A stretch of 64,000 bases of DNA from Symbiodinium sp. CCMP2592 (lineage: Eukaryota > Sar > Dinophyceae > Suessiales > Symbiodiniaceae). The stretch is taken from contig CAJNDT010005880.1 in the NCBI GenBank assembly GCA_905221615.1, positions 62,001 to 126,000 of the forward strand. The letters run 5' to 3'. The notes under the pieces are model-generated. The model was not told where the DNA came from. It did no database searches and saw only the letters and a program-made list of their open reading frames with translations. The translations under genes and the position numbers were made by a program. How positions within the stretch are numbered: the first letter of the stretch is position 1; the number at the start of each line of letters is the position of its first letter. Below are positions 1 to 64,000 of the stretch, piece by piece.

Positions 1-422
1 GCTAAGTCGCCCTGCGCCTCCAAGTATGGTCTGCTGAGAATGCGCGGGCATGGGAAATGACGTCTCTACTCCACAGGCCCAGAGAAGCATTGCTGACCCT
101 TAGGCTTCAGGAATTAACGGATTTCGGAGCCACATAGGGGCTACAAGGGGACACGATTAGGATTCGGTGCAGCCTGCGTGCAGGAAGGGTTCCCTTTAGG
201 GTTCTGGTTATGTAAGTTTTCCTATCAGGGAACCCCGATACATCCCTTAACGGACTTCTTAAACGAGGTTTTATAGTTCCGTAAAATTAAAGAAGGAAGC
301 ATTTAGGGTTCCTTCAAGGCTTCCTTCCAGGGTTCCTAAAAGGGGTTTCTTTGAAGGTGGGTTCCGTTGGGAGTTCCTTTAAGGCTCTTTCTTGCTGGGA
401 GTTCTGGGAACTCGGAGGAGGA

Positions 423-476
423 GACAACAAGCCGCCGATGCTCCTCTGTGGCGGCTGCGGAGCTCCTTATGCTTTG
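423..476 (+). CDS. weak exon-like island, Cys-X2-Cys motif
   Basis: An open frame reads DNKPPMLLCGGCGAPYAL, which resembles the start of a PHD-type zinc finger (LLC-x-x-C), but only one Cys pair is visible and no later His/Cys ligands could be linked. TTTAGGG-like DNA follows at once. A chance match is quite possible. Confidence 0.12.
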
Positions 477-483
477 AGTTCGG

Positions 484-610
484 CTTAGAGTGGGGTTTAT
501 TGGTTTGGGGGTTCAGGGGTTCAGGGTTTTAGGGGTTTAGGGGTTTGGGGGTTTGGGGGTTTGGGGGTTTAGGGTTGAGGCTTCTGGGGTTTAGGGATTT
601 TTACGGGTGA
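484..610 (+). repeat. degenerate TTTAGGG tract
   Basis: Runs of TTTGGGG, TTTAGGGG and TTCAGGG in the G-rich orientation. It is one of dozens of interstitial telomere-like tracts. The flanking 1-420 and 610-1080 hold the same motif scattered at low density and no convincing gene. Confidence 0.85.
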
Positions 611-1086
611 GGGGGCTAGAGGTTTGCAGGGAAGGGGCGTTCAGGCTCTGGGGTTTATGGGCTTATGGGCCCGACAAACCTGTGCACTTAAATCCTAAAG
701 CCTCAACCCTAAACCCCAAAGTAAGGAACCCTTATAAAACCCGTATGCCCGAAGCAACCCCAAACCCCAAGCGTTGTATATTGCTGGCTTTTCGGGCTCA
801 GGCCTCTGTAAGTTGAGTTTCGGGTTCCGCGGCTGTGTTTGGATTTTCGGTCTTTCCTAACAGCGTTTAGGGTTTAGGGCTCCTTGCCATAAGTATCTTA
901 CAATATGCCCCGGAAGCTCGATTCTAACTATCCAAGAGACTCCAATATCCCTTAAATAAAGGAATGTTCCTGAACTCATATTGGGGATCCTATTATAATT
1001 TGAGGTATATTCTTACGACGCGCGACCGGGGCCTCGCTGTGTAGCCGAAGACGGCCAGGCAGGGTTCGGGGAACTTCTGACCCTTA

Positions 1087-1198
1087 AGAAATAGAAAGTC
1101 ATATAGAGGCTTAAATAGTTACCACGCTATTTTGGGAGTTTCTTACTAGAGGAGGATAGTATAACAGGCCCCCAAACCCCATTCTAATTATCAAAGCC
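1087..1198 (+). mobile_element. family H MITE copy
   Basis: Left end resembles AATAGTTACC-CTATTTTGGG, right end CCCCATTCTAATTATC-AAAG-CCC; the two halves are imperfect inverted repeats. The following 1200-1860 holds no recognised gene. Confidence 0.55.
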
Positions 1199-1862
1199 CT
1201 TATATTAACGGTTGGAGTTTCGGGGCAAGTTCCTCCAAGGTTTCTGGGCGCTCCACGGACAACGGAGACGGAGTCCGACCCGACCGAGCCAGAGCTGCTT
1301 GGATCTCGATCCTCGGGGTGCCCTTTGAACGGCTCCTTTAAAGGACGCTATAAGGCTTACAATAAGGGGTCTTGAAAGGGTTGACAGGAATTCGAAAAAA
1401 GAACATGCTTAGCTTGCGTGCTTTGAGTTTACTGAAGTTAGGGCTTGTAGTGCTTAGCATCCGGGTCGGAAGAATTCTTAACACTATTCCTTGAGGTTCC
1501 TTAATATGAGTACAGTACAACACGTGCCCAAGACGTTGCTCGAATAGTGAAGGCCCCGACAGTAGCTTTAGGGTTTGGTTTAGGGTTCAGGGCGGATGGT
1601 GTGGATTGCACCCTACAGTCCTAAAGGGTTTGGGGAATCATCCTCTGGTGTACGGGCTTCAGGATTTCATCCTCCAAAGCATAGGTCTCAGCGGTTTACC
1701 ATCCTCATCAACAATCACATACATGCCAGGGTGAGAGCCCAAGACCCCTTAATTAAGGAACGTACGTCAAACTACAAAAACCTATTCTGACGATTCGAAG
1801 GTATACTGCTTGACGAACGGGTATTGGTCTCTCTTGGAATCTTCATGGGATGATGGCCCCTC

Positions 1863-2058
1863 CCCAGAGACTCCAATATCCCTTAATTAAGGAATATTCC
1901 TTAAATTATGGTAGGATCCCTAATATGATTTTAATTTAAGGTATATTCCTTAATTAAGGGATATTGGAGTCCCCTAAACCCTGTACCCCATAGATCCCTT
2001 AAAGGACCCCTTAAAGGGACCCTAGGTCCCTAGGTATTCCTTAATTAAGTCTCTAGGG
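1863..2058 (+). mobile_element. family A MITE, long form
   Basis: Starts CCAGAGACTCCAATATCCC, carries an internal palindrome around TTAATTAAGGAATATTCC, and continues past the usual right end through a CTATAGATCCCTTAAAGG-like tail to AGTCTCTAGGG. The same long form recurs at 19634, 43276 and 63281. An exon-like island starts 11 bases beyond its right end. Confidence 0.8.
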
Positions 2059-2068
2059 TCGTTTTCAG

Positions 2069-2342
2069 TTTCTCTCCCGCGCCCGCGAACTTCAGGACTT
2101 CCCCCACGGGCGCCTATGCGTCGAAGCTGGCGGCACCCTACAGAATGGTCAGGCGGTTTAGGGTTTAGGGTTAGGTGCTCAGAGAGCCCAATACCCCTTA
2201 ATTAGGGAATATGGCTTAAATTATATAGGGCTTCATATTATGATGTAAGCCATATTCCTTAATTAAGGGGTATTGGGCTCTCTGGGCGCAGGTGAAGTTG
2301 TAGCGGATCTCGCGGTTTCCTTAGAGCTTGAAGCGTGCACAG
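2069..2342 (+). CDS. two exon-like islands flanking a family A MITE
   Basis: Island 1 (2069-2146) follows the pyrimidine-rich acceptor GTTTTCAG and reads FLSRARELQDFPHG. Island 2 (2292-2342) follows GCGCAG, reads EVVADLAVSLELEACT and is followed by GTTCTGG. Between them lies an A element (2180-2286) whose right end sits five bases before the second acceptor. Product unknown; short open frames like these also arise by chance. Confidence 0.3.
2180..2286 (+). mobile_element. family A MITE, AGAGAGCCC variant
   Basis: Terminal inverted repeats TCAGAGAGCCCAATACCCC and GGGTATTGGGCTCTCTGGG, with TTAATTAAGG near each end. Variant also at 6182 and 8223. Confidence 0.8.
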
Positions 2343-2934
2343 GTTCTGGATTTTGAATGACCCTAGGCCATCCACCCTAATCTAAAACTCGATTTTTTAT
2401 TCAAGCCCAGCGCCTGTAATTTTGAAGGCTTATGCCCTATAAGCCCAAAACGATGCGAAGGGCTCTGAGCATTGCACTCCTGGGCCACATCTCGTTGAGA
2501 TTCCGTTGGGAAGGAAGCCCCTCCTCAATTCTGAGAATGACCGCGCTTCTTTTCCACTGCAAAAACTTAAGACCCGAAAGTGCGCACCCTCAGCCCTGAA
2601 ACCCCAAGCAGCTCTCAAGCCCCCTGCCCTTAAACCTTCAACCCTTAAAAATGAGCATCCCTAGATCTTCTTCTAGAGCTTTCAAGCTCTAAAAGCCCGT
2701 ATCTAGAGTACCTTAAAACTAAAGCTCCTGCAATAAACTCTTATTGAATTCTTGACTGCAAAAACTCACTCGAACAGCTGTAAAACCCTTTCGAACCCTT
2801 ATTGAACCCTGATGGCCCTGATACAATCCACGTAAAAACCCATGAAATCCGCCCTGAACCTCAGACCCCAATCCCTGAGAGAAGCCTTACGCCTGTCCAA
2901 AAGCACCCTCAAAACCGCTTTTCAATACCCTCAT

Positions 2935-3660
2935 CCCTCAACCCGACGCCCCAAACCACCGTAAACCCCATACCCTAAACTAAACCTGAAGCCCAAAGCC
3001 CAAACCCCCAAACCCCCAAACCCCCAAACCCCCAAACCCCCAAACCCCCAAACCCCCAAACCCCCAAACCCCCAAACCCCCAAACCCCCAATCCCCCAAA
3101 CCCCCAAACCCCCAAACCCCCAAACCCCCAAACCCCCAAACCCCCAAACCCCCAAACCCCCAAACCCCCAAACCCCCAAACCCCCAAACCCCTAAACCCC
3201 TAAACCCCTAAACCCCTAAACCCCTAAACCCCTAAACCCTAAACCCCGAACCCCTCAACCCTAAACCCCTAAACCCCTAAACCCCTAAACCCCCAAACCC
3301 CTAAACCCTCAACCCTAAACCCCCTCTGCCCTAAACCCTGAACCCCTCAACCCCAAACCCTCAACCCTAAACTCCCTAAACTCCCTAAACCCGTAAACCC
3401 CCCTAAGCCCCCTCACTCTGGGCTTCATCATGGCAAGAAGGAGCCCCCTATAGTTCCTTTGAAGGAACCCCCCTAAGTCCACAAAGCCTCTGGGCTTCCG
3501 CCTGGAAGGACGCATACCTTTAAAGGAGCCCCCTATACCCCTAAACCCCCAAACCCCCCCAAGCCCTAAACCCCCAAAACCCTAAACCTTAAGCCCACTA
3601 AACCCTCAACCCCTAAACCTCCTAAGCCCCCCTATAGTTCCTTTAAAGGAGCCCTCCTAA
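2935..3660 (+). repeat. long C-rich telomere-like tract with CCCCCAAA array
   Basis: About 190 bp (2997-3190) is a nearly perfect tandem array of the 8-mer CCCCCAAA, grading into CCCCTAAA and then degenerate CCCTAAA. The reverse strand is open in three frames only because the repeat lacks stops. The stretch 2600-2935 before it holds no gene that can be supported. Confidence 0.9.
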
Positions 3661-3669
3661 GCACCTAAG

Positions 3670-3760
3670 CCCCTCGAACTTCCGCCTCTGAAGGAAGACG
3701 GCGGCCAGCGCCGCCTCCGCGGGCTCGAAAGCCTGGGCCGCCACTGGGATTCAGAGATTT
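3670..3760 (+). CDS. exon-like island
   Basis: Between a CCCTAAA-rich left side ending CCTAAG and a TTTAGGG-rich right side starting GTTCC, an open frame reads PLELPPLKEDGGQRRL and RGLESLGRHWDSE. It is GC-rich and free of the telomere motif, unlike its surroundings. No family recognised. Confidence 0.28.
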
Positions 3761-3764
3761 GTTC

Positions 3765-4110
3765 CTTTTTTGAAGGCTTTTTTAGGGTGTAGTTTTTTTT
3801 AGGGCGTTTAGGTTTTTAGGGGTTCAGTTTTTCTTTTGTTTTTCAGGGGTTTAGGGTTTAGGGGTTTGGGTTTAGGGATTGGGGTTTAGCGTTTAGGGCT
3901 TAGGGTTTGCGCTTTGAGGGTTTTTAGGGGTTTGGGGTTTGTGGGTTTGAGGGTTTTCAGGGGTTTAGGGCCTTTAGGTTCCGTAAAAAGAGGTTCAAGG
4001 GTTGCCAAAAAGGGTTCCTTTGATGGGTTTTGGGCTTGGGTTCAGGGGTGGGTTTAGGGTCTAGGGTTTGGGGTTTGGGTTTAGGGCGTGTTTGGGGTTG
4101 GAGCTGTTTA
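3765..4110 (+). repeat. degenerate TTTAGGG tract
   Basis: G-rich orientation, with TTTAGGG, TTTGGGG and TTCAGGG mixed. It contrasts with the C-rich tract on the other side of the island at 3670-3760. Confidence 0.8.
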
Positions 4111-4349
4111 GGAGGTTTTGGGGAGGTGTTTGGATGTCTTCTGGTCTTTGGTGTGGTTTGGATGAGTTTTGGGAGGGGGTTTTGGTGCTTTGGTATGCAG
4201 GGTTGTTTCTGGGATTTGCCACCTGCCTGAAATTCAGCCTTTGTGGGCGTCTTCCGTTAAGGGCAGATAAATCGATTCAGGTATCGAGTTGATGGGGATC
4301 TTATCATTGCTATGGCAAGTACCCTGAACCCCAATCGCCTGCACGAGCA

Positions 4350-4667
4350 TTGCTCTTATTCAACATGAACAGGTTGTTATTGTTCTTTTTGTTGCCTGAG
4401 CTCCCTTCTGAATCAAGAAAGGCCTGGAGTGCAGCTGGGACGAAAGCCTCGGAGAAGGACTTGCACCTCATAATTTGCAGTGGAGGCCACACGACTGGAC
4501 CCTGGACAGGGGCCGATGAGACGAGATCATGTCTTATCCATAAAGCAGAATCTGCGATCGTTCTGATAGTTTCGGATACTAAACGTATTGCAAGTTCATG
4601 TCAATCGGCAATATTCATCTCTAGCACGGGGGTCGGAATAGTCAGGAGTAGTATCTCTTGCAGTTGA
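4350..4667 (+). other. open stretch of uncertain coding status
   Basis: Repeat-poor DNA with a 105-codon open frame rich in Leu at its start. No motif was recognised and its length is within what chance gives, so it is recorded only as a non-repeat interval. Confidence 0.15.
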
Positions 4668-4894
4668 TATGCCATGCCCCAAAACTCTGCGAAGTATTAC
4701 CCCCCACCCCTCCCCTGTATTAGGTTCTTCGGTTGGTGGATACCGATGTTCCAATTGTCGGGCTCCTACTGTTGGAGTTCAGGCTTTAAGAAACCCTGAA
4801 CCCTGAACTCTAAACCGTACGCTTCAAGATCTAAACCCCAAACCCTAGCACTCCAGCTTAAACCGCCTAAACCCTAAACCCTAACCCCCCACAG

Positions 4895-5636
4895 GAGGAA
4901 CAGCTTCGAGAGCTCATCCGCCAGCGAATTGAGGCCTTGTGTCTACCCACCCGAGTTGCACCTAGATGTGTCCTACCGTTTAGGTTTGCAGTCTCGCGCT
5001 CCGTGGCTAGCCAGTACTTGGGGAATGTACTTTAGGGGATCCCATGTAGTTTAACTGGGTTGTGCTCTGGCATAATTTTTGATTTCCCTTATTTCCTTAT
5101 AAAGGGAACCTATTCATAAATAGTTTTCAAAGGTTTTAAAGCACAACCCAGTTAAGGTAGATTGCAGCTTAAGAGGTTTGGGAGGCTTAGGATGCCACCG
5201 TTTCTTGCCAAACCCACGTGTTCGGAAGCCTTGCTGCCAGGGCAGAATGGAGCCAGCGGACGAGATACATGAGCTCTGCGCAACCGTTAACCATGAGCTG
5301 GATTACCACGAGGACTTTCAACAGCGTTTAGGGCTTTAGGGCTTTAGGGTTCACGGGCAGGGGTATAGCAGAAAGACCTCACACAGCCTGTGCCGTGCGG
5401 CTGCTGGTGCTGCTGCTGCAGTTTCAGTTCAAGTTCTTGCAGCTACCTAGGCTACCATAACCGACTTTTTTGTAGGTTCTTGTTAACCCCAATATGGAAT
5501 TTATAAAGACACTCCAAAATTTTAGGTTTTGGTAGGAGAACCACCCAAATGCCAAGCTGCGCCGAAAGAAGGACCCGGCCACCTTCAAAGCGGCTCTGCA
5601 AGCAGCGTATGGCGAAGAGCTTCAGGACACCTGGAG
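4895..5636 (+). CDS. run of three exon-like islands
   Basis: Island 1 starts at 4895 after CCCCCCACAG and reads EEQLRELIRQRIEAL. Island 2 (5241-5312) reads MEPADEIHELCATV and could end at a GA donor in phase 0. Island 3 (5536-5636) follows TTGGTAG, reads NHPNAKLRRKKDPATF and ends at GTTTAGG. Islands 2 and 3 join in phase 0. A family R MITE lies in the first gap. The charged, helix-favouring composition looks coding, but no family is recognised. Confidence 0.35.
5055..5151 (+). mobile_element. family R MITE, 97 bp, TSD TTAA
   Basis: Begins CTGGGTTGTGCT and ends AGCACAACCCAG, with near-perfect terminal inverted repeats. It is flanked by TTAA on both sides (5051-5054 and 5152-5155). Two other 97-bp copies lie at 37835 and 47950. 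Confidence 0.93.
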
Positions 5637-5760
5637 GTTTAGGGTTGTGGGGTTTGGGGTTTAGGGTTGAGGGGTTAGGGTTTAGGGATTTAGGGTCTAG
5701 GGTCTAGGATGTAGGGTGCAGGGTGCAGGGGTCAGGGGTCAGGGGTCAGGGAGGGATTTC
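5637..5760 (+). repeat. TTTAGGG-type tract
   Basis: G-rich telomere-like DNA, then a small array of GTAGGGTGCA/GGGTCA units at 5705-5755. Confidence 0.75.
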
Positions 5761-5967
5761 CCGGTTTCTGTTCCTGATTTACGCGTTCAGGGATGAAGGC
5801 TTTTTGGGAATTTGGGAAATCGGATGGCATGTGTATCCAGATTTTGAGGGGAATTTGTGTGAGCTTCTACAGCCTGACTCCTAGCCTAGAGACTTCGAAT
5901 GCTCGGGATGCTGCCAGGTTTTGCATTTGTGCAGCCCTACTGCATGAAACCTATTGTGCCCAGCCGC

Positions 5968-6074
5968 TACTTGGAGGATCATGAGTTTTAGTAAGTAGTG
6001 GAGTTATAAGTCTCCTAAGTGGGGTTTTCCTAATCATAACCTACCTGTAACCTTACGTATGAGGTCCCATGAAA
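5968..6074 (+). mobile_element. family B MITE (diverged)
   Basis: Left end CTACTTGGAGGATCATGAG and right end with GAGGTCCCATG; the central CTAAGTGGGGTTTTCC matches other B copies. Confidence 0.65.
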
Positions 6075-6181
6075 CCCTAAATTTGACCCCAAAACTCTAA
6101 ACCCAAAATCTTAAATCGAACCTCCCTTTGACTCTGGGATCCTAACCTCCAAACCTGAGATGTGTCAGAACCTCAGTTCCT

Positions 6182-6290
6182 CCCAGAGAGCCCAATACCC
6201 CTTAATTAAGGAATATAGCTTAAATTATGGCAGGATCCCTAATCTGATTTAAGGCATATTCCTTAATTAAGGGATATTGGGCTCTCTGGG
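6182..6290 (+). mobile_element. family A MITE
   Basis: Terminal repeats CCCAGAGAGCCCAATACCCC and ATTGGGCTCTCTGGG. Just to the right, 6304-6330 is the left end of a family N element (CTGGGCTCTTGTTAAGGAG) whose right end was not found. Confidence 0.85.
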
Positions 6291-6529
6291 CTGAGATCAA
6301 GAGACTGGGCTCTTGTTAAGGAGCTTTATACCTAGGCTATCCTAATAAGGAAACCCTATCATTTACTACAGGCCTTGTGATGGTAGCTTAAACTAAAGGA
6401 GCCTCTTTTACTTACGATCGGGGCCCCTGTTATGGTATTTTTTCTGAAGTTCAAGCTCCTGAAACAAGACCCCTAAACCCTAAATCCTAAACCCTACACC
6501 CTAAACCCTAAACCCTAAACCCTACCCAG

Positions 6530-6606
6530 AAGATGCAATCACGCCAGTCCTGTCCTCCTTGCTTGCCCCAGGAAGCTGCGCTCATCGTGCAGGAGACCGC
6601 GACTTA
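6530..6606 (+). CDS. exon-like island
   Basis: Preceded by tandem CCCTAAA ending CCCTACCCAG and followed by the donor GTAAGGAG. The 25 codons read DAITPVLSSLLAPGSC and AHRAGDRDL. Splice ends and composition favour an exon; function unknown. Confidence 0.35.
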
Positions 6607-6817
6607 GTAAGGAGAATGAAGAGCTTCTAACCAGGGTTTAGGGTTTAGTGGTTTAGTATAGGGGTTTAGGGGCTAGGGGTTTAGGTGTTTGGGGGTTACG
6701 GTAGCTTTTATGGAAACTTCAATAGTCTTCATGGGGCTATAGGGTCTTGGGGTTTTGGGTTCAGGGTTTAAGTCTGTGCTGAAAGGCACACTGTTCATGT
6801 GAAGGTTTTCTTGATAG

Positions 6818-7175
6818 TTGCATGGTCACTTCTTGTTGATACTACCACCATGGCTCCTCTTTTCTTCCTCCTCGCTGAACACGAAGCCCCTGGAGAGGAC
6901 AACCTTCATTCTCGCATCGGCTTCGCCGTGAGCCAAGGAGCCAATGTTCAAGACCTGTAGGGGTTTGGGGGTTTTGGGGTTTAGGGACTTTGGGGTTTAG
7001 GGATTTTGGGGTTTAGGGCGTTTGGGGTTTAGGGATTTTGGGCTTAGGGATTTTGGGCTTAGGAATTTTGGGGTTGAGGGCTTTTGGGGTTTAGGGCTTA
7101 GAGCTTCGCCAGGCCGCCGCCCCGCCCGGCAGTTTGTTCAACTCCGGAAAAGCCGGGCTGCTGGCTTTGATTGAA
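6818..7175 (+). CDS. two possible exon islands
   Basis: 6818-6955 reads VAWSLLVDTTTMAPLF then FLLAEHEAPGEDNLHS and ends at GTAGGGG. 7107-7175 is a GC-rich segment with all three + frames open, so its frame is undecided; it ends where a family B element begins with GTACTTAAATG. TTTAGGG-type DNA (6956-7095) separates them. Confidence 0.22.
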
Positions 7176-7177
7176 GG

Positions 7178-7302
7178 TACTTAAATGCTCATGGGACTTA
7201 GTAAGTAAGCTTATAAGTAGGTTATAATTAGGATAACCCCACTTAGGGGACTTATAACCCCAGTTATAACCTACTTACTAAGTCCCATGATCCTCCAAGT
7301 AG
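7178..7302 (+). mobile_element. family B MITE
   Basis: TIRs TACTTAAATGCTCATGGGAC and GTCCCATGATCCTCCAAGTA. Central arms match other B copies. Directly followed by a family J element, an arrangement repeated at 30306-30568. Confidence 0.88.
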
Positions 7303-7305
7303 AAT

Positions 7306-7445
7306 CAAAGGGGAAAAGGAGGGAGCCTTAATCAGGACCCCTGCCCTATAATGGGCTATATCATGGCTTTATCATAGCTATATTAAGGGTATATACCTAG
7401 TACCTAGGGGTCCTTCTTAAGGGTCCCTCCTTTCACCCTTGGATA
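7306..7445 (+). mobile_element. family J MITE
   Basis: Left AAGGGGAAAAGGAGGGAGCC and right GGGTCCCTCCTTTCACCCTT are inverted; the centre is AT-rich (TATATTAAGGGTATATACC). Other copies at 30434, with partial copies at 17742 and 50107. Confidence 0.8.
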
Positions 7446-7478
7446 GAAGCCCTCCTTCTAGTTCCCACTCCTAAGGCT

Positions 7479-7803
7479 CCAGACTCCAATATCCGTTCAT
7501 CAAGGAATATACCTTAAATTGTCAGAGGATCCCTAATATGATGAAAAGAGTATTCCTTAAATAAGGGATATTAAAGTCTTTGGGAAGGCTCCTACTTGCC
7601 GTTGCCTGCTGACGGTGTCAGATGTTGCCAGGAGTTGCAGTGGTTGCCTGGCGCGGCAGCAAGACGCTGGTTGAGTTGGGCACGGACCCACTGCAAACCC
7701 AGAGACTCCAATATCCCTTAATTAAGGAATATTCCTTAACTCATATTAGGATCCCTAATATGAGTTAAGGAATATTCCTGAATTAAGGGATATTGGAGTC
7801 TCC
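7479..7803 (+). mobile_element. two family A MITEs around a small island
   Basis: Copies at 7479-7585 and 7698-7803, each with CCAGAGACTCC-type ends and TTAATTAAGGAATATTCC arms. Between them 7650-7697 reads MLPGVAVVAWRGSKTL in one open frame after TGTCAG, possibly an exon. Confidence 0.75.
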
Positions 7804-7880
7804 GCAAAGCACGGGCGTGGGCATGAGAGAAAACTGTCAGGTCACAGTTCGGAGGTCGGAAGAGTTGGTGATAATGTCTT

Positions 7881-7972
7881 CCTGGACCCTAGGGAACCTG
7901 CCTTCTTAGGGCTCCCGAATATGATTTCTTTAATATAAGTCCTTGAAAAGGTAGGTTACTTGGGGTTAAGGT
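7881..7972 (-). mobile_element. family C MITE, reversed
   Basis: Reads as the reverse of ACCTTAACCCCAAGTAACCT...GGGTCCAGG. Matches copies at 10457, 13748 and 60482 throughout. Confidence 0.8.
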
Positions 7973-8222
7973 TCATATACTTACACTCTATCATACCCTA
8001 GAACTCTTCGTCCGTTTTCACTGACGCGCTTCGGGCCTTAACCCTAAACCCTCAACCCAGAAACTCAAGCCCTGAACCCTTCTTGAAGCCTTGCCAGGAC
8101 GCCGGCTTTTCACCCAGTCTCTGCCACCTGTGGTTCGATCTCACAGCTACCCGTCTCTGTTTTACAACGGTTAGAGTCTTAGGGTTCGGAGACCCAGGCT
8201 GAAAGACCAGAAGGTTGGTATT

Positions 8223-8331
8223 CCCAGAGAGCCCAATATCCCTTAATTAAGGAATATGCCTTAAATCATATTAGAGATCCTACTATAATTTAAGCTACAC
8301 TCCTTAATTAAGGGGTATTGGGCTCTCAGGG
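8223..8331 (+). mobile_element. family A MITE, AGAGAGCCC variant
   Basis: CCCAGAGAGCCCAATATCCC and GGGTATTGGGCTCTCAGGG ends. The neighbouring 8340-8600 has no gene; 8520-8600 has repeated TTACAGTA-like words. Confidence 0.8.
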
Positions 8332-8852
8332 TTCCAAGATAATTTAGAAGCCTGAATAGTTGCCTTTAGCATTCCTCAGCGTTCCTTTGTATATTTAAAC
8401 TGAAGTATATGCCAAGACCGTAGCTTAACTATCAAGGTGTGTCGGGGAGGGGGTTGGGCCCTTGACCAGCAAGCCAGCAAGATCCATGCATATTCATATT
8501 GCATCTGAGTGTCACTTGGCACCTGAGGTTGATGGTAGATGTTAATAGCTTACAGTAGCTTCTAGTAGATTACAGTATATTATAGTATGTTAAAGTAGCT
8601 TGTAATGAGACCTCTGGAACGTTCCCTTGAGAAGAGCACGAACCACTTCGTCAAAGAAAGGAACAAACACGCAGTCAAAGGCCCAGGCCGGCAAAGTGCT
8701 ACGTAGAGTTTCGGTTTGTGTTGGAAGCCTTAGGAACCCTCAGGTGGACCCCGGATAGCAGCGTGCCCATTGTGAGTTCCCTTGAATGAGAAACCCCCAC
8801 TTGTAAGAACCCTAAACCCCGAACCCTAAACCTTGGGGATGTTCTCTTGCAG

Positions 8853-9077
8853 CGGATGAGGACCAGATCCAAGCACATGGTGCAATGATGGCGGTGATTG
8901 AGCATGACTTCCTTGCGCCTTGTCAGAAACGAATTATGTCGGAACCATTGTGCAGGCATACAGTCGTATGTCTTGACAAAGACACTAAGAAGTTGTCACC
9001 AAGAGTGGGATTATGTCAAGACCAGAGCAATTCAACACCGAGGTTTCCGCCCGGTCTGTGTAGAGCTCAAGGATTTA
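8853..9077 (+). CDS. possible exon
   Basis: After TCTCTTGCAG a 75-codon open frame reads DEDQIQAHGAMMAVIEH, then DFLAPCQKRIMSEP. TTTAGGG-type DNA follows. Plausible but unsupported by any motif. Confidence 0.22.
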
Positions 9078-9286
9078 GGGTTGTAGGTTCGGGGTTCAGG
9101 GTGCAGGCCGGCTCGGCACCTAATCCGTTAGACCATACTGCTGAAAAACATGCCAAGGGACCCAGATAAAAATTAAACGAAGAGTTCTCCCTGACATTTA
9201 GTCGCTGTGGAGCCAGAACTTCGCTCGCTGCTATATACCATGTGAGAGTCTTGACAAGAGAAGTGTGTGATGAAGGAACCTCACAG

Positions 9287-9411
9287 TGTGCGAAGCCCTT
9301 GAGAACAAAGGGCTCTCAATTAGACAACCAACAGACCAGATTGCCTGGGGTATAGCAGCTGTGGAAGAGCTTGCTGATGTTGAGGGCACCTGGGGATCAA
9401 AGCGGGGAACG
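9287..9411 (+). CDS. exon-like island
   Basis: After CCTCACAG the frame reads CEALENKGLSIRQPTDQ, then IAWGIAAVEELADVEG. A GA donor (GATAGTAT) follows at 9412. No family recognised; a purine-only microsatellite begins just downstream. Confidence 0.33.
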
Positions 9412-9425
9412 GATAGTATTTATAA

Positions 9426-9485
9426 AGAGTAAAGGGGAGACCAAAAGGAAAAAGAGTGAGTGAGAAAGAGAAGGAAAGAGAGAGG

Positions 9486-9526
<41 letters not shown>

Positions 9527-9768
9527 GACCAAAGGAAGGAAGAAAGGAAGAACGACAGAGAGAGAGAGAGAGAGAGAAAGAAAGAACGAACGAACGAACG
9601 AAAGAGAGGAATAAAGAAATAACAAGGAAAAGAATGAACGAACAAAGAAGGAAAGAAGACGGAAATAAGAAAAGAAGGGGAAAGGGAGAGCGAACGAAGC
9701 GAGACAGGACGAGAGATGGAGAGAGAGTGTCTGAGAGGGAGAGCGAGAGAGCGAAGGAGGGCGGACAG
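9426..9768 (+). repeat. purine-rich GA/GAAA microsatellite block
   Basis: About 340 bp almost purely of A and G, with tandem GAGA, GAAAG and GAAC units. Long open frames on both strands here are repeat artefacts. Confidence 0.9.
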
Positions 9769-9915
9769 GTCTTTCGGAAGCGCCTAGCAGCTCGGCTGTC
9801 GGCGCTAGACGTCAGGCGGCTGGTCTTCTCAGGCACCTTGCTGCTTCTCTACAATACCCCCCGTGGAATCATCGTTGGAGCGCAATGGCTGACAGCATCG
9901 AGCATACCCCACTAG
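9769..9915 (+). CDS. exon-like island ending in a stop
   Basis: After GGACAG the frame reads VFRKRLAARLSALDVRR, LVFSGTLLLLYNTPRG and IIVGAQWLTASSIPH, then TAG. One hydrophobic stretch is present. CCCTAAAC follows. Product unknown. Confidence 0.33.
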   Translation, partial: VFRKRLAARLSALDVRRLVFSGTLLLLYNTPRGIIVGAQWLTASSIPH

Positions 9916-9949
9916 AGAGCCTTCACACCCTAAACACACAGACATGCTG

Positions 9950-10140
9950 ACATGTACAGTGTGATGATGATGCAGATTGCCACGGTCAAGATGCTGAAGA
10001 TGATGACGATGTGGAACATAGAGGTGGTAGTGATGATGACGACGATGCCGGTGAGTACGAGGGAGCATGATGGTGACAATGACGACGATGAAACTGACGG
10101 TGATGATCATGGGCTGCTCTCTGGCCATCATCAGCTTCGT
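9950..10140 (+). repeat. GAT/GAC triplet-rich stretch
   Basis: Imperfect GATGAT, GACGAT and GGTGAT triplets. Open frames on both strands are low-complexity. Confidence 0.6.
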
Positions 10141-10456
10141 AGACATGTCAATATAGACAGGGCTGAAAGCCGTTTTCTAACGTTTTACAGCCTCCGCTCT
10201 AAACTCCCATAATGTCATGGAATCCCTTGAGGAAGCTGTCAAAAGAACCCCATTGGAAATTGTGCAAGCTGCTCTATCAACATCCTTACCTTTTCAAAGG
10301 TTGATATTGACAAGAATATCAAAACGGAACACCTTTAAAACTGTAGGTTTTCAGGCTTCAGGTTATCATAACTGCAGTATAACATACCCGATTCTAATAA
10401 AGCAGTTCAAAATCTTATTCTGCTAATTAAAGCTTCTACATTACTAAGTCCCCTCT

Positions 10457-10545
10457 ACCTTAACCCCAAGTAACCTACCGTGTTAAGGACTTATAAAGAA
10501 ATCATATTCGGGAACCCTAAAAAAGTAGGTGCCTTAGGGTCCAGG
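10457..10545 (+). mobile_element. family C MITE
   Basis: ACCTTAACCCCAAGTAACCT at the left, CCTTAGGGTCCAGG at the right. Ends 25 bp before the GHSLG island. Confidence 0.85.
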
Positions 10546-10570
10546 CAAGTACCATTCAAGTTCCGGGCAG

Positions 10571-10615
10571 GCCACTCCTTGGGCGCTGGACTGGCCCAGT
10601 TCTCTGGCAGCGCTC
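10571..10615 (+). CDS. exon-like island with GHSLGAGLA lipase elbow
   Basis: After the acceptor CCGGGCAG the frame reads (G)HSLGAGLAQFSGSA. G-H-S-L-G followed by small residues is the nucleophile elbow of class 3 (alpha/beta hydrolase) lipases, where the Ser attacks acyl esters. The island could end at a GA donor, which puts the next island (10921) in phase. Only this motif supports the call; the remaining fold must come from other exons. Confidence 0.4.
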
Positions 10616-10920
10616 GAAGGTTAGGTTTTGGGAGTCATACGTGGTTCAGGGATTTAGGGGTTTGGGGTTTTAGGGTTCTGGGGGTTTTAGGCGGAGGTGT
10701 TAGGGTACGGTTTTAGAGCTTCAGAGTTGTAGGGTGTTAGGGGAGAAGGTGTAGGGAATAAGGGTTCCTTTAATCGAGATCTTGAAGGATTTCTTCGAAA
10801 GGGAAAAAGAAGGGTTCATAGGGCTCTTAGTAATGATATCCCTCTGGAGTCCCCGTATAAGTATACCACGACGTGTGCCCAGACCCTGTTCTGAATACTA
10901 AGGCCCCTGCTTTTTTACAG

Positions 10921-10964
10921 CTGGGGGTGCAGCCAAGCCGACAAGAATGTGCTATGGATTTGCA
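10921..10964 (+). CDS. exon-like island, possible lipase continuation
   Basis: After a strong acceptor (CTTTTTTACAG) the frame GGAAKPTRMCYGFA is in phase with the GHSLG island if that one ends at its GA donor. In class 3 lipases a strand of the type C-Y-x-F-x-x-P follows the elbow by about 25-30 residues, which fits the spacing. Ends at GTTGGG. Confidence 0.33.
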
Positions 10965-11121
10965 GTTGGGTTTTAAAGGTTTCGGTTTCTGCATTTAAGC
11001 TGTCCCTTCCATATCATTAAGGGTCCTGCAGCGTGACAGAATTACCCAAAACCTTCGTTCTTTCCCACACCACTCCTGCAGAGTGTTTTTCCTGAGGTAA
11101 TTTTGCTTTCGCTTCCCCAAG

Positions 11122-11488
11122 GATTGCACATCTGGCACTGCTCGGCGAGCAGCATGCCGGGCGATTTTCGAATCTTGTGTCTTGGGAGAAAGTTTAAGTT
11201 GTCGGGTGGCGATCTACGAAGTGTCGAGTAATTCGGGCTTGCGGGTCAATCACTTGTGTGGTCCTCTCGCTGCTGGGGCTACAGTGGAGGAAGAGATGAA
11301 GGATGTATGATGAGGAAGAAAGACCGGCACGCAAGGCTTGCTAACCTGCTGGGACTTAGGGTCTTGGTGCGAGGTTCCTGAATAGTACGCCTTTATTCTT
11401 TTTGCAGCAGTTCGTTTTTCCAAAGCGTCGTGAACTGGGACTTGTTTTTTTCACGTTGGGAGCTTCAGGAGACATTGAAGCTTGGGTC
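11122..11488 (+). CDS. exon-like islands downstream of the lipase motif
   Basis: A possible 15-base island (11086-11100, SVFPE) sits between TCCTGCAG and GTAATTTT. 11122-11310 is open for 62 codons to a stop (DCTSGTARRAACRAIF). 11408-11488 has a good acceptor (TTTTTGCAG) and donor (GTGAGAGG) and reads SSFFQSVVNWDLFFSR, then WELQETLKLG. Which of these belong to one transcript cannot be told. Confidence 0.3.
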
Positions 11489-11649
11489 GTGAGAGGTGAT
11501 CTGTTGATATCCCCTTGAATACCCCCAAAACCTTAACCACCCTAAACCCTAAACTCTAAACCCTAAACACAAGACCCCCAAACCTTAAACCCGTTTATAC
11601 TACACCGTGAACCCTAAACCTAAGCCCGAAGCCATAAACCCTAATCATT

Positions 11650-11739
11650 CCTGGACCCTAACGAACCTACCTTTTTAGGGTTCCCTAATATGATTTCTTT
11701 ATATAAGTCCTTAAAAGGTAGGTTACTTGGGGTTAAGGT
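11650..11739 (-). mobile_element. family C MITE, reversed
   Basis: CCTGGACCCTAACGAACCTA at left, TACTTGGGGTTAAGGT at right; matches the copy at 7881. Confidence 0.85.
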
Positions 11740-11766
11740 TACACAATAGGCCCCATCCGATTGCAG

Positions 11767-12107
11767 AATTGCAGGTAGCTTCTTCAGGCAGAAGGGTGTT
11801 TGCAGCTTTCTGGGTTTAGGGTGTAAGGTTTAGGGTTTAGGGTTTAGTAGGATTTAGGGGAACACCGGAATCGATTTTAAAGCTACCTTTGCAGCTTGAA
11901 GCGTCGATAGTGTGAGGTTTGAGGCATGCCCCAACGAAGATCCCGAAAGAGGTCGTCCAAAGTGTGGCATTTGCTTCGCCGATGGTCTTCTTTGTCGCCG
12001 CAGACATTACGGAGGCAGGCCCCTTATTGAAGTTGGAGTTGCCGGTGTGGCTTTGGATGCCAAGGATTTGGTTTCAAGGGCTGAAGCTCCAACAAGCTTC
12101 AACTTGA
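11767..12107 (+). CDS. exon-like islands, one with AFASP
   Basis: 11767-11812 reads LQVASSGRRVFAAFW between GATTGCAG and GTTTAGGG. 11926-12107 reads IPKEVVQSVAFASPMVF, then FVAADITEAGPLLKLE. The A-F-A-S-P pattern is like the strand after a lipase elbow, but the island at 10921 already offers an equivalent, so at most one is right. Confidence 0.22.
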
Positions 12108-12235
12108 ACACTCTACATAGCTGCGCACCTCCTGCCATGTCCTACGTCCTCCACCCGAAATGAAAGACCTTGAAACCGTAAGCCGCAAACCCAAAGCTTT
12201 GAGGTCTGAGCCAGGCTTTTCATAAAGGATTTAGA

Positions 12236-12345
12236 TTAGGGACCCAAAAAGCACATAAGCATAAGCATTTTATGGGCATATCCCTACCTTACTGGGCTTC
12301 ATTATAAGGGGATTTATATGGGATATGGGCCCTATTAGAAGGGTT
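12236..12345 (+). mobile_element. family M MITE
   Basis: GGGACCCAAAAAGCACATAA at left, GGGATATGGGCCC near the right; second copy at 29862. Confidence 0.6.
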
Positions 12346-12365
12346 TAGGGTCTACCCATTTTCAG

Positions 12366-12731
12366 GGCTGGCTGCGCTCTGCGCAGGAAGCAAAGCTAAA
12401 CCTGCGGCAGCGTCGGATACTGGGAATGAAGCTGGACAGATCCCGAAGTTTCCTTACAGCCTTTGCAGAGCCCTTGTGAAACCCTTGTAGAAGCATCAAC
12501 ACATGCTTTGCGGCCCTTTTTTGTCAGAACCCTCATAGAAGCCGTAATGAAACCCTCGAAGTCCGTTAAGGACTTATATATAGAAATCATATTAGGGAAC
12601 CCTTAAACGGGTAGGTTCCTTAGGGTCCAGGTCTACAAAAACCACCTGCCCCGAGCTCGCAAAGGCCACGCAGTCAGTCTTACAGGAGCTCTTCCGGAGC
12701 AGCGTGAACTATGCCGCCAGGGTGCATCAGG
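12366..12731 (+). CDS. two exon-like islands around a family C fragment
   Basis: Island 1 begins at 12366 after CCCATTTTCAG and reads GWLRSAQEAKLNLRQRR, ILGMKLDRSRSFLTAF. Island 2 (12631-12731) reads STKTTCPELAKATQSV, LQELFRSSVNYAARVHQ and ends at GTTTTCGG with TTTAGGG behind. The acceptor AG of island 2 is the last AG of the family C element (TTAGGGTCCAG). The second island has both ends and good composition. Confidence 0.42.
12564..12632 (+). mobile_element. family C MITE fragment supplying an acceptor
   Basis: Left 20-25 bases are missing or diverged; the right end GGTTCCTTAGGGTCCAGG is intact and abuts the island at 12631. Confidence 0.7.
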
Positions 12732-13290
12732 GTTTTCGGTTTAGGGTTCAGGGTTTGCGGTTGAGGGTTTAGGGTTCAGGGTTCAGGGTTCAAGGTTTAG
12801 GCTTTGCCTGTCTCTTTGTTCTTGGGAAGGGAGGCGATTGGGGTTCAGGGTTGTCGAGGGTTGTTGAGGGTTGAAGCTTTAAGGTAATCTTGGCCCGAAA
12901 CCCCAAACCCGACCACACTCCAAAACCCGAGTATGGGGGTTAAAGTAACTAGAACTGAGAACCGTATATTCTTGCATGATTTCGGACTACGTAGGTTAAC
13001 CCGGTAGTAAGACAAAGAGATACCCAAGAACCTACTTTCAGGGTCTCTATAGGTTGTATGCTACCTTATTCTAAGACCCTGTCCAAAATTGGATTGCAGT
13101 ATGTTCAGGTAGTTACATAAACCCTAAACCCTAAACCCTAAACCCTAAACCGGCATTTAGCCCTAAACCCTAAGCTGCTCCCCTTCTCAGGTTTGCAGTC
13201 AGGCTTCTGATCATCACAGCTTAGAGCTCTTAGCTTTGGGCTGTGGGCTTGAGGCTTGCAACCCCCAAAAAAAACCAAAACCCTCGCAAG

Positions 13291-13935
13291 GGTGAGTTGT
13301 ACTCGAAACTCACCTCGGAGAAAGACCAAACGCACAACCGAAATCCCCGGAAAAGAACGCCAGGAAAGAGTCTTGACAATGACCTAGCCTTCGCTTCAAT
13401 TAGGGCAAAATCCTAAACCCTAAACATTCGACTTTTAACGCGAGACCCATGCATGCGCGGGGCGATTCTCTAAACCGAAACTTAGATCTTGCACAATGAC
13501 GCGACGCCCCGCATGCCCGGGCTGCCTGAATTCTGGGTGCCAGCGCTGCAACCCGTTTGCACGAGCTGCTGGCTTGTCTGGCTGTTTGGGGTTTAAGGTT
13601 TAGGCTTCTTAAGGCCTCCATTCCAAAAGCTTGACGACCCTAGGCCCCAAACCCTAAATCAACCCGTCGGCCCTAAACCCCAAGCCCTAAACCAGAAAGC
13701 AGACACTCCCCAAGCCATAAGCCCGAAACCCTAAACCCCAAAGCCCTACCTTAACCCCAAATAACCTACCTTTTTAAGAACTTATATAAAGAAATCATAT
13801 TAGGGAACCCGAAAAAAGGTGCGTTCCTTAGGGTCCAGGTAGGCCCAAAGCCCCAAACCTACCAAAAAACTCCCAGGAAGGAGGCGGCTAAAGCCATGGT
13901 CCGCAAAGGATTCGCAGAGCCGCCTGGCAGCAACT
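13291..13935 (+). CDS. three exon-like islands, one with HNDxxPRMPG
   Basis: 13291-13392 reads ELYSKLTSEKDQTHNRN and could end at a GC donor. 13486-13590 reads ILHNDATPRMPGLPEF, WVPALQPVCTSCWLVW and ends at GTTTAAGG. 13881-13935 reads EAAKAMVRKGFAEPPGSN and joins it in phase 0. D-x-x-P-R-x-P-G resembles the catalytic-Asp segment of class 3 lipases (N-D-x-V-P-R-L-P), so with the GHSLG island it hints at one lipase gene over 10.5-13.9 kb. The similarity is by eye. Confidence 0.35.
13748..13840 (+). mobile_element. family C MITE
   Basis: ACCTTAACCCCAAATAACCT to TTAGGGTCCAGGT. Confidence 0.85.
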
Positions 13936-13949
13936 GTTTGTCATTGTTA

Positions 13950-14230
13950 TACTGTATTATACGGTAATATGCTGTATTATAGTGTCTTATACCATACTAT
14001 ACTATATTATAGTCTATATATTTTTTACACACAGACACTATATTCTAGTATTTTAGCTTTTACCATACTATACCATACTATACCATACTATACCATACTA
14101 TACCATACTATACCATACTATACCATACTATACCATACTATACCATACTATACCATGCTTTACCATACTATACCATACTATACCATACTTTACCATACTA
14201 TACCATACTATACCATACTATACCATACTA
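13950..14230 (+). repeat. tandem array of a 10-mer TACCATACTA
   Basis: From about 14061 the unit TACCATACTA repeats some 17 times with few changes; 13950-14060 is related TATACT-rich DNA. The following 14230-14990 is repeat-poor AT-rich sequence with no gene that can be defended. Confidence 0.92.
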
Positions 14231-14997
14231 TGCTTGTTTACGGGTGTCTGGTTTTAGGGAGTTCAGTCTTGTTTGGCTCTGTGTCCTGGCTAGGGATTCA
14301 GGGCCTAAGGTATCTGTGTGCGTTTCTGGCATCACGTTTGGCGTTATTTTTATTTCTATTTCCGCTGGTGTCAGGATTGTTTATCTTATCAGTATTTTAC
14401 GTATTATTCGTAAGATAAGTACTATTAGCATCAGTAGTCTTAGTTGTCTTGTTTGTCTTGATACTCTTATCAATATCGCATGATTCACACTATCCGTTTT
14501 ACTAGTATGATTAGTCTTGCTGTTCTGGTCTATGTTACTTGTAATGTTTGGACTCATTGTAAGATTGGTATGACTTGTCTTTGTCTTACTTGTATACTTG
14601 TATTCCTACCAACTATTATTATTCATAAGGTTAAAGCTGATTTATGCTGTCAATCTGTTTATGTTGCCTGAGGAGCAGAAGTCAGGGTTCAGAATCCAGG
14701 GGCTATGCTGTCTTGTTGGGCGTCCTTCCATTTCTTGCAACCTTGAGTCCCCACCAAGAGGGTCTGAATAATGCATATTCGTATCCCCCACCGTCCTTAT
14801 GTAATCATGCAACATATGCTTCAAAGCCCCATACAAATTATTCAGGCCCCTACATTACTTTCACCAATGATTCCACTTCCAAGGAAAGGAAGCAGCTTGG
14901 CTGCATGACTTGCAAGTGCCTGCCCCCTTGCTTGAGAATGTCTGGGCTGCTGAAACTGTCAAGCACGCAGGTTCTTGAATTTGTGTAGAAATCACAG

Positions 14998-15330
14998 GGA
15001 CTACGAAGCTTTCCGCAAGGTCACCTTCAGCGGGCCGTCAAGTGGAAGCTGATCTTTGGGGATGGTCGCAGCTTGGGCTCAGACCAGGTGAGTTCTTGAG
15101 CTGCAAGCCTTCAGGCTTCGAACCCGACCGAAGTGCCCTAAACCCTAAATCTCAGATCCCAAAACCTTACAGATTCTTCAAAGGAGCGAGCGATTAAAGG
15201 AATCCTCGACGTCGAAGCGTTTATAGTAGCTGCAGAATTTTACCCCAGCTCAGGTGTCGACATCTTGTTCGATTTACTGGAACGAAGGACACAGCAGCTC
15301 GGTTTCGGAGGCACGTCTTCGCAAATTCTG
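14998..15330 (+). CDS. two phase-linked exons
   Basis: Exon 1 (14998-15087) follows AATCACAG, reads GLRSFPQGHLQRAVKW, KLIFGDGRSLGSDQ and ends at the consensus donor CAG|GTGAGT. Exon 2 (15184-15330) reads ERAIKGILDVEAFIVA, AEFYPSSGVDILFDLLE, RRTQQLGFGGTSSQIL and ends at GTCCCTGG. Both are phase 0 and join to a 79-residue open segment that looks like a normal soluble protein. The intron between carries CCCTAAA motifs before the acceptor. Family not recognised. Confidence 0.52.
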
Positions 15331-15473
15331 GTCCCTGGACCCTAAACCCTAAACCCTAAACCCTAAACCCTGGGTGAGGGGGGCTCCTTAGCCGCCGAGG
15401 TCCCCCGCCCCAAAGCCGAAACCCTAAACCGGCGGAGTTCGAAAGATTTGGGCAGTCTTGTTCCATGTTGGTG

Positions 15474-15597
15474 TACTTGAAGGCTCATGGGACTTAGTAA
15501 GTCAGGTTATAAGTAGGTTACAACTAGGATAACCCACTTAGAGGACTCATAACCCCAGTTATAACCTACTTACTAAGTCCCATGATCCTCTAAGTAG
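15474..15597 (+). mobile_element. family B MITE
   Basis: TACTTGAAGGCTCATGGGAC and GTCCCATGATCCTCTAAGTA ends; well conserved. Confidence 0.92.
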
Positions 15598-15940
15598 GGT
15601 CAGCGCGAGGGTTTAGAATTCAGGCGCAGGGCCGTAGGGTTGAGGTTTGGCTCTAGGGTTGGCTTGTTGAAAGGTATGGCTTGAAGTCTTGGGCTTCAGA
15701 TGCACAGCCCAACACTGACTGGCTGACTGAGTGAGTGATTCATTGATAGATGCCTCATTATACTGGATTGGAATGGTTGACTGATTGGTTGTTTGGTTTG
15801 TTTGATTGTTGAATTGGTTGGTTTGATGTTTGTAATCAGGTTATTTATTTATGGTACCACCCGAGGCCCTGTGGTCTCGAATAGCGAGCATAGGGGGGCC
15901 TTGGGGTAAGGTGTAGGGAGCAGGGTTCTGTTTCGCTCAG

Positions 15941-16073
15941 GTATGCCCTGGATTCCTGCCGTGGCTACCGGCACACTTGCCACTGGGAAGCAGTTATTAT
16001 AATTCCGAGCTTTTGTCCTTCCTTGTACACTCTCATCCTCGTGCAGGCCATCGAAATCCTAAGTGTACGTATC
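15941..16073 (+). CDS. two small possible exons
   Basis: 15941-15992 (YALDSCRGYRHTCHWEA) after TTTCGCTCAG, ending GTTATT; 16047-16073 (AIEILSVRI) between CTCGTGCAG and GTAAGC. They join to each other in phase but not to the exons on either side, so one boundary is wrong or they are not exons. Confidence 0.22.
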
Positions 16074-16349
16074 GTAAGCAATGAGCATTGAGTTGATGAT
16101 TTGCCGCCACTGCTATCGGGTGTCAATTCTGAGCTTCAGAAAGCTTAATTTGAAACGTTTCGAACTCCAATACTTGGCCCAGCACCCTATGTCAATATCC
16201 AAACCTGCCTAGACTTTAAGCCCCAAGCCCTAAAACCTCACCGCCGTTTAGAAGCGTAGGCTTAGGCGCCGGGAAGTCTTGCTAAGTTTTGGTGCTTTTT
16301 CGATCTGGCGTTGGCTACGTGTTTCGCTGATCTCGATCCCAAACCCTAG

Positions 16350-16916
16350 ACCTTCAACCCATCGCCGGATCATCGCCGAGGCAAACTCCTCCTCGTGCCA
16401 CTCTACGATGCCAATCAGGTGGTTTTGGGGTTTGGGGTTTAGGGAGGGTTCGGGGTTTTGGGTTTGGGGTCCAGGATAATTCGGGTCCGGCATTGTGGTT
16501 TCAGGTTCAGGGCTTGAGATCTGCGGGTCTTCGGGATGCCCTGGTAATGCTAGCATGTCCGAACCTCCCAGAGCCTCCAAAACCCCTTAATTAAGGAATA
16601 TACCTTAAATCATAATAGGATCCCTAAATATAGTTTAAGGTATATTCCTTAATTAAGGGGTTTTGGAGTCCCTGGGCTCTCATCCTTCTCCGGCGCTTCA
16701 GACGCGGCTATCCCCTCACCCATTAAACAAAAACTCCGAGAGCCTAAGCCCAAAACCGTAAACCGGCGAACCTCAAACTACCAAGAACCCTCCAACCAGG
16801 GCATCGTGGAGGTGGGCTTCGAGGAGTTTGCAAGTATGCCGTATTGCGCAGAGAGCCTGGGCCTCAGAGACAGCTACCGAGGTGGCGAGGTGCCGGCGGA
16901 AGAGCACGACTTTTAA
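16350..16916 (+). CDS. phase-linked exon and terminal exon with stop
   Basis: 16350-16418 reads TFNPSPDHRRGKLLLV, PLYDANQ and ends CAG|GTGGTT. 16800-16916 follows CAACCAG, reads GIVEVGFEEFASMPYC, AESLGLRDSYRGGEV, PAEEHDF and ends in TAA. Both are phase 0, as are the exons at 14998 and 15184, so this is the likely 3' end of one gene. An A element (16567-16675) lies in the last intron. TTTTGGGGTTTGG follows the donor, consistent with the window-wide polarity of the telomere motif. Confidence 0.5.
16567..16675 (+). mobile_element. family A MITE in a putative last intron
   Basis: CCCAGAGCCTCCAAAACCCC and GGGGTTTTGGAGTCCCTGGG ends: the arm sequence AATATCCC has become AAAACCCC on both sides, a compensated change. 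Confidence 0.85.
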
Positions 16917-17350
16917 AGATTGCGAAAGGGAGTCTACGTGTGTGTCTTCAGGTGAAACTTGTAAGCGTATGTTGGCGTGTTTGTAATTATTGCATGCCTT
17001 CTTTCAGCCAGTTGCCCTATTTATGTAGACTTTCCGCTCTGTTGAAGCTGCGTAGCAGCGTTGTTTTGGATGGTTCTAGGTTGCAAGATTTGTTTAATTA
17101 TGCGTCTGGCAAATCACACTGCAGAGTCGTGAAACGATGGCGTGCTTCCATCACCCCCATTCAAGACTCAATGGCAAAAACTAGGCCAACCCTCAATCCC
17201 AGATGCTCTGAACAGACAAAGACCCGAGCGCTCAGCATCCTAAACCTTAAAATGGCATACTCCAGGTGACTCGAATACTTCATACCCTTAGAAACCTAAG
17301 CCTTAGGGTGACTCGGGTCAGGTACACTGAGATGAACCCCTCATTCTCTA
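16917..17350 (+). other. putative 3' flank, no gene seen
   Basis: Repeat-poor, lower-GC sequence after the stop at 16916, likely 3' untranslated and intergenic. Overlapping open frames have no supporting feature. 17380-17505 has an open + frame (ELKHRPCFTPYTILPNG) that could be an exon. Confidence 0.3.
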
Positions 17351-17661
17351 TGGAACCTTTATAAACCCGAAACCTTGAGCTCAAACACAGGCCCTGTTTC
17401 ACACCTTACACAATCCTTCCGAATGGAGCCCGTATCGGCCCTGAATGTACCGCAGAACCGCTCAGAAAGCGTGCTGTGCCCAGAAGCCTCAATAAGAAAC
17501 CCGTATAAACCCTGAGGTGATTCCGATGAGACCCTGAACCCCAAACCCACTCGGATGAGTCTATCGAAGCCTTGAACCCCTAACTCCAAAACCCTAAACC
17601 ATAAACCTGAGAGCTAAGCCCTAAACCACAAAACCTCCCCAAAGACCCTTTCAAAGAGCCC

Positions 17662-18025
17662 AGGTGACGCGGACGAGATTAGGGGACTTATAACCCCAAA
17701 TATAAGCTACTTACTAAGTCCCATGATCCTCTAAGCAGGTGACTCGGCTATTATATACCCATTACATAGCCCATTATAGGGTAGGGGTCCCCATGAAGGG
17801 TCCCTCCTTTTCCCCTTTGGGTTCAGGTACCTTAACCCCAAGCAACCTACCTTTTGAAGGACTTATATAAAGAGCTCATATTAGGGAACCCTAAAAAGGT
17901 AGGTCCAGATAGGGTTTAGGGTTCAGGTGACGCGGACGAGATGCTTCATATCGAGGCGGAGTTTGCTTGGATCATCCACGTTTGCCTGCCGAGGAACTTT
18001 GCTCGCTCCCGGGCCGCTAGAAGAG
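17662..18025 (+). CDS. exon with its 5' edge duplicated around a MITE cluster
   Basis: 17927-18025 follows GGTTCAG, reads DADEMLHIEAEFAWII, HVCLPRNFARSRAARR and ends at GTTAGGG. Its first 16 bases, GTGACGCGGACGAGAT, also occur at 17664-17679 directly after another AG, followed by half a B element, part of a J element and a C element. So an exon edge has been duplicated with about 260 bp of MITE DNA between the copies. Confidence 0.42.
17680..17910 (+). mobile_element. cluster of B (half), J (part) and C MITEs
   Basis: 17680-17739 is the right half of B ending TCCTCTAAGCAG; 17742-17826 is part of J ending TTTTCCCCTTTGG; 17829-17909 is a C copy. Confidence 0.75.
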
Positions 18026-18145
18026 GTTAGGGTTTAGGGTTTAGGGTTTAGGGTTTAGGATTTAGGGTTTAGGGTTCAGGGTTTAGGGTTCAGGGTTTAG
18101 GGTTTAGGGGTTTAGGGGTTTAGGGTTTAGGGTTACGGTCTAGGG
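18026..18145 (+). repeat. TTTAGGG array directly after a donor
   Basis: More than 12 near-perfect GTTTAGG units start at the putative donor of the exon ending at 18025. Confidence 0.92.
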
Positions 18146-18147
18146 TG

Positions 18148-18275
18148 TACTTAAAGGCCCAAGGGATGTAATAAGTAAGGATATGAGTAAGGTTATAAGT
18201 AGGATAACCCTACCTAGGGCACATATAACCCCAATTATCACCCTACTTACTAGGTCCCTTGAGCTCTTTAACGAG
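18148..18275 (+). mobile_element. family B MITE (diverged)
   Basis: TACTTAAAGGCCCAAGGGAT and ACTAGGTCCCTTGAGCTC ends. Confidence 0.75.
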
Positions 18276-18429
18276 GGTTACTATTGAGGGTTTAGCTTAA
18301 AGGGTTGAGGCTTGGGGTCAACAGGTTCCTCTAAGTGTTTTATGTAAGGCTTTGTTTAAGTTTAAGGGTTATTTTGAAGCAGTTCCTCTAGGGGTATATT
18401 TAACGGATCCTCTATGGGGTTTCTCTAGT

Positions 18430-18619
18430 TCACGTCAACGAAACATCCATCTACCTGTGTGGAAAATGGGCCCAGTGGAGGTCGTTTCGGGGTGTATACT
18501 GGACGCAGCTTAACAGCAGATGTAAAACGATAACCGCAGCTCCTGGTATTTGTGGACTCAATGCTCTCTATCCTTCTCGATACCATAGGTACCATTTTGA
18601 GCACTGCGGTTGTATTTAG
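18430..18619 (+). CDS. open island, strand uncertain
   Basis: On + it reads HVNETSIYLCGKWAQW, RSFRGVYWTQLNSRCK and stops at TAG; on - a 69-codon frame is also open. Repeat-free DNA of average composition. Treat as unresolved. Confidence 0.2.
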
Positions 18620-18697
18620 TCTGCATGCTTTCACCGCCGCTGCTTGGAGCGCTTGTCACCCGTCCCGCAATTCGGGCTTGGATGCTTTCTAGTGATT

Positions 18698-18823
18698 CTA
18701 CTTGAAGGCTCATGGGACTTAGTAAGTAAGGTTATAAGTAGGTTATAATCAGGATAACCCCACTTAGGGGACTTATAACCCCAGTTATAACCTACTTACT
18801 AAGTCCCATGAGCCTTTAAGTAG
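18698..18823 (+). mobile_element. family B MITE
   Basis: CTACTTGAAGGCTCATGGGA and CATGAGCCTTTAAGTAG ends, near-perfect palindrome. The next base starts an open island (18824-18958, reading GLPVVAMVSTMNQAIL). Confidence 0.92.
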
Positions 18824-19083
18824 TGGATTACCGGTCGTGGCCATGGTCTCAACCATGAACCAGGCCATTCTTGAAGATGGCTTTCATTTTAGTATCGTCC
18901 ATTCTTCGAATAGGGCAGTTCTAGTTGTTGAACGTGCTTCGCAATCAGGCCACCCGAACCGTTAAGGCCTCAAGCCTAAAACTACGGGCTTCTTGCCAAA
19001 GGTACTTACCGACCTTTCCGTCTGAAGCACGGGGCCTCGGGTCTGTGCATTGCTTGCACGGAGGAGCTGCCGGCGTTGTTGAG
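18824..19083 (+). CDS. two exon-like islands
   Basis: 18824-18958 directly follows the AG that ends the B element and reads GLPVVAMVSTMNQAIL, EDGFHFSIVHSSNRAV. 19001-19083 reads YLPTFPSEARGLGSVH, CLHGGAAGVVE and ends at GTGTGTTGGG. No family recognised. Confidence 0.27.
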
Positions 19084-19180
19084 GGTGTGTTGGGGGTCAG
19101 GTGGCTTCGTTAGGGTTGGGGTTGAGGGTTTGCATTGGGTTTAGGGGTTTGCTGGGGGTCAGATGGCTTCGTTGCACAGG

Positions 19181-19524
19181 AGCACAAAGTGGATGTCTGC
19201 CCGTTGCCCTGTGTTCTTCGCAAGCGGACCCATCAATTGCAGTAGCTCACTCATGGCCTACACGATGTGGGTGGTTGTCAAACTTAGGATCCCGTTTTGG
19301 GCACCCTAAATATTAGGTGCCGCATTATACTAGGGACCCAAAAAGGGACCCTAATCTTGACAACCATCCATGTGGAGAGTTGCTTTTGCATCGCCGTTGA
19401 TGCCGACACAGGAGGGGCAGCTTCAACTGCGAAACAACTGGGGCACCAACCATGAGGAGCTGTGCCATGTCTGATATCCATTCGAGGCCCGATCTGTCTG
19501 AAGTACCTGGGACTCAGGTGACAG
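19181..19524 (+). CDS. exon interrupted by a family G MITE, plus next exon
   Basis: After TTGCACAG the frame reads STKWMSARCPVFFASGP, INCSSSLMAYTMW up to 19270. After the G element it resumes RVAFASPLMPTQEGQL, QLRNNWGTNHEELCH to 19468, where GTCTGA could be a donor. Removing the element and one ATGT copy restores a single 60-plus-codon frame. If transcribed, GA (19264) to AG (19377) would also splice it in frame. A small next exon (19487-19524, PDLSEVPGTQVT) ends at CAG|GTAAGA. Confidence 0.42.
19269..19369 (+). mobile_element. family G MITE with 4-bp TSD ATGT, inside an open frame
   Basis: Ends GGGTGGTTGTCAAA and TTGACAACCATCC are inverted repeats. ATGT at 19265-19268 is repeated at 19370-19373. 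Confidence 0.9.
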
Positions 19525-19633
19525 GTAAGAAAGATGCTTCAGCTTTGTCAATACTGGTAGGTTGTCCAATCCATGGTTCAACAGACAGTCTGAATCTTCA
19601 AGCTTGCAGGGCGCTTCAATCCAGAGGGCGCAA

Positions 19634-19810
19634 CCCAGAGACTCCAATATCCCTTACTTAAGGAATATTCCTTAAATCATATTAGGGATCCGACTATAAT
19701 TTCAGGTATATATCCTTAATTAAGGGATATTGGAGTCCCCTAAACCCTACGCCCTATAGATCCCTTAAAGGAGCCCTAGTTCCCAGGTATTCCTTTTGGG
19801 AGTCTCTGGG
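19634..19810 (+). mobile_element. family A MITE, long form
   Basis: CCCAGAGACTCCAATATCCC at left, GGGAGTCTCTGGG at right, with the extra CCTATAGATCCCTTAAAGG tail. A possible exon (19845-19889, INVRPPDGTFRLASK, acceptor CATGTGCAG, GC donor) follows. Confidence 0.88.
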
Positions 19811-20398
19811 AACTCCGAGGTTCTGGAGGAGGCTTCATGTGCAGATCAACGTGCGGCCGCCAGACGGTACCTTCCGCCTCGCAAGCAAGGCATTGGGTTA
19901 GGCTAAGGTTCTTTGGGGGTTTAGGATTTAGGGTTTAAGGGTTCAGGGGTTCAGGGTTTAGGGTTTGGGGGGTTTTATGGTTTAGGGTTTAGGTTTTTGG
20001 GCTTGGGGTTTTGTGCCTGGGGTGCTGGGTTTGGAGTTAGGCTTTAGGGTTAATTGTTTTGGGGCTGTCGCGTCAGATTGGGCAAGTTTGGTTTACACTT
20101 CGTATTATGCTACAAGAATCAACCATATAGTGTGATATGCAGTAGGATGTATGATGCATTTTTGGGTGAGGAGCCTCCTTGGCGCTGGCTCAGCACTAGA
20201 GCTCTTGAAGTTCAAGGAGCAAGTCCTCCATCGGACACCTAACGTAGTGTTGTTGGGGGTGTTTGAGGGTCTGGTGGTTGGGGCAAGAAAATCCACCTAA
20301 CCTGCAGCCCAAAGCCCATGCACCCGATGGGTATTTCCAGGGTTTTTTGGGCACATGTTGGGCATGTCTAGGCTTGACGACCTAAGGGTTCAATGCAG

Positions 20399-21227
20399 AA
20401 GGGCTCCATGTGAACAGCAATTGGACATGGGTTAGTCGATTCCAGAAGAGGGATGTTCCGCATATGTAAGCATTGCTTCGCTCCTCGAAAGGGAATCGGG
20501 TCAATGAATAGGCAGACATAGAAAGGAGCTCAGAACCCTAAACCCTAAACCTTAAACCCAAACCAAACCTGGGTCGAGAGGCTTCACAGCGATGGCTCAC
20601 CGTGGAGGGCAGCGACCTACAAACCAGCAGCTGGTCTACCGTTGGCGTACTACAGAGGCAATAATCATTACCTATACTATTTTGCTGGATTCCTTATTAT
20701 GGTTACAGTATAATGGGTTCTTTATTATGGTTACAGTATAATGGGTTCCTTATTATGGTTACAGTATAATGGGTTCCTTCTTATGGTTACAGTATAATGG
20801 GTTCCGTATTATGGTTACAGTATAATGGGGGTTCCTGATTCTGGTTACAGTCCTGTGGGTCCCAAAAACCCCATTCTGGTTAATAAGGCCCCTCTATTAC
20901 TCGCTATGTTCACAGCCGTGGGGCAGTTGGAAGCAAGTTTGGGAGGGCTTAATGTAGGCCCCCCTGAATCCGAAGCTGAACCCTATACCCCTCAAGCCTA
21001 AACGCTCGAGGGATCCCATCTCTGCTAGGACTGACTCGATTTATCAGATCTGTACTTGAGTTTAGGGTTTAGGGTTTAGGGTTTAGGGTTTAGGGTTTAG
21101 GGTTTAGGGTTTGTTTGAGGGAGGAAGGGTTCAGTTCGACCGGGGTTCGTACTGCCCTTGGCCTATGTCTGAGAGTTCTCTCTACCTCGAAATCATCAAG
21201 TGGTTTTCGATTCTGGGTGCTGAAGAG
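20399..21227 (+). CDS. four exons in consistent phase
   Basis: 20399-20465 (GLHVNSNWTWVSRFQK, RDVPH) ends GTAAGC. 20590-20657 (DGSPWRAATYKPAAGL, PLAYYR) ends at a GC donor set by a family H element. 20916-20953 (VGQLEASLGGLN) ends GTAGGC. 21135-21227 (FDRGSYCPWPMSESSL, YLEIIKWFSILGAEE) ends GAG|GTATGT. All four join without a phase break to about 88 residues. No family recognised. The H element forms most of the second intron, and the third intron holds a pure TTTAGGG array. Confidence 0.47.
20655..20900 (+). mobile_element. family H MITE with internal tandem expansion
   Basis: H ends (TAATCATTACCTATACTATT and TGGTTAATAAGGCCCCT) enclose about six copies of a 27-29 bp unit containing TTATGGTTACAGTATAATGG (20688-20832). 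Other H copies have one such unit. Confidence 0.85.
21060..21112 (+). repeat. perfect TTTAGGG array
   Basis: Seven to eight uninterrupted units, the cleanest telomere-type array in the window. Confidence 0.95.
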
Positions 21228-21477
21228 GTATGTGGAAGCCTTTTGCTGAACCCACGTTGTCGCTCCAAAAATGCCTCCTGACGGATAGTTCTCAGATTGA
21301 TGGATACTTTTTCGAGGAACCAAGTGTGCATCCTCTTACCCTTGACATCGTATATGTTCGTCTGTGGTTTGTGAGCGGGCGAGAGGCGAGAGGCTTTTAA
21401 GTTTGAATGTTTGCAAAGGGGATTTGAGAGCTCATCGCCTTTCGCAACAAAATCCTTGCTTCACGTATTTGGGAGCG

Positions 21478-21552
21478 ATGACCCTCGTGGCACTGGTTGC
21501 TTGGAGCTGTGAAGCACAGGATGACTCCTTCTGTTCATCCGACGACGGTTGA
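21478..21552 (+). CDS. possible short signal-peptide-like exon
   Basis: ATG-started MTLVALVAWSCEAQDD, then SFCSSDDG and a stop. The hydrophobic start followed by an acidic stretch resembles a cleaved signal peptide, but 24 codons is too little to rely on. Confidence 0.15.
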   Translation: MTLVALVAWSCEAQDDSFCSSDDG

Positions 21553-22055
21553 CCATCTTTGCCAGTTTTGCGAGCGTGAGCACGCATAATATCGCGGCAT
21601 CTCAACCTTATCCTTGTAGCAGAGTCGGGAACCTTTAAACTCTTTTGGATAGTGTAGTCCCTATATAACCCCTATATAACCAAAAAGGTTAACCTTTAGT
21701 TCCCCATGATACCCGACAAGTAGGTTATTGTGTTTGGTATTACCGTTACAATCAACTCGAGCTCCCGTCGACTCGAGCTTTGAGCCGCCGGAAGCGTTCG
21801 AAGTGCTGGGTTTTGCTGTATAGTAGTTTTCGGTACCGTGATTTGGGGTCCTTATGATGGGGTTCGGAAACTACTGCATGGCTTTACTGGTTGCTCCAGC
21901 ATTGATGGCTGTTTTGGGCGACGACGACGACGACGACGAGAATGCTGAAGATGGCAGTGCGTGTACCGCATGTATCATTGCCATCGAAGTATGAAGCTTT
22001 GCAATGCTGTTGTTCGTGATCACTACTCCGGATTGCTTTCTGCATTATAATCTTT

Positions 22056-22165
22056 CTAGGATGCCCAGTAGTACCCTTATTCCCTTTTTGTAGTCCTAGG
22101 TTCCTTATAAAGTTACCCAATACCAAAAAGAGAGGCCTTTTTATTCTTAGGTTACTGGGTATCCT
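22056..22165 (+). mobile_element. family E MITE flanked by a 13-bp direct repeat
   Basis: CTAGGATGCCCAGTAGTACC to TTACTGGGTATCCT. TTATAATCTTTCT occurs at 22045-22057 and again at 22168-22180, the second copy forming the pyrimidine tract of the next acceptor. Confidence 0.9.
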
Positions 22166-22188
22166 TGTTATAATCTTTCTGTGTCTAG

Positions 22189-22501
22189 GTCGAGTGCTGA
22201 TCGCCACCAAGGTGACGACGACGTTGATGAGCAGTACTGGACGCTGTTCTTGAGCGACTGGCCTGCGCTGAGCTCTGGAGAAGGGAGACCTTTCAAGCAA
22301 CGGCGACACAACCAAAACGAATTGAGACTCTATTTTCGCTCGTCCCACTGGGTAATTATCCCGAACTTCAGCAACGTCAATCGAAGCCTTGATTCTCCAT
22401 CACGACACCTCTTCTTGTTCTTCGGCACTGGATTACGAATTGATCTCGCCCCCTGCAGTGTAGCAAAAGTGCCCCACCCCAACACTGCAAGCCGTTTATA
22501 A
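22189..22501 (+). CDS. large exon-like island
   Basis: After TTTCTGTGTCTAG the frame reads SSADRHQGDDDVDEQY, WTLFLSDWPALSSGEG, RPFKQRRHNQNELRLY and continues to TAA. The opposite strand is open too (167 codons), so strand rests on the acceptor and on neighbouring islands. Function unknown. Confidence 0.3.
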
Positions 22502-22589
22502 AGGTGGATCCTCGCCAACGCGAAAGAACTTGATAATTCATCATCAGCACCATGACGCCGGATCCACTCCCTAAGCCCTAACCCCTCAG

Positions 22590-23059
22590 TCTCACCCTCA
22601 TGGCATGAAAAGCCCTGCTGCAGACACGACTTGCCAAAACGACAAAACCCTGGAGCTGGAGACCCTTGCAAACAAACTAAGCCCCTGCAGCACCGCCATA
22701 CCCTAAACCCTAAATAATAAGCTGCTTCATGCTTCAGACTCCTACAAGCTCGATACTTTCTATGTCGGCACCGACCAAAACCCAAACACTGCGAAACTTC
22801 TGCAAAGCAAATGTAGTGTAGTCCCCTGATCAATATACCCGTCTCCCTTGGTAAGAGGTCATCAAGGGAGCGAGCTCATAAGTCAACCCTAAACTCCTAC
22901 TCCGTAAACCCTAAACCCTAAAACCTAAAACCTAAAGCCTAAACCCTAAACCCTAAACGCTAAGCTCCTCCTCCCTAAACTAGCCAGCGCTCTTCCTGAA
23001 GGCTCGAGGCTAATAGAGCTTATTGCGAGTGTCGAGCCTGACTTGCCGAAAGTTGAGCT
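22590..23059 (+). CDS. three exon-like islands
   Basis: 22590-22704 (SHPHGMKSPAADTTCQ, NDKTLELETLANKLSP) after CCCCTCAG; 22738-22812 (SYKLDTFYVGTDQNPN, TAKLLQSK) between GCTTCAG and GTAGTG; 22988-23059 (ALPEGSRLIELIASVE, PDLPKVE) between GCCAG and GTAAATC. CCCTAAA motifs fill both gaps. Confidence 0.35.
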
Positions 23060-23168
23060 GTAAATCTTGAATCTCTCGGGCTTGAGGGCTTGAGACTTAA
23101 GATTCAGGAAACCCTAAACCCTAAACCTTAAACCTAAACCCTAGGATCCAGCGGTCAGAGTTTAGGGT

Positions 23169-23274
23169 CCAGAGACTCCAATATCCCTCAATTAAGGAAT
23201 ATTCCTTAAATTATGGTAGGATCCCTAATATGATTTAAGGAATATTCCTTAATTAAGGGATATTGGAGTCTCTA
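23169..23274 (+). mobile_element. family A MITE
   Basis: CCAGAGACTCCAATATCCCT and GGATATTGGAGTCTCT; arms nearly perfect. Confidence 0.93.
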
Positions 23275-23297
23275 AGAACTTCCATGCCTGACATCAG

Positions 23298-23660
23298 GAG
23301 GAGATGGGGAGTATCATCTGGAGAGCTACTCCTCGTCGAAACTGTGGCCGGGCTGCAGAACACTACTTTTGGGGGCCTGAATAATAATCATAACAAGAAT
23401 AATAATAGTAATAACGATAATAATAAGTACTTAAAATGATGAATAGGAATTGCAATGATAGTAGTAAATAAAATAGTAATAACAATAGTATTATCTTCAG
23501 TAGTGTTATCCCTGCGGGCTCCCTCTTATTAAGGTAGTACGCTGTTCCCAACACCCTCTTCGAAGTCTTAAGGCCCCTGGATGCTGCAATAGGGCCAGGG
23601 GCTAAAAGGCGAATCCTGGAGCCGGTGCTTTACGAGGCATTTATGTGTAAAAGACCTAGA
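23298..23660 (+). CDS. two exon-like islands around an AT-rich H derivative
   Basis: 23298-23378 (EEMGSIIWRATPRRNC, GRAAEHYFWGP) after GACATCAG. 23593-23660 (PGAKRRILEPVLYEAF, MCKRPR) between GCAATAG and GTTGGC. Between them is an H-like element whose centre is a TAATAA microsatellite (23380-23510). Confidence 0.32.
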
Positions 23661-23861
23661 GTTGGCTTAGGGTTTAAGTTCTGAGTTTCGACTGTGAAAA
23701 TGGCTAAGATCAGATCTGGTTCTGTATGTACAGAGCGTCCCAAGCAAATACGGACTATCCCGCTTGTGAATAGATGAGTGGCACCGTGTTTCTTGTTTGA
23801 TAGAAGCGAGGGTAGATGCTTTTCGAAGTGTTGCGACAGACACCTTCTTTTAACAGCAATG

Positions 23862-24055
23862 TATGGGTAGACAGAGACAGACGGACGGACGGACAGACAG
23901 CCTGACAGCCAACAGGCACACGCAGGGAGGTAGGGATGTACGGAGGTACAGAGGTCGGGAGGTCGGGAGGTCGGGAGGGAGGTACGGAGGTAGGGATGTA
24001 CGGAGGTCGGGAGGTCGGGAGGTGGGGAGGTAGGGAGGTAGGGAGGTAGGTAGTG
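23862..24055 (+). repeat. ACGG and GGAGGTCGG/GGAGGTAGG minisatellite
   Basis: ACAGACGG repeats, then about 15 units of a 9-13 bp GGTCGGGAGGTAGGGA type. Confidence 0.88.
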
Positions 24056-24074
24056 TTCGAAGACTCCCCTGCAG

Positions 24075-24674
24075 GCTCACGGTGATCGGCCCCCCGGGCC
24101 AGGCCAGGTGGCTGTCTTTGAGGCTTCAGCTTCGAATTCCGGGCCTGGGTTTGAGAGTCGGGTCTTACAGTACCATTTAACGGAGCTCTTGTTATAGCAG
24201 CCACCCTGCTTTAAAGCAACTAACTAACTTCAGCAGCATGTGGAGCTGGATATTGTGCGCAGGATTTCCGTATTTCTTGTTGAAATGCCAGGAGAGACTT
24301 GGCCTCAGTACTATGATTCCCGTCGGTTCCTTGTTGTAGTTATGGTAGAGTATACCCATAACCCTATTCTTAACCCCAAACACGATCGTAAACATAAAAC
24401 CCCGTTGGAACCTTGTTACAGTTATGGTAGAGCATTCAATTCCCAAAACCCCACAAGGCCCTTTGTTTCAGAATGCCAGAACCCTAAACCCTATACCCTA
24501 AACCCTCGCCCTACACCCTAAACCCTAAACCCTAGACCCCTAAACCCTTAAACCCCTAAACCCTAAACCCTATAAGGCCATCTTTTTCGGAATGCCAGGA
24601 GAGATTGGGCCTCTGCTCAAAGACGCAGCCTGGCGAGCACCGATGGAAGCGGCTCGGGAGCATATCTCTTTTCG
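24075..24674 (+). CDS. three exon-like islands with a repeated boundary word
   Basis: 24075-24158 (AHGDRPPGPGQVAVFE, ASASNSGPGFES) after CCCCTGCAG. 24237-24330 (HVELDIVRRISVFLVE, MPGETWPQYYDSRRFL) after CTTCAGCAG. 24599-24674 (EIGPLLKDAAWRAPME, AAREHISF) ends at GTTTAGGG. The word GAATGCCAG/GAAATGCCAG precedes GAGA in islands 2 and 3 and recurs at 24471 before a CCCTAAA tract. Confidence 0.33.
24480..24575 (+). repeat. CCCTAAA tract
   Basis: C-rich orientation immediately upstream of the island at 24599. Confidence 0.88.
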
Positions 24675-24739
24675 GTTTAGGGTATAGGGTTTAGGGTATA
24701 GGGTATAGGGTACAGGGTTTGGGAGCACATCTCTTTTCC
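24656..24739 (+). repeat. 18-bp direct repeat around a telomere-motif block
   Basis: GGGAGCATATCTCTTTTC (24656-24673) and GGGAGCACATCTCTTTTC (24722-24739) bracket about 48 bp of TTTAGGGTATAGGG-type DNA; the left copy is the end of an exon-like island. Confidence 0.85.
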
Positions 24740-24868
24740 TTTCAAAGGGTGCGGAAGGTTTGAGATTTAGGGTTTGGGGTTTGGGGGGGTTCGGGGGGTT
24801 TAGGGTTTTGGGGTGTAGGATGGGGGGGGGGGGTTGGGTGTAGTTTGTGCTTGCCGACCTTGCCGCAG

Positions 24869-24908
24869 CAGACAACTGATTGGGAAAAGAATTTGTGCTC
24901 CTGCTTGG
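24869..24908 (+). CDS. small exon-like island
   Basis: QTTDWEKNLCSCL between CTTGCCGCAG and GTCGAAGC. A family F element lies 35 bp downstream. Confidence 0.27.
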
Positions 24909-24943
24909 GTCGAAGCTCACATGCAGGCATTGCTTGAACACTA

Positions 24944-25043
24944 CTAACCACTGATATTGGAGGAGCTAAGGAGCCAGGGGTGATGATAATCCCTACTTAA
25001 TTAGGAGCTAAAGAGCCAAGGGAACCCCAAAACCGTAGGTTAG
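24944..25043 (+). mobile_element. family F MITE, 100 bp, TSD ACTA
   Basis: CTAACCACTGATATTGGAGG to CCAAAACCGTAGGTTAG. ACTA at 24940-24943 and 25044-25047. Copies of identical length at 34507 and 62986. Confidence 0.93.
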
Positions 25044-25155
25044 ACTAAGCATCGATGAGGAGGCTATGTCGTAAGCGGGGCCCTGAAGCAAAATAGCTCC
25101 TGTCGTGTTGATTTCGGGCCGAGGTTCGAGGGTCCATTCTTTGCCCACAGATACT

Positions 25156-25266
25156 CCCAGAGGCTCCAATACCCCTTAATTAAGGAATATACCTTAAATC
25201 ATATTATGGATCCTACCATAGTTTAAGGAATATTCCTGTAAATTAAGGGATATTGGAGTCTCTGGG
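25156..25266 (+). mobile_element. family A MITE flanked by a 10-bp direct repeat
   Basis: CCCAGAGGCTCCAATACCCC to ATTGGAGTCTCTGGG. CACAGATACT occurs at 25146-25155 and 25267-25276. Confidence 0.92.
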
Positions 25267-25292
25267 CACAGATACTGCTTCACCCTTCTCAG

Positions 25293-25832
25293 GACAAGCA
25301 GCTCAAGCTTGCTTTTGAGAGCAGAAGTGCTTTCGATCTTTGATGCCTGCAGCTAGTGCAAGGCCGTGCCAGAGCCCCACAAGCATTCCCCTTGTGGGAG
25401 CTACGACGAATGAGAATTACAAACCATCATTCTTGGCAGTGTTTCCCAGACTTCCCCGAAGATGCTCTAGGAGAGTTGCCACTTGTTTCCCACGGGTTCT
25501 TTAACATGATATACCCGAAAACCCCAGTCTAATGAATCCGGCCCCTAAATTAAACGACCCTCCACAACCACCCATACCCTGAACGGAGCCCATCTCTCGA
25601 TCTGCTTGAGGTTGATCCCGCAGAAGCCAAAGCCCACGACGCACCCGCAGAGCGAAGAAAACTGCGCGCGATGGATTCGAGGATTTACAGGTTGAGGGGT
25701 GAGGTTATGGCTTAAAGTGGGGCCTTGGCCAGAACCCTTGGGGTATTGAGGGGCTTTATGGTATAGCTCAGATGTAATACTTAAACCCCAAAACCTACTA
25801 AGGAGCGCGGAGGAAGGGTCCGGGTGGAGAAG
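25293..25832 (+). CDS. four exon-like islands
   Basis: 25293-25347 (DKQLKLAFESRSAFDL) after CACCCTTCTCAG; 25353-25495 (LVQGRARAPQAFPLWE, LRRMRITNHHSWQCFP, DFPEDALGELPLVSH) after GCCTGCAG, ending GTTCTTT in the right end of an H element; 25589-25690 (HLSICLRLIPQKPKPT, THPQSEENCARWIRGF) ending GTTGAGG; 25803-25832 (ERGGRVRVEK) between CTACTAAG and GTTTAGG. Confidence 0.32.
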
Positions 25833-25904
25833 GTTTAGGTTTCAACGTAAGCCTCACGCCCTTGAACGGATGGGTTCCTGACTAAAACGCGAGATCCGAG
25901 AACT

Positions 25905-26010
25905 TTGGGCTTAGGGTTCGGTTTAGGGTTAGAGTTTAGGGTTTAGGGTTTAGGGTTTAGGGTTCGGTTTAGGGTTAGGGTTTAGGGTTTAGGGCTTAGG
26001 GTTCGGATGT
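25905..26010 (+). repeat. TTTAGGG tract
   Basis: G-rich orientation, near-perfect units interrupted by TTCGG. Confidence 0.9.
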
Positions 26011-26088
26011 TCGAGTCGAGGTCTGAAGTGCAGACCTTGGCAAGTAGAGTTAGGCAGAGTTCGTTGACCCTGGGCAGTGAGCTATGAG

Positions 26089-26216
26089 TAGGTAGTATTA
26101 TTAGGGAGACCCCTTAAAGGGTACCCCTTCTGAACCCTACTTCTGGCTCTCTTAAAAGGGGCCTTCTTGAGAGGGTCTATATCCCCAAGGGTCACCCTAA
26201 TCCTAACTCCCAATGA
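26089..26216 (+). mobile_element. family Q element flanked by a 14-bp direct repeat
   Basis: Starts GTAGGTAGTATTATTAGGGA, ends CCTAATCCTAACTCCCAAT. CAGTGAGCTATGAG lies at 26075-26088 and 26220-26233. A full inverted-orientation copy is at 63489-63605. Confidence 0.88.
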
Positions 26217-26260
26217 GACCAGTGAGCTATGAGACCTCGAACCTCAAACAAAGTCAGTAG

Positions 26261-26330
26261 GCTCCAGCATGGCATGAATGATTTCAAGCTGCCAGAGCGC
26301 GGCCACCTAGCAGCAACTACCTCTGCCCCA
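26261..26330 (+). CDS. possible exon
   Basis: Following AAAGTCAGTAG the frame reads LQHGMNDFKLPERGHL, AATTSAPPSQ. Upstream is the Q element and its direct repeat. Confidence 0.22.
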
Positions 26331-26414
26331 CCTTCGCAGTACAGCCAAAGCCATCCCCGACAACAGTAATATTGCCCAAAGCGCCATATGAAGAAATAAT
26401 CCTGTATATTAAGT

Positions 26415-26530
26415 ATCTATGTAAATAGCTCTCTATATATATATACACATATACATATACATAACATTATATATATATATATATATATACATAACATTCT
26501 AAATATACACACATAATAGTTATATATACC
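26415..26530 (+). repeat. TA-rich microsatellite
   Basis: ATATATACACATATACAT-type runs with a pure (AT)n core at 26468-26490. Confidence 0.9.
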
Positions 26531-26636
26531 AACTCTGGCACTCGCACTGACACCGGCACTGGAACCGGCATGACGACCACCATACGACCACCACTACTAT
26601 TTTCATGTCATATACGGTTTGTCCAGAGCAAAGCGG

Positions 26637-26707
26637 ATTACATAGTACAGTCCATTCCCATCCCCATAATTTCAAACATTCCTGTGTTCTTTGTTGGATT
26701 GGTTTCC
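26637..26707 (+). CDS. possible exon
   Basis: SKADYIVQSIPIPIIS, NIPVFFVGLVS after GTTTGTCCAG, with GC at the right edge. Hydrophobic. CCCTAAA tract follows. Confidence 0.22.
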
Positions 26708-26935
26708 GCACCCGAACCCTAAACCCTAAACCCCTAAACCCTAAAACCTAAACCCTAAAACCTAAACCCTAAACCCTAAACCTCTAAACCCTAAACCCTG
26801 AACCCTAAACCCTAAACCCCTAAAACCATAAACCCCAAAACCCCTAAAACCTTAAACCCCTAAACCCTAAAACCCTAAGCCCTAAACGCTAAACCCCTAA
26901 ACCCCTAGACCCGAAAACCCTAAACTCGAAGTCCG
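26705..26935 (+). repeat. long CCCTAAA tract
   Basis: About 30 degenerate units in C-rich orientation. Confidence 0.93.
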
Positions 26936-26978
26936 AAACCGGAAACCTGCATTGGCGACGGTGGTCTGTCTTGTTAAA

Positions 26979-27076
26979 CTAGCCACTGATATTGGAGGAG
27001 CTAAGGAGCCAGGGGTGATGATAATCCCTACTTGATTAGGAGCTAAAGAGCCAAGAAAAACCCAAAACCATAGGTG
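26979..27076 (+). mobile_element. family F MITE, right end decayed
   Basis: CTAGCCACTGATATTGGAGG to CCAAAACCATAGGT; the last bases are lost. Confidence 0.85.
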
Positions 27077-27103
27077 TTTTTAAATTTTTCCGCACGGGAC
27101 CAG

Positions 27104-27616
27104 GCCGGCTGGAGAAGGCGAGTCAGGACCGGGCCCCCTGTTCTTGCCGGAGGATTGTTATAAGGATGTAATGCAGGGGCCTTGATAAATAGAATAGGGT
27201 TCCTTTAAAGGGCTCCTTAAAGGGATCTATAGGGGAGCTATAGTACGGTTCTCTGGTAAATAATTACCAATACTATTTTGGGGTTTCCTTATCCTTCTTA
27301 TGGTATAATGGGCCCCAACAATCTACTCTAATTATTAAGGCCCGTACATTAGGGTTCAGGGCTTGGGGTTCGGGTGTTGCGTGCTGAGCTGTCAGGACTC
27401 CGGGTTTCAAGTGATGAAAGCAAGTCTACCTGAACCTACCAGAACCTCTGCTGTAGGTCTTTATACATACCTCAGTATAGACTTTTACATTATAGGGATC
27501 CTGCGTTTTTTCGTGTAGCCGGGAACTCGAATTTGCGTCGGTTTCAAGACAGGCGCGGCAGACCGCCACGCCAACCACCGCCGGGTCAGGGACTTACGCT
27601 CTCGGAGCAAAAGCTG
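27104..27616 (+). CDS. three exon-like islands
   Basis: 27104-27156 (PAGEGESGPGPLFLPED) between GGACCAG and GTTATAAG; 27396-27452 (DSGFQVMKASLPEPTR, TSA) between GCTGTCAG and GTAGGT; 27519-27616 (PGTRICVGFKTGAADR, HANHRRVRDLRSRSKS) after TTTTTTCGTGTAG, ending GTAGAAAA. An H element (27225-27350) occupies the first gap. Confidence 0.35.
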
Positions 27617-27814
27617 GTAGAAAAGTTTACTACTAAAGTCCCGTACAAGGGTTTCGATAAGTGACGGCACGAGGGCTCTGTTATGAGGGTGTTCGTGGGA
27701 TGTAGCATGTATGGCGTTGGGGCTTGGGGGTGCTCTCTCCCCACTTCAAACCCCCCAATCCCGTGCATCTCACCAAGCCTTTGAAACCTCAAACCCACGA
27801 CCCGAAGCCCTTAA

Positions 27815-27925
27815 TATAGCGGCCTTAATGGCTACCTATACTATTTGGGGGGGTTCCTTTTTATAATTCTAGTAGAACATACCCCCCAAAAGCCTGTTCT
27901 AATTATTGAGGCCCCTACATTAAGC
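27815..27925 (+). mobile_element. family H MITE
   Basis: AATGGCTACCTATACTATTT to TTCTAATTATTGAGGCCCC. Repeat-like DNA continues to 28090 with CCCTAAA-type words. Confidence 0.75.
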
Positions 27926-28102
27926 CTAAAGACTGTTGATCGCCCATTCTGAATTTGGCTTCATCTTGAGCTAAGCTACGACCTTCGAATCGGAATCCGA
28001 ATCCCCAAGCCCCGAACCCCATTCCTTAACTCCCAAAACCCTTCACCCTAAACCCGCAAACCCTCAGCCCTCAACCCCTAAACCTTCAACCCCCAAACCC
28101 AG

Positions 28103-28193
28103 TGAGACCAAGTTCCAGCGCAGAAAACGCTGAGGCGGGCCACACAGCCCAGCGCAGCCACCCCGATGAGGGGCCACCTGCTTGCAAGAAACT
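28103..28193 (+). CDS. exon-like island
   Basis: RPSSSAENAEAGHTAQ, RSHPDEGPPACKK between CAAACCCAG and GTTGTTTT, preceded by C-rich telomere-like DNA. Hydrophilic, probably disordered. Confidence 0.33.
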
Positions 28194-28528
28194 GTTGTTT
28201 TTTTTGTTGGGTTATGGGCAGGCTGGGGCTTCAGCATGGCAGTTTAAGTTGCCAAAAGTAATTCAGGGTGCCTTTAGAGGTTCTGCAAGGGTTCTCAGGA
28301 ACATAACATAAAGTGTGTGTCGTGGATCTTCACTTGGGAAGACTGCGGAACAGACGATCTGGAAGACAAGTCCTGGCCTCGACAACTGCACTGAGCCTCG
28401 CTATTCTGCTTCACCTCCTATGTCCTAAACCCTAAACCTCGGTTCACTGCCCTGCTGAAGCAACAACCCCATCGTGCCAACTGAAACCCCAGTCTAAATA
28501 TAGGGCCCCTTTATTACTGAAAGCACAG

Positions 28529-28609
28529 AAGCAGAGTGAATTAGTCACTACCCGCAATCCGCAGCCTGTGGAGGCGTCGGCCACCAGCAAACAAAGAGAG
28601 GCACTGAGG
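28529..28609 (+). CDS. exon-like island with GC donor
   Basis: KQSELVTTRNPQPVEA, SATSKQREALR between GAAAGCACAG and GCTTTAGGG. An H right end (28480-28526) lies just upstream. Confidence 0.3.
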
Positions 28610-28898
28610 GCTTTAGGGTTTAGGGTCTCGGGTTTAGGGGTTTAGGGTTTAGGGTACGTGGGTCTGCCAAAAGTTACTCAAGATAACAAAAAAATTAAGG
28701 GTACACGAAGCATTCTGTGTTCATGTTCCAAGGCTTCCTGATCTTGATTTGCATTGGGGCCTAGACCCTTTACCCTAAGCCCTAAACTTCAAAAGCTACT
28801 ACACCCGTAAACGCCGAAAACCCTACAACCTACCAAAAAGAACAATCAACTTCAGGAATATGCCCCGAAAACTTCTCGAGATAAGTGAACTTTTGCAG

Positions 28899-29181
28899 TG
28901 GCGGAGGCTCTAAGTTCATGGTTCCCGTCGCTAACTCGACACTGGATGTGCTTTGTCGTCACATGTTTTCGCATGGACGCCCTCAGGCGTTCAAGCATGT
29001 GGGGTTTGAGGGGTATAGGTCAGCCTTCAACGCCCTGTCCTCTGCCCTGCGAACGACAGTTTGGGTTCAGGCTTCGCTTTTTTTGGGTCTGGGACTGTAT
29101 ATGGCAGTGGTCGCAGCAAGAGCCTTCACAGCTTGCAGGTGGAATGACTCCGAGCATGGTGCGGCGCCCGAAGTTTTCTTG
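28899..29181 (+). CDS. large exon-like island, one membrane-like segment
   Basis: After CTTTTGCAG 94 codons are open (GGGSKFMVPVANSTLD, VLCRHMFSHGRPQAFK, HVGFEGYRSAFNALSS) with a hydrophobic run VWVQASLFLGLGLYMA near residue 60, ending at GTAGCTTG. A second + frame is also open over most of it, so the frame is a judgement. A short phase-compatible island (29244-29268) follows a TTGTCCCGCAG acceptor. Confidence 0.37.
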
Positions 29182-29502
29182 GTAGCTTGATATAGGGGTC
29201 CGCGTAGCTCTTTAAATTGAACCCTTGTATGCTTGTCCCGCAGCCCCGGCACGGCATGCTGGAGAACAGTTTAACCTGAATCACCTCTTGAATCACTTAG
29301 TAGCTGAGTGGATACACTTTACACTTTTGGGGATAATACTACCCACAACAAAACTAAAGGTCTACACTTTTGGGGGCTTATAAATTCAGCAACTAAGATC
29401 ACAAGAGCCCTGCAAAGAATTCATCGACCTTTGCGTGTTTTTGGTGCTCCCCAGGCTCGCGTTCTGCAGCCGCCGGAGCGCCGCCGGAAGCCCCGGACGT
29501 GC

Positions 29503-29504
29503 TG

Positions 29505-29563
<59 letters not shown>

Positions 29564-29570
29564 GCTACGA
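29503..29570 (+). repeat. (CTA)n microsatellite
   Basis: About 19 CTA units then degenerate TTATTA/TTATAA. It follows a GC-rich open stretch (29418-29503, ARVLQPPERRRKPRT). Confidence 0.95.
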
Positions 29571-29641
29571 CTGCTGTGATTATTACTACTATTATAATTG
29601 CTTACCATCAGTATAGTTGTTATTGTTGTAAGAACATGAAG

Positions 29642-30020
29642 CCCTTGGGTTTCGATGTCTGTTCGGTTGCATTCGAGTGCTGACTTCAGCCGACGGTACT
29701 TGAAGGCTCATGGGACTTAGTAAGTAGGCTTACAAGTAGCTTATAAGTAGGATAACCCCACTTAGGGGACTTCTAACCCCAATTATAGCCTACCTACTAA
29801 ATCCCATGATCCTCTAAGTAGGATTTCGCGGAGACTTGGAGTCTCTGGGCAGAATTGATTCGGGCCCAAAAAAGCACAGAAGCAAACATGAGGATAGGGA
29901 TATCCCATATAACCCCCCTACAATGAAGCCCAATAAGGCAGGGATGTCCCTACAAAATGCTTATGCTTATGTGCTTGTTGGGTCCCTAAGCCTTTGAACC
30001 TCAAAACCCAGCAACGAGAG
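29642..30020 (+). CDS. three exons separated exactly by a B and an M MITE
   Basis: 29642-29695 (LGFRCLFGCIRVLTSAD) ends at GTACTTGAAG, the left end of B. 29822-29863 (FRGDLESLGRIDS) starts right after AAGTAG, the right end of B, and ends at GC in GGGCCCAAA, the left end of M. 29991-30020 (FEPQNPATR) starts after GGGTCCCTAAG, the right end of M, and ends GAG|GTAATC. Read this way all phases match with no stop. Both introns are then essentially one MITE each (126 and 127 bp). A phase-0 alternative for the last two islands is also open. Confidence 0.45.
29696..29821 (+). mobile_element. family B MITE acting as a GT..AG intron
   Basis: GTACTTGAAGGCTCATGGGA to TGATCCTCTAAGTAG; palindromic, with splice dinucleotides in its own ends. 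Confidence 0.85.
29862..29990 (+). mobile_element. family M MITE acting as a GC..AG intron
   Basis: GGGCCCAAAAAAGCACAGAA to CTTGTTGGGTCCCTAAG; inverted ends, second copy at 12236. Confidence 0.75.
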
Positions 30021-30305
30021 GTAATCAAGTAGTGACAGTTCTCACACCGCTCATACTGGACGGGACTTGACCTAACCCTAGCAGATTCTGCTTGTGGGCA
30101 CTGCTGCTGAACCGCTGAACGCCGAACCGGTGTCAATGGAACACGACACCACAATCAAAATCTAATTCCCTAACAACCGAAGCCGATGCAGTCAACAATA
30201 ACAATCACATAACACCCACACCTCAAAAACACTTAAGCACCTGATGCATCAAATCCGCCCATCCCGAACCCAAACCGCAAACTCCAAGTCCTAAACCCCA
30301 ATTCC

Positions 30306-30568
30306 CACTTAGAGGATCATTGGACTTAGTAAGTAGGTTATTTTTTGGGGGGGTTAGAAGCGCCCTCACCGTGCTATCCGAATTATAACCTACTCATAAC
30401 CTTACAGTCCCATGTGCCTTTAAGCAAACCCCAAATCAAAGGGGAAAAGGAGGGACCCTTAATGGGGACCCTTACCCTATAATGGGCTATATAATGGGTA
30501 TATAATCGCCATATTAAGGGTATATACCTAGGGGTCCTCATTAAGGGTCCCTCCTTTTACCCTTGGAC
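30306..30568 (+). mobile_element. B plus J composite
   Basis: A reversed B copy (30306-30425) then J (30434-30568), the same order and spacing word (AATCAAAGGGG) as at 7178-7445, so the pair may have moved or duplicated as a unit. 30020-30300 before it holds a possible exon at 30085-30129 (ILLVGTAAEPLNAEP). Confidence 0.8.
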
Positions 30569-30614
30569 CAAAAGACTCAAGCCCTAAACCCTAAACCCTA
30601 AACCCAACCCTCAG

Positions 30615-30680
30615 CGAGGTCAGGCGGCAGTGGGCCGAGGCAACGAAGAGCGGAGGTGCCAAGTGGAACCGAAACGTCAC
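30615..30680 (+). CDS. exon-like island with GA donor
   Basis: EVRRQWAEATKSGGAK, WNRNV after AACCCTCAG, ending at GATTTGAGG; C-rich telomere motif before, G-rich after. Confidence 0.32.
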
Positions 30681-30790
30681 GATTTGAGGGTGAGGGTTTA
30701 GGGTTCAGGGTTTAGGGTTAGGGTTTGGGGGTTTACTGCTTAGGGTTTAGGGGTTTAGGGCTTAGGGTTTAGGGTTTAGCGTTAGGGTAC
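30681..30790 (+). repeat. TTTAGGG tract
   Basis: G-rich orientation directly downstream of the island at 30615. Confidence 0.85.
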
Positions 30791-30946
30791 CTTTTTCGGG
30801 GTCCGTAAGAGGAAAGGGTTCTTTAACGGGGTCTATACAGGGCATCAAGGGTTTGTTGATTCGAAGAGGGTTCCTGTAAGGGTCCCTTTGACATCAGGGT
30901 TCCGTTTAAGGATTTGAGAGTTTTTGGGCTTCGGCTTCGGGGTTAC

Positions 30947-31068
30947 GTAGAGGATCATGGGACTTCGTAAGTAAGTAGGATATACTTGGGATACAAGTCC
31001 CTAAAGTGGGGTTATCTTAGTTATAACCTACTTACACCCTTACTTACTAAGTCCCATGAACCTTTAAG
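30947..31068 (-). mobile_element. family B MITE in reverse, possible GT..AG intron
   Basis: GTAGAGGATCATGGGACTTC to CATGAACCTTTAAG. Flanking frames FGFGVT (left) and MVPYTVQHSFLNGSG (right, from 31069) join in phase. A decayed second B (31113-31185) follows. Confidence 0.7.
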
Positions 31069-31189
31069 TATGGTTCCTTACACAGTCCAACATTCTTTCC
31101 TGAACGGCTCAGGGTACTTATTAAGTATGTTGTCATCGGGTGTAAAAGTCCCCAAAGTGGTTGTCCGAATTCTCACCTTGATTGTGCTA

Positions 31190-31700
31190 TAGGGGCCGTA
31201 ATATACAAGAATAGGGTTTTGGGATCCGTAACCTAGTACTATAACTCTAACAAAAAACCCCAAGGAATAGTAATGGTAAATATTCAGGCCCCTATATTGA
31301 ATTCCGTACAATGGCCCTTGCGCCGTAATATAGGGGCCTAAATAATTACCTATACTAGTTTTGGGGCTCCTTCGTATATTTACAGTAAAATGGGCCCAAA
31401 ACCCTATTCTAATTATTCAGGACCCCATATTATATTAAATCCTCATAATCGCCCTTATTGTAGCCCTTATAGACCCCTTTAGAAGGAACCCTTCAAAGGA
31501 ACCCTATTCAAATTATTAAGGCCTCTATATTACAGAACCCTTCTATAGATCCCTTATACACCCCTTTAAGGAACCCTTTAAGGAACCCTATTCTAATTAT
31601 TAAGGCCCCTATATTACAAAACCCTACTATAGATCCCTCTTTATGGATCCCTTCTAAAGGAACCCTTTAAAGGAGCCCTGTTCCAATCATTAAGGCCCCT
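31190..31700 (+). mobile_element. cluster of family H elements and fragments
   Basis: Two full copies (31193-31310, 31320-31435) and at least three right-end fragments with TTCTAATTATTAAGGCCCCT at intervals of 60-80 bp, mixed with CCTTTAAGGAACCC words. No gene. Confidence 0.8.
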
Positions 31701-31750
31701 ACATTATAATTCTAAAGGCCGATACGAAACTCTGAGCCTGCTTTGGGCAG

Positions 31751-31835
31751 GGTGCCAGTTCAAATGGCAGCCGTGCACTCAAACTGCAGTGCTCTTCCGT
31801 GTCAAGCGCGCCTCAGGGCTTGCGTGGATATCCGG
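31751..31835 (+). CDS. exon-like island
   Basis: VPVQMAAVHSNCSALP, CQARLRACVDIR between CTTTGGGCAG and GTGGTTC; phase 0 at its end. Confidence 0.33.
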
Positions 31836-31965
31836 GTGGTTCTTATCAAAGTAACGTAGAGATCTGAGCAGTTAGTAATCTCGGTTTCACCGAAAGTTGC
31901 TGTTATCCGGCAGTGACATTGCGACTCCTAAACGCTCCCTTCTGTCGACACTCGTCTCTACCCAG

Positions 31966-32345
31966 AAGCTTAGGTTGGCGGAAGGATTGTCAAGAAGCCC
32001 TGATCAACTAGAAAGGTGATGTTGATATCACAAAAACACAGAACATCCTTCCTTGCAGTCTCCGACATCTGCAATCTTTGAACCACACGAACCCACAGTG
32101 TTCCAGAAGGATGATGCGTGGGGTTGCTTCCCAAGTTGGGGTCAAACTCTTCAGAGTTTAAAGCGAATAGGGCATTCGTGCAGTTTCTGAAGAGACCCGA
32201 AATTGCGACTCAGACATCGCGGATGCGAGAAGGCTACCTACACACAGGGTTCAGAGCCAACCAATCCTGCTTGCACGCCTACGTACTTCCTGACCTCCAA
32301 ACCCTGAAGAGCCGTGAACCCTGAACCTGAACCCTACACCCTAAA
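31966..32345 (+). CDS. open islands of uncertain joining
   Basis: 31966-32015 (KLRLAEGLSRSPDQL) after TCTACCCAG. 32059-32191 (SPTSAIFEPHEPTVFQ, KDDAWGCFPSWGQTLQ) after CCTTCCTTGCAG. A different frame from about 32190 reads FLKRPEIATQTSRMRE, GYLHTGFRANQSCLHA. Islands 1 and 2 join if a GA donor is used. Confidence 0.27.
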
Positions 32346-32440
32346 CCAATGCCCTAAACAAGTTACGTCTCACCATCTCCCTGTTCTCAAACCGAAGTTG
32401 CGAAAGCTTCAAGCATCACTGTCACTGCTTTAACTTTTAG

Positions 32441-32567
32441 CAGTGTGCTTCCTTATTGAACCAGGGTGCTCAATTCTATGGGTAACACAAGCGAAACAGA
32501 GGGAAATAAAAGGCGACCACAAAGCCGTAATACAGATTGCAGTGATACTCTTTATTTCTCCCTGACC
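32441..32567 (+). CDS. open island, frame undecided
   Basis: A good acceptor (TTTAACTTTTAG) leads into DNA open in all three + frames for 14-40 codons, e.g. CFLIEPGCSILWVTQA. 32570-32750 that follows is CCCTAAA-type. Confidence 0.22.
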
Positions 32568-32754
32568 TGAAACCCTCAAGCCCTACAAAAATCCAAGAGC
32601 AACAACCCAAAACCAACAAAGGCTGACCCCTAAACTCTAAACCTCTAAACCCCTTCTACTCTTTTTCCCTAAACCCCTAAGCCCCAAAAAACAGAACTTG
32701 AACCCATAAACCCTCGAAAACAAAAAACTAAACCCTAAACCCTAAAACCCTAAG

Positions 32755-32826
32755 CTGCTGCACAAAGACCCTGGCCCGGATGACGACGGCGAGCCGCCGG
32801 TTCGGATAATGAGTACCGGGCTCGGG
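32755..32826 (+). CDS. exon-like island
   Basis: LLHKDPGPDDDGEPPV, RIMSTGLG between CCCTAAAACCCTAAG and GTTTCTGCGG, phase 0 both ends. GC-rich, flanked by the telomere motif on its left. 32988-33060 (IATALPPEDDDADDAG) after CTGTTAG is a weaker acidic island. Confidence 0.35.
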
Positions 32827-33456
32827 GTTTCTGCGGCTTCCGGGGTTCTCTGTAGGGGCTCCTTTAAAGGCTCCTCTAAAGGCTACTATAGGATTCTATA
32901 GGGTTCGTTTAAAGGTTCTATAGAATCAGAACTCTATAGGGTTGCTTGAAGGGGTTGAGGTTTATGTCTTCGTGGCTTCTCTGTTAGGATTGCTACTGCA
33001 CTACCACCGGAGGATGATGATGCTGACGATGCTGGCGATGGCGATGGTGATGGCGCTGTGTGAAGTTACGCGAGTATGTTTGTGGGAGAGAGGGAGGGAG
33101 AGAGAGTGTGTGCGCGTGTGTTTTGTCTTTGCGTGTGTGCGTGTGGCAAAGAAGTCGTTTGGAGCAGAGTACGGTGATCTAGGGTGTTGTAGACGTTCGT
33201 AAAAGCTTTCGTTAGTGGATGTTCTGGGTTAGGGTTTTGGAGTTGGGTTGGGATCATGGGTTCAGACGTTTCGATTCTTCGATGCTAAGAAGTGTTTGCT
33301 GCTTGAGTAATTCGGGGGCTCGGAGAGCACATGGTGCCTTTGTACCCGTCCTCACAACAAGGATTTCCAGAACCCTAAACCCTGACACCCTACAAACCCT
33401 AAAGCTGAAACCCTACACCCCTACACCCCCAAAAATCCCGCCCTCGATGCCTTCAG

Positions 33457-33549
33457 CCGAAGAAGTTGTCGATCAAATCCACAGCAGCTCCCCTTCCTTG
33501 CTCTGCGCCGTCTCGGAGAGCCTTTTGCTCCTTTTTTGGGAGGCGTTCG
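33457..33549 (+). CDS. exon-like island
   Basis: EEVVDQIHSSSPSLLC, AVSESLLLLFWEAF between GATGCCTTCAG and GTTCCTTAAAGG. Upstream 33262-33361 (FRRFDSSMLRSVCCLS) may be another exon. Confidence 0.33.
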
Positions 33550-33847
33550 GTTCCTTAAAGGGATCTATAGGATTTAGGGTTGAGGATTTTATCGTTTAGG
33601 GGTTTGGGGTTTAGGGTGTAGGGGTTCAGGGATATGATTACTACAAGGGCTCTAAGAATACTGGGATACATAGAGATCACGGTGTAGAGTTCGCGATTAA
33701 GGCTCGGATCTCTTGGTAGGGTGGTTCTTGCTTCGAGGTTGTTAAGTGATATGTAGGACTGGAGAATATGAGGCTCGCTTGCAGACACCTCGTTAAGGTA
33801 CCTAAACCCTTCAGCCCTAAACCCTAGAGGTACCTAGATCCTTCTAC

Positions 33848-34252
33848 TGTACCCATGAACATGTCAGAAGGGCCTTTGACGATGCTGTTGTTCACAGGCA
33901 GGCTTTGTTTGTCGATGAGCTGTCAAGCCACATTTGTCCTTGGAGCCCAGAAGCCCGGAACCCAACGATTTTTCGCAATGACCTCATAAGGACAGACCTT
34001 TGCCATGCGCATTCTCGGCGTCTTGAGTGACCTTCTATCGACCGCAACAGTTTTGAAAGTGCCACCCAGCGTTGCTTGGCAGCTAAAGGGACACCACTCG
34101 TGCACCAGAGGTTTGCGACTTTCCACAGGCAGCGTGGGTTCAAGCCTCATTCAGGTCCGAGGGTGATCATGATGATTTTGAAGCTGCTGCAGGCCCGTAG
34201 TTACAAAACAACATCGGCAAGAGCTGAAAGTTGCTCAAGGCTACAAGCATAA
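33848..34252 (+). CDS. long open frame with one internal TGA
   Basis: From 33848 the frame reads THEHVRRAFDDAVVHR, QALFVDELSSHICPWS, PEARNPTIFRNDLIRT to TGA at 34028-34030, then stays in the same frame PSIDRNSFESATQRCL, AAKGTPLVHQRFATFH to TAA at 34250-34252. The - strand also has 75-83 codon frames. If real it is a gene with a stop mutation, an unrecognised small intron, or a selenocysteine codon; none can be decided here. Confidence 0.25.
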
Positions 34253-34506
34253 TCACTGCCTCAAACTGTCGCTAGCGATTGACCCCTAAACCTTAAACCC
34301 TAAAACCCACACTAGATGCACAGGCACGGGCATCCTGTCACAGGCTGTCGCCTCACAGCCCTGAAGCCCAAACCCTGGTTCCCAAAGCCTAAACCCTAAA
34401 CGTCCCTAAACATTTAGCCCCAGAGTCCTAAGAATCCCTACAGCCTGAACTTTCAAGCCGGGTTTACAACCCGACGATCCCAAACCCTGCAGCCTGAAGG
34501 ACTTAT

Positions 34507-34606
34507 CTAGCCACTGATATTGGGGGAGCTAAGGAGCCAGGGGTGATGATAATCCCTACTTGATTAGGAGCTAAAGAGCCAAGGGAACCCCAAAACCATA
34601 GGTTAG
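34507..34606 (+). mobile_element. family F MITE, 100 bp, TSD TTAT
   Basis: CTAGCCACTGATATTGGGGG to CCAAAACCATAGGTTAG, with TTAT at 34503-34506 and 34607-34610. Followed by a decayed B (34612-34712). Confidence 0.92.
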
Positions 34607-34841
34607 TTATTATCTAGAATATTCGGGTTATAAGTCCCCTAAGTGGGGCCTTTTTCTCTTACAGCATATTTTTTTGAATAGGTACTTACTAACTCTCGTG
34701 TTTAAGCAGCAATCCCCTGTTACTGAGGCTTCCATAAAGGTTCCCTGCAAAGTTTCTATGTAGAGCTAGGGTTTGCATTGACGGTCCCCCACTTGGTTTT
34801 CCCCTTAGCTTCCTGAGGTTCCAGCGATTCAGGGATTAGGA

Positions 34842-35131
34842 CCAGAGACTCCAATATCCCCAGATTCCCTAAATCATATTGGGGATCGTACTATGATGTA
34901 AGGTAAATTTCTTAATTCAGGGACACTGGAGTCCCCTAAACCCTATGCCCTATAGATCCCTCAAAGGAACCCTTGGGTCCTACTCGTGTTCCTTACTTGA
35001 AGGCTCATGGTAGCCTAAACTCCCCCTGAAAGAACCCTTATAGATCCCTTAAAGGAGCCCGTTAAGGACCCCCTACTTATTAAGTCCCATGACCCTTTAA
35101 GTAATTACGGGATATTGAAGTCTCTTGGAAG
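34842..35131 (+). mobile_element. family A long form with a nested B
   Basis: CCAGAGACTCCAATATCCCC to GAAGTCTCTTGGAAG. A B element (about 34994-35103) is inserted in the tail. The last AG abuts an exon-like island. Confidence 0.78.
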
Positions 35132-35393
35132 GTATGGCTTTCCAGCCGAAAGGCTTCCTTGTACCAAAGCCGGAGAGCAGGAAAAACATCAAGCCGAGGG
35201 TTTAGGGTTTAGGGTTCAGCTTTGTGATAGGGTTCAGGGTTTAGGGTTTAGGGGTGCCGGGGAACTTAAGCATAACCCTTCTGAAACCCCCTACAGAAGC
35301 TTCATAAGACTTGTTCATTAAGAGTATATTGGGCAGCCAAGTTCAAGATCCGGGGTCAACAGCCCAGTACCCGTGCCGCAAAATTCAACCGAG
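35132..35393 (+). CDS. two exon-like islands
   Basis: 35132-35199 (YGFPAERLPCTKAGEQ, EKHQAE) starts at the end of the A element and ends GTTTAGGG. 35337-35393 (PSSRSGVNSPVPVPQN, STE) lies between GGGCAG and GAG|GTATGT, both phase 0. Confidence 0.38.
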
Positions 35394-35533
35394 GTATGTG
35401 GCCCCCATCCAGAGACAGCTGCAAGTCTGCACCTGGGGTTTAGAGTTGAGGGTTTAGGCCCAAGTTGTGAAGCATAAAAGGAAACCATACTGTAGAGCCC
35501 GAACAGGAAGATCCCCATTGACATTAGGTTGCA

Positions 35534-35850
35534 GGACATGGGGAGCTGCTCCAAAGTATGTCCTTCTGTTCTAGTCCATTGCGGAGAAGCAGAGACTAGG
35601 ATGCCCAGTAGTACCCTTATTCCCTTTTTGTAGTCCTAGGTTCCTTATAAAGTTACCCAATACCAAAAAGAGAGGCCTTTTTTTTCTTAGGTTACTGGGT
35701 ATCCTAGTTCCCTTATAGATCCCTAAACCCTAAACCCTAAAGGATCCCTTAAAGGGGCCCTTTAAGGAACCCTACTAAGTATGTCCTTCTGTTCTAGTCC
35801 ATTGCGGAGAAGCAGAGAGAGACCCCGAAACTTCCTCTCGTGCCGAGCCC
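35534..35850 (+). CDS. exon split by a family E MITE with a 42-bp target duplication
   Basis: After GGTTGCAG the frame reads DMGSCSKVCPSVLVHC, GEAE up to the E element at 35596. A 42-bp copy of the exon end (35554-35595) recurs at 35777-35818 and continues RDPETSSRAEP to a stop. So one exon now carries E plus about 70 bp of GATCCCTAAACCC-type filler between duplicated halves. Confidence 0.35.
35596..35707 (+). mobile_element. family E MITE
   Basis: CTAGGATGCCCAGTAGTACC to GGTTACTGGGTATCCTAG. Confidence 0.93.
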
Positions 35851-35865
35851 TAAACCCTTTATGGA

Positions 35866-35972
35866 ACCCTTATAGATCCCTTTGAGGAACCCTTATAGAT
35901 CCCTTTAAGGAACCCTTATAGATCCCTTTAAGGAACCCTTATAGATCCCTTTAAGGAACCCTTATAGATTTG
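35866..35972 (+). repeat. 24-bp tandem repeat
   Basis: Four to five units of CCCTTATAGATCCCTTTAAG-GAA; ends in a 25-base inverted E fragment (35974-35998). Confidence 0.9.
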
Positions 35973-36101
35973 TAAGGGTACTACTGGGCATCCTAGTAAT
36001 AGCTTAGAAGCACCCTGACATGCATGCCCGGATGTTTGGATTGGATGCATGTTGCATCTGATGCACTTCTTGAAGCAGGGTTGCTTTTCGTGTTTTTGAA
36101 G

Positions 36102-36324
36102 CAGACCATCAAGGGAACGAAGGGCGCGCCTTTTGACTGGTGCAGATGGCCGCAGTGAATTTGGGGCGGCAGTTTGGGAAATTGAAGGTGCCGTTTCTGG
36201 TTCTCAGTATAAGGCTATCATTATTTTGGGGCTTTCTGCTGGGATCTCCTATGTTCTGAAACTCCCATTTTCGTACGCGGAGATTTCATGATCGACTATA
36301 CCTGCGACCCGACACGTCACCCAG
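36102..36324 (+). CDS. two exon-like islands
   Basis: 36102-36154 (QTIKGTKGAPFDWCRW) after TTTTTGAAG, ending GTGAATTT; 36283-36324 (FHDRLYLRPDTSP) ending CCCAG|GTGTGT. A short island AAELSPELHR with a GTAAGT donor follows at about 36376-36409. Confidence 0.3.
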
Positions 36325-36456
36325 GTGTGTCTAGATTGTAGGGCGTAGGTTGGGAGATTGAGAGTTTATGAATACAGTGCCGCAGAGTTGAGTCCGGAAC
36401 TGCATAGATGTAAGTTCAAGTCCGCTTTCACAGAGGTCCTTGAATTTCAACCGGAA

Positions 36457-36573
36457 CTACTTAAAGACTCATGGGACTTAATAAGTAGGTTATAATTGGG
36501 GTTATCAGCCCCGTTATCGTATTTATAACCTATTCAGAACCTTACTTACTCAGTCCCATGAGCCTGTAAGTAG
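36457..36573 (+). mobile_element. family B MITE
   Basis: CTACTTAAAGACTCATGGGA to CATGAGCCTGTAAGTAG. Confidence 0.9.
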
Positions 36574-36679
36574 ACCCAAAAAACCCCCAAGTAAACGCTA
36601 AACCCCCCCCGACACCCTTTACAACCCCTATAGTACCCTTAAGGAAGCCTAAACTCCACTTACTGTGTCCCATGATCCC

Positions 36680-36828
36680 CTAAGTATCATAGGGATCCTT
36701 AGGGGTGTAGGGGGGAGGGGTGTAGGGGACTATATTTCCTTAAATAGGCCTTATTAGTCCTTATTATGGGCCTTAAGGCCCCCTACCCCCCCCTCCCCCT
36801 ACACCGCTAAAGATCCCTATGATAAGTA
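36680..36828 (+). mobile_element. family O-type long palindrome
   Basis: CATAGGGATCCTTAGGGGTG at left, CTAAAGATCCCTATG at right with C-rich and G-rich arms (GTAGGGGGGAGGGG / CCCCCCCTCCCCC). It could form a long hairpin. Confidence 0.8.
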
Positions 36829-36847
36829 GTTGTGCATCCCAGGTTTT

Positions 36848-36883
36848 GAACTGCGACAAGCCAGATCTGGGATCGTGCGGCAA
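36848..36883 (+). other. gene 1 leader, homologous to gene 2 leader
   Basis: ACTGCGACAAGCC...GTGCGGCAA matches 37789-37826 upstream of gene 2, so the two copies share 5' leader as well as coding sequence. Confidence 0.75.
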
Positions 36884-37164
36884 CTGGGCTCTTGTTAAGG
36901 GATTCCTCAAAAGGGTTCCGTAAAGGGATTCCTTAAAGGGATCCTTAAAGGGATCTAGATGGAGTCTAAAGGGGAATTAAGGAATATGTTCTACAGGGTT
37001 CTTGTGAAGGAATGTATTTTAAGTTACCATACTAGAGATCTACGAATGTTCCTTTAAGGGATCTATAAGGGTTCCTTCCATAGCTTAGGGTTTAAGGTTC
37101 TATACTAGATCATATGGTTTCGTTATTATGGTACCTTAAATTTAGTCCCTTAAGAAGAACCCAG
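36884..37164 (+). mobile_element. family N MITE, TSD GCAA, in gene 1 leader
   Basis: CTGGGCTCTTGTTAAGGGAT to CCTTAAGAAGAACCCAG. GCAA at 36880-36883 and 37165-37168. The gene 2 leader has the uninterrupted site (GCGGCAATGCATG). Confidence 0.9.
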
Positions 37165-37199
37165 GCAATGCATGTTGCTTGGTAGATCTCGATCTCTCC

Positions 37200-37664
37200 A
37201 TGGATCCGGCGACGGCCTACTCACACACCCTCGATGTGTTGAAGGGCTTGCAGGACGTCGGCTACAGCTATGTGACTGGTGGTGACCCCGAGCATGACCA
37301 TGTTCTCTTTGACGAACCCCACGCAGGCGATGACCTGCGCCATTTCAACATCACGCAGCCGAAGCCCTTCAAGTTCCTCTTCCAGGGCCGCCACGATGCT
37401 CCCAAGTACAAGGGTCCAAACGGCGACATCTTGAACTTTGCGATCTACGAATCCGGCTCTGGCTCCGTTCTCCGGATGTTTTCGATTAGCAGGATCCATG
37501 GTGCTTTGGGGGACCATGGACAGAACTACAAGACGCTGCATTTCCTTTCCGACAAGCTCACCTCTAAGGAGCCCACTCCGGTGTATGGTTGTGGCCTTCC
37601 CATTGCATCCGCTGCCCCACCCTCCACGCAGCGCGCCAGCGAAAGCTCCTCAAGTGTTTCCTAG
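37200..37664 (+). CDS. gene 1: intronless member of an unnamed family, 154 aa
   Basis: Begins MDPATAYSHTLDVLKG and ends SSSSVS before TAG. It has no signal peptide or membrane segment and a Ser-rich tail. The conserved core GSGSVLRMFSISRIHGALGD recurs, with one substitution, in gene 2 250 bp downstream, and homology runs over almost the whole length, so it is a real coding sequence. Function not recognised. The codon aligned with the gene 2 ATG is TTG (37179-37181); the first in-frame ATG is 37200, seven codons later, so translation starts there or at a non-ATG codon. It lacks all gene 2 introns: either a processed copy, or the gene 2 introns were gained after a tandem duplication. MITE N sits upstream and MITE P at its stop. 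Confidence 0.85.
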   Translation: MDPATAYSHTLDVLKGLQDVGYSYVTGGDPEHDHVLFDEPHAGDDLRHFNITQPKPFKFLFQGRHDAPKYKGPNGDILNFAIYESGSGSVLRMFSISRIHGALGDHGQNYKTLHFLSDKLTSKEPTPVYGCGLPIASAAPPSTQRASESSSSVS

Positions 37665-37665
37665 G

Positions 37666-37754
37666 CGTACTTAGAAATAATTTCTAATTTTTGGCCATTA
37701 TAATCCCTAAGAAAGAGCTAAAATGATAATTTTGCTAGGGTTCCAAGTTCAGTA
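37666..37754 (+). mobile_element. family P MITE at the gene 1 stop codon, TSD TAGG
   Basis: GTACTTAGAAATAATTTCTA to GGGTTCCAAGTTCAGTA. TAGG at 37662-37665 (containing the stop) and 37755-37758. Second copy at 52131. Confidence 0.8.
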
Positions 37755-37834
37755 TAGGTTTGCGGAGCCTCCCCTTCCACAGTTCCGGACTGCGACAAGC
37801 CGGACCGGGGCTCTTGCGGCAATGCATGCTGCAT

Positions 37835-37931
37835 CTGGGTTGTGCTTTGGGATAATCTTTAATTTCCCTTATTTCCTTATAAAGGGAACCTATTCATAAA
37901 TATTTTTCAAAGGTTTTCAAGCACAACCCAG
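37835..37931 (+). mobile_element. family R MITE, 97 bp, TSD GCAT, at the gene 2 start codon
   Basis: CTGGGTTGTGCTTTGGGATA to TCAAGCACAACCCAG. GCAT at 37831-37834 and 37932-37935; the right TSD copy supplies the A and T of the gene 2 ATG. Confidence 0.95.
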
Positions 37932-37933
37932 GC

Positions 37934-39489
37934 ATGGCAGAGCTCGACTTCTCCCATTATCCGCAGACAGTATACCACCACGCCCTCGATGTATTGAAGA
38001 GCTTGAAGGACCACGGCTACAGCTACATTACCGGCGGCGACCCCAATCCAGGAGATGATGTCCCTAAGTGGCATTTGGGAGGCGTTAAAGTGTCCCTTGT
38101 GGTCCTATAGAGGTACCTGCTCATAAACACCTTTGGGGCCCGAAAACTACGACCCAGGTGAACCCTAACCGCTACACCCAAAACTATTGCAAAACTAGAA
38201 CCGCCCTGAACCCTAAACCCTATCCCTAAACCCTAAGCCCCAATCCCTAAACCCTAAGCCCCAATCCCTAAACCCTAAGCCCCAAACCCTAAACCCTAAG
38301 CCCAAAGCTAAAAGCCCTTAAACCCCTAAACCGAAACCCAGCTCCGCCATTACAACATCGAGAAGCCGAAGAACTTCCAGTTCATCTTCCAGGGGCGTCA
38401 TGACGCTGAGCTTCTCTTACGGAACGCCTTCTTTTGGGGGGTTTGGGGCTTAGGGTTTAGGGCCGTTTAGGATTTAGGGTCAAGGGCCGTATAGGGTTTA
38501 GGATTTAGGGCCGTTTAGGGTTTAGGATGCCGTTTAGGGTTCAGGGTTAGGGTTTGGGGTTTAGGGTTCTAAGCTATCATACTGGGGAAAATGCTCATGA
38601 ATACGTTTCTCCATCAATGTCCTTCATGTTACCATGTTGGGGCTATATCGTGATAAACATGGTTCCCACATTATGATAGCTACATTATGATAGCTGAATC
38701 TGGGCTTCTCTTAAGCGGTATCCTTCAGGAAACATTCCGTAAGATTCTGGGCTTCTCTTACTGGAAGTCGTTTCAGTTCACGTAAGGATAAAGAGTGCCT
38801 GTCTCAGCTTCCGTGATGTCCGGGCCGAAAGTTGTTCTATGCGTTGCCGTCACCGTAAGGAACTTATCTTCAGTCACCGTGATGTTCAGTATTTCGTTGT
38901 AACCTACCATACTGGGAAGATTTTAGCAATGAATATGATTCCCACATGATGGTAGCTGAAAGTAAGTTCCCTAAGAGCCACCCAGGATTCACCAAAGTAC
39001 TCGGGCCCAAACGCCGACATCTTGGACTTTACGATCTACAAAAAAGGCTCGGGCTCCGTTCTGCGGATGTTTTCGATCAGCAGGATCCATGGTGCTTTGG
39101 GAGATGCAGGCCAGAATCTCGCGTCGGCTAACAGCTACCTTTTGTGTGTGGTCCAAGTTGTCTATCCTTTTGAGAGTTTGGGGTTCAAGAAAAAGGGATT
39201 CTTATTCACCTGCTTCGATCAGAGATCCTTGTAGTTATGGTGTGTGTCGCGGTGGCTTTCGTTTTGTAAAGCTCCCGCCTGTTTTGTAAGGAATTATAAG
39301 ACTCTGGCCTTCATGGCGGACATGATGGGTGCATCGAAGAAGCCTGTCCCGAAATATGGCTGTGCCTTGACTGCATCAAGGTGCCTAAGCTTATCCCGAA
39401 ACCCTAATTCTGAACATATTAAACCCCACAAACCCCAATACCTAAATTTTACAGCGCAGCTATTTTGGCAAACTGCGCAATCACCCTAA
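37934..39489 (+). CDS. gene 2: intron-containing paralogue of gene 1
   Basis: Exon 1 37934-38059 (MAELDFSHYPQTVYHH, ALDVLKSLKDHGYSYI); exon 2 38342-38401 (LRHYNIEKPKNFQFIF, QGRH); exon 3 38986-39113 (DSPKYSGPNADILDFT, then the shared GSGSVLRMFSISRIHGALGD); exon 4 from 39291 (NYKTLAFMADMMGASK, KPVPKYGCAL). Boundaries come from alignment to intronless gene 1: intron 1 GT..AG phase 0, intron 2 GA..AG phase 0, intron 3 GA..AG phase 2. Exon 4 either runs to TAA at 39487-39489 or splices at 39381 (GTGCCTAAG, like the intron 1 donor GTCCCTAAG). Exon 1 lacks about eight codons present in gene 1. Function not recognised. Confidence 0.85.
38060..38341 (+). other. gene 2 intron 1 (GT..AG)
   Basis: Donor GTCCCTAAG, acceptor GAAACCCAG. 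The 3' half is mostly CCCTAAA/CCCTAAGCCC words, i.e. C-rich before the acceptor. Confidence 0.8.
38402..38985 (+). other. gene 2 intron 2 (GA..AG)
   Basis: Donor GACGCTGAG, acceptor GCCACCCAG followed by GA. TTTAGGG-rich near the 5' end (38440-38575). It then holds two related palindromic elements with GCTATCATACTGGGGAAAA-type ends (38571-38697 and 38897-38962). Confidence 0.8.
39114..39290 (+). other. gene 2 intron 3 (GA..AG), GAAT at both edges
   Basis: Intron begins GAATCTCGCG and ends TTTTGTAAG; the next exon begins GAAT. The 4-base direct repeat equals the target-duplication length of the MITEs, and gene 1 has one copy (AGAACTAC) at this position. Confidence 0.78.
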
Positions 39490-39602
39490 ACCCTGAACCC
39501 CCAAAACCCATAAACCCCTTCGATCCAGACCCAGAGCCGGCTCCTAGGGCTCTTTGAGGTTGTTCTCTGAGGTAGGGTCTCCCCTTTTAGGGTCCTTTAT
39601 AT

Positions 39603-39695
39603 GGGTGGTTGTCAAAATTATGGTCCCTTTTTAGGTGCCGTACTATAATATGGACCCAAAAAGTTTAAAAGGGACCATAATTTCGACAACGACCC
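39603..39695 (+). mobile_element. family G MITE, TSD ATAT
   Basis: GGGTGGTTGTCAAAATTATG to CATAATTTCGACAACGACCC; ATAT at 39599-39602 and 39696-39699. An island GAAGLFWWTQ (39702-39731) between ATGAG and GTAAGG follows. Confidence 0.92.
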
Positions 39696-39701
39696 ATATG
39701 A

Positions 39702-40387
39702 GGGTGCCGCCGGACTTTTTTGGTGGACCCAAGTAAGGAGCCTAAGTGTCAGAAGTGCCCATTTCTTGCTATATGAGAGCTTGAACAATGTGGGCTTAGG
39801 ACTAACGTTGTTTCTTCGGGTCCCTTATTGACTTCTGTAAAAACAAACCTATCCCAAAGCCACGCAAGACCTACTCTATTGCTAAGGTCGATAGATCACC
39901 AAAGTTCCCTAAACCCTACACCGTTGACCCGAGACCCTCGACCCTAGACCCTAAACCCTAAACTAAACTTGGTTTAAAGGGCACCTTCTGGAACTGAGAT
40001 AAATCTGGCACAGGTCGCTGTAATATAAGGGCCTTCATAATTACCTATACGATTGTGCTATGTGCAAGAATGAGGTGTTGTTTTGGAGAACAAACTGGTT
40101 TCTTTCAGGCCAATCTCGCTTGAGCCCGAAATCTTGCTACGGACCTGTGTGTGGCTGACGGTTGGTTGTTTATAGAATTCAAAGCAGCCTTGCCAATAAT
40201 GGTACAAGAGGCCATCAGTGACGTCGCATTTCTGAATCAGAAATTACCTGCTAGTTCGAAACACACGCACATACTTCGATCCAAGTTCCAATTTCCCATA
40301 CCCAGGTGGACTGACGTTGTGATCGCGATAGCCAGCAGCTCGGTTGCTACTATTCCGATTTCTGATGTTGTGCCGTCCTGGGCCTGA
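39702..40387 (+). CDS. exon-like islands
   Basis: 39702-39731 (GAAGLFWWTQ, donor GTAAGG); 40109-40146 (PISLEPEILLRT) between GGTTTCTTTCAG and GTGTGTGG; 40176-40260 (FKAALPIMVQEAISDV, AFLNQKLPAS) after TTTATAG; 40309-40387 (WTDVVIAIASSSVATI, PISDVVPSW) after ATACCCAG. A continuous 78-codon frame covers the last two. Confidence 0.3.
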
Positions 40388-40449
40388 ACCCTGTACTATT
40401 CTGGAACAGCTACCAATATTTTACCTCAGGGTTCCTCCTTAAATCCTCA

Positions 40450-40745
40450 TAAGCCCTTTATAGCAACCCTTAAAGAAGTATTCATTTCATTGTTATTGTT
40501 ATGAGTGTTGTTCTTCGCTAGTATTAACATGATTAAGATCTCAATATCATAAAGATCACTACTCTCATGTTTATCATGTTATTACTCTTATTCTTATTCT
40601 TGTTATTAGTATTGTCATAATTGTTCATATTGTTATTAATTTTATTCTTATTATTGTTATGATTAGCTTTAATCTTACTATCACTGTAACTATTACTACT
40701 ACCATTACCAGTACTACTACTATTACGACTACTATTACATGATCA
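40450..40745 (+). repeat. AT-rich TTATTA/TTGTTA stretch
   Basis: Imperfect triplets TTA, TTG, CTA, ACT over 300 bp; no gene. Confidence 0.8.
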
Positions 40746-40798
40746 GTTTCATGATTTTTCTTCCAATTAATGCCATCTTCATTCGCCTTAAGCTCTAG

Positions 40799-40990
40799 AG
40801 CCCAAAATACTTCAACTACGAGGCTTGAATCCCTTCAAGTCCGAAGCCATCAAACTCCCAGCCTCAGGGGTTTAGAGTTTATTGTTGGGTTTAGGGTTTA
40901 AGGGTTTACGCCTGAGGTGAAGCCTCGTTCACGCACGATCGGTTTCATTTCAGGTTGTTGAATCTCGAGACAATTAACCTTAAGCCCGAA
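40799..40990 (+). CDS. two exon-like islands
   Basis: 40799-40869 (AQNTSTTRLESLQVRS, HQTPSLR) between AGCTCTAG and GTTTAGAG; 40954-40990 (LLNLETINLK) after GGTTTCATTTCAG. The next interval 41019-41143 has an open frame AQPGTVEEFILLSTSA, ARADAHIQAPGWCSF without a clear acceptor. Confidence 0.32.
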
Positions 40991-41192
40991 TCCTAAAACC
41001 GAAATCCACCGGCGCTCAACCCGGCACTGTCGAGGAGTTCATACTGCTTTCAACATCTGCAGCGCGCGCTGACGCACACATCCAAGCTCCAGGCTGGTGC
41101 TCATTCGATGTTGGTTCTTTTGGTTTCCACACTTAGACTTGGTGATTCCGGGTGCAGGGGGTCAATGAATCTCAATCCCAAAGCCTGCACAG

Positions 41193-41880
41193 GCGGAGCC
41201 TGTGGTCGGCCGGTGGAGCTCCGATTACGAGCGAAGCAGACTCAAAAAGCGCTGGCGTGGGCTGATATAGGGGCCTTCATAATTTTAATAGAGCTCCCTT
41301 AAGGGTTCTTTGAAGGGCTTTTGAAAGGGCTCTACGAGGCTTGCTCCTTGCGAAGGCGAACAGGAAGGTATGCTTGGATTCTGAATTTCGTGCTCGCGAT
41401 TGGTTCGAAGGATGAGACAAACTTGAGATCTTAGCATAAGACTTACTCTTGGGGCCTTACTAGTCAGAATAGGATTTTGGGGCCCCTTATACGTCAACTA
41501 TAATAGGGAACCCCCAAAATAGTATTGGTCATTATTTAGGTGCTGATACTATACTGCAAGCAGAAGGGTATCCTGGAGGCAGATCATGGCTCCGAGCGCG
41601 TATTTTGAAACCATCGATGCCACCCCAAAGCTCCAGTCCCGAAACCCGGTTTAGGGTTTAGAGAATTAGGGTCTAGAGCTTTAGTGGTTAGGGGTTTGGG
41701 GTTCAGGGTTTCGGGTTTAGAGATTTAGGGTTTAGAGGTTTGGGGTTTGGGTGGGGGTTTAGGGGTTTAGGGTTTAGGGGCCAAGCCCTGAGCCCTAGCA
41801 ATCCTCATGGCAAGGTCGCGGTGAGCGATTGCCGGTGGCGTGTGGAGCTTGATTCCTTTGTTGTCAGCCCTTCTCGACGA
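41193..41880 (+). CDS. four exons in consistent phase through an H MITE
   Basis: 41193-41263 (AEPVVGRWSSDYERSR, LKKRWRG) ends at GA in GATATAGGGGCC, the left end of H. 41339-41367 (LAPCEGEQE) ends AG|GTATGC. 41561-41648 (EGYPGGRSWLRARILK, PSMPPQSSSPET) ends GTTTAGGG. 41793-41880 (PSNPHGKVAVSDCRWR, VELDSFVV) follows CCCTGAG. All four keep phase for about 90 residues. A small exon sits inside the H element, so one MITE has been divided into two introns or two insertions flank it. Confidence 0.43.
41264..41560 (+). mobile_element. family H halves around a 29-bp exon
   Basis: Left arm ATATAGGGGCCTTCATAATT and right arm CCCAAAATAGTATTGGTCAT are H ends; the interior differs from other copies. Confidence 0.65.
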
Positions 41881-42089
41881 ACCCTAAACCCAAAACCCCT
41901 AAACCCTAAGAAAGCCCCTAAACCCCAAGCCACTATAAACCTTAAACCCTATAACCCTATATGAACTTACATAATAAAAACGGTGGAACTTTAAACTTTT
42001 TGGTTTTACATGTTAGCTCTATCTTAGAAAGTTTGAACTTTTGGGGGCCCGGTTGTTGAAGAGTGAACACCTAAACCCTATACCCCTAG

Positions 42090-42214
42090 TGCTTGGAGGA
42101 TCATGGCACTTAGTAAGTAGATTACAATGGGGGTTATAAATCAGCTAAGGGGGGTTATCCAAATCATAACCTACTGATAAGCTTACTTACTAAGTCCCAT
42201 GAGCCTTTAAGTAG
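42090..42214 (+). mobile_element. family B MITE plus 90-bp partial copy
   Basis: CTTGGAGGATCATGGCACTT to CCCATGAGCCTTTAAGTAG, then a second B right end (CTAAGTCCCATGAGTCTTTGAG) closing at 42307. Confidence 0.8.
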
Positions 42215-42307
42215 ACCCTAAACCCTTAAGGGGAACCCCATTGTAGAACCCTATATAGTACCCTTGAAAGGAACCCTAAACCTTACTAAGTCCCATGAGT
42301 CTTTGAG

Positions 42308-42608
42308 TGACCTTTCGGACGAGGAGGTCGGCTTCAAAGTCTCCATTCTGGGCGAAGTACCCAAAGAGCCTAATGCCCCCCGCTTATTTAAGGAACATGC
42401 GGAGAAGTGCAAGGGTTCCTTTAAGGGCCCCCCCCCTATTTAAGGAATATACCTTGAATTGTAAGGGGCTTCAGAGGATGATCTAAGCTATAATCCTTAA
42501 TTAACAGAAATGGCTAACTGGGCTCTCTGGGTTTCGAAGCATAGAGCACCTCTACACGAGCAACAGCATGGCATACACTCTGCAAAGCCTTGTCTTCATC
42601 CTGATTGG
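42308..42608 (+). CDS. two exons with an A MITE as the intron
   Basis: 42308-42356 (DLSDEEVGFKVSILGE) starts after a B right end (GTCTTTGAG) and ends GAA|GTACCC. 42540-42608 (HRAPLHEQQHGIHSAK, PCLHPDW) starts after GGTTTCGAAG and ends GTTCCG. Both are phase 0. The 183-bp intron is a diverged A element (GTACCCAAAGAGCC to GGGCTCTCTGGG). Confidence 0.4.
42357..42530 (+). mobile_element. family A MITE, diverged, with insertion
   Basis: Ends match the AGAGCCC variant; about 40 bp of GGTTCCTTTAAGGGC filler doubles the left arm. Confidence 0.65.
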
Positions 42609-42762
42609 GTTCCGATGCACCGGGTCTAGCGCCCTAAACCCGAAACCCTAACCCTAGTTTTAGGTTTTGGGTTTGGGTTTCAGAGTTTGAGGGTTTTGAA
42701 GCTTTTGGGTTTTGTGGCATCTGCTATGTATAGCATCCATGCTTGAAGCAAATTTTTCACAG

Positions 42763-42860
42763 ACTGCATTGATACTATATCCCCCGACTTTTGCACAGGA
42801 CATCCTAATCCTAGAACCTTGCACCCTACACTCAAAATCTCAAAAGCTTAAACCCTCAAC
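42763..42860 (+). CDS. possible exon
   Basis: TALILYPPTFAQDILI, LEPCTLHSKSQKLK after AATTTTTCACAG; runs into CCCTAAA words, so its right edge is unclear. 42870-43270 is degenerate CCCTAAA with no gene. Confidence 0.25.
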
Positions 42861-43275
42861 CAGAAGCCCTAATGCCAAAAACCCTCAGCCAAAGACGCAG
42901 CTAATCCCAAAGCCCTCAACCCCAAACCTCAGAACAGAAAACGATATATAGCACAAGGCTGAACAAACTTTTTTATGACCAGAAAAAAGCAAATACACAA
43001 CGAAACTTAACACGAAAAAGCCCTAAACCCTAAAACCCTAAGCCCCAGTTAAACCCCAAACCCTGAAACTTAACACAAAAAAAGGTAGCCGAAGATCTTG
43101 CAAACCCTAAACCCTAAAAGAGGGTCCTAAACCCTAAACCCTAAACCCCACAAAAAAAGTAAAAGGTCAGCGAAGATCTTAATATAGAACCAAGTTAGGA
43201 TCCTTATTGTAAGGACCCCAAACCCTAAATCCTAAACCCTAAACCCTAATTTCGGCTCTTAGAGGAGCCCATAGA

Positions 43276-43464
43276 CCTAGAGACTCCACGATCCCTTAAT
43301 TAAGGAATACCTAGGGATCTAGGGTTCCTTTTAAGGGATCTATAAGGTGTAGGGTTTTGGGGAGTCTAATATCCGTTAATTAGGGAATATACCTCAAATC
43401 ATATTAGAGATCCGACGGTAAGTTAAGGTATATTCCTTAATTAAGGGATATTGGAGTCTCTGGG
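43276..43464 (-). mobile_element. family A long form, reversed
   Basis: CCTAGAGACTCCACGATCCC to GATATTGGAGTCTCTGGG, with the GATCTATAAGG tail on the left. Confidence 0.85.
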
Positions 43465-43736
43465 GATCCCTCATTGTTTAGCGCCCTGGCGCCCTGGCCC
43501 AGGTCGGGCAACAAAGCCCAAGGATCCCTCGAAGCTCGGAATGGCCGGAACCACAGGAATAGGTTATCTATGGAGTTTAGGGTTTAGGGGTTTAGGGTTT
43601 AGGCGTTTAGGGTACTATGAGGGCACTGTGAGGGTGTGACGGGACTAGAAGGCTGGTATACAGATGCTATGTATGAGGGTCCTCGAAGGCTTTGGGTTTC
43701 GGCTGTGAGAGAGTAGGTGCTGGGTTTGGCTAGCAG

Positions 43737-43960
43737 CTAGCACCTGATGTTGTATGCTTTACCTGCGGCTTTGGGGTTTCGGGTAAGACCTTCCAAGAGA
43801 TCGAAGCATTCCACACCTCGACCTCACAGGCGTTTGTCCTGGCCGCAGGCAAGATCGCTCCAAAGCTTAAATCCTGTAGCAATGGCCCAGAGTGGAAGCA
43901 GTTTCACAACGCCGATTGTGCTATCGTTGCCTCGGAAATAAAGACAGAGACTGCCACGAC
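43737..43960 (+). CDS. two exon-like islands
   Basis: 43737-43782 (LAPDVVCFTCGFGVS) between GGCTAGCAG and CGG|GTAAGA. 43842-43960 (AFVLAAGKIAPKLKSC, SNGPEWKQFHNADCAI) after GACCTCACAG; they do not join in phase, so a piece is missing or one is wrong. Confidence 0.28.
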
Positions 43961-44069
43961 GACGGTAGCTTGCTGCCCACCTCGCGCAAGAAGCCTTTTC
44001 TCGCTAATATTGGTGCATGCACATGCACTTGTGATTTTGTGCTGTGTGCTGCTGTTCTTGTTGATGGAC

Positions 44070-44330
44070 ACGATTATATTGAGGACGATGATGATGAGGA
44101 GGACGACGATCACCATCACGATGCGAATATTGATGCAGATGATGATGGTTATTCTTAAGATGACGGTGATGTTCATGACCACGATGATGTTGGTGATGAT
44201 CACCATCATGATGATGATCATGTTCATGACGACCATCATGATCATGGCGATCTTGATGATGACGACCATCATCATGATGATTATCATTTTCACTACAATC
44301 ATCAATCATAATCATAAGAATGGTAATATC
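44070..44330 (+). repeat. GAT/CAT triplet microsatellite
   Basis: Mixed GATGAT, CATCAT and GACGAT; every frame gives D/H/M/I runs. Confidence 0.85.
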
Positions 44331-44352
44331 GGATTGATGGGAAGAGCAACAG

Positions 44353-44818
44353 TATGGGCTTCGGGTGTATCTCCTTGAGGGTGACATGATGAGCACCGAG
44401 TTCAGACTGTCGCGTTCGACAGGTGTAGTATGCAACAAATTTATTTTAAAGCCCTCTACAAACCCTAAGAAAAGCAATAAACTTGGATAACTTCTTTCCT
44501 TTCAAAGCCAATGGGAGAACTAAACTTGTTGGCCTCATATTTTTGGGTTTATCTTAGAAAGTTTGAACATTTTCGGGCCCGGTTATTGAAGAAGAGAGTT
44601 CTCAGGCCGCATACAAACCGTGTAAAGTCCATAAACTCCCGCTGATTTTCTTTAGGGAACCATTTTGCAAGAAACCGTCAACAAAAAACGTGAACACCCC
44701 ATAGCTTCGTACAGGACCCCTCTACCTGGCGTGGCTTCCCCAAAATCTGAACCTTAAACCGCAGCAAGGAAGAGCATAGAAGGCCGCCAAGACTAGAACT
44801 ACTGGGCATGCAACTTCA
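44353..44818 (+). CDS. three exon-like islands
   Basis: 44353-44422 (YGLRVYLLEGDMMSTE, FRLSRST) between GAGCAACAG and GTGTAG; 44656-44729 (GTILQETVNKKREHPI, ASYRTPLPG) after TTTTCTTTAG; 44765-44818 (KEEHRRPPRLELLGMQ) between AAACCGCAG and GTGGGC. Confidence 0.3.
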
Positions 44819-44980
44819 GTGGGCATCGAACCCTGAACCCTAAACCCCTAAGCCCTAAACCCCTAAACCCTAGACCCAACACGCTAAACCTTTAGAGATT
44901 TCGGGGTTCAGACCTTCGGGGGTCCTCAAGCTAGCTCCCCATCAGTAACCTTCGGGCCGACAGCATCAAGCTCTTGGTCC

Positions 44981-45392
44981 ACTTAAAGGCTCATGGGACT
45001 TAGTAAGTAAGGGGTTTAGGGTTCCCTTTAAAGGGTACTATAAGGGTTTCTATAAGAGGGGTTTAGGGTTTAGGGTCTACTTCAAGGCTCATTGGACAGA
45101 GTAAGTAAGGTTGTAAGTAGGTTATGATTGGGATGACCCCACTTAGGGGACTTATAACCCCAATCATAACCTACTTACTAGGTCTCATGATCCTTTTAGT
45201 ACCCTGAGCTCCCCGTTATAGAACGCATTCAGGATCCGTTAAAGGATCCTTTCAAGGAGCCCTATACTTACTAAGTCCCATGATTCCTTGAAGTAGACCC
45301 TAAACCCTAAACCCCTCTTATAGAAACCCCATAGTACCCTTGAAAGGGAACCCTAAGCCCCTTACTTACTAAGTCCCATGCTCCTTGAAGTA
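44981..45392 (+). mobile_element. composite of several B elements and fragments
   Basis: At least one full B (about 45082-45200) plus three left or right ends with CTTAGTAAGT/ACTTACTAAGTCCCATG, spaced by GGGTACTATAAGGG filler. A possible exon (NLRADSIKLL, donor GTCCAC) precedes it and another open island follows. Confidence 0.75.
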
Positions 45393-45695
45393 AGAACTTG
45401 TCTTCGACTTGGGACCCTTGGCCGCCCAGGTCCACGAACCAGACCGGCTGGGTTCCGCCGCCACAGTTGAAGGATTTTGGGGGATCTATAGGGGTTCCTT
45501 TTAAAGGGATCTATAAGGGTTCCTTTTTAAAGGGATCTATAAGGGTTCCTTTTAAGGGGATCTATAGGCGTTTAGAGGTCTTGAGGTTTAGGGTTTAGGG
45601 TTCGGGGCTTTGGGGGCTTTGGGTTTCCGGGGGTTTGAAGGATGGAGCTCGATGGAATTTTCCAGCATTGGGGGGGGGGGGGGTTCGGAATTCAG

Positions 45696-45837
45696 AACTG
45701 TTCGCGAAGGGTTAAACCGAACAGAACCTACGAATGCCCTGCGCAGCGGAGACGCAGTCAAAAAGGCTTGGCTTCTTGCACAGACTCGATCGCAGAACAA
45801 ATCCTCCGACAGTCACCCCATGGCTAGTCTACACCAG
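45696..45837 (+). CDS. exon-like island
   Basis: TVREGLNRTEPTNALR, SGDAVKKAWLLAQTRS, QNKSSDSHPMASLHQ between GGAATTCAG and CAG|GTCATA. Hydrophilic, normal composition. Confidence 0.35.
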
Positions 45838-46394
45838 GTCATACCTCACCCAGCAAAGAGAACATCTGTGTGGCGAACTTAGGATTTGAATAAAGCAGTT
45901 GCAAGGCCCAGCATAGACCCCGACTGCATACGCAGAAACCTATTTTAGGCTTCGAAATTTTGATAATAGGATGCCGTTACAGTCCCTCTAGATGTCTTCA
46001 AGATTATACAAGTTTGATCTACCACAAAACCCTGATCCAATTATTAAGGCGCCGTTATTACAGCCTGAATCTTTTGAAAGACCAAAGAAAATGCAACCTC
46101 CAGCGTAGTCAGTTCCCAAGCACTCCTGAAACCTTCAAGCCCTGCCCGACACCGGCCAGGGGACAAAGATAGTTGCCTGCAGCTGAGAGCTCGAATTTCG
46201 TGAGAAGAGTGTTGAGCACGTCAGTTTTTGAAAGATAGAATCTCGGACAATTTCGTGGAGTGGAATCGTAGTATGTTTTCTTATAATGATGAGAGCGTGA
46301 TTATTATGATTGCTGCGACCAGTCAGACGATTGCGATAATTATACGTTATTATGCAACTTTTGAGCACTACGGTCATTATCTTTATTCGTGTCA

Positions 46395-46735
46395 ATATTG
46401 CCAGTTGTTTTGGTGGTCGTGGTCGTTGTCACGGTCGTGGCCGTTGCCGTGACCGTGGTGGCGGTGCTGCTGCTGCTCCTGCCTGGCGACGGTGATGAGA
46501 GTAGTCGTCATCATGGCTGTCGTAGAAGTTGTAGCACTGTAGTTGTTGTCCTCGTTCAAGTAAAAGGTTGTTGTCGTGGTGGTGGTCGTCGGCGTGGTGG
46601 TGATGGGAGGATAGCAGTGGAAGGAGCGGGAGGACTGGCTACGGCAGTAGCAGTCGCAACGCGACACTGGCAAGAGCAGGATCAGCAGCAGCAACAGCGG
46701 GGCAGAAGGAGGAGTAGCAGCAGTAGGATCATCAC
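46395..46735 (+). repeat. GT/GGTCGT low-complexity stretch
   Basis: Imperfect GTGGTC, GTTGTC and CAGCAG triplets; open on both strands. Confidence 0.7.
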
Positions 46736-46772
46736 CATTACCATGATCATCGTCTTGAGCTCAAACCAAGAC

Positions 46773-47150
46773 CTTCATCTGTCACAGCTACACAAAGTTT
46801 TACCAAGCGAGAGATGTCAGGATAAAGCCCGAGGATTGTTTCGAGTTCCACCTCGAGCGCATAGGAGGCACAGCATCATAACCGCAACCTTCCCATAGCC
46901 ACAACGGGCAAGCAACGTGGGAGGTTCGAACCAAGGGACATATCGTGCTGAGGGACCAATAGAACCTAAACGCTCCCAGTCGAAGGTCCTACAGCGGAGC
47001 AACATCGCAGATAGCGTGCCGAAGTTTCTCATCTGCATTCATTGCTGTGGGCTGCAGGGCTTGAAAGTTGAAAGTCCGACATCTCTTAGATGCAACAACC
47101 CTGAACCCGAAATGCTTGGGCAGAGTCAGCTCGCAAAATCCCAAGCCTGA
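46773..47150 (+). CDS. two open islands
   Basis: 46773-46897 (DLHLSQLHKVLPSERC, QDKARGLFRVPPRAHR) and 46917-47150 (GGSNQGTYRAEGPIEP, KRSQSKVLQRSNIADS, VPKFLICIHCCGLQG). Repeat-free. No motif recognised. Confidence 0.25.
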
Positions 47151-47475
47151 ATCCTAAACTCTAAACCCCAAGCGTAATCGCTGAACCGCCAAGCCTTGGG
47201 CCCTGAAGCCGTCAAGCCCACTGAGTTTTGCAACCAAAATCGGTCGAAGTAGGGCTTAGGGGCTTTGGGTTTAGGGTGAGTAGGGGCAGGATTCGGAATT
47301 GGTGGTTCTGGACCTTCCGCCTTGCGGGTTTGCTCCCACAAGTAGCTCCCAGCTCATAATCTTTCTCGGCTGGTTTGAGGCTTAGGGTTTCAGGTGATGA
47401 CCCAGAGAGCCAATCATGTCATGATTCAAGGAAGATTGCTGAATTAAGCGAAATTGGGCTCTAAATTCGACCAAG

Positions 47476-47613
47476 AAGGAGTTAGCTCTCCCAAAACAGA
47501 AAGCACGCCCTCAGAACCCTGGAGCAATGGCAAGGCTACGCCCTGTACACTCACGCCCAAACCCTGAAATCAGTCCGTCCTGCAGAGGACAGCTACAACG
47601 CCGTGCTATGACC
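47476..47613 (+). CDS. open island after an A relic
   Basis: KELALPKQKARPQNPG, AMARLRPVHSRPNPEI starts after TTCGACCAAG, just beyond an A relic (47401-47464). A second frame RTATTPCYDLSTLLPR could be a separate exon. Confidence 0.25.
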
Positions 47614-47703
47614 TGAGCACCTTGCTGCCAAGAGGAAGGCTATGACTATGATTACAAGCACTTACAGAGCAGGATAGAGCCATTCAGACCGTTGTGTGAG
47701 CAT

Positions 47704-47815
47704 GCTTAGAGGCTCATGGGACTTACTGAGTAAGGTTATAAGTAGGCTACAACCCCGCTTCGAGGACTTATAACCCCGATTATAACTTACGAAGTCCCAT
47801 GATCCTCTAATTGAG
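47704..47815 (+). mobile_element. family B MITE
   Basis: CTTAGAGGCTCATGGGACTT to GTCCCATGATCCTCTAA. Confidence 0.85.
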
Positions 47816-47931
47816 TCCTGTCTAAGATGGGGTGTGGGCGCCTTTAGCTTCAGGCTATTAAGGGTTCCCGGGTTGAGATCCGGCCCACGAGGCCCCAAAC
47901 CCTAAGAACAGGCCAATTAAGTAGTTGTCAA

Positions 47932-48105
47932 AATTATGGTCCCTTTTGGCTGGGTTGTGCTTTGGGATAATTTTTAATTTCCCTTATTTCCTTATAAAGG
48001 GAACCTATTCATAAATAATTTTCAAAGGTTTTAAAGCACAACCCAGTTGGGGTACCCGAAATATTAGGTGCCGTATTATAGTAAGGACCCCAAAAAGGGA
48101 CAGAC
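47932..48105 (+). mobile_element. family G MITE carrying a nested R MITE
   Basis: G arms AGTTGTCAAAATTATGGTCC and ACCCCAAAAAGGGAC are separated by an R copy (47950-48046) with TSD TTGG (47946-47949 and 48047-48050). Confidence 0.9.
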
Positions 48106-48480
48106 ATGGTTCGCGGTTCTTGTTATGATTTCTGTTTCTCTATCTGTGAAGAGGCTGTGCTTCGTTTTGGAGTAAGTCGAGACGTTGATCGCACTGCTTT
48201 CCTCTTGCGAAGATGAGCTCAGAGGCGTTCCCAGGGTGGCTCGGAACCTGTAAAGCTCAGCCACCTTTGTAGTATCCTTAAGGGAGGGAGTCCAAGGGGG
48301 GTATATAGCCTATTGATCCCTAATTCTCCCTAGTAATCTCTAAGGTTCCCTTACAGTCCCCTAAGGATTCCTTATACCCTCCCCCCTTGAACCACCCTCC
48401 CTTAAGGATCCTATAACACCTCATCCACCATATACTACACAGGTCCTGTCCCGGTAGCCCGACAGAACTCCGAGACCCTA
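48104..48480 (+). CDS. three exons in consistent phase
   Basis: 48104-48171 (MVRGSCYDFCFSICEE, AVLRFG) ends GGA|GTAAGT. 48213-48249 (MSSEAFPGWLGT) follows CTTGCGAAG and ends GTAAAG. 48437-48480 (PVPVARQNSETLLT) follows CTACACAG. The last intron is a 187-bp O-type palindrome. Phases match across all three. The 41-base first intron is very short. Confidence 0.42.
48250..48436 (+). mobile_element. family O-type palindrome forming an intron
   Basis: TAGTATCCTTAAGGGAGGGA and CCCTCCCTTAAGGATCCTAT arms, with GTATATAGCC/AGGTTCC centre. Confidence 0.75.
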
Positions 48481-48486
48481 CTTACC

Positions 48487-48531
48487 CAGACCCCCGGGAT
48501 TTAGTTTTTTGGATCCTCCCGGGGGTCTGGG
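48487..48531. other. GC-rich perfect palindrome
   Basis: CCCAGACCCCCGGGA ... TCCCGGGGGTCTGGG with a 15-base loop. The window ends in the left arm of what looks like a second copy (63985-64000). Confidence 0.85.
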
Positions 48532-48548
48532 TAAAGGCTCATGGAACT

Positions 48549-48673
48549 TACTTGAAGGCTCATGGGACTTAGTAAGTAAGGTTATAAGTAGGTTATAATT
48601 CGGATAACCCCACTTAGCGGACTTATATCCCCACTTATAACCTACTTACTAAGTCCCATGATCCTCTAAGTAG
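48549..48673 (+). mobile_element. family B MITE
   Basis: TACTTGAAGGCTCATGGGAC to CATGATCCTCTAAGTAG. Confidence 0.93.
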
Positions 48674-48829
48674 TAAGCTAGGTTTAAAAGTCGGTCATCA
48701 TCCGGACACTTCGTCCCCTGAGTGCTCAAGTAGCCGGAGCAGTGGTTTTAAGACTTAGATCCCCAATACCCAACCTTTAAACTTTTTGGATTCTTGTAGT
48801 TTAGTAGTGTGCCTTATTGGGGTAGTAAG

Positions 48830-49105
48830 AAGAGCTTCCAGCCAGTCCCGTGTGCCCCTCGGCTTGTGCCCAGCAGTTTGATACGGGAGCTTCTCAGACA
48901 AATTTAGAGTTTTGTGGTTTAGGGATTCTGGCTTTAGGTGTTTGAGGGTCTAATATGTCCTTGAGGGAAGGATTTGGTGGGTTGTTTTGAGTGAACGGTC
49001 CCCTGAGAAGTTCCCATGTAGTTAGGAGCTGAAGCCACAAAGACAAGTTTCGCGACCCCGCGTGCGTATTGCCGGGGCCGAAAAGACCACCGATGTCCTT
49101 CTGTG
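48830..49105 (+). CDS. two possible exons
   Basis: 48830-48898 (KSFQPVPCAPRLVPSS, LIRELLR) after GTAGTAAG; 49048-49105 (FRDPACVLPGPKRPPM) after AAAGACAAG. Confidence 0.22.
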
Positions 49106-49306
49106 GTGGGGTCTGCTGGGCTTTATCTAGAAGCCTTCATACGTAGTAATGGTATGCCCTTACAATCCCCATATATGTGTATGTATGTATATATATATAC
49201 ATGTATATATACGGGTATACATACACTATACTCGACTCTACTATACTATACTATACCTCCAAACAGCCTATTCGGATTATGAAGGTCCCTTCTTATTATG
49301 TTGCAG

Positions 49307-49382
49307 ACTCCCTTCCAGTTTTTTCATCCCAGGCCGCTTCGGCAGACTACTCCGGCTTACGATCCGCTTTGGGGTCGTAGCT
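49307..49382 (+). CDS. exon-like island
   Basis: TPFQFFHPRPLRQTTP, AYDPLWGRS between TTATGTTGCAG and GTAAGG. Preceded by a TATATA microsatellite (49180-49260). Confidence 0.38.
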
Positions 49383-49664
49383 GTAAGGGACTTCAGGCTT
49401 TAGGATTGCAGTTTTAGGGTTTAGGGGTTTAGGGCTTTATAGCAATTTCCGGGAGTGCCGTTCAGTTAGCCTGGCGGAGATATGCTCAAGTCATGGGTTC
49501 TTGTCACCGTAGAACACTAAACTCGAAATCGTGGAGGATTTTCGATGCATGCATCGCAAAACCCTAAATCCTAAACCTGAACCTGGGTAGGCGCTCTTTG
49601 GAGAAAGGAGCGTCATTGCACTTTAAAAAACCCTGAACCGGAACCCGACATATCAAGCCCCAAG

Positions 49665-49741
49665 GCCCACGACGGCTCTGGAACGCGGGGCTAGCACTGT
49701 AGGAGCGATGGCTTATTGCGCAGCGTCAACTCCAACCGAGT
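49665..49741 (+). CDS. exon-like island
   Basis: [25 protein letters not shown] between AGCCCCAAG and GTGGAAGG. 49467-49566 upstream (LAWRRYAQVMGSCHRR) is a weaker candidate. Confidence 0.32.
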
Positions 49742-49774
49742 GTGGAAGGACATGCCACAGATAGACAGAGAATA

Positions 49775-49778
49775 AATC

Positions 49779-49813
<35 letters not shown>

Positions 49814-49816
49814 GTG

Positions 49817-49847
<31 letters not shown>

Positions 49848-49885
49848 GTATATATGTATGTGTGTATATATATATATATACAGAT
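49775..49885 (+). repeat. (TA)n/(TG)n microsatellite
   Basis: Long TATATATA and TGTATATA runs; longest AT microsatellite in the window. Confidence 0.93.
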
Positions 49886-49907
49886 TATTTGTAAAGATAT
49901 AGATATA

Positions 49908-50106
49908 GATGCAAATCACCCGAAGCTTTCGTTTGAAAGAGTAGGATCCCGAAAGAGGGATCCCTACCATCACGAAGCTCCATGTGTCGCCGGTTGGCGC
50001 TTGGCTTCCTTCCACTTGCTCGCGGGGGTGGGGGCAAGGAAGAGGCGGAGGGACATGGCTTGGGCTGCCTCGCTTCCCACGCATGCCGCGCATTTTATGG
50101 GGCTTT
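49908..50106 (+). CDS. exon-like island followed by half a J MITE
   Basis: [48 protein letters not shown] ends at GTAAGG, the left edge of a J right half (50107-50180) that ends GATTGTAG. From 50236 a further frame PQPQLQEDALCKGAAG, FFSIKSHQIERCLQDT stays open to about 50428. Confidence 0.33.
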
Positions 50107-50443
50107 GTAAGGCTATAATGGGGCTATATAATGGGTATATAATAGCTATATTAAGGGGTATATATCCCTTTTACCCTTGGATTGTAGGGGTCAACAGGAT
50201 TTCCATATCCGTAATGTAGTAATGAATACTCTTAGTAAGCAGCCCCAGCCACAATTGCAAGAAGATGCCTTATGCAAAGGGGCGGCGGGATTTTTTAGCA
50301 TAAAGAGCCACCAGATAGAGAGGTGCTTGCAGGATACACTGGTCCACGGCCTGAAGCATCCCTTGTGGGCCGGAGTCGAAGGTGCATTACATTTAAAAGC
50401 CCTAAACCCTTTCCTGCCACAGTTCTGAAGTTGTGTATGTTCC

Positions 50444-50522
50444 AGGCAGGATCAGAGATTTTTGCTCCAGCGCACGATGTTCCAAATATCACCCGTTCAT
50501 ATTTTGGGTGGCAGCAAGACTA
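50444..50522 (+). CDS. possible terminal exon
   Basis: AGSEIFAPAHDVPNIT, RSYFGWQQD then TAG, after TATGTTCCAG. Confidence 0.25.
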
Positions 50523-50661
50523 GCATTGCTCGCAGAATCCTTCTGACTCGTTTTGTGATTTGTGAAAGTTAAAGCAGCACGTCCTTGCGTTCTTGTTGGG
50601 GTATGTCTTTGCCTAGCTGCATACGTACTTTTATTGCATGATGCTTTTGAAGTTTCAGTAT

Positions 50662-50965
50662 CAACTTCCGCTTACCGCCCACTTTCCTAATTGGTGGGTC
50701 CATGTCGGGAGCCCATCTAGGATCATCCAGGGATCGAAATATCTCGGCCTCAGGGTACCCCGGCCTTCTCTGAAAGCTTCTGAATCGTGCCGGTATATGG
50801 GAGTTTCCGAAAACAGGGGACCCTAAGGTACCCCCTACTTTCTGAAAAACCCATATCATAATTCTGAGGCGAGATGTGGGGTTAAGACTTTGCGTGGCTG
50901 GGGCGGCCCAAGCCAGTGCTTGCTGCCCGCACCTCCACATGTTTCACCTAGACCCTAGACAGTAG
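50662..50965 (+). CDS. two exons with an L MITE as the intron
   Basis: 50662-50792 (YQLPLTAHFPNWWVHV, GSPSRIIQGSKYLGLR, VPRPSLKASESC) ends GTATATGGG. 50869-50965 (RDVGLRLCVAGAAQAS, ACCPHLHMFHLDPRQ) ends in TAG. They join in phase across 76 bp that is one L element. The - strand has a 123-codon frame over the same DNA; the in-phase MITE intron favours +. Confidence 0.38.
50793..50868 (+). mobile_element. family L MITE, possible GT..AG intron
   Basis: TATGGGAGTTTCCGAAAACA and TTTCTGAAAAACCCATAT arms; related copy at 61255-61352. Confidence 0.7.
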
Positions 50966-51100
50966 ACCCCTGGCCGTACCTGAAGCTAGACAGCGAAATG
51001 TTGGAAGCCTTATAGTCTGCTGTACTTTGCTCGAGTTTGACAAGCATCACACATGTTAGAGCAACTGGTAACACAAATCTAACATAACTGTGCTCTGCAG

Positions 51101-51225
51101 AAGCGAGAAGCAGTGCACAGACAAAGCGATGGATTCTGTGGACGACGAAAATGCGCATGCTTCCAACACTGGGCTCGCTGTCTCTTTGCCCGGGCCAGGC
51201 TTTCTAAAGGATGTGGTGGTTTTTC
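51101..51225 (+). CDS. exon-like island, Cys-rich
   Basis: KREAVHRQSDGFCGRR, KCACFQHWARCLFARA between TGTGCTCTGCAG and GTAGGA. No metal-binding spacing recognised. Confidence 0.3.
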
Positions 51226-51559
51226 GTAGGAGACGAGCTGTATAACGGTTCAGGAACTCTCAAGAATAACATTGGGGGCCTAAGAACTACTTAGGATGAT
51301 ATTCCTCATGTCAGGGCTCTGTAATATGACTACAGCATCAGTGAAATATGCCCCAAGAACCTATTGCAAGTGTCAAGGTTTCTTGTTTTGAGTAGAAAGC
51401 TGTCATCAAGCCGATCGGGTTTGGCAAGCCTGTGGAATGAATAAACCGTATCCGATTTTGCCAGGGTTCCTTTAAGGGTTAGGGTTTGGGGCTTGGGGGG
51501 TTTCTTCAGGGTTCTTTTCAAGGTAAGGGTTTGGAGCTGAGGGTTTAGGGTTCTTCGTA

Positions 51560-51902
51560 CAGCCCGGGGAGCAGCGTGGGCGTGCAATCAGGGTGACGTC
51601 TTCTGTTGGGGATTCAGCAGGGGCCCAAACTTTTAAAGTTATCAGAGTGGTCTCGGCCGTTTGTCCTTCTCATACTACGGTTGATGATATAAATCCTGTA
51701 TGACCCATGATAGAGAATATGCCATAATTCCCGTAGTTTCGGGTCCTTAAGGTAATGCAGGATTTGTATCATCAACCGTATCTCTTTAGAGCCTTTGCAC
51801 CCCTTTGAATTTGGCGCCAGCAGACTGATCATCAAGATGCCTTTGGAAGAGCTCCGAGCTGTAGGATTTGGGGATCCTCGAGGCATTTCCCTGTCTGCTT
51901 GA
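51560..51902 (+). CDS. two exons with a D MITE as the intron
   Basis: 51560-51679 (GEQRGRAIRVTSSVGD, SAGAQTFKVIRVVSAV) ends ACG|GTTGAT inside the left end of D. 51792-51902 (PLHPFEFGASRLIIKM, PLEELRAVGFGDPRGI) starts after CTCTTTAGAG and ends in TGA. Phase 0 both sides. Confidence 0.37.
51675..51780 (+). mobile_element. family D MITE
   Basis: CTACGGTTGATGATATAAAT to TTTGTATCATCAACCGTA. Confidence 0.92.
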
Positions 51903-51943
51903 TCGCTCAAGCTGCCAGCTGTAGCATCTGAGCATGCAAGAAG

Positions 51944-52310
51944 CTCGCAAGAAAGCTACCCATCTGTATGCAATGGTAGGGCATACAGTGCGTGTAGGTC
52001 CTGACACCACCTAAACACTATTCCCGACATGCCGACCTGTTTTTTTGCAGAAGTATCAGAGCATGCCACGCCGCGCAGCCCAGCAGAGCTGAAGTAGGGA
52101 TCATGTGTTTATTGCAGATATCTTTCAGGGGTACTTAGAAACAATTTTTAGTTTTTGGTTATTATAATCCCTAAGAAACAGCTAAAATTATAATTTGTGC
52201 TAGGGTTCTAAGTTCAGTATAGGGATCATGTGTTTATTGCAGATATCTTAGCAAAACAAAGGCTCTGATGACGCTGGAGCTTCTTGGCCCGCCACAGGAA
52301 CGGAATGCTT
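51944..52310 (+). CDS. three exons in consistent phase
   Basis: 51944-51975 (SQESYPSVCN) ends GTAGGG; 52051-52093 (VSEHATPRSPAEL) follows TTTTTTTGCAG and ends GTAGGG; 52252-52310 (KTKALMTLELLGPPQE, RNAF) follows TATCTTAG. The second intron holds a P element and a 30-bp direct repeat. Confidence 0.4.
52095..52249 (+). mobile_element. family P MITE flanked by a 30-bp direct repeat
   Basis: TAGGGATCATGTGTTTATTG-CAGATATCTT at 52095-52124 and 52220-52249; between them P (GTACTTAGAAACAATTTTTA to AAGTTCAGTA). Confidence 0.92.
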
Positions 52311-52521
52311 TTTGTTGATAATACGAATACGAAGACAAGACTAATTTTAATACTAAGCAGGGGAGCGCATGTTTGAGCAGGTGCTGATTCTGCGTCAAGA
52401 GTGTGCTTGTTGGCACATGTATTGAGATCTTCTACTTCTACTTTGGACTCCCAAAATTGCAGCTCCCTACTTACCTATGTCTGACAAAGTAGGTCACTTT
52501 TCAGGTCCATTCTGGGGTTAG

Positions 52522-52604
52522 CCTAACGCCACCCTCACTTTTAACCGCCGTTCTGGCCTCATAATTGAGATGACGGTGCAAGAGGGAGAATGCGGGTGCG
52601 CAAG
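52522..52604 (+). CDS. exon-like island
   Basis: PNATLTFNRRSGLIIE, MTVQEGECGCA between TTCTGGGGTTAG and AAG|GTGTGT. Confidence 0.37.
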
Positions 52605-52745
52605 GTGTGTGAAAAGTTCGTTTAGGATTCAGCTGAAGACAAGTCGAAGCCTTGCACGCCCTAAAGCCATAAAAAACTAGCAAAGTAGGATCAAAGACAC
52701 GCGTCTCCATGCTGGGCTCAGCTTCTTGGAGTCCATGCGTTGCAG

Positions 52746-52887
52746 GAGCTCCTGTCAGCTCTGTCTCTTCCGGGCGCTGTGGGACCGCAGGGCACTCGGC
52801 ACAGATTCCGAGAACAGATGGAAGCAAGGAATTCGATGGCTGGGCGGTTCCATGTTACGCATCTTGTGTTGTTTCTGGCCTTTCAAG
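52746..52887 (+). CDS. exon-like island
   Basis: ELLSALSLPGAVGPQG, TRHRFREQMEARNSMA, GRFHVTHLVLFLAFQ between ATGCGTTGCAG and GTGTTGG. A CTG microsatellite follows in the supposed intron. Three + frames are partly open here. Confidence 0.35.
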
Positions 52888-52915
52888 GTGTTGGTACCAC
52901 CACCTACCCCTGCCC

Positions 52916-52916
<1 letters not shown>

Positions 52917-52956
<40 letters not shown>

Positions 52957-52957
52957 G
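52917..52957 (+). repeat. (CTG)n microsatellite
   Basis: About 13 perfect CTG units. Confidence 0.97.
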
Positions 52958-53012
52958 CTCCTGATCATGCTCCTGCCTATGCCGACGCCTACGACGACGA
53001 CCACAACTAGCA

Positions 53013-53135
53013 CTACTTAGAGGATCACGGGACTTAGTGAGTAGGTTATATCTGGGGTTATAAGTTCCCTAAGTGGGGTTATCCTAATTATAACCTACTT
53101 ATAACCTTACTTACTAAGTCCCATGAGCCTTCAAG
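53013..53135 (-). mobile_element. family B MITE, reversed
   Basis: CTACTTAGAGGATCACGGGA to CCATGAGCCTTCAAG; the AG abuts an open island. Confidence 0.9.
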
Positions 53136-53454
53136 TACCGCCACAAAACGACCCCCTCCCAACCTCCTCTTGCGCCTCCGCCGCACCAAGGATGGCCAGC
53201 CTGGCCTCAGGTGCACTCAGGCGAGGGCCGGGCTCTTTCTTGTTTTTCAGGATTGGGAAGTTTTGTTCGGTCGGGGGGCAGGGTTTGGGGTTTGGAGTTT
53301 AGGAGAATTCGCGGAAGGATGGATTTGGAAGGCCAAGTTTGAGCATCCGCGCTCGAGGGCTGGCAGGCTTGTTGAGGTCTTGCGGACTTACATGGCGCAG
53401 CAGGCGCCGTCAGCTTTGCTGAAATGGTCCTTCGTTTGTGCATCTTCATCCTGA
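53136..53454 (+). CDS. terminal exons of a + strand gene
   Basis: 53136-53210 (YRHKTTPSQPPLAPPP, HQGWPAWPQ) starts at the end of B and ends CAG|GTGCAC. 53251-53269 (DWEVLF) follows TTGTTTTTCAG and ends GTCGGG. 53318-53454 (WIWKAKFEHPRSRAGR, LVEVLRTYMAQQAPSA, LLKWSFVCASSS) ends in TGA. The last two join in phase; the first could use another frame. Confidence 0.38.
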
Positions 53455-53800
53455 AAGTGTCCATCCTCAGCTCGACTGCCAGCTTCAATGGATTGTACGA
53501 GAGATCGCACGGCGAGTTTGAAACTAGTTCAGCGCCGCGGAGTCCTCTGTTCAGGCAGGTTGGACGCTCTTAAAAGGCCGTGCCTTAGGGTATACAATTT
53601 CTGTGGCCCCGCCCCGACACGTTGTCGTGTTGAAGACGTCATGTGAAGGGTTAAGAGGTAGGTAATCTCTGTATGAGATTCGTGGCAGCCCTTGCTTCAC
53701 TTTCTGCAGCACTGAGTCTTATGCAATGTCTTTAGCTTCGTATCCCATCCGAACAACACCAGGCGAACAATTTTATCTCCACCAAAATTGATGTGAACTC
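53455..53800 (+). other. possible 3' flank
   Basis: Repeat-poor sequence after the stop at 53454; no gene or MITE seen. 53838-53975 beyond it is an ATCATC/CGTCAT microsatellite. Confidence 0.3.
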
Positions 53801-54060
53801 ATGCGGTCATGCAAGTGCAAGTTGATTTTCATCCTCACCTAACTACCGCTGTTATCATCATAATCATCGTCATCATCCCCAACAGCAATGTCATCATCGA
53901 CCATCACCGCCAGTACTGTCATAATCAGTACCGTCGTCACCGCCAGCATCGTCATGACTTTCACCATCACGATGAAGAGATCTCCCAACACGCACAGGCA
54001 TGGCCCACTGCTGATCCTTCTCGTCCTACAGCCCGGCCCTCTGCAGATAATGCTTTCAGG

Positions 54061-54272
54061 GTTCGAAGGTGCGAGTTGCAGTTCTATGTGAAGCTTGGCT
54101 TTTGTGGGGGACCGAATCACTTGTAGAGTTGTGCTCGTGTCGTGGTAGTAGGTGCTGCAGTGTTTGAATCACGGTGTCGTGGCCTGCACTTGGAGGTTCT
54201 AGCCTTTACTTCGCCTGATTTCAATCATGCCTGGCAGGATTCGCGAGCGGTGCTCAAGCATCAGTACTTGAA
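54061..54272 (+). CDS. two exon-like islands
   Basis: 54061-54123 (VRRCELQFYVKLGFCG, GPNH) after ATGCTTTCAG; 54142-54272 (GAAVFESRCRGLHLEV, LAFTSPDFNHAWQDSR, AVLKHQYLK) ends AAG|GTATTT. Confidence 0.3.
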
Positions 54273-54371
54273 GGTATTTTCCGAGGATGGTAATTGGTTT
54301 TGGGGTGCGAACCGTGATTGTTCACACCAGAACCGTTCTAAACCCTAAAGCGCTAAATCCAAACCATGCCA

Positions 54372-54989
54372 AGGTCTGGTGGCGTACGGTAAATCTCGAG
54401 TATTTCCCGTGGAAGGGTACAGGTTTCCCATGTCTGTTGAAGATGGACCTGTTCAAGGCTATCACCCAGAGACTCCAATATCCCTTAGTTTATACTATAA
54501 ATTACAGTAGGATCCCTAATACGATTTTAAGGCATATTCCTTTACTAAGGATTTTGGAGTCTCTGGGCAATGCCTGTTCCAGGGCTACAGACTCCCACGA
54601 GGACCCAGGCCGAGCCATGATCCAGCAACCGACGAAGACTCCTACTGTTGATGATATAAATCCTGCATTACCATAAGGGCCCTAAACTATGGGAATTTTG
54701 GTATATTCCTTATTATAGGTACTGCAGTATTTATATCATCAACCGCAATCCCGGACGCCTGGAACTCCGAACCCGGAATCCTAAAGGTTTAGGGTTTGTG
54801 GATTTAGGGGTTTAGGGTTTGGGGGCCTCCATCCCTAAACTCTAAACCCCTAAACCCTAGACCCTTACACGATAAACCCTGAATCCTGAACCCAAAACTC
54901 GAAAGCCAAAGCCGCGACACAGGTTCTACAGCGCAGGCGCCGAACCGGCCGAGTCCGAAGAACCATGTTCTAAGGCACGCTGCTGCAGG
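54372..54989 (+). CDS. three exon-like islands with A and D MITEs between
   Basis: 54372-54463 (VWWRTVNLEYFPWKGT, GFPCLLKMDLFKAIT) runs to the left end of an A element. 54583-54646 (GYRLPRGPRPSHDPAT, DEDSY) follows CTGTTCCAG and ends GTTGAT in a D element. 54923-54989 (STAQAPNRPSPKNHVL, RHAAA) follows GCGACACAG. Islands 2 and 3 join in phase. Confidence 0.35.
54464..54567 (+). mobile_element. family A MITE
   Basis: CCCAGAGACTCCAATATCCC to GATTTTGGAGTCTCTGGG. Confidence 0.88.
54642..54747 (+). mobile_element. family D MITE
   Basis: CTACTGTTGATGATATAAAT to TTTATATCATCAACCG. Confidence 0.9.
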
Positions 54990-55331
54990 GTAGACGAAGG
55001 GTCTTTCTTTTGTTTGGGGGAAGATGGTCTAAAGTGTAAAGGTGTGCCTTTTGGGTTTGGTGGTGCAGAAAGCCCAGCGAAGCAAGTTCTCTTTTACATT
55101 GCTGAAGTGCTGTTTATGAACCTAAACTAAGCACGACATGGGCAACTAACTGCCGAATTCTCACTCAGGTTTTCAACTTCGGGTGTGAAGACTAACAGGA
55201 TCAACCAGCACAAGGGTCACATGCAATAGTCCTATAGGTTTTTATGTGTTCATGCATTGCTTCGAGACAATGTTACACAGCCCCTTCAGCAAGCTCCTCC
55301 GCCCTTAGCCCTAATACCTGCCAGACTCTAG

Positions 55332-55771
55332 ACGTGCTCAACTTGCGCAGTCGTGCTCTTTTCTGGGTTCACCTTCGGGGTGCCGTGAAGCCAAGAAAAA
55401 AGTGAGCTGATGGCAAGAAACGCCCTAAACCCTGAACCACCACGTTGACAGCAGTGCCATCAGCGTGAGTTGTCACCATCTTCATCTTCACCATCGAAGC
55501 ATCATCATTCTTGTCATCGACATCTTGGCATCGCTGTCGTCGCTGTCGTCTTTGTGATCATCATCGAGGATAGTCAATCGGGGATCCTTTGTTCAGGATG
55601 CTTCTAGTTTTGGCGTGGTGCTTTTTCCGGACATGAAAGTGCCCGGGGATCCATGCAAAGTGCAGCAAATCTGACAAGAACCCTAGAACGGTTTAGAGTT
55701 GGGTTTACGGTGGACCCCAACCTGACTTCTATGCAATCCACGTTCGCAAGGCTCCTTGCCATGATTTCCTT
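55332..55771 (+). CDS. exon-like islands
   Basis: 55332-55401 (VLNLRSRALFWVHLRG, AVKPRK) between ACTCTAG and GTGAGC. 55666-55771 (NLTRTLERFRVGFTVD, PNLTSMQSTFARLLAM) ends TT|GTAAGC; a different frame at 55597-55660 (DASSFGVVLFPDMKVP) precedes it. Confidence 0.28.
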
Positions 55772-55814
55772 GTAAGCGGCCTTCAAAGGGCCAGCTTTCG
55801 GTGTTAAGGTAAGC

Positions 55815-56070
55815 CCTGAAACCCTGAATCCACCACCCTAAACCCTAAACGCTAGACCCTGAATCCACTTCCCTAAACCCTAAACGCTAGACCCTGAATG
55901 CACTACCCTAAGCCCTAAACGCTCGACCCGGAATCCACTTCCCTAAACCCTAAACCCTAGACCCTGAATGCACTCCCCTAAACCCTAAACCCTAGACCCT
56001 GAATCCACTACCCTAAACCCTAAACCCTGAAGCCCGAAATCCTAAACCCTAAACCCTGAAGCCCAAAAAC
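55815..56070 (+). repeat. 34-bp tandem repeat built on CCCTAAA
   Basis: Five to six units of CCCTAAACCCTAAACGCTAG then ACCCTGAATCCACT, i.e. a telomere-like motif captured in a longer satellite unit. Confidence 0.92.
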
Positions 56071-56091
56071 CCAGAACTCCTGAGCACGCAG

Positions 56092-56147
56092 GCCCTGGGT
56101 TTCAACGAGTCCTTCAGCGCGAAGGATCGCAGCAACCAGGAGCGACA
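56092..56147 (+). CDS. exon-like island ending at an H element
   Basis: ALGFNESFSAKDRSNQ, ER after GAGCACGCAG; GA donor at GAATATGGG where H begins. 56235-56430 further on is open (CCHLVLLLLPTRQFAT, WCPYLSELNYKEIFMQ) and may hold another exon. Confidence 0.3.
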
Positions 56148-56476
56148 GAATATGGGAACCTTCATAATTTTAAAGGGTGACCTGACCAAGTTGTAACATA
56201 AAAAAGGAGCCTCAATAAATAGAAGAGGGTATTGGGTATAGTTTGTTGCCACCTGGTATTGCTGCTTCTTCCGACCCGACAGTTTGCAACATGGTGTCCT
56301 TACCTTAGTGAGTTGAACTATAAGGAGATTTTTATGCAATTTTCCTGCCTTAGGCTTTTGCTTCAGGGATGTTGGAGGGCAACCCGAACAAAAACCTCGA
56401 CTAGTGTGGGGGGCTTCAGAAGGGAACCCTGACGAATATTGTTGCCAGTTATTCAGGCCTCTGTATTCGGTTTCAG

Positions 56477-56655
56477 GGGCTCGGGATCTACGGTTGATGA
56501 TATAAATCCTGCATTACTCGCATAAGGAATATTCCGTTATTGCCATAGTTTAGGGTCCTAAATTAAGGTAAAGCAGGACTTATATCATCAACAGTAGGAG
56601 CAGGGTTCAGCTTATGTGGAGAGCGATCAAGCCAAAGATCCTTGCCTGTGATTGC
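56477..56655 (+). CDS. two exons with a D MITE as the intron
   Basis: 56477-56492 (GLGIY) follows TTCGGTTTCAG and ends at GTTGAT of D. 56598 onward (AGFSLCGERSSQRSLP, VIA) starts after ATCAACAGTAG, the right end of D. Phase matches. Confidence 0.35.
56488..56597 (+). mobile_element. family D MITE
   Basis: CTACGGTTGATGATATAAAT to TATATCATCAACAGTAG. Confidence 0.92.
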
Positions 56656-56667
56656 ATTTTTTCGGCT

Positions 56668-57073
56668 GTTATCCTGAATTAAGGACTATTCCTTAAATCG
56701 TAGTAAGGGTCCTACTATAAACTTAAAGTATATTCTTTAGTTGAGGGATATTGGAGTCCCTAGGGACGGATACCCGGAGACTCCAATATCCCTTAAATAA
56801 GGAATATACCTTAAGTTATAGTAGGATCCCTAATATGTTTTAAGGAACATTCCTTACTTAAGGAATCTTGGAGTCTCTACTGTTGATGATATAGATCCTG
56901 CACTACCTTAAGGACCCTAAACAATGGGAAATATGGTATCTTCCTTATGATGGGTCATGCAAGATTGATATCCTAAACCCTAAACCCCCCATATCGATCC
57001 CTCAAAGCAGCCCCTTAAAGGTACCCATGTAGATCCCTTTAAAGCAACCCAGGATTTATATCATCAACCGTAG
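56668..57073 (+). mobile_element. nest: A relic, A copy, D copy with filler
   Basis: A relic 56668-56764, A 56773-56879, then D 56877-57073 whose centre contains CCCTAAACCC and CCTTTAAAGCAACCC filler. A and D overlap by a few bases at AGTCTCTAC. Confidence 0.82.
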
Positions 57074-57306
57074 TTCCATTGGGGCCAGGGCTCCTTTGTC
57101 GGTTTAAGAGGCCCAAGACAAAGACTAGGATGCCCAGTAGTACCCTTATTCCCTTTTTGTAGTCCTAGGTTCCTTATAAAGTTACCCAATACCAAAAAGA
57201 GAGGCCTTTTTATTCTTAGGTTACTGGGTATCCTAGAAGAGGCTTGGGACTCCATGGACCTCGGGGGAGAAGGTGTTGACTTCCAGGCTTCCCGTAAAGC
57301 CACATA
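57074..57306 (+). CDS. two exons with an E MITE as a GA..AG intron
   Basis: 57074-57122 (FHWGQGSFVGLRGPRQ) starts after ATCAACCGTAG, the right end of D. 57237-57306 (EAWDSMDLGGEGVDFQ, ASRKAT) starts after GTATCCTAG, the right end of E, and ends in TAG. Phase 1 matches if the donor is GA (57123). Confidence 0.38.
57125..57236 (+). mobile_element. family E MITE, TSD AAGA
   Basis: CTAGGATGCCCAGTAGTACC to ACTGGGTATCCTAG; AAGA at 57121-57124 and 57237-57240. Confidence 0.93.
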
Positions 57307-57460
57307 GGTACAACAGTATTCTTAATAATAGTAACAATATAATGATTATAAAAATAATAACAATAATAGTAATAATATTAATGAAAATAAAAGTAGTAAT
57401 AGTAATAATAATGATAATGTTAATAGTAGCAATACAAATAATGGGTATAATAGCAATACC
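57305..57460 (+). repeat. AT-rich AATAAT/AGTAAT stretch
   Basis: Imperfect triplets AAT, AAC, AGT; no gene. Confidence 0.85.
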
Positions 57461-57518
57461 AGAGAGACTGTCCTGGGACCTGGGTTTTGAAGCACTGGCA
57501 TGCCTATAGACTTAACAG

Positions 57519-57831
57519 GTTCTACGTGCAAAAAGTCAGGGCAGTGTCTTCGGCTCGCAACGTTGAGCTGTACAGCATGTAATGTGGGAATCCAATGCCC
57601 TGACTCCCTGCAGCTGGGTCCTACGTATCTATATCGTCACAGCTTTCCTATTCGTAAGTCAGCAGCCACCTTTACCGCCTGTCGGCCAGCAAGACAACTT
57701 ATTCCGCAAAGCCGAGACACCCTAAACACTAACCCCGCTAAGCCCCAATTCACAGTGATGTTCACGGTCCTCGAAGATGCATGAACATGTGCTCTCAGCT
57801 CATTGAGGCCTTACAAAGAGAGCACACCAGG
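57519..57831 (+). CDS. three exons in consistent phase
   Basis: 57519-57578 (STCKKSGQCLRLATLS, CTA) follows GACTTAACAG and ends GTAATG; 57614-57653 (GSYVSISSQLSY) ends TC|GTAAGT; 57756-57831 (DVHGPRRCMNMCSQLI, EALQREHTR) follows CCAATTCACAG. All phases agree. CCCTAAACAC lies before the last acceptor. The first gap is only 35 bases, below usual intron size. Confidence 0.38.
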
Positions 57832-58097
57832 GTCCTTTGTTGATAGATGTGAATACATTACGAAGGACATCATCGGGAACCCAATCCGAAAGGCCTACAA
57901 CGTGATCCAACTCTTTGCAAAGCCTAAATCCTGGAGCTTCCTGACCAGGACCTGGCTTTCTGCGATGAGCATCACAAGAGGCCAGGGGGCTCGCGATCTC
58001 TAGAATCATGGGAGGATTAGGATTGTCTTTAGATTAATGCGATTAGGGTACGCTTCATGCGTGCGGTTTCCATGAGCATGCTCGCGTATTTCTGCAG

Positions 58098-58265
58098 TTG
58101 TTAGTAGTTGCGCTCCTGCACCTACACGATGAAGAACATGCATGCTCCAGAACCTGTCGCGCAGTAAGGTTCGAAACAAGCTTCCAGGTCCGCTTTCTGC
58201 TGTTCAAACTGCCGTGTGGGCAACGAGCAGAGCATGCACAGCTCACTATCATCTACCTGCCATAA
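58098..58265 (+). CDS. exon-like island ending in a stop
   Basis: After GTATTTCTGCAG the frame reads LLVVALLHLHDEEHAC, SRTCRAVRFETSFQVR, FLLFKLPCGQRAEHAQ, LTIIYLP then TAA. CCCTAAA words follow. Confidence 0.33.
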   Translation: MLVVALLHLHDEEHACSRTCRAVRFETSFQVRFLLFKLPCGQRAEHAQLTIIYLP

Positions 58266-58420
58266 CCCTTAAACATTACGTCCCCAAACCCTAAAACCTC
58301 TAAACTCCAAACCCCAAAGCCCAAAAAAAGCCAAACCCGAAACTATGCTGCACGGAGCCCAAAACCCTAACCCCAAAACCCCAACCCCTAAACCCTAAAC
58401 CCTCTTAACTTAGAAGCTGC

Positions 58421-58510
58421 CCCCACCCTGTATTAGTGGTATAATAGGAATATAATAGGGCCCTAATATAATCCTATATAACCCTTCTAGTCACTGTTAC
58501 AGGGTGGGCT
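58421..58510 (+). mobile_element. family I MITE
   Basis: CCCACCCTGTATTAGTGG and GTCACTGTTACAGGGTGGG ends; second copy at 61729-61818. Confidence 0.9.
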
Positions 58511-58639
58511 AACTCTTAACATTCAAACCAAACCCCCAATGTCGAACTTGGCTTCGGGAGACCAAGCCCTTGGCAGCATGTGCTTGTAACATGGGGGCTT
58601 GAATAGTTGGGAAGCGTTGTGCTTGAGAGTATAATGTCC

Positions 58640-58700
58640 ATGTATGTATATCTGTGTATATATATATATATACATATATATATATTGTAGATGTATGTAT
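58640..58700 (+). repeat. TATATA microsatellite
   Basis: TGTATATATA runs. Confidence 0.88.
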
Positions 58701-58843
58701 GCATGTATGTATATAGCAAAATGCTGATTTATTTGTTTACATTCGTATACATATAAAACGTGTACATAAACTGTCGTTTTGGGAGGCAAGGCATGTAATG
58801 TTGCAATCATGTAGTACAACGGGGAAATGATGGCTTCTCAAAG

Positions 58844-59045
58844 ACCTGATGTTCCCGGCCTTCGTCAAAATGCTGTGGCCAGGACATGCTGCGAGCGCAA
58901 CCATACAGTTCAGGTGCCATTGCTCCGTTGCAGCTTCAATTCCAGGGGTTCACCTTAGAGGCTAGGCTTTAGGGTTTAAGGTGAGCGGCTGATTCCTGTC
59001 ACTGCCGATGGAGATTTGATTTGGGCAGCTGGTGAAAAGGCTGCG
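58844..59045 (+). CDS. exon-like islands
   Basis: 58844-58913 (LMFPAFVKMLWPGHAA, SATIQF) between TCTCAAAG and GTGCCA; 58981-59045 (ERLIPVTADGDLIWAA, GEKAA) after GGGTTTAAG. Confidence 0.27.
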
Positions 59046-59079
59046 CATTAGAAATAATGCACTGTGTTCGGGATGATGT

Positions 59080-59180
59080 GGGTGGTTGTCAAAATTATGG
59101 TCCGTTTTTGGGTCCCTATTATAGTACGGCACCTATCATTTAGGGGACCCAACAATGGACCATAATTTTGACAACCACCC
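59080..59180 (+). mobile_element. family G MITE
   Basis: GGGTGGTTGTCAAAATTATG to CATAATTTTGACAACCACCC; no clear TSD. Confidence 0.92.
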
Positions 59181-59205
59181 ATCCAGAAGCCGCTGAACCG
59201 CATCC

Positions 59206-59310
59206 TACGGTTGATGATATAAATCCTGCATTACCTTAAGGACCCTGAACTATGGGAATTATGGTATATTCCTTGTTATGGGTAATGCAGGATTGAAATC
59301 ATCAACCGTA
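59206..59310 (+). mobile_element. family D MITE, flanked by CATCC
   Basis: TACGGTTGATGATATAAATC to AAATCATCAACCGTA; CATCC at 59201-59205 and 59311-59315. Confidence 0.92.
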
Positions 59311-59746
59311 CATCCTGATCTCGGGGCCATAGCCAGCTTGCACCAGCAAGTATGTCTCCTCGTCCAGCTTCTCTATCTGCATATTGGTCACACGGCCATG
59401 CCACGTCCCTCCCGTGGCTTGGCATGAAGGATCGAGAAGCCAAATTACAAACAGCGAACCCAACTCTCGGACATCAAGGTTTTGGGTCATGTGTCCTTTC
59501 TGCTATCACCGGTTCTTACACCTACTCCATGACTACCTATGCTTTCGGCGCCCGTCCTCCTTCATCGCCAGCATCTTGCACAACAACTGTCTCATGACTA
59601 TCCGTCGTCATTCTCAGCATCATGGAGCCCCCCCTTCGGTCGACAAAAGGTGCGGAACAACTTCGCGGCCTTCTCGCATGAGCGTTCAGGAAGGCTCGAC
59701 CGGGAGTTGTGTACATGCCCTTAGTGGGAATGGGGCCTAACGTCAT
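59302..59746. other. open region, strand unresolved
   Basis: On + an 87-codon frame (59333-59597) and a 118-codon frame (59384-59740) overlap; on - two frames of 62 and 69 codons (LDVRELGSLFVIWLLD; GRAFLNAHARRPRSCS) look equally natural and would meet the D element at a GTTGAT donor. Repeat-free 440 bp, probably coding, but the strand cannot be chosen. Confidence 0.3.
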
Positions 59747-60251
59747 TCACCGGATTGAAGCGCATCCACATCCGGGGTGGGTAACAGTCGGGTCGCTTTG
59801 CACATCCTTCTCCAAACCTAAACCCTGAAAAAATGCCCTATCGGCCCAAGCCCCGAACTCTAAATCTCTATGGTTTAGCTCTCCCTGTAGAGGGTATGGA
59901 TACACATTTCACACTTACGGATGTGCTTTCCAGCCAAAGACAAGCTGCTAACCACCAGGCTTGTGGGAACTTCAGCTCTAGCTTGGAGTTGAGAAGTTCA
60001 GGGTTGAGGGTTGAGGATTTACGGCTGGAGGTTGGGGGTTTCAAGGTTAAGAGTATGTGGGGGTTTAGGGTGTAACCTACCAGAGTCGCATGGCTTGCTC
60101 GCACCGCTCTGAGAACATCCTGACCCACCACTACCCGAGGCCTCACTCCATCGCATGTGCCCTCTTTTCGAAACGTGTTGTCGAGACTTTGGCTGTCCTA
60201 AGCTTCAACCTTTAAACTTTACCGCATCGGGGATTGCAGAAACTGAGTTCC

Positions 60252-60720
60252 TGAGTAGTACCCTTTGGCCCTTTTTGGCATAGGGTCCCCTGATTAAAAT
60301 TCAGAATAGTAAGAAAAAGGTACTCTTGTTATAAATGGGTTACTCAGGAACCTAGAATAATGGTTCCGGTGTGGGGGGAGGCTGCCTTTGCCTTCCGCTT
60401 CTTTGCTCTTCAACCACCTTCACAGAAATCCTCTTCTAAGACGCTGAGTAGATAGGTTTTAACCTTTGGGGGGTTTAACGTACCTTAACCCCAAGTAACC
60501 TACCTTTTTAAGGACTTATATAAAGAAATCATATTAGGGAACCCTAAAAAGGTAGGTTCCTTAGGGTCCAGGTAATCGCACCATGATTGAAAAGGTCAGC
60601 TTATCTAGGACCCAGAGTAGGCCCTTATTCCCTTTTTTGAGGCTTCGGTTCCCTTATAAGCCCCTTTAAACCAAAAAGGGCACCCTTTTTATTCCTAGGT
60701 TAATCTTAGGTCTAGTTATT
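60252..60720 (+). mobile_element. two family K MITEs and a C MITE
   Basis: K-like copies at 60252-60356 (AGTAGTACCCTTTGGCCC to GGGTTACTCAGGAACCTAG) and 60607-60716, C at 60482-60573. A third K is at 62066-62178. The interval 59760-60240 has CCCTAAA words and no firm gene. Confidence 0.8.
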
Positions 60721-60766
60721 GGGGCTAGGATCCTCAGCCCCTTAGTTTTTCTTGAAAAGTCTTTGG

Positions 60767-60871
60767 TACTGTTGATGATATAAATCCTGCATTACCCAAT
60801 ACAAGGATTCTACCAGAATTCTCATAGTCTAGTGTCATTAAGGTAATACGGGATGTATATCATCAACCGTA
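60767..60871 (+). mobile_element. family D MITE
   Basis: TACTGTTGATGATATAAATC to GTATATCATCAACCGTA. 60872-61004 is repeat-free but unassigned. Confidence 0.88.
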
Positions 60872-61004
60872 TCTCCTGGGACGCGAGGGTAGAGTGCAAC
60901 AGTTGGACCATGCACCCCGTGCACAGATGCGCACAGCTTGGTCGGCTTGCCTTCTGCTCACGCTGCGTCCGGTGCCCGGAAGTTGGCGAGCAGAGAATAA
61001 TAAG

Positions 61005-61105
61005 ATAAGGGGTTAAAAAACAACCTATACTATTTTGGGGGTTCCTTGTTAAAAATTCTAGTATAATGGGCCCCAAAACAATATTCTAATTATTAATGCC
61101 CCTTC
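61005..61105 (+). mobile_element. family H MITE
   Basis: AACAACCTATACTATTTTGG to TTCTAATTATTAATGCCCC. Confidence 0.8.
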
Positions 61106-61254
61106 TATAGTAGTTCTGGGTCCACGTGCCCTGCAGCGTTCATACCTCATTGTTCAATTCGTTCTTCTTGCTACTCATCTTTGATAGTCGGAGTTAAGGG
61201 TGCAATTCTGAAAAGGCCATCAAAGTCTCCAAGGGTTGCCTTGTTGCTAGGTAG

Positions 61255-61352
61255 AAGTTTCCGAAAATGGGGGTACCTTATTTGGGGGTCCTTATGATAA
61301 GGATCCTACTATTTAGGATACTATATAAGGGTCCCCTATTTTGGGAAACTCC
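61255..61352 (+). mobile_element. family L MITE
   Basis: GAAGTTTCCGAAAATGGGGG to CCCCTATTTTGGGAAACTCC. Confidence 0.8.
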
Positions 61353-61420
61353 CAGGTCTGGGGTGGCAGGGAGCCTTTTGCCCCTATTAGTACGGATACT
61401 GGGGAGCCAAGACACTCCAC

Positions 61421-61628
61421 TAGGATGCCCAGTAGTACCCTTAGGGATCTATAAGGGTTCCTTAAACGGATCTATAAGGGTTCTATAAAGGGTTTAGGGT
61501 TTCCGAAAATTAGGGGCTAGGATACCCAGTAGTACCCTTATTCCCTTTTTATAGTCCTAGGTTCCTTATGAAGTTACCTAATACCAAAAAGGGAGCTCTT
61601 TTTATTCCTAGGTTACTGGGTATCCTAG
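61421..61628 (+). mobile_element. E fragment followed by a complete E MITE
   Basis: 61421-61442 is the first 22 bases of E, then GGGATCTATAAGGGTTCC filler, an L-end word (TTTCCGAAAATTAGGGG) and a complete E (61519-61628). Confidence 0.85.
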
Positions 61629-61728
61629 TCCAGCTTGCTCGCCTGAAGCTTCTTCTTGTGCGCGCCTGTGGGAGTGCCAGCAGCCATACAGTGTAGTTTC
61701 AGTGTTGCAGGGCATGTCTTAGAAGGGC

Positions 61729-61818
61729 CCCCCACCCTGTAATAGTGGTAAAATAGGAATATAATAGGGCCCTAATATAATCCTATATAATCCTTATGGT
61801 CACTATTACAGGGTGGGG
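61729..61818 (+). mobile_element. family I MITE
   Basis: CCCACCCTGTAATAGTGGTA to GTCACTATTACAGGGTGGG. Confidence 0.92.
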
Positions 61819-61912
61819 GCAGCTTCTAAGGCATATCTTTTAAACCCCAAAGCCGAAACCCTAAACCCCAAAATCATAACCCTTCTCGAAGATATGTAGG
61901 AAGCCCAGTCTC

Positions 61913-62062
61913 ATGAAGCATCCACTCGAAGCTTTGCCCACTCAGCTTTCGTTGAACAGGATGGAGATGTCGGGACCGGTGCAAAGGTGCCTGCACTTGG
62001 GTGTCCGTGTCATCTGGCGGGCTCGGGCAGCCTGCAACCTGAGGGCCTGCGTGGAAATCCCG
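61913..62062 (+). CDS. possible exon
   Basis: MKHPLEALPTQLSLNR, MEMSGPVQRCLHLGVR, VIWRARAACNLRACVE. Ends near the left end of a K element. No acceptor is needed if the ATG is real; weak. Confidence 0.2.
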
Positions 62063-62369
62063 AACCTAGGACCTCGAGTAGGCCCTTATTCCCTTGTTTA
62101 GGGTTCAGATTCCCTTATAAGCCCCTTTAAACCAAAAAGGGCACCCTTTTTATTGCTAGGGTACTCTTGGGTCTAGGAACACAACCAACCTTCAACACCG
62201 GCAGCCAAAAGCGTTTTGTCGCTTCATCCTGACTCGAAACCCCAAACCGGAAGCTCTTAAGCTCGAAAACCTAGTAGTAGATAGGTAACCTTCAACCTTT
62301 CTGGGGTAGTACTATGGAACAAAAGTCTATACTTTTTGTCCCTGGTTACTTCAAAGCCCAGCAAACCCT

Positions 62370-62530
62370 AAACCCCAAACCCGTTATAATGGGCCCCAAA
62401 AGACCCTATTCTAATTATGAAGGCCCTATAGTAGTTACTTCAAAGCCCACCTAAACCCTAAACCCTAAACCCTAACTCCTACACCCTAAACCCTAAGTCC
62501 TAAACCCTAAACCCTAAATCCTAAATCCCC
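62370..62530 (+). repeat. H fragment and CCCTAAA tract
   Basis: H right end at 62380-62435, then about 10 CCCTAAA-type units. Confidence 0.8.
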
Positions 62531-62623
62531 TGAGAGGCAGAAGATTCCGCTGTGTTGCTGTGCCCATCCTTCTGCAAGCGCTGGCGCCGGGCTCCAGCTC
62601 TGGGAAAGTTCCGGGTTGAGGGC

Positions 62624-63270
62624 GTGGGTTCGGAATCCAGTTCTACTGGGATCTACCATGGGTACCTTTAAGGGGCTGCCTGTGGGTCTGGGAAGTGGGA
62701 GTTAGGATTAGGGGTGTAGGGGGTTTAGGGTTTAGGATGTGGGGTTTAGGATTTAGGGTTTAGGGTTTAAGGGAATCCAGTTCTAGGGTTCAACAGTGGG
62801 TTCGGAATCCAGTTCTACTGTTGATGGACAAAATCCTGCATTACCCGTTATAAGGAATATACCCAAGACCAAGACTAGGATGCCCAGTAGTACCCTTATT
62901 CCGTTTTTGTAGTCCTAGGTTCCTTATAAAGTTACCCAATACCAAAAAGAGAGGCCTTTTTTGTGGGTTCGGAATCCAGTTCTAGCTAACCACTGATACT
63001 GGAGGAGCTAAGGAGCCAGGGGTGATGATAATCCCTACTTAATTAGGAGCTAAAGAGCCAAGGGAACCCCAAAACCGTAGGTTAGCTAGGGTTCAACAAT
63101 TTAGATGATGGGAGGCCAAAAGGGGGGGTTTAAGAGTGGGAGTTAGGATTAGGGGTGTAGGGGGTTTAGGGTTTAGGATGTGGGGTTTAGGGTTTAGGGT
63201 TGAAGGGTTTGGGATTTAGGGGTTTAGGGTTTAGGGTTGAGGGTTTAGGTGGGAGTTAGGATTCGGGGGA
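62624..63270 (+). mobile_element. nested D, E, F insertions in a duplicated segment
   Basis: TTCGGAATCCAGTTCTA occurs at about 62628, 62802 and 62968. D (left part only, 62817-62870), E (right end missing, 62875-62962) and F (62986-63085, TSD CTAG) are placed between copies. GTGGGAGTTAGGATTAGGGG plus TTTAGGG DNA occurs at both 62695 and 63137. Confidence 0.85.
62986..63085 (+). mobile_element. family F MITE, 100 bp, TSD CTAG
   Basis: CTAACCACTGATACTGGAGG to CCAAAACCGTAGGTTAG; CTAG at 62982-62985 and 63086-63089. Confidence 0.93.
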
Positions 63271-63606
63271 CCCTTGGGGACCCAGAGACTCCGATATCCC
63301 TTAATTAAGGAATATTCCTTAATTTATGGTAGGATCCCTGAAATGATTTAAGGAATATTCCTTAATTAAGGGATATTGCAGTCCCCTTAACCCTATACCC
63401 TATAGATCCCTTAAAGGAACCCTGACCCTAGCTATTCCTTAATTAGGGGATCATGGGGTCTCTGAGGATTGCCCTTTCAGGATTATTGGGAGTTAGGATT
63501 AGGGGGACCCTTGGGGATATAGACCCTCGCAATAAGACCCCTTTTAAGAGAGCCAGAAGTAGGGTTCAGAAGGGGTACCCTTTAAGGGGTCTCCCTAACA
63601 ATACTA
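63249..63606 (+). mobile_element. Q elements with an inserted long-form A MITE
   Basis: 63249-63280 is the start of Q (GGGAGTTAGGATTCGGGGGA); long-form A (63281-63466) interrupts it; a complete Q follows at 63489-63605, inverted relative to the copy at 26089. Confidence 0.85.
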
Positions 63607-63619
63607 CCTATTGAGGCGG

Positions 63620-63830
63620 TTGGGATTCAGGGGTTTGGGGGTTCCCTTAAAGGGATCTGTAGGGCTTTAGGGGTTGAGGCGGTTGAGATTTAGGGGTGCC
63701 TTTAAGGGTTCCTTTAAGGGATCTATAGGGTTTAGGAGGGTTTAGGGAGTTCGGCATTTAGGGGTTTGGAGGTTTCAGGGTTTGGGGGTTTAGGGTTTGA
63801 GGGTTGGGGGTTTTGGGATCATGAGAGCTT
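63620..63830 (+). repeat. TTTAGGG tract with GATCTATAGGG words
   Basis: G-rich orientation. The last 170 bases of the window are repeat-poor and unassigned, ending in CCCAGACCCCCGGGA. Confidence 0.8.
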
Positions 63831-64000
63831 GAGGATTTGACAAGACCAACTGTTATTAGGTTCTCCCCGACGAACTAAGTGTTCGCCAGCCCAAAAGTTG
63901 CGAAAGTCGTCGCAGCCACTTCGATGATGAAGGTAGTCACACTGATTAGTATTCTACTGAGATTGAACGCCACATCATTCCATCCCCAGACCCCCGGGAG

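Follow-up and report, generated by a model that had tools for sequence, protein, structure and literature searches.

What lies at this locus? In the window, by which we mean the whole 64-kb stretch of Symbiodinium sp. CCMP2592 DNA that was analysed and whose numbering is used throughout, two homologous stretches follow each other on the forward strand which, judged by sequence, seem to be repeated domains of a single gene. Each of them is interrupted by a short element, N in repeat 1 and R in repeat 2, and in each case the other copy is uninterrupted at that place. The features of the locus, with all introns being predicted ones, are:

36843-36879, plus strand: coding exon of domain repeat 1 (the 'leader' of gene 1 in the first-pass annotation), VLNCDKPDLGSCG, with its last codon completed across N and homology to the proteins P0002, P0005 and P0006
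36880-36883, plus strand: left copy of the N target duplication, GCAA, with GC as putative 5' splice donor
36884-37164, plus strand: element N, 281 bp, with the ends CTGGGCTCTTGTTA and TAAGAAGAACCCAG; putative GC-AG intron 36880-37164
37165-37168, plus strand: right copy of the N target duplication, GCAA, at which the next exon begins
37165-37655, plus strand: coding exon with the rest of domain repeat 1
37656-37757, plus strand: putative 102-nt GT-AG intron between the repeats, with GTTT at both edges; it holds the in-frame TAG that ended the earlier 'gene 1'
37758-37830, plus strand: coding exon opening domain repeat 2 (the earlier 'leader' of gene 2), VCGASPSTVPDCDKPDRGSCGNACC, with its last codon completed across R
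37831-37834, plus strand: left copy of the R target duplication, GCAT, with GC as putative donor
37835-37931, plus strand: element R, 97 bp, with the ends CTGGGTTGTGCTTT and CAAGCACAACCCAG; putative GC-AG intron 37831-37931
37932-37935, plus strand: right copy of the R target duplication, GCAT
37932-38059, plus strand: coding exon of domain repeat 2, present in the deposited protein P0001
38060-38341, plus strand: putative GT-AG intron without a 4-bp repeat (edges GTCC and CTCC), absent from repeat 1; join in agreement with P0001
38402-38985, plus strand: putative GA-AG intron without a repeat at its outer edges (GACG and GATT), absent from repeat 1; join in agreement with P0001
38747-38985, plus strand: further CTGGG...CCCAG element, 239 bp, with GATT on both sides, forming the end of the intron 38402-38985
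39114-39290, plus strand: putative GA-AG intron, both edges of which read GAAT, with no inverted repeat clear to the eye, absent from repeat 1; join in agreement with P0001

The anatomy of the two elements can be read off directly. At its left edge, N follows upon GTGCG GCAA and begins with CTGGGCTCTTGTTAAGGGA, and at its right edge TCCCTTAAGAAGAACCCAG is succeeded by GCAA TGCATG; R begins with CTGGGTTGTGCTTTGG after ATGCT GCAT and ends with CAAGCACAACCCAG before GCAT GGCAG. Both start with CTGGG and end with CCCAG, the end sequences being CTGGG(T/C)TCTTGTTA or CTGGGTTGTGCTTT, with 12 (N) and 13 (R) of the 14 terminal bases complementary as terminal inverted repeats and with perfect 4-bp target duplications in both, so that the flanks given in the first-pass annotation, GCAA for N and GCAT for R, hold as they were described. 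Once the elements and one target copy are taken out, the two stretches read GCGGCAATGCATGTTGCTTGG and GCGGCAATGCATGCTGCATGG and align without a gap over their first 180 columns, which bears out the homology it had asserted. Its reciprocal empty sites are there in that each site is uninterrupted in the other copy, repeat 2 showing a clean GCAA in place of N; however, where R sits in repeat 2, copy 1 has GCTT and not GCAT, and the insertion points lie 12 bases (4 codons) apart rather than about 15. The proposal that N and R belong to two different MITE-like families is supported. A scan of the window for CTGGG...CCCAG pairs of 40-700 bp with complementarity at 10 or more of the 14 terminal bases and with identical 4-bp flanks found 5 places, as against none in each of 20 first-order Markov surrogates.

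Two of these 5 places hold further full-length copies of R, elsewhere in the window:

5055-5151, plus strand: second R copy, 97 bp, with the flanks TTAA, which are not splice-compatible
47950-48046, plus strand: third R copy, 97 bp, with the flanks TTGG, which are not splice-compatible

From the R of repeat 2 they differ at 6 (5055) and 3 (47950) of 97 bases, and pairwise the three copies differ at 3, 4 and 6 of 97 (94-97% identity). As their flanks are different, they fix the ends of the element and thereby confirm the CTGGG...CCCAG boundaries and the 4-bp duplication, which is present in all three. The target is splice-compatible in one of the three, the copy in the domain-repeat gene; two sit in targets unable to make introns, and R is therefore best seen as an ordinary MITE family of which some copies become introns. 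Beyond the window, the same rule retrieved no element from a 200-kb sample (L021-L040, 20 stretches, of which 4 adjoin the window and 16 come from arbitrary places on contigs with N matches), compared with the 5 in 64 kb; R may thus be locally clustered, the sample being small. Traces of R were a weak partial blastn match in L023, which belongs to this sample, another in L008, and a weak R-like pair of 156 bp in L026 with 3 mismatches at each end and no target duplication.

What was interrupted? The first-pass annotation had placed both elements in leaders, a term that does not fit these sites, as they are protein-coding. Read through without N and R, the two stretches give VLNCDKPDLGSCGNACC and VPDCDKPDRGSCGNACC, and both encode CDKPDxGSCGNACC free of stops. 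The core of this motif, GSCGNACC, recurs in 16 of the 21 homologues found, including P0006 of Pfiesteria piscicida; it is invariant in alignment A3, a hand-picked set of 14 of the 21, and absent from P0001, P0009, P0011, P0013 and P0016, some of which are short or partial predictions. A comparison of 17 codons between the two copies shows 9 base differences, of which 5 fall on third codon positions, with a dN of 0.09 against a dS of 0.80, values that are based on few sites. The insertion point of N lies within the motif, with GSCG before it and NACC after it, and R follows just behind the motif. If retained, N would introduce 7 in-frame stops, and R, 101 nt long with its target copy, would shift the frame and lead to a stop soon after entry; with their sites inside a conserved coding motif, the elements could hardly have been kept there unless as introns, a consequence that the first-pass annotation did not draw. 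Judging from homology and the reading frame, each element makes up essentially the whole of a predicted intron in a coding gene, the GC of which is provided by the GCAA or GCAT target and the AG by the CCCAG of the element.

The 'tandem paralogues' of the first-pass annotation, in the sense of two genes, are likewise not supported. With six predicted introns removed, namely N, R and four others, the region reads as a single spliced frame of 332 codons with no stop and with two repeats, as compared with 9 stops in each of the other two frames. These introns start with GC, GT or GA and end with AG, edges which are partly built in, because the joins were placed by homology with that rule in mind; in 4 of the 6 the same 4 bases occur at both edges, and 2 of the 6 are without such a repeat. 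Two domains are also present in the protein P0002 and in the partial proteins P0003 and P0004, where the linkers SSSVCGASP, CSSVCGTSP and FPSYCGGDA, respectively, stand before the second motif; in the window the linker is SSSSVCGASP. On the strength of the one frame and these relatives, we reject two separate genes. P0001, from Symbiodinium sp. CCMP2592 itself, is a single predicted protein containing both copies; with the first open frame as query, the identity to it is 98% over 86% of the query length. This deposited model lacks the N and R introns as drawn here. It agrees with the last three joins but not with the other three, those of N, of the inter-repeat intron and of R, since its start at 37200 lies downstream of N and since, from one repeat to the next, it follows another frame, which it joins into the exon after R; both motifs are missing from it. 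As a conserved motif is dropped in this way, we infer that the model is wrong at these three joins. In Pfam, the first open frame had no match up to E = 1, and the 332-aa frame had two, both below cut-off (best E 0.014). A fold model of the protein family, computed from A3, has a mean pLDDT of 76, and its best-ranked Foldseek match, a PR-10 protein with a query TM-score of 0.36, is too weak to use, with none above 0.40 among the 50 matches listed.

Relatives of N occur well beyond this gene. The search for N covered the 1.098-Gb assembly of 5383 contigs, with 40 of 524 candidates scored, and 29 loci (20 + 9) were picked from the 50 listed matches. Of these 29, 18 hold one or more pairs of N-type ends that face each other, and 11 hold none; from the 28 pairs listed, our own reduction yields 20 distinct elements including the window copy. 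The 4-bp duplication is perfect in 13 of these, has one mismatch in 1 and two or more in 6, so that the flanks which the first-pass annotation expected around further copies accompany every full-length R and most N-type elements, with 7 of the 20 lacking a perfect duplication. Some copies are close to each other, the 111-bp ones in L013 and L017 being 99% identical to that in L014, and N itself shares about 67% identity over its full length with the copy in L010. The families of N and R are hence present at several genomic places, which gene duplication does not explain. The L010 relative, flanked by GTGC, lies within an exon coding for a protein kinase: once rejoined, the frame hits Pfam PF00069 (Pkinase) at 2.2e-8, above the cut-off, and its alignment with the solved structure of a kinase (3f3z), over residues 19-59, runs through the junction ungapped. 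Among the four rejoined N-relative fragments submitted to Pfam, this was the one above cut-off. In L020, the element sits in an open frame whose TPR match is weak and falls short of the cut-off, and no Pfam family was matched by the fragments from L017 and L003.

Do these targets suit splicing more often than expected? For a CTGGG...CCCAG element the simplest splice register requires the target G(A/C/T)NN, in keeping with the GC and GA donors that dinoflagellate introns use besides GT (review PMC11453091). This register alone accommodates 9 of the 13 N-type copies with a perfect duplication, as against 30% expected (P about 0.004), and 8 of 12 without the window copy (P about 0.01). If two further registers, AGG(A/C/T) and NAGG, are allowed, which were added only after the copies in L003 and L020 had been seen, 11 of the 13 are splice-compatible on at least one strand, where local 4-mers would predict 36% (P about 0.0005), and 10 of 12 without the window copy (P about 0.001). 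The remaining two targets, AAGA and ATAA, fit no register.

Taken together, we consider N and R to be introners, that is, short non-autonomous DNA transposons of the cut-and-paste type turned spliceosomal introns, N in repeat 1 and R in repeat 2 of one gene, a reading that is drawn from sequence and to which we assign a probability of about 0.87. In this scenario, a transposase supplied in trans would cut a 4-bp staggered target, and repair of the cut would duplicate the 4 bp. Where, on the coding strand, the target has G as its first base and C, A or T as its second, its upstream copy would furnish the first two bases of the intron, GC in the present case, and the element's own 3' end, CCCAG, the AG acceptor. 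As the element would be spliced out with one target copy, the mRNA would remain unchanged. N would have entered domain repeat 1 in this manner, and R, 12 bases further on, domain repeat 2.

Very likely, both insertions took place after the duplication. The domain repeats differ at a dS of 0.72 over 147 codons; compared with the 3-6 differences in 97 bases among the R copies, this suggests that, barring gene conversion, the arrival of R is much later than the duplication. For N, which is more diverged from its relatives, the date is less certain, and it is the clean GCAA in repeat 2 that argues for a post-duplication insertion as well. The first-pass annotation was therefore very likely right about the order of events, but its wording that the empty sites date both insertions is too strong, because the precise loss of an intron by cDNA-mediated gene conversion leaves the same picture.

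Such a loss is a possible, if less simple, account than insertion. Both introns would then predate the duplication, and each would have been lost precisely from one copy by cDNA-mediated gene conversion or by retroposition, for which spliced-leader relicts have been reported in this isolate (PMC8045281, where it goes by the name S. tridacnidorum CCMP2592). The absence from repeat 1 of all three downstream introns of repeat 2 speaks for it as well. Yet this account needs complementary losses in both copies, it has to place before the duplication an element that, gene conversion aside, seems much younger than the repeats, and two further sites with different targets carry R almost unaltered; we hold this account to be unlikely.

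Slightly more improbable still is that N and R are ordinary MITEs in the 5' UTRs of two tandem genes, translated from the ATGs at 37200 and 37934. The start of the deposited P0001 at 37200 speaks for this arrangement, as do the TTG in repeat 1 where repeat 2 has its ATG and the stop that ends the first open frame. The sequence upstream of these ATGs, however, encodes the stop-free motif that most homologues share, down to Pfiesteria piscicida, and its changes fall mostly on third positions; the linker ahead of the second motif resembles those of the two-domain relatives P0002-P0004, and P0001 itself fuses both copies. We therefore reject untranslated leaders on the evidence of the coding motif. 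That the reciprocal pattern should be an effect of chance or assembly is most improbable, as nothing was found in its favour and the other copies carry duplications of their own; a chance origin is rejected by the surrogate scan.

If N and R are introners, could the remaining introns of the gene have the same source? It is conceivable, and we raise it tentatively, that most of them stem from successive introner insertions into either repeat, each with a GC, GT or GA donor that derives from its target, and that the choice by the transposase of 4-bp targets with G and then C, A or T at their start may favour splice-ready landings beyond what selection alone would retain. Were this so, the sister repeat would keep the site as it was before each insertion, and a single gene would record several intron births together with a built-in control. 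The origin of spliceosomal introns is a long-standing question, to which introners are a well-documented present-day answer in the sense of a source, and Roy et al. in 2023 (Curr Biol) reportedly had dinoflagellate introners as their subject. Our locus shows the before and the after in one gene, with two families that have each provided one putative intron and an uninterrupted exon next door, and it renders the derivation of the donor from the target easy to test.

How do N and R compare with known systems? MITEs are non-autonomous DNA transposons with terminal inverted repeats, and N and R resemble them in being short, in their inverted ends, in the fixed length of the target duplication and in having several near-identical copies. 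The two terms complement each other, MITE designating how an element moves and introner what it becomes in an exon; a definition of MITEs is also given in the part of PMC7789003 devoted to them. That study describes introners with inverted repeats of 8-20 nt and direct repeats of 3-5 nt at the intron edges in another dinoflagellate, Amoebophrya A25/A120 (Farhat 2021, PMC7789003), an organization akin to that of N and R. By its account, more than 60% of Amoebophrya introns are non-canonical with variable splice motifs, whereas the edges of N and R fit the G(C/T/A)...AG usage that a review outlines for Symbiodiniaceae (PMC11453091). In the Symbiodinium group, introner elements are stated to occur in about 4% of genes (PMC11114475), and introners are also treated in PMC10522408 and PMC10666404. 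The closest counterpart comes from the same genus: for S. microadriaticum introners, 4-bp target duplications, inverted ends, an own 3' splice site and a 5' site from the target are depicted (Gozashti 2022, PNAS, PMC9860276, Fig. 2B). N and R share all these traits, the splice sites as putative ones, with introner family 1 of that species, a likeness of architecture as described there. As the mechanism has thus already been published for Symbiodinium (PMC9860276), our locus illustrates it cleanly and does not amount to a new kind of system. What sets it apart from S. microadriaticum family 1, and what is new here, are the paired empty sites: a before-and-after pair, reciprocal and within a single gene, to which two different families have given rise.

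The following features lie in this probable two-repeat gene and its surroundings:
37179-37664, protein family stretch
37200-39370, deposited gene model P0001
38402-38985, inferred composite intron of domain repeat 2
39594-39704, hairpin
5055-5151, 37835-37931 and 47950-48046, copies of element R, all in the same orientation

The composite intron inferred at 38402-38985 in domain repeat 2 appears as if an older introner had received later introners inside it. An 18-nt stretch around CTG(A/G)GCTTCTCTTA occurs there in three copies, at 38402, 38696 and 38743, and the last part of the intron is a 239-bp element with GATT at both flanks. The deposited model P0001 fuses both domain repeats, but the conserved GSCGNACC of each is absent from it and a different reading frame is used between them; where it meets the introners, the prediction is probably wrong.

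The family to which the encoded protein belongs, with the pattern GSCGNACC ... SRIHGALGDxGQNYKTL ... GCG, has members from dinoflagellates and metagenome-derived sets; no Pfam family reached the cut-off for it and fold comparison gave no convincing match. An open stretch at 35388-35417, TEVCGPHPET, has a spacing that fits an exon preceding VLNCDKPD of repeat 1, to which it would be joined via a 1425-nt GC-AG intron (35418-36842).

The three R copies within 64 kb are near-identical, and no full-length R was found in 200 kb sampled elsewhere; their clustering possibly reflects local hopping. Many TTTAGGG-like, telomere-type repeat tracts are dispersed over 33000-42000, part of them within inferred introns, and the 111-bp hairpin (38-nt arms, 89% complementary) is perhaps a further MITE-like element.

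N itself (36884-37164) looks like an enlarged version of the 111-bp element known from L014 and L017, to which further repeats of the CCTTAAAGG type and, near 36994, another start inside the element have been added. Pieces of this kind form an array at another genomic locus, L012.
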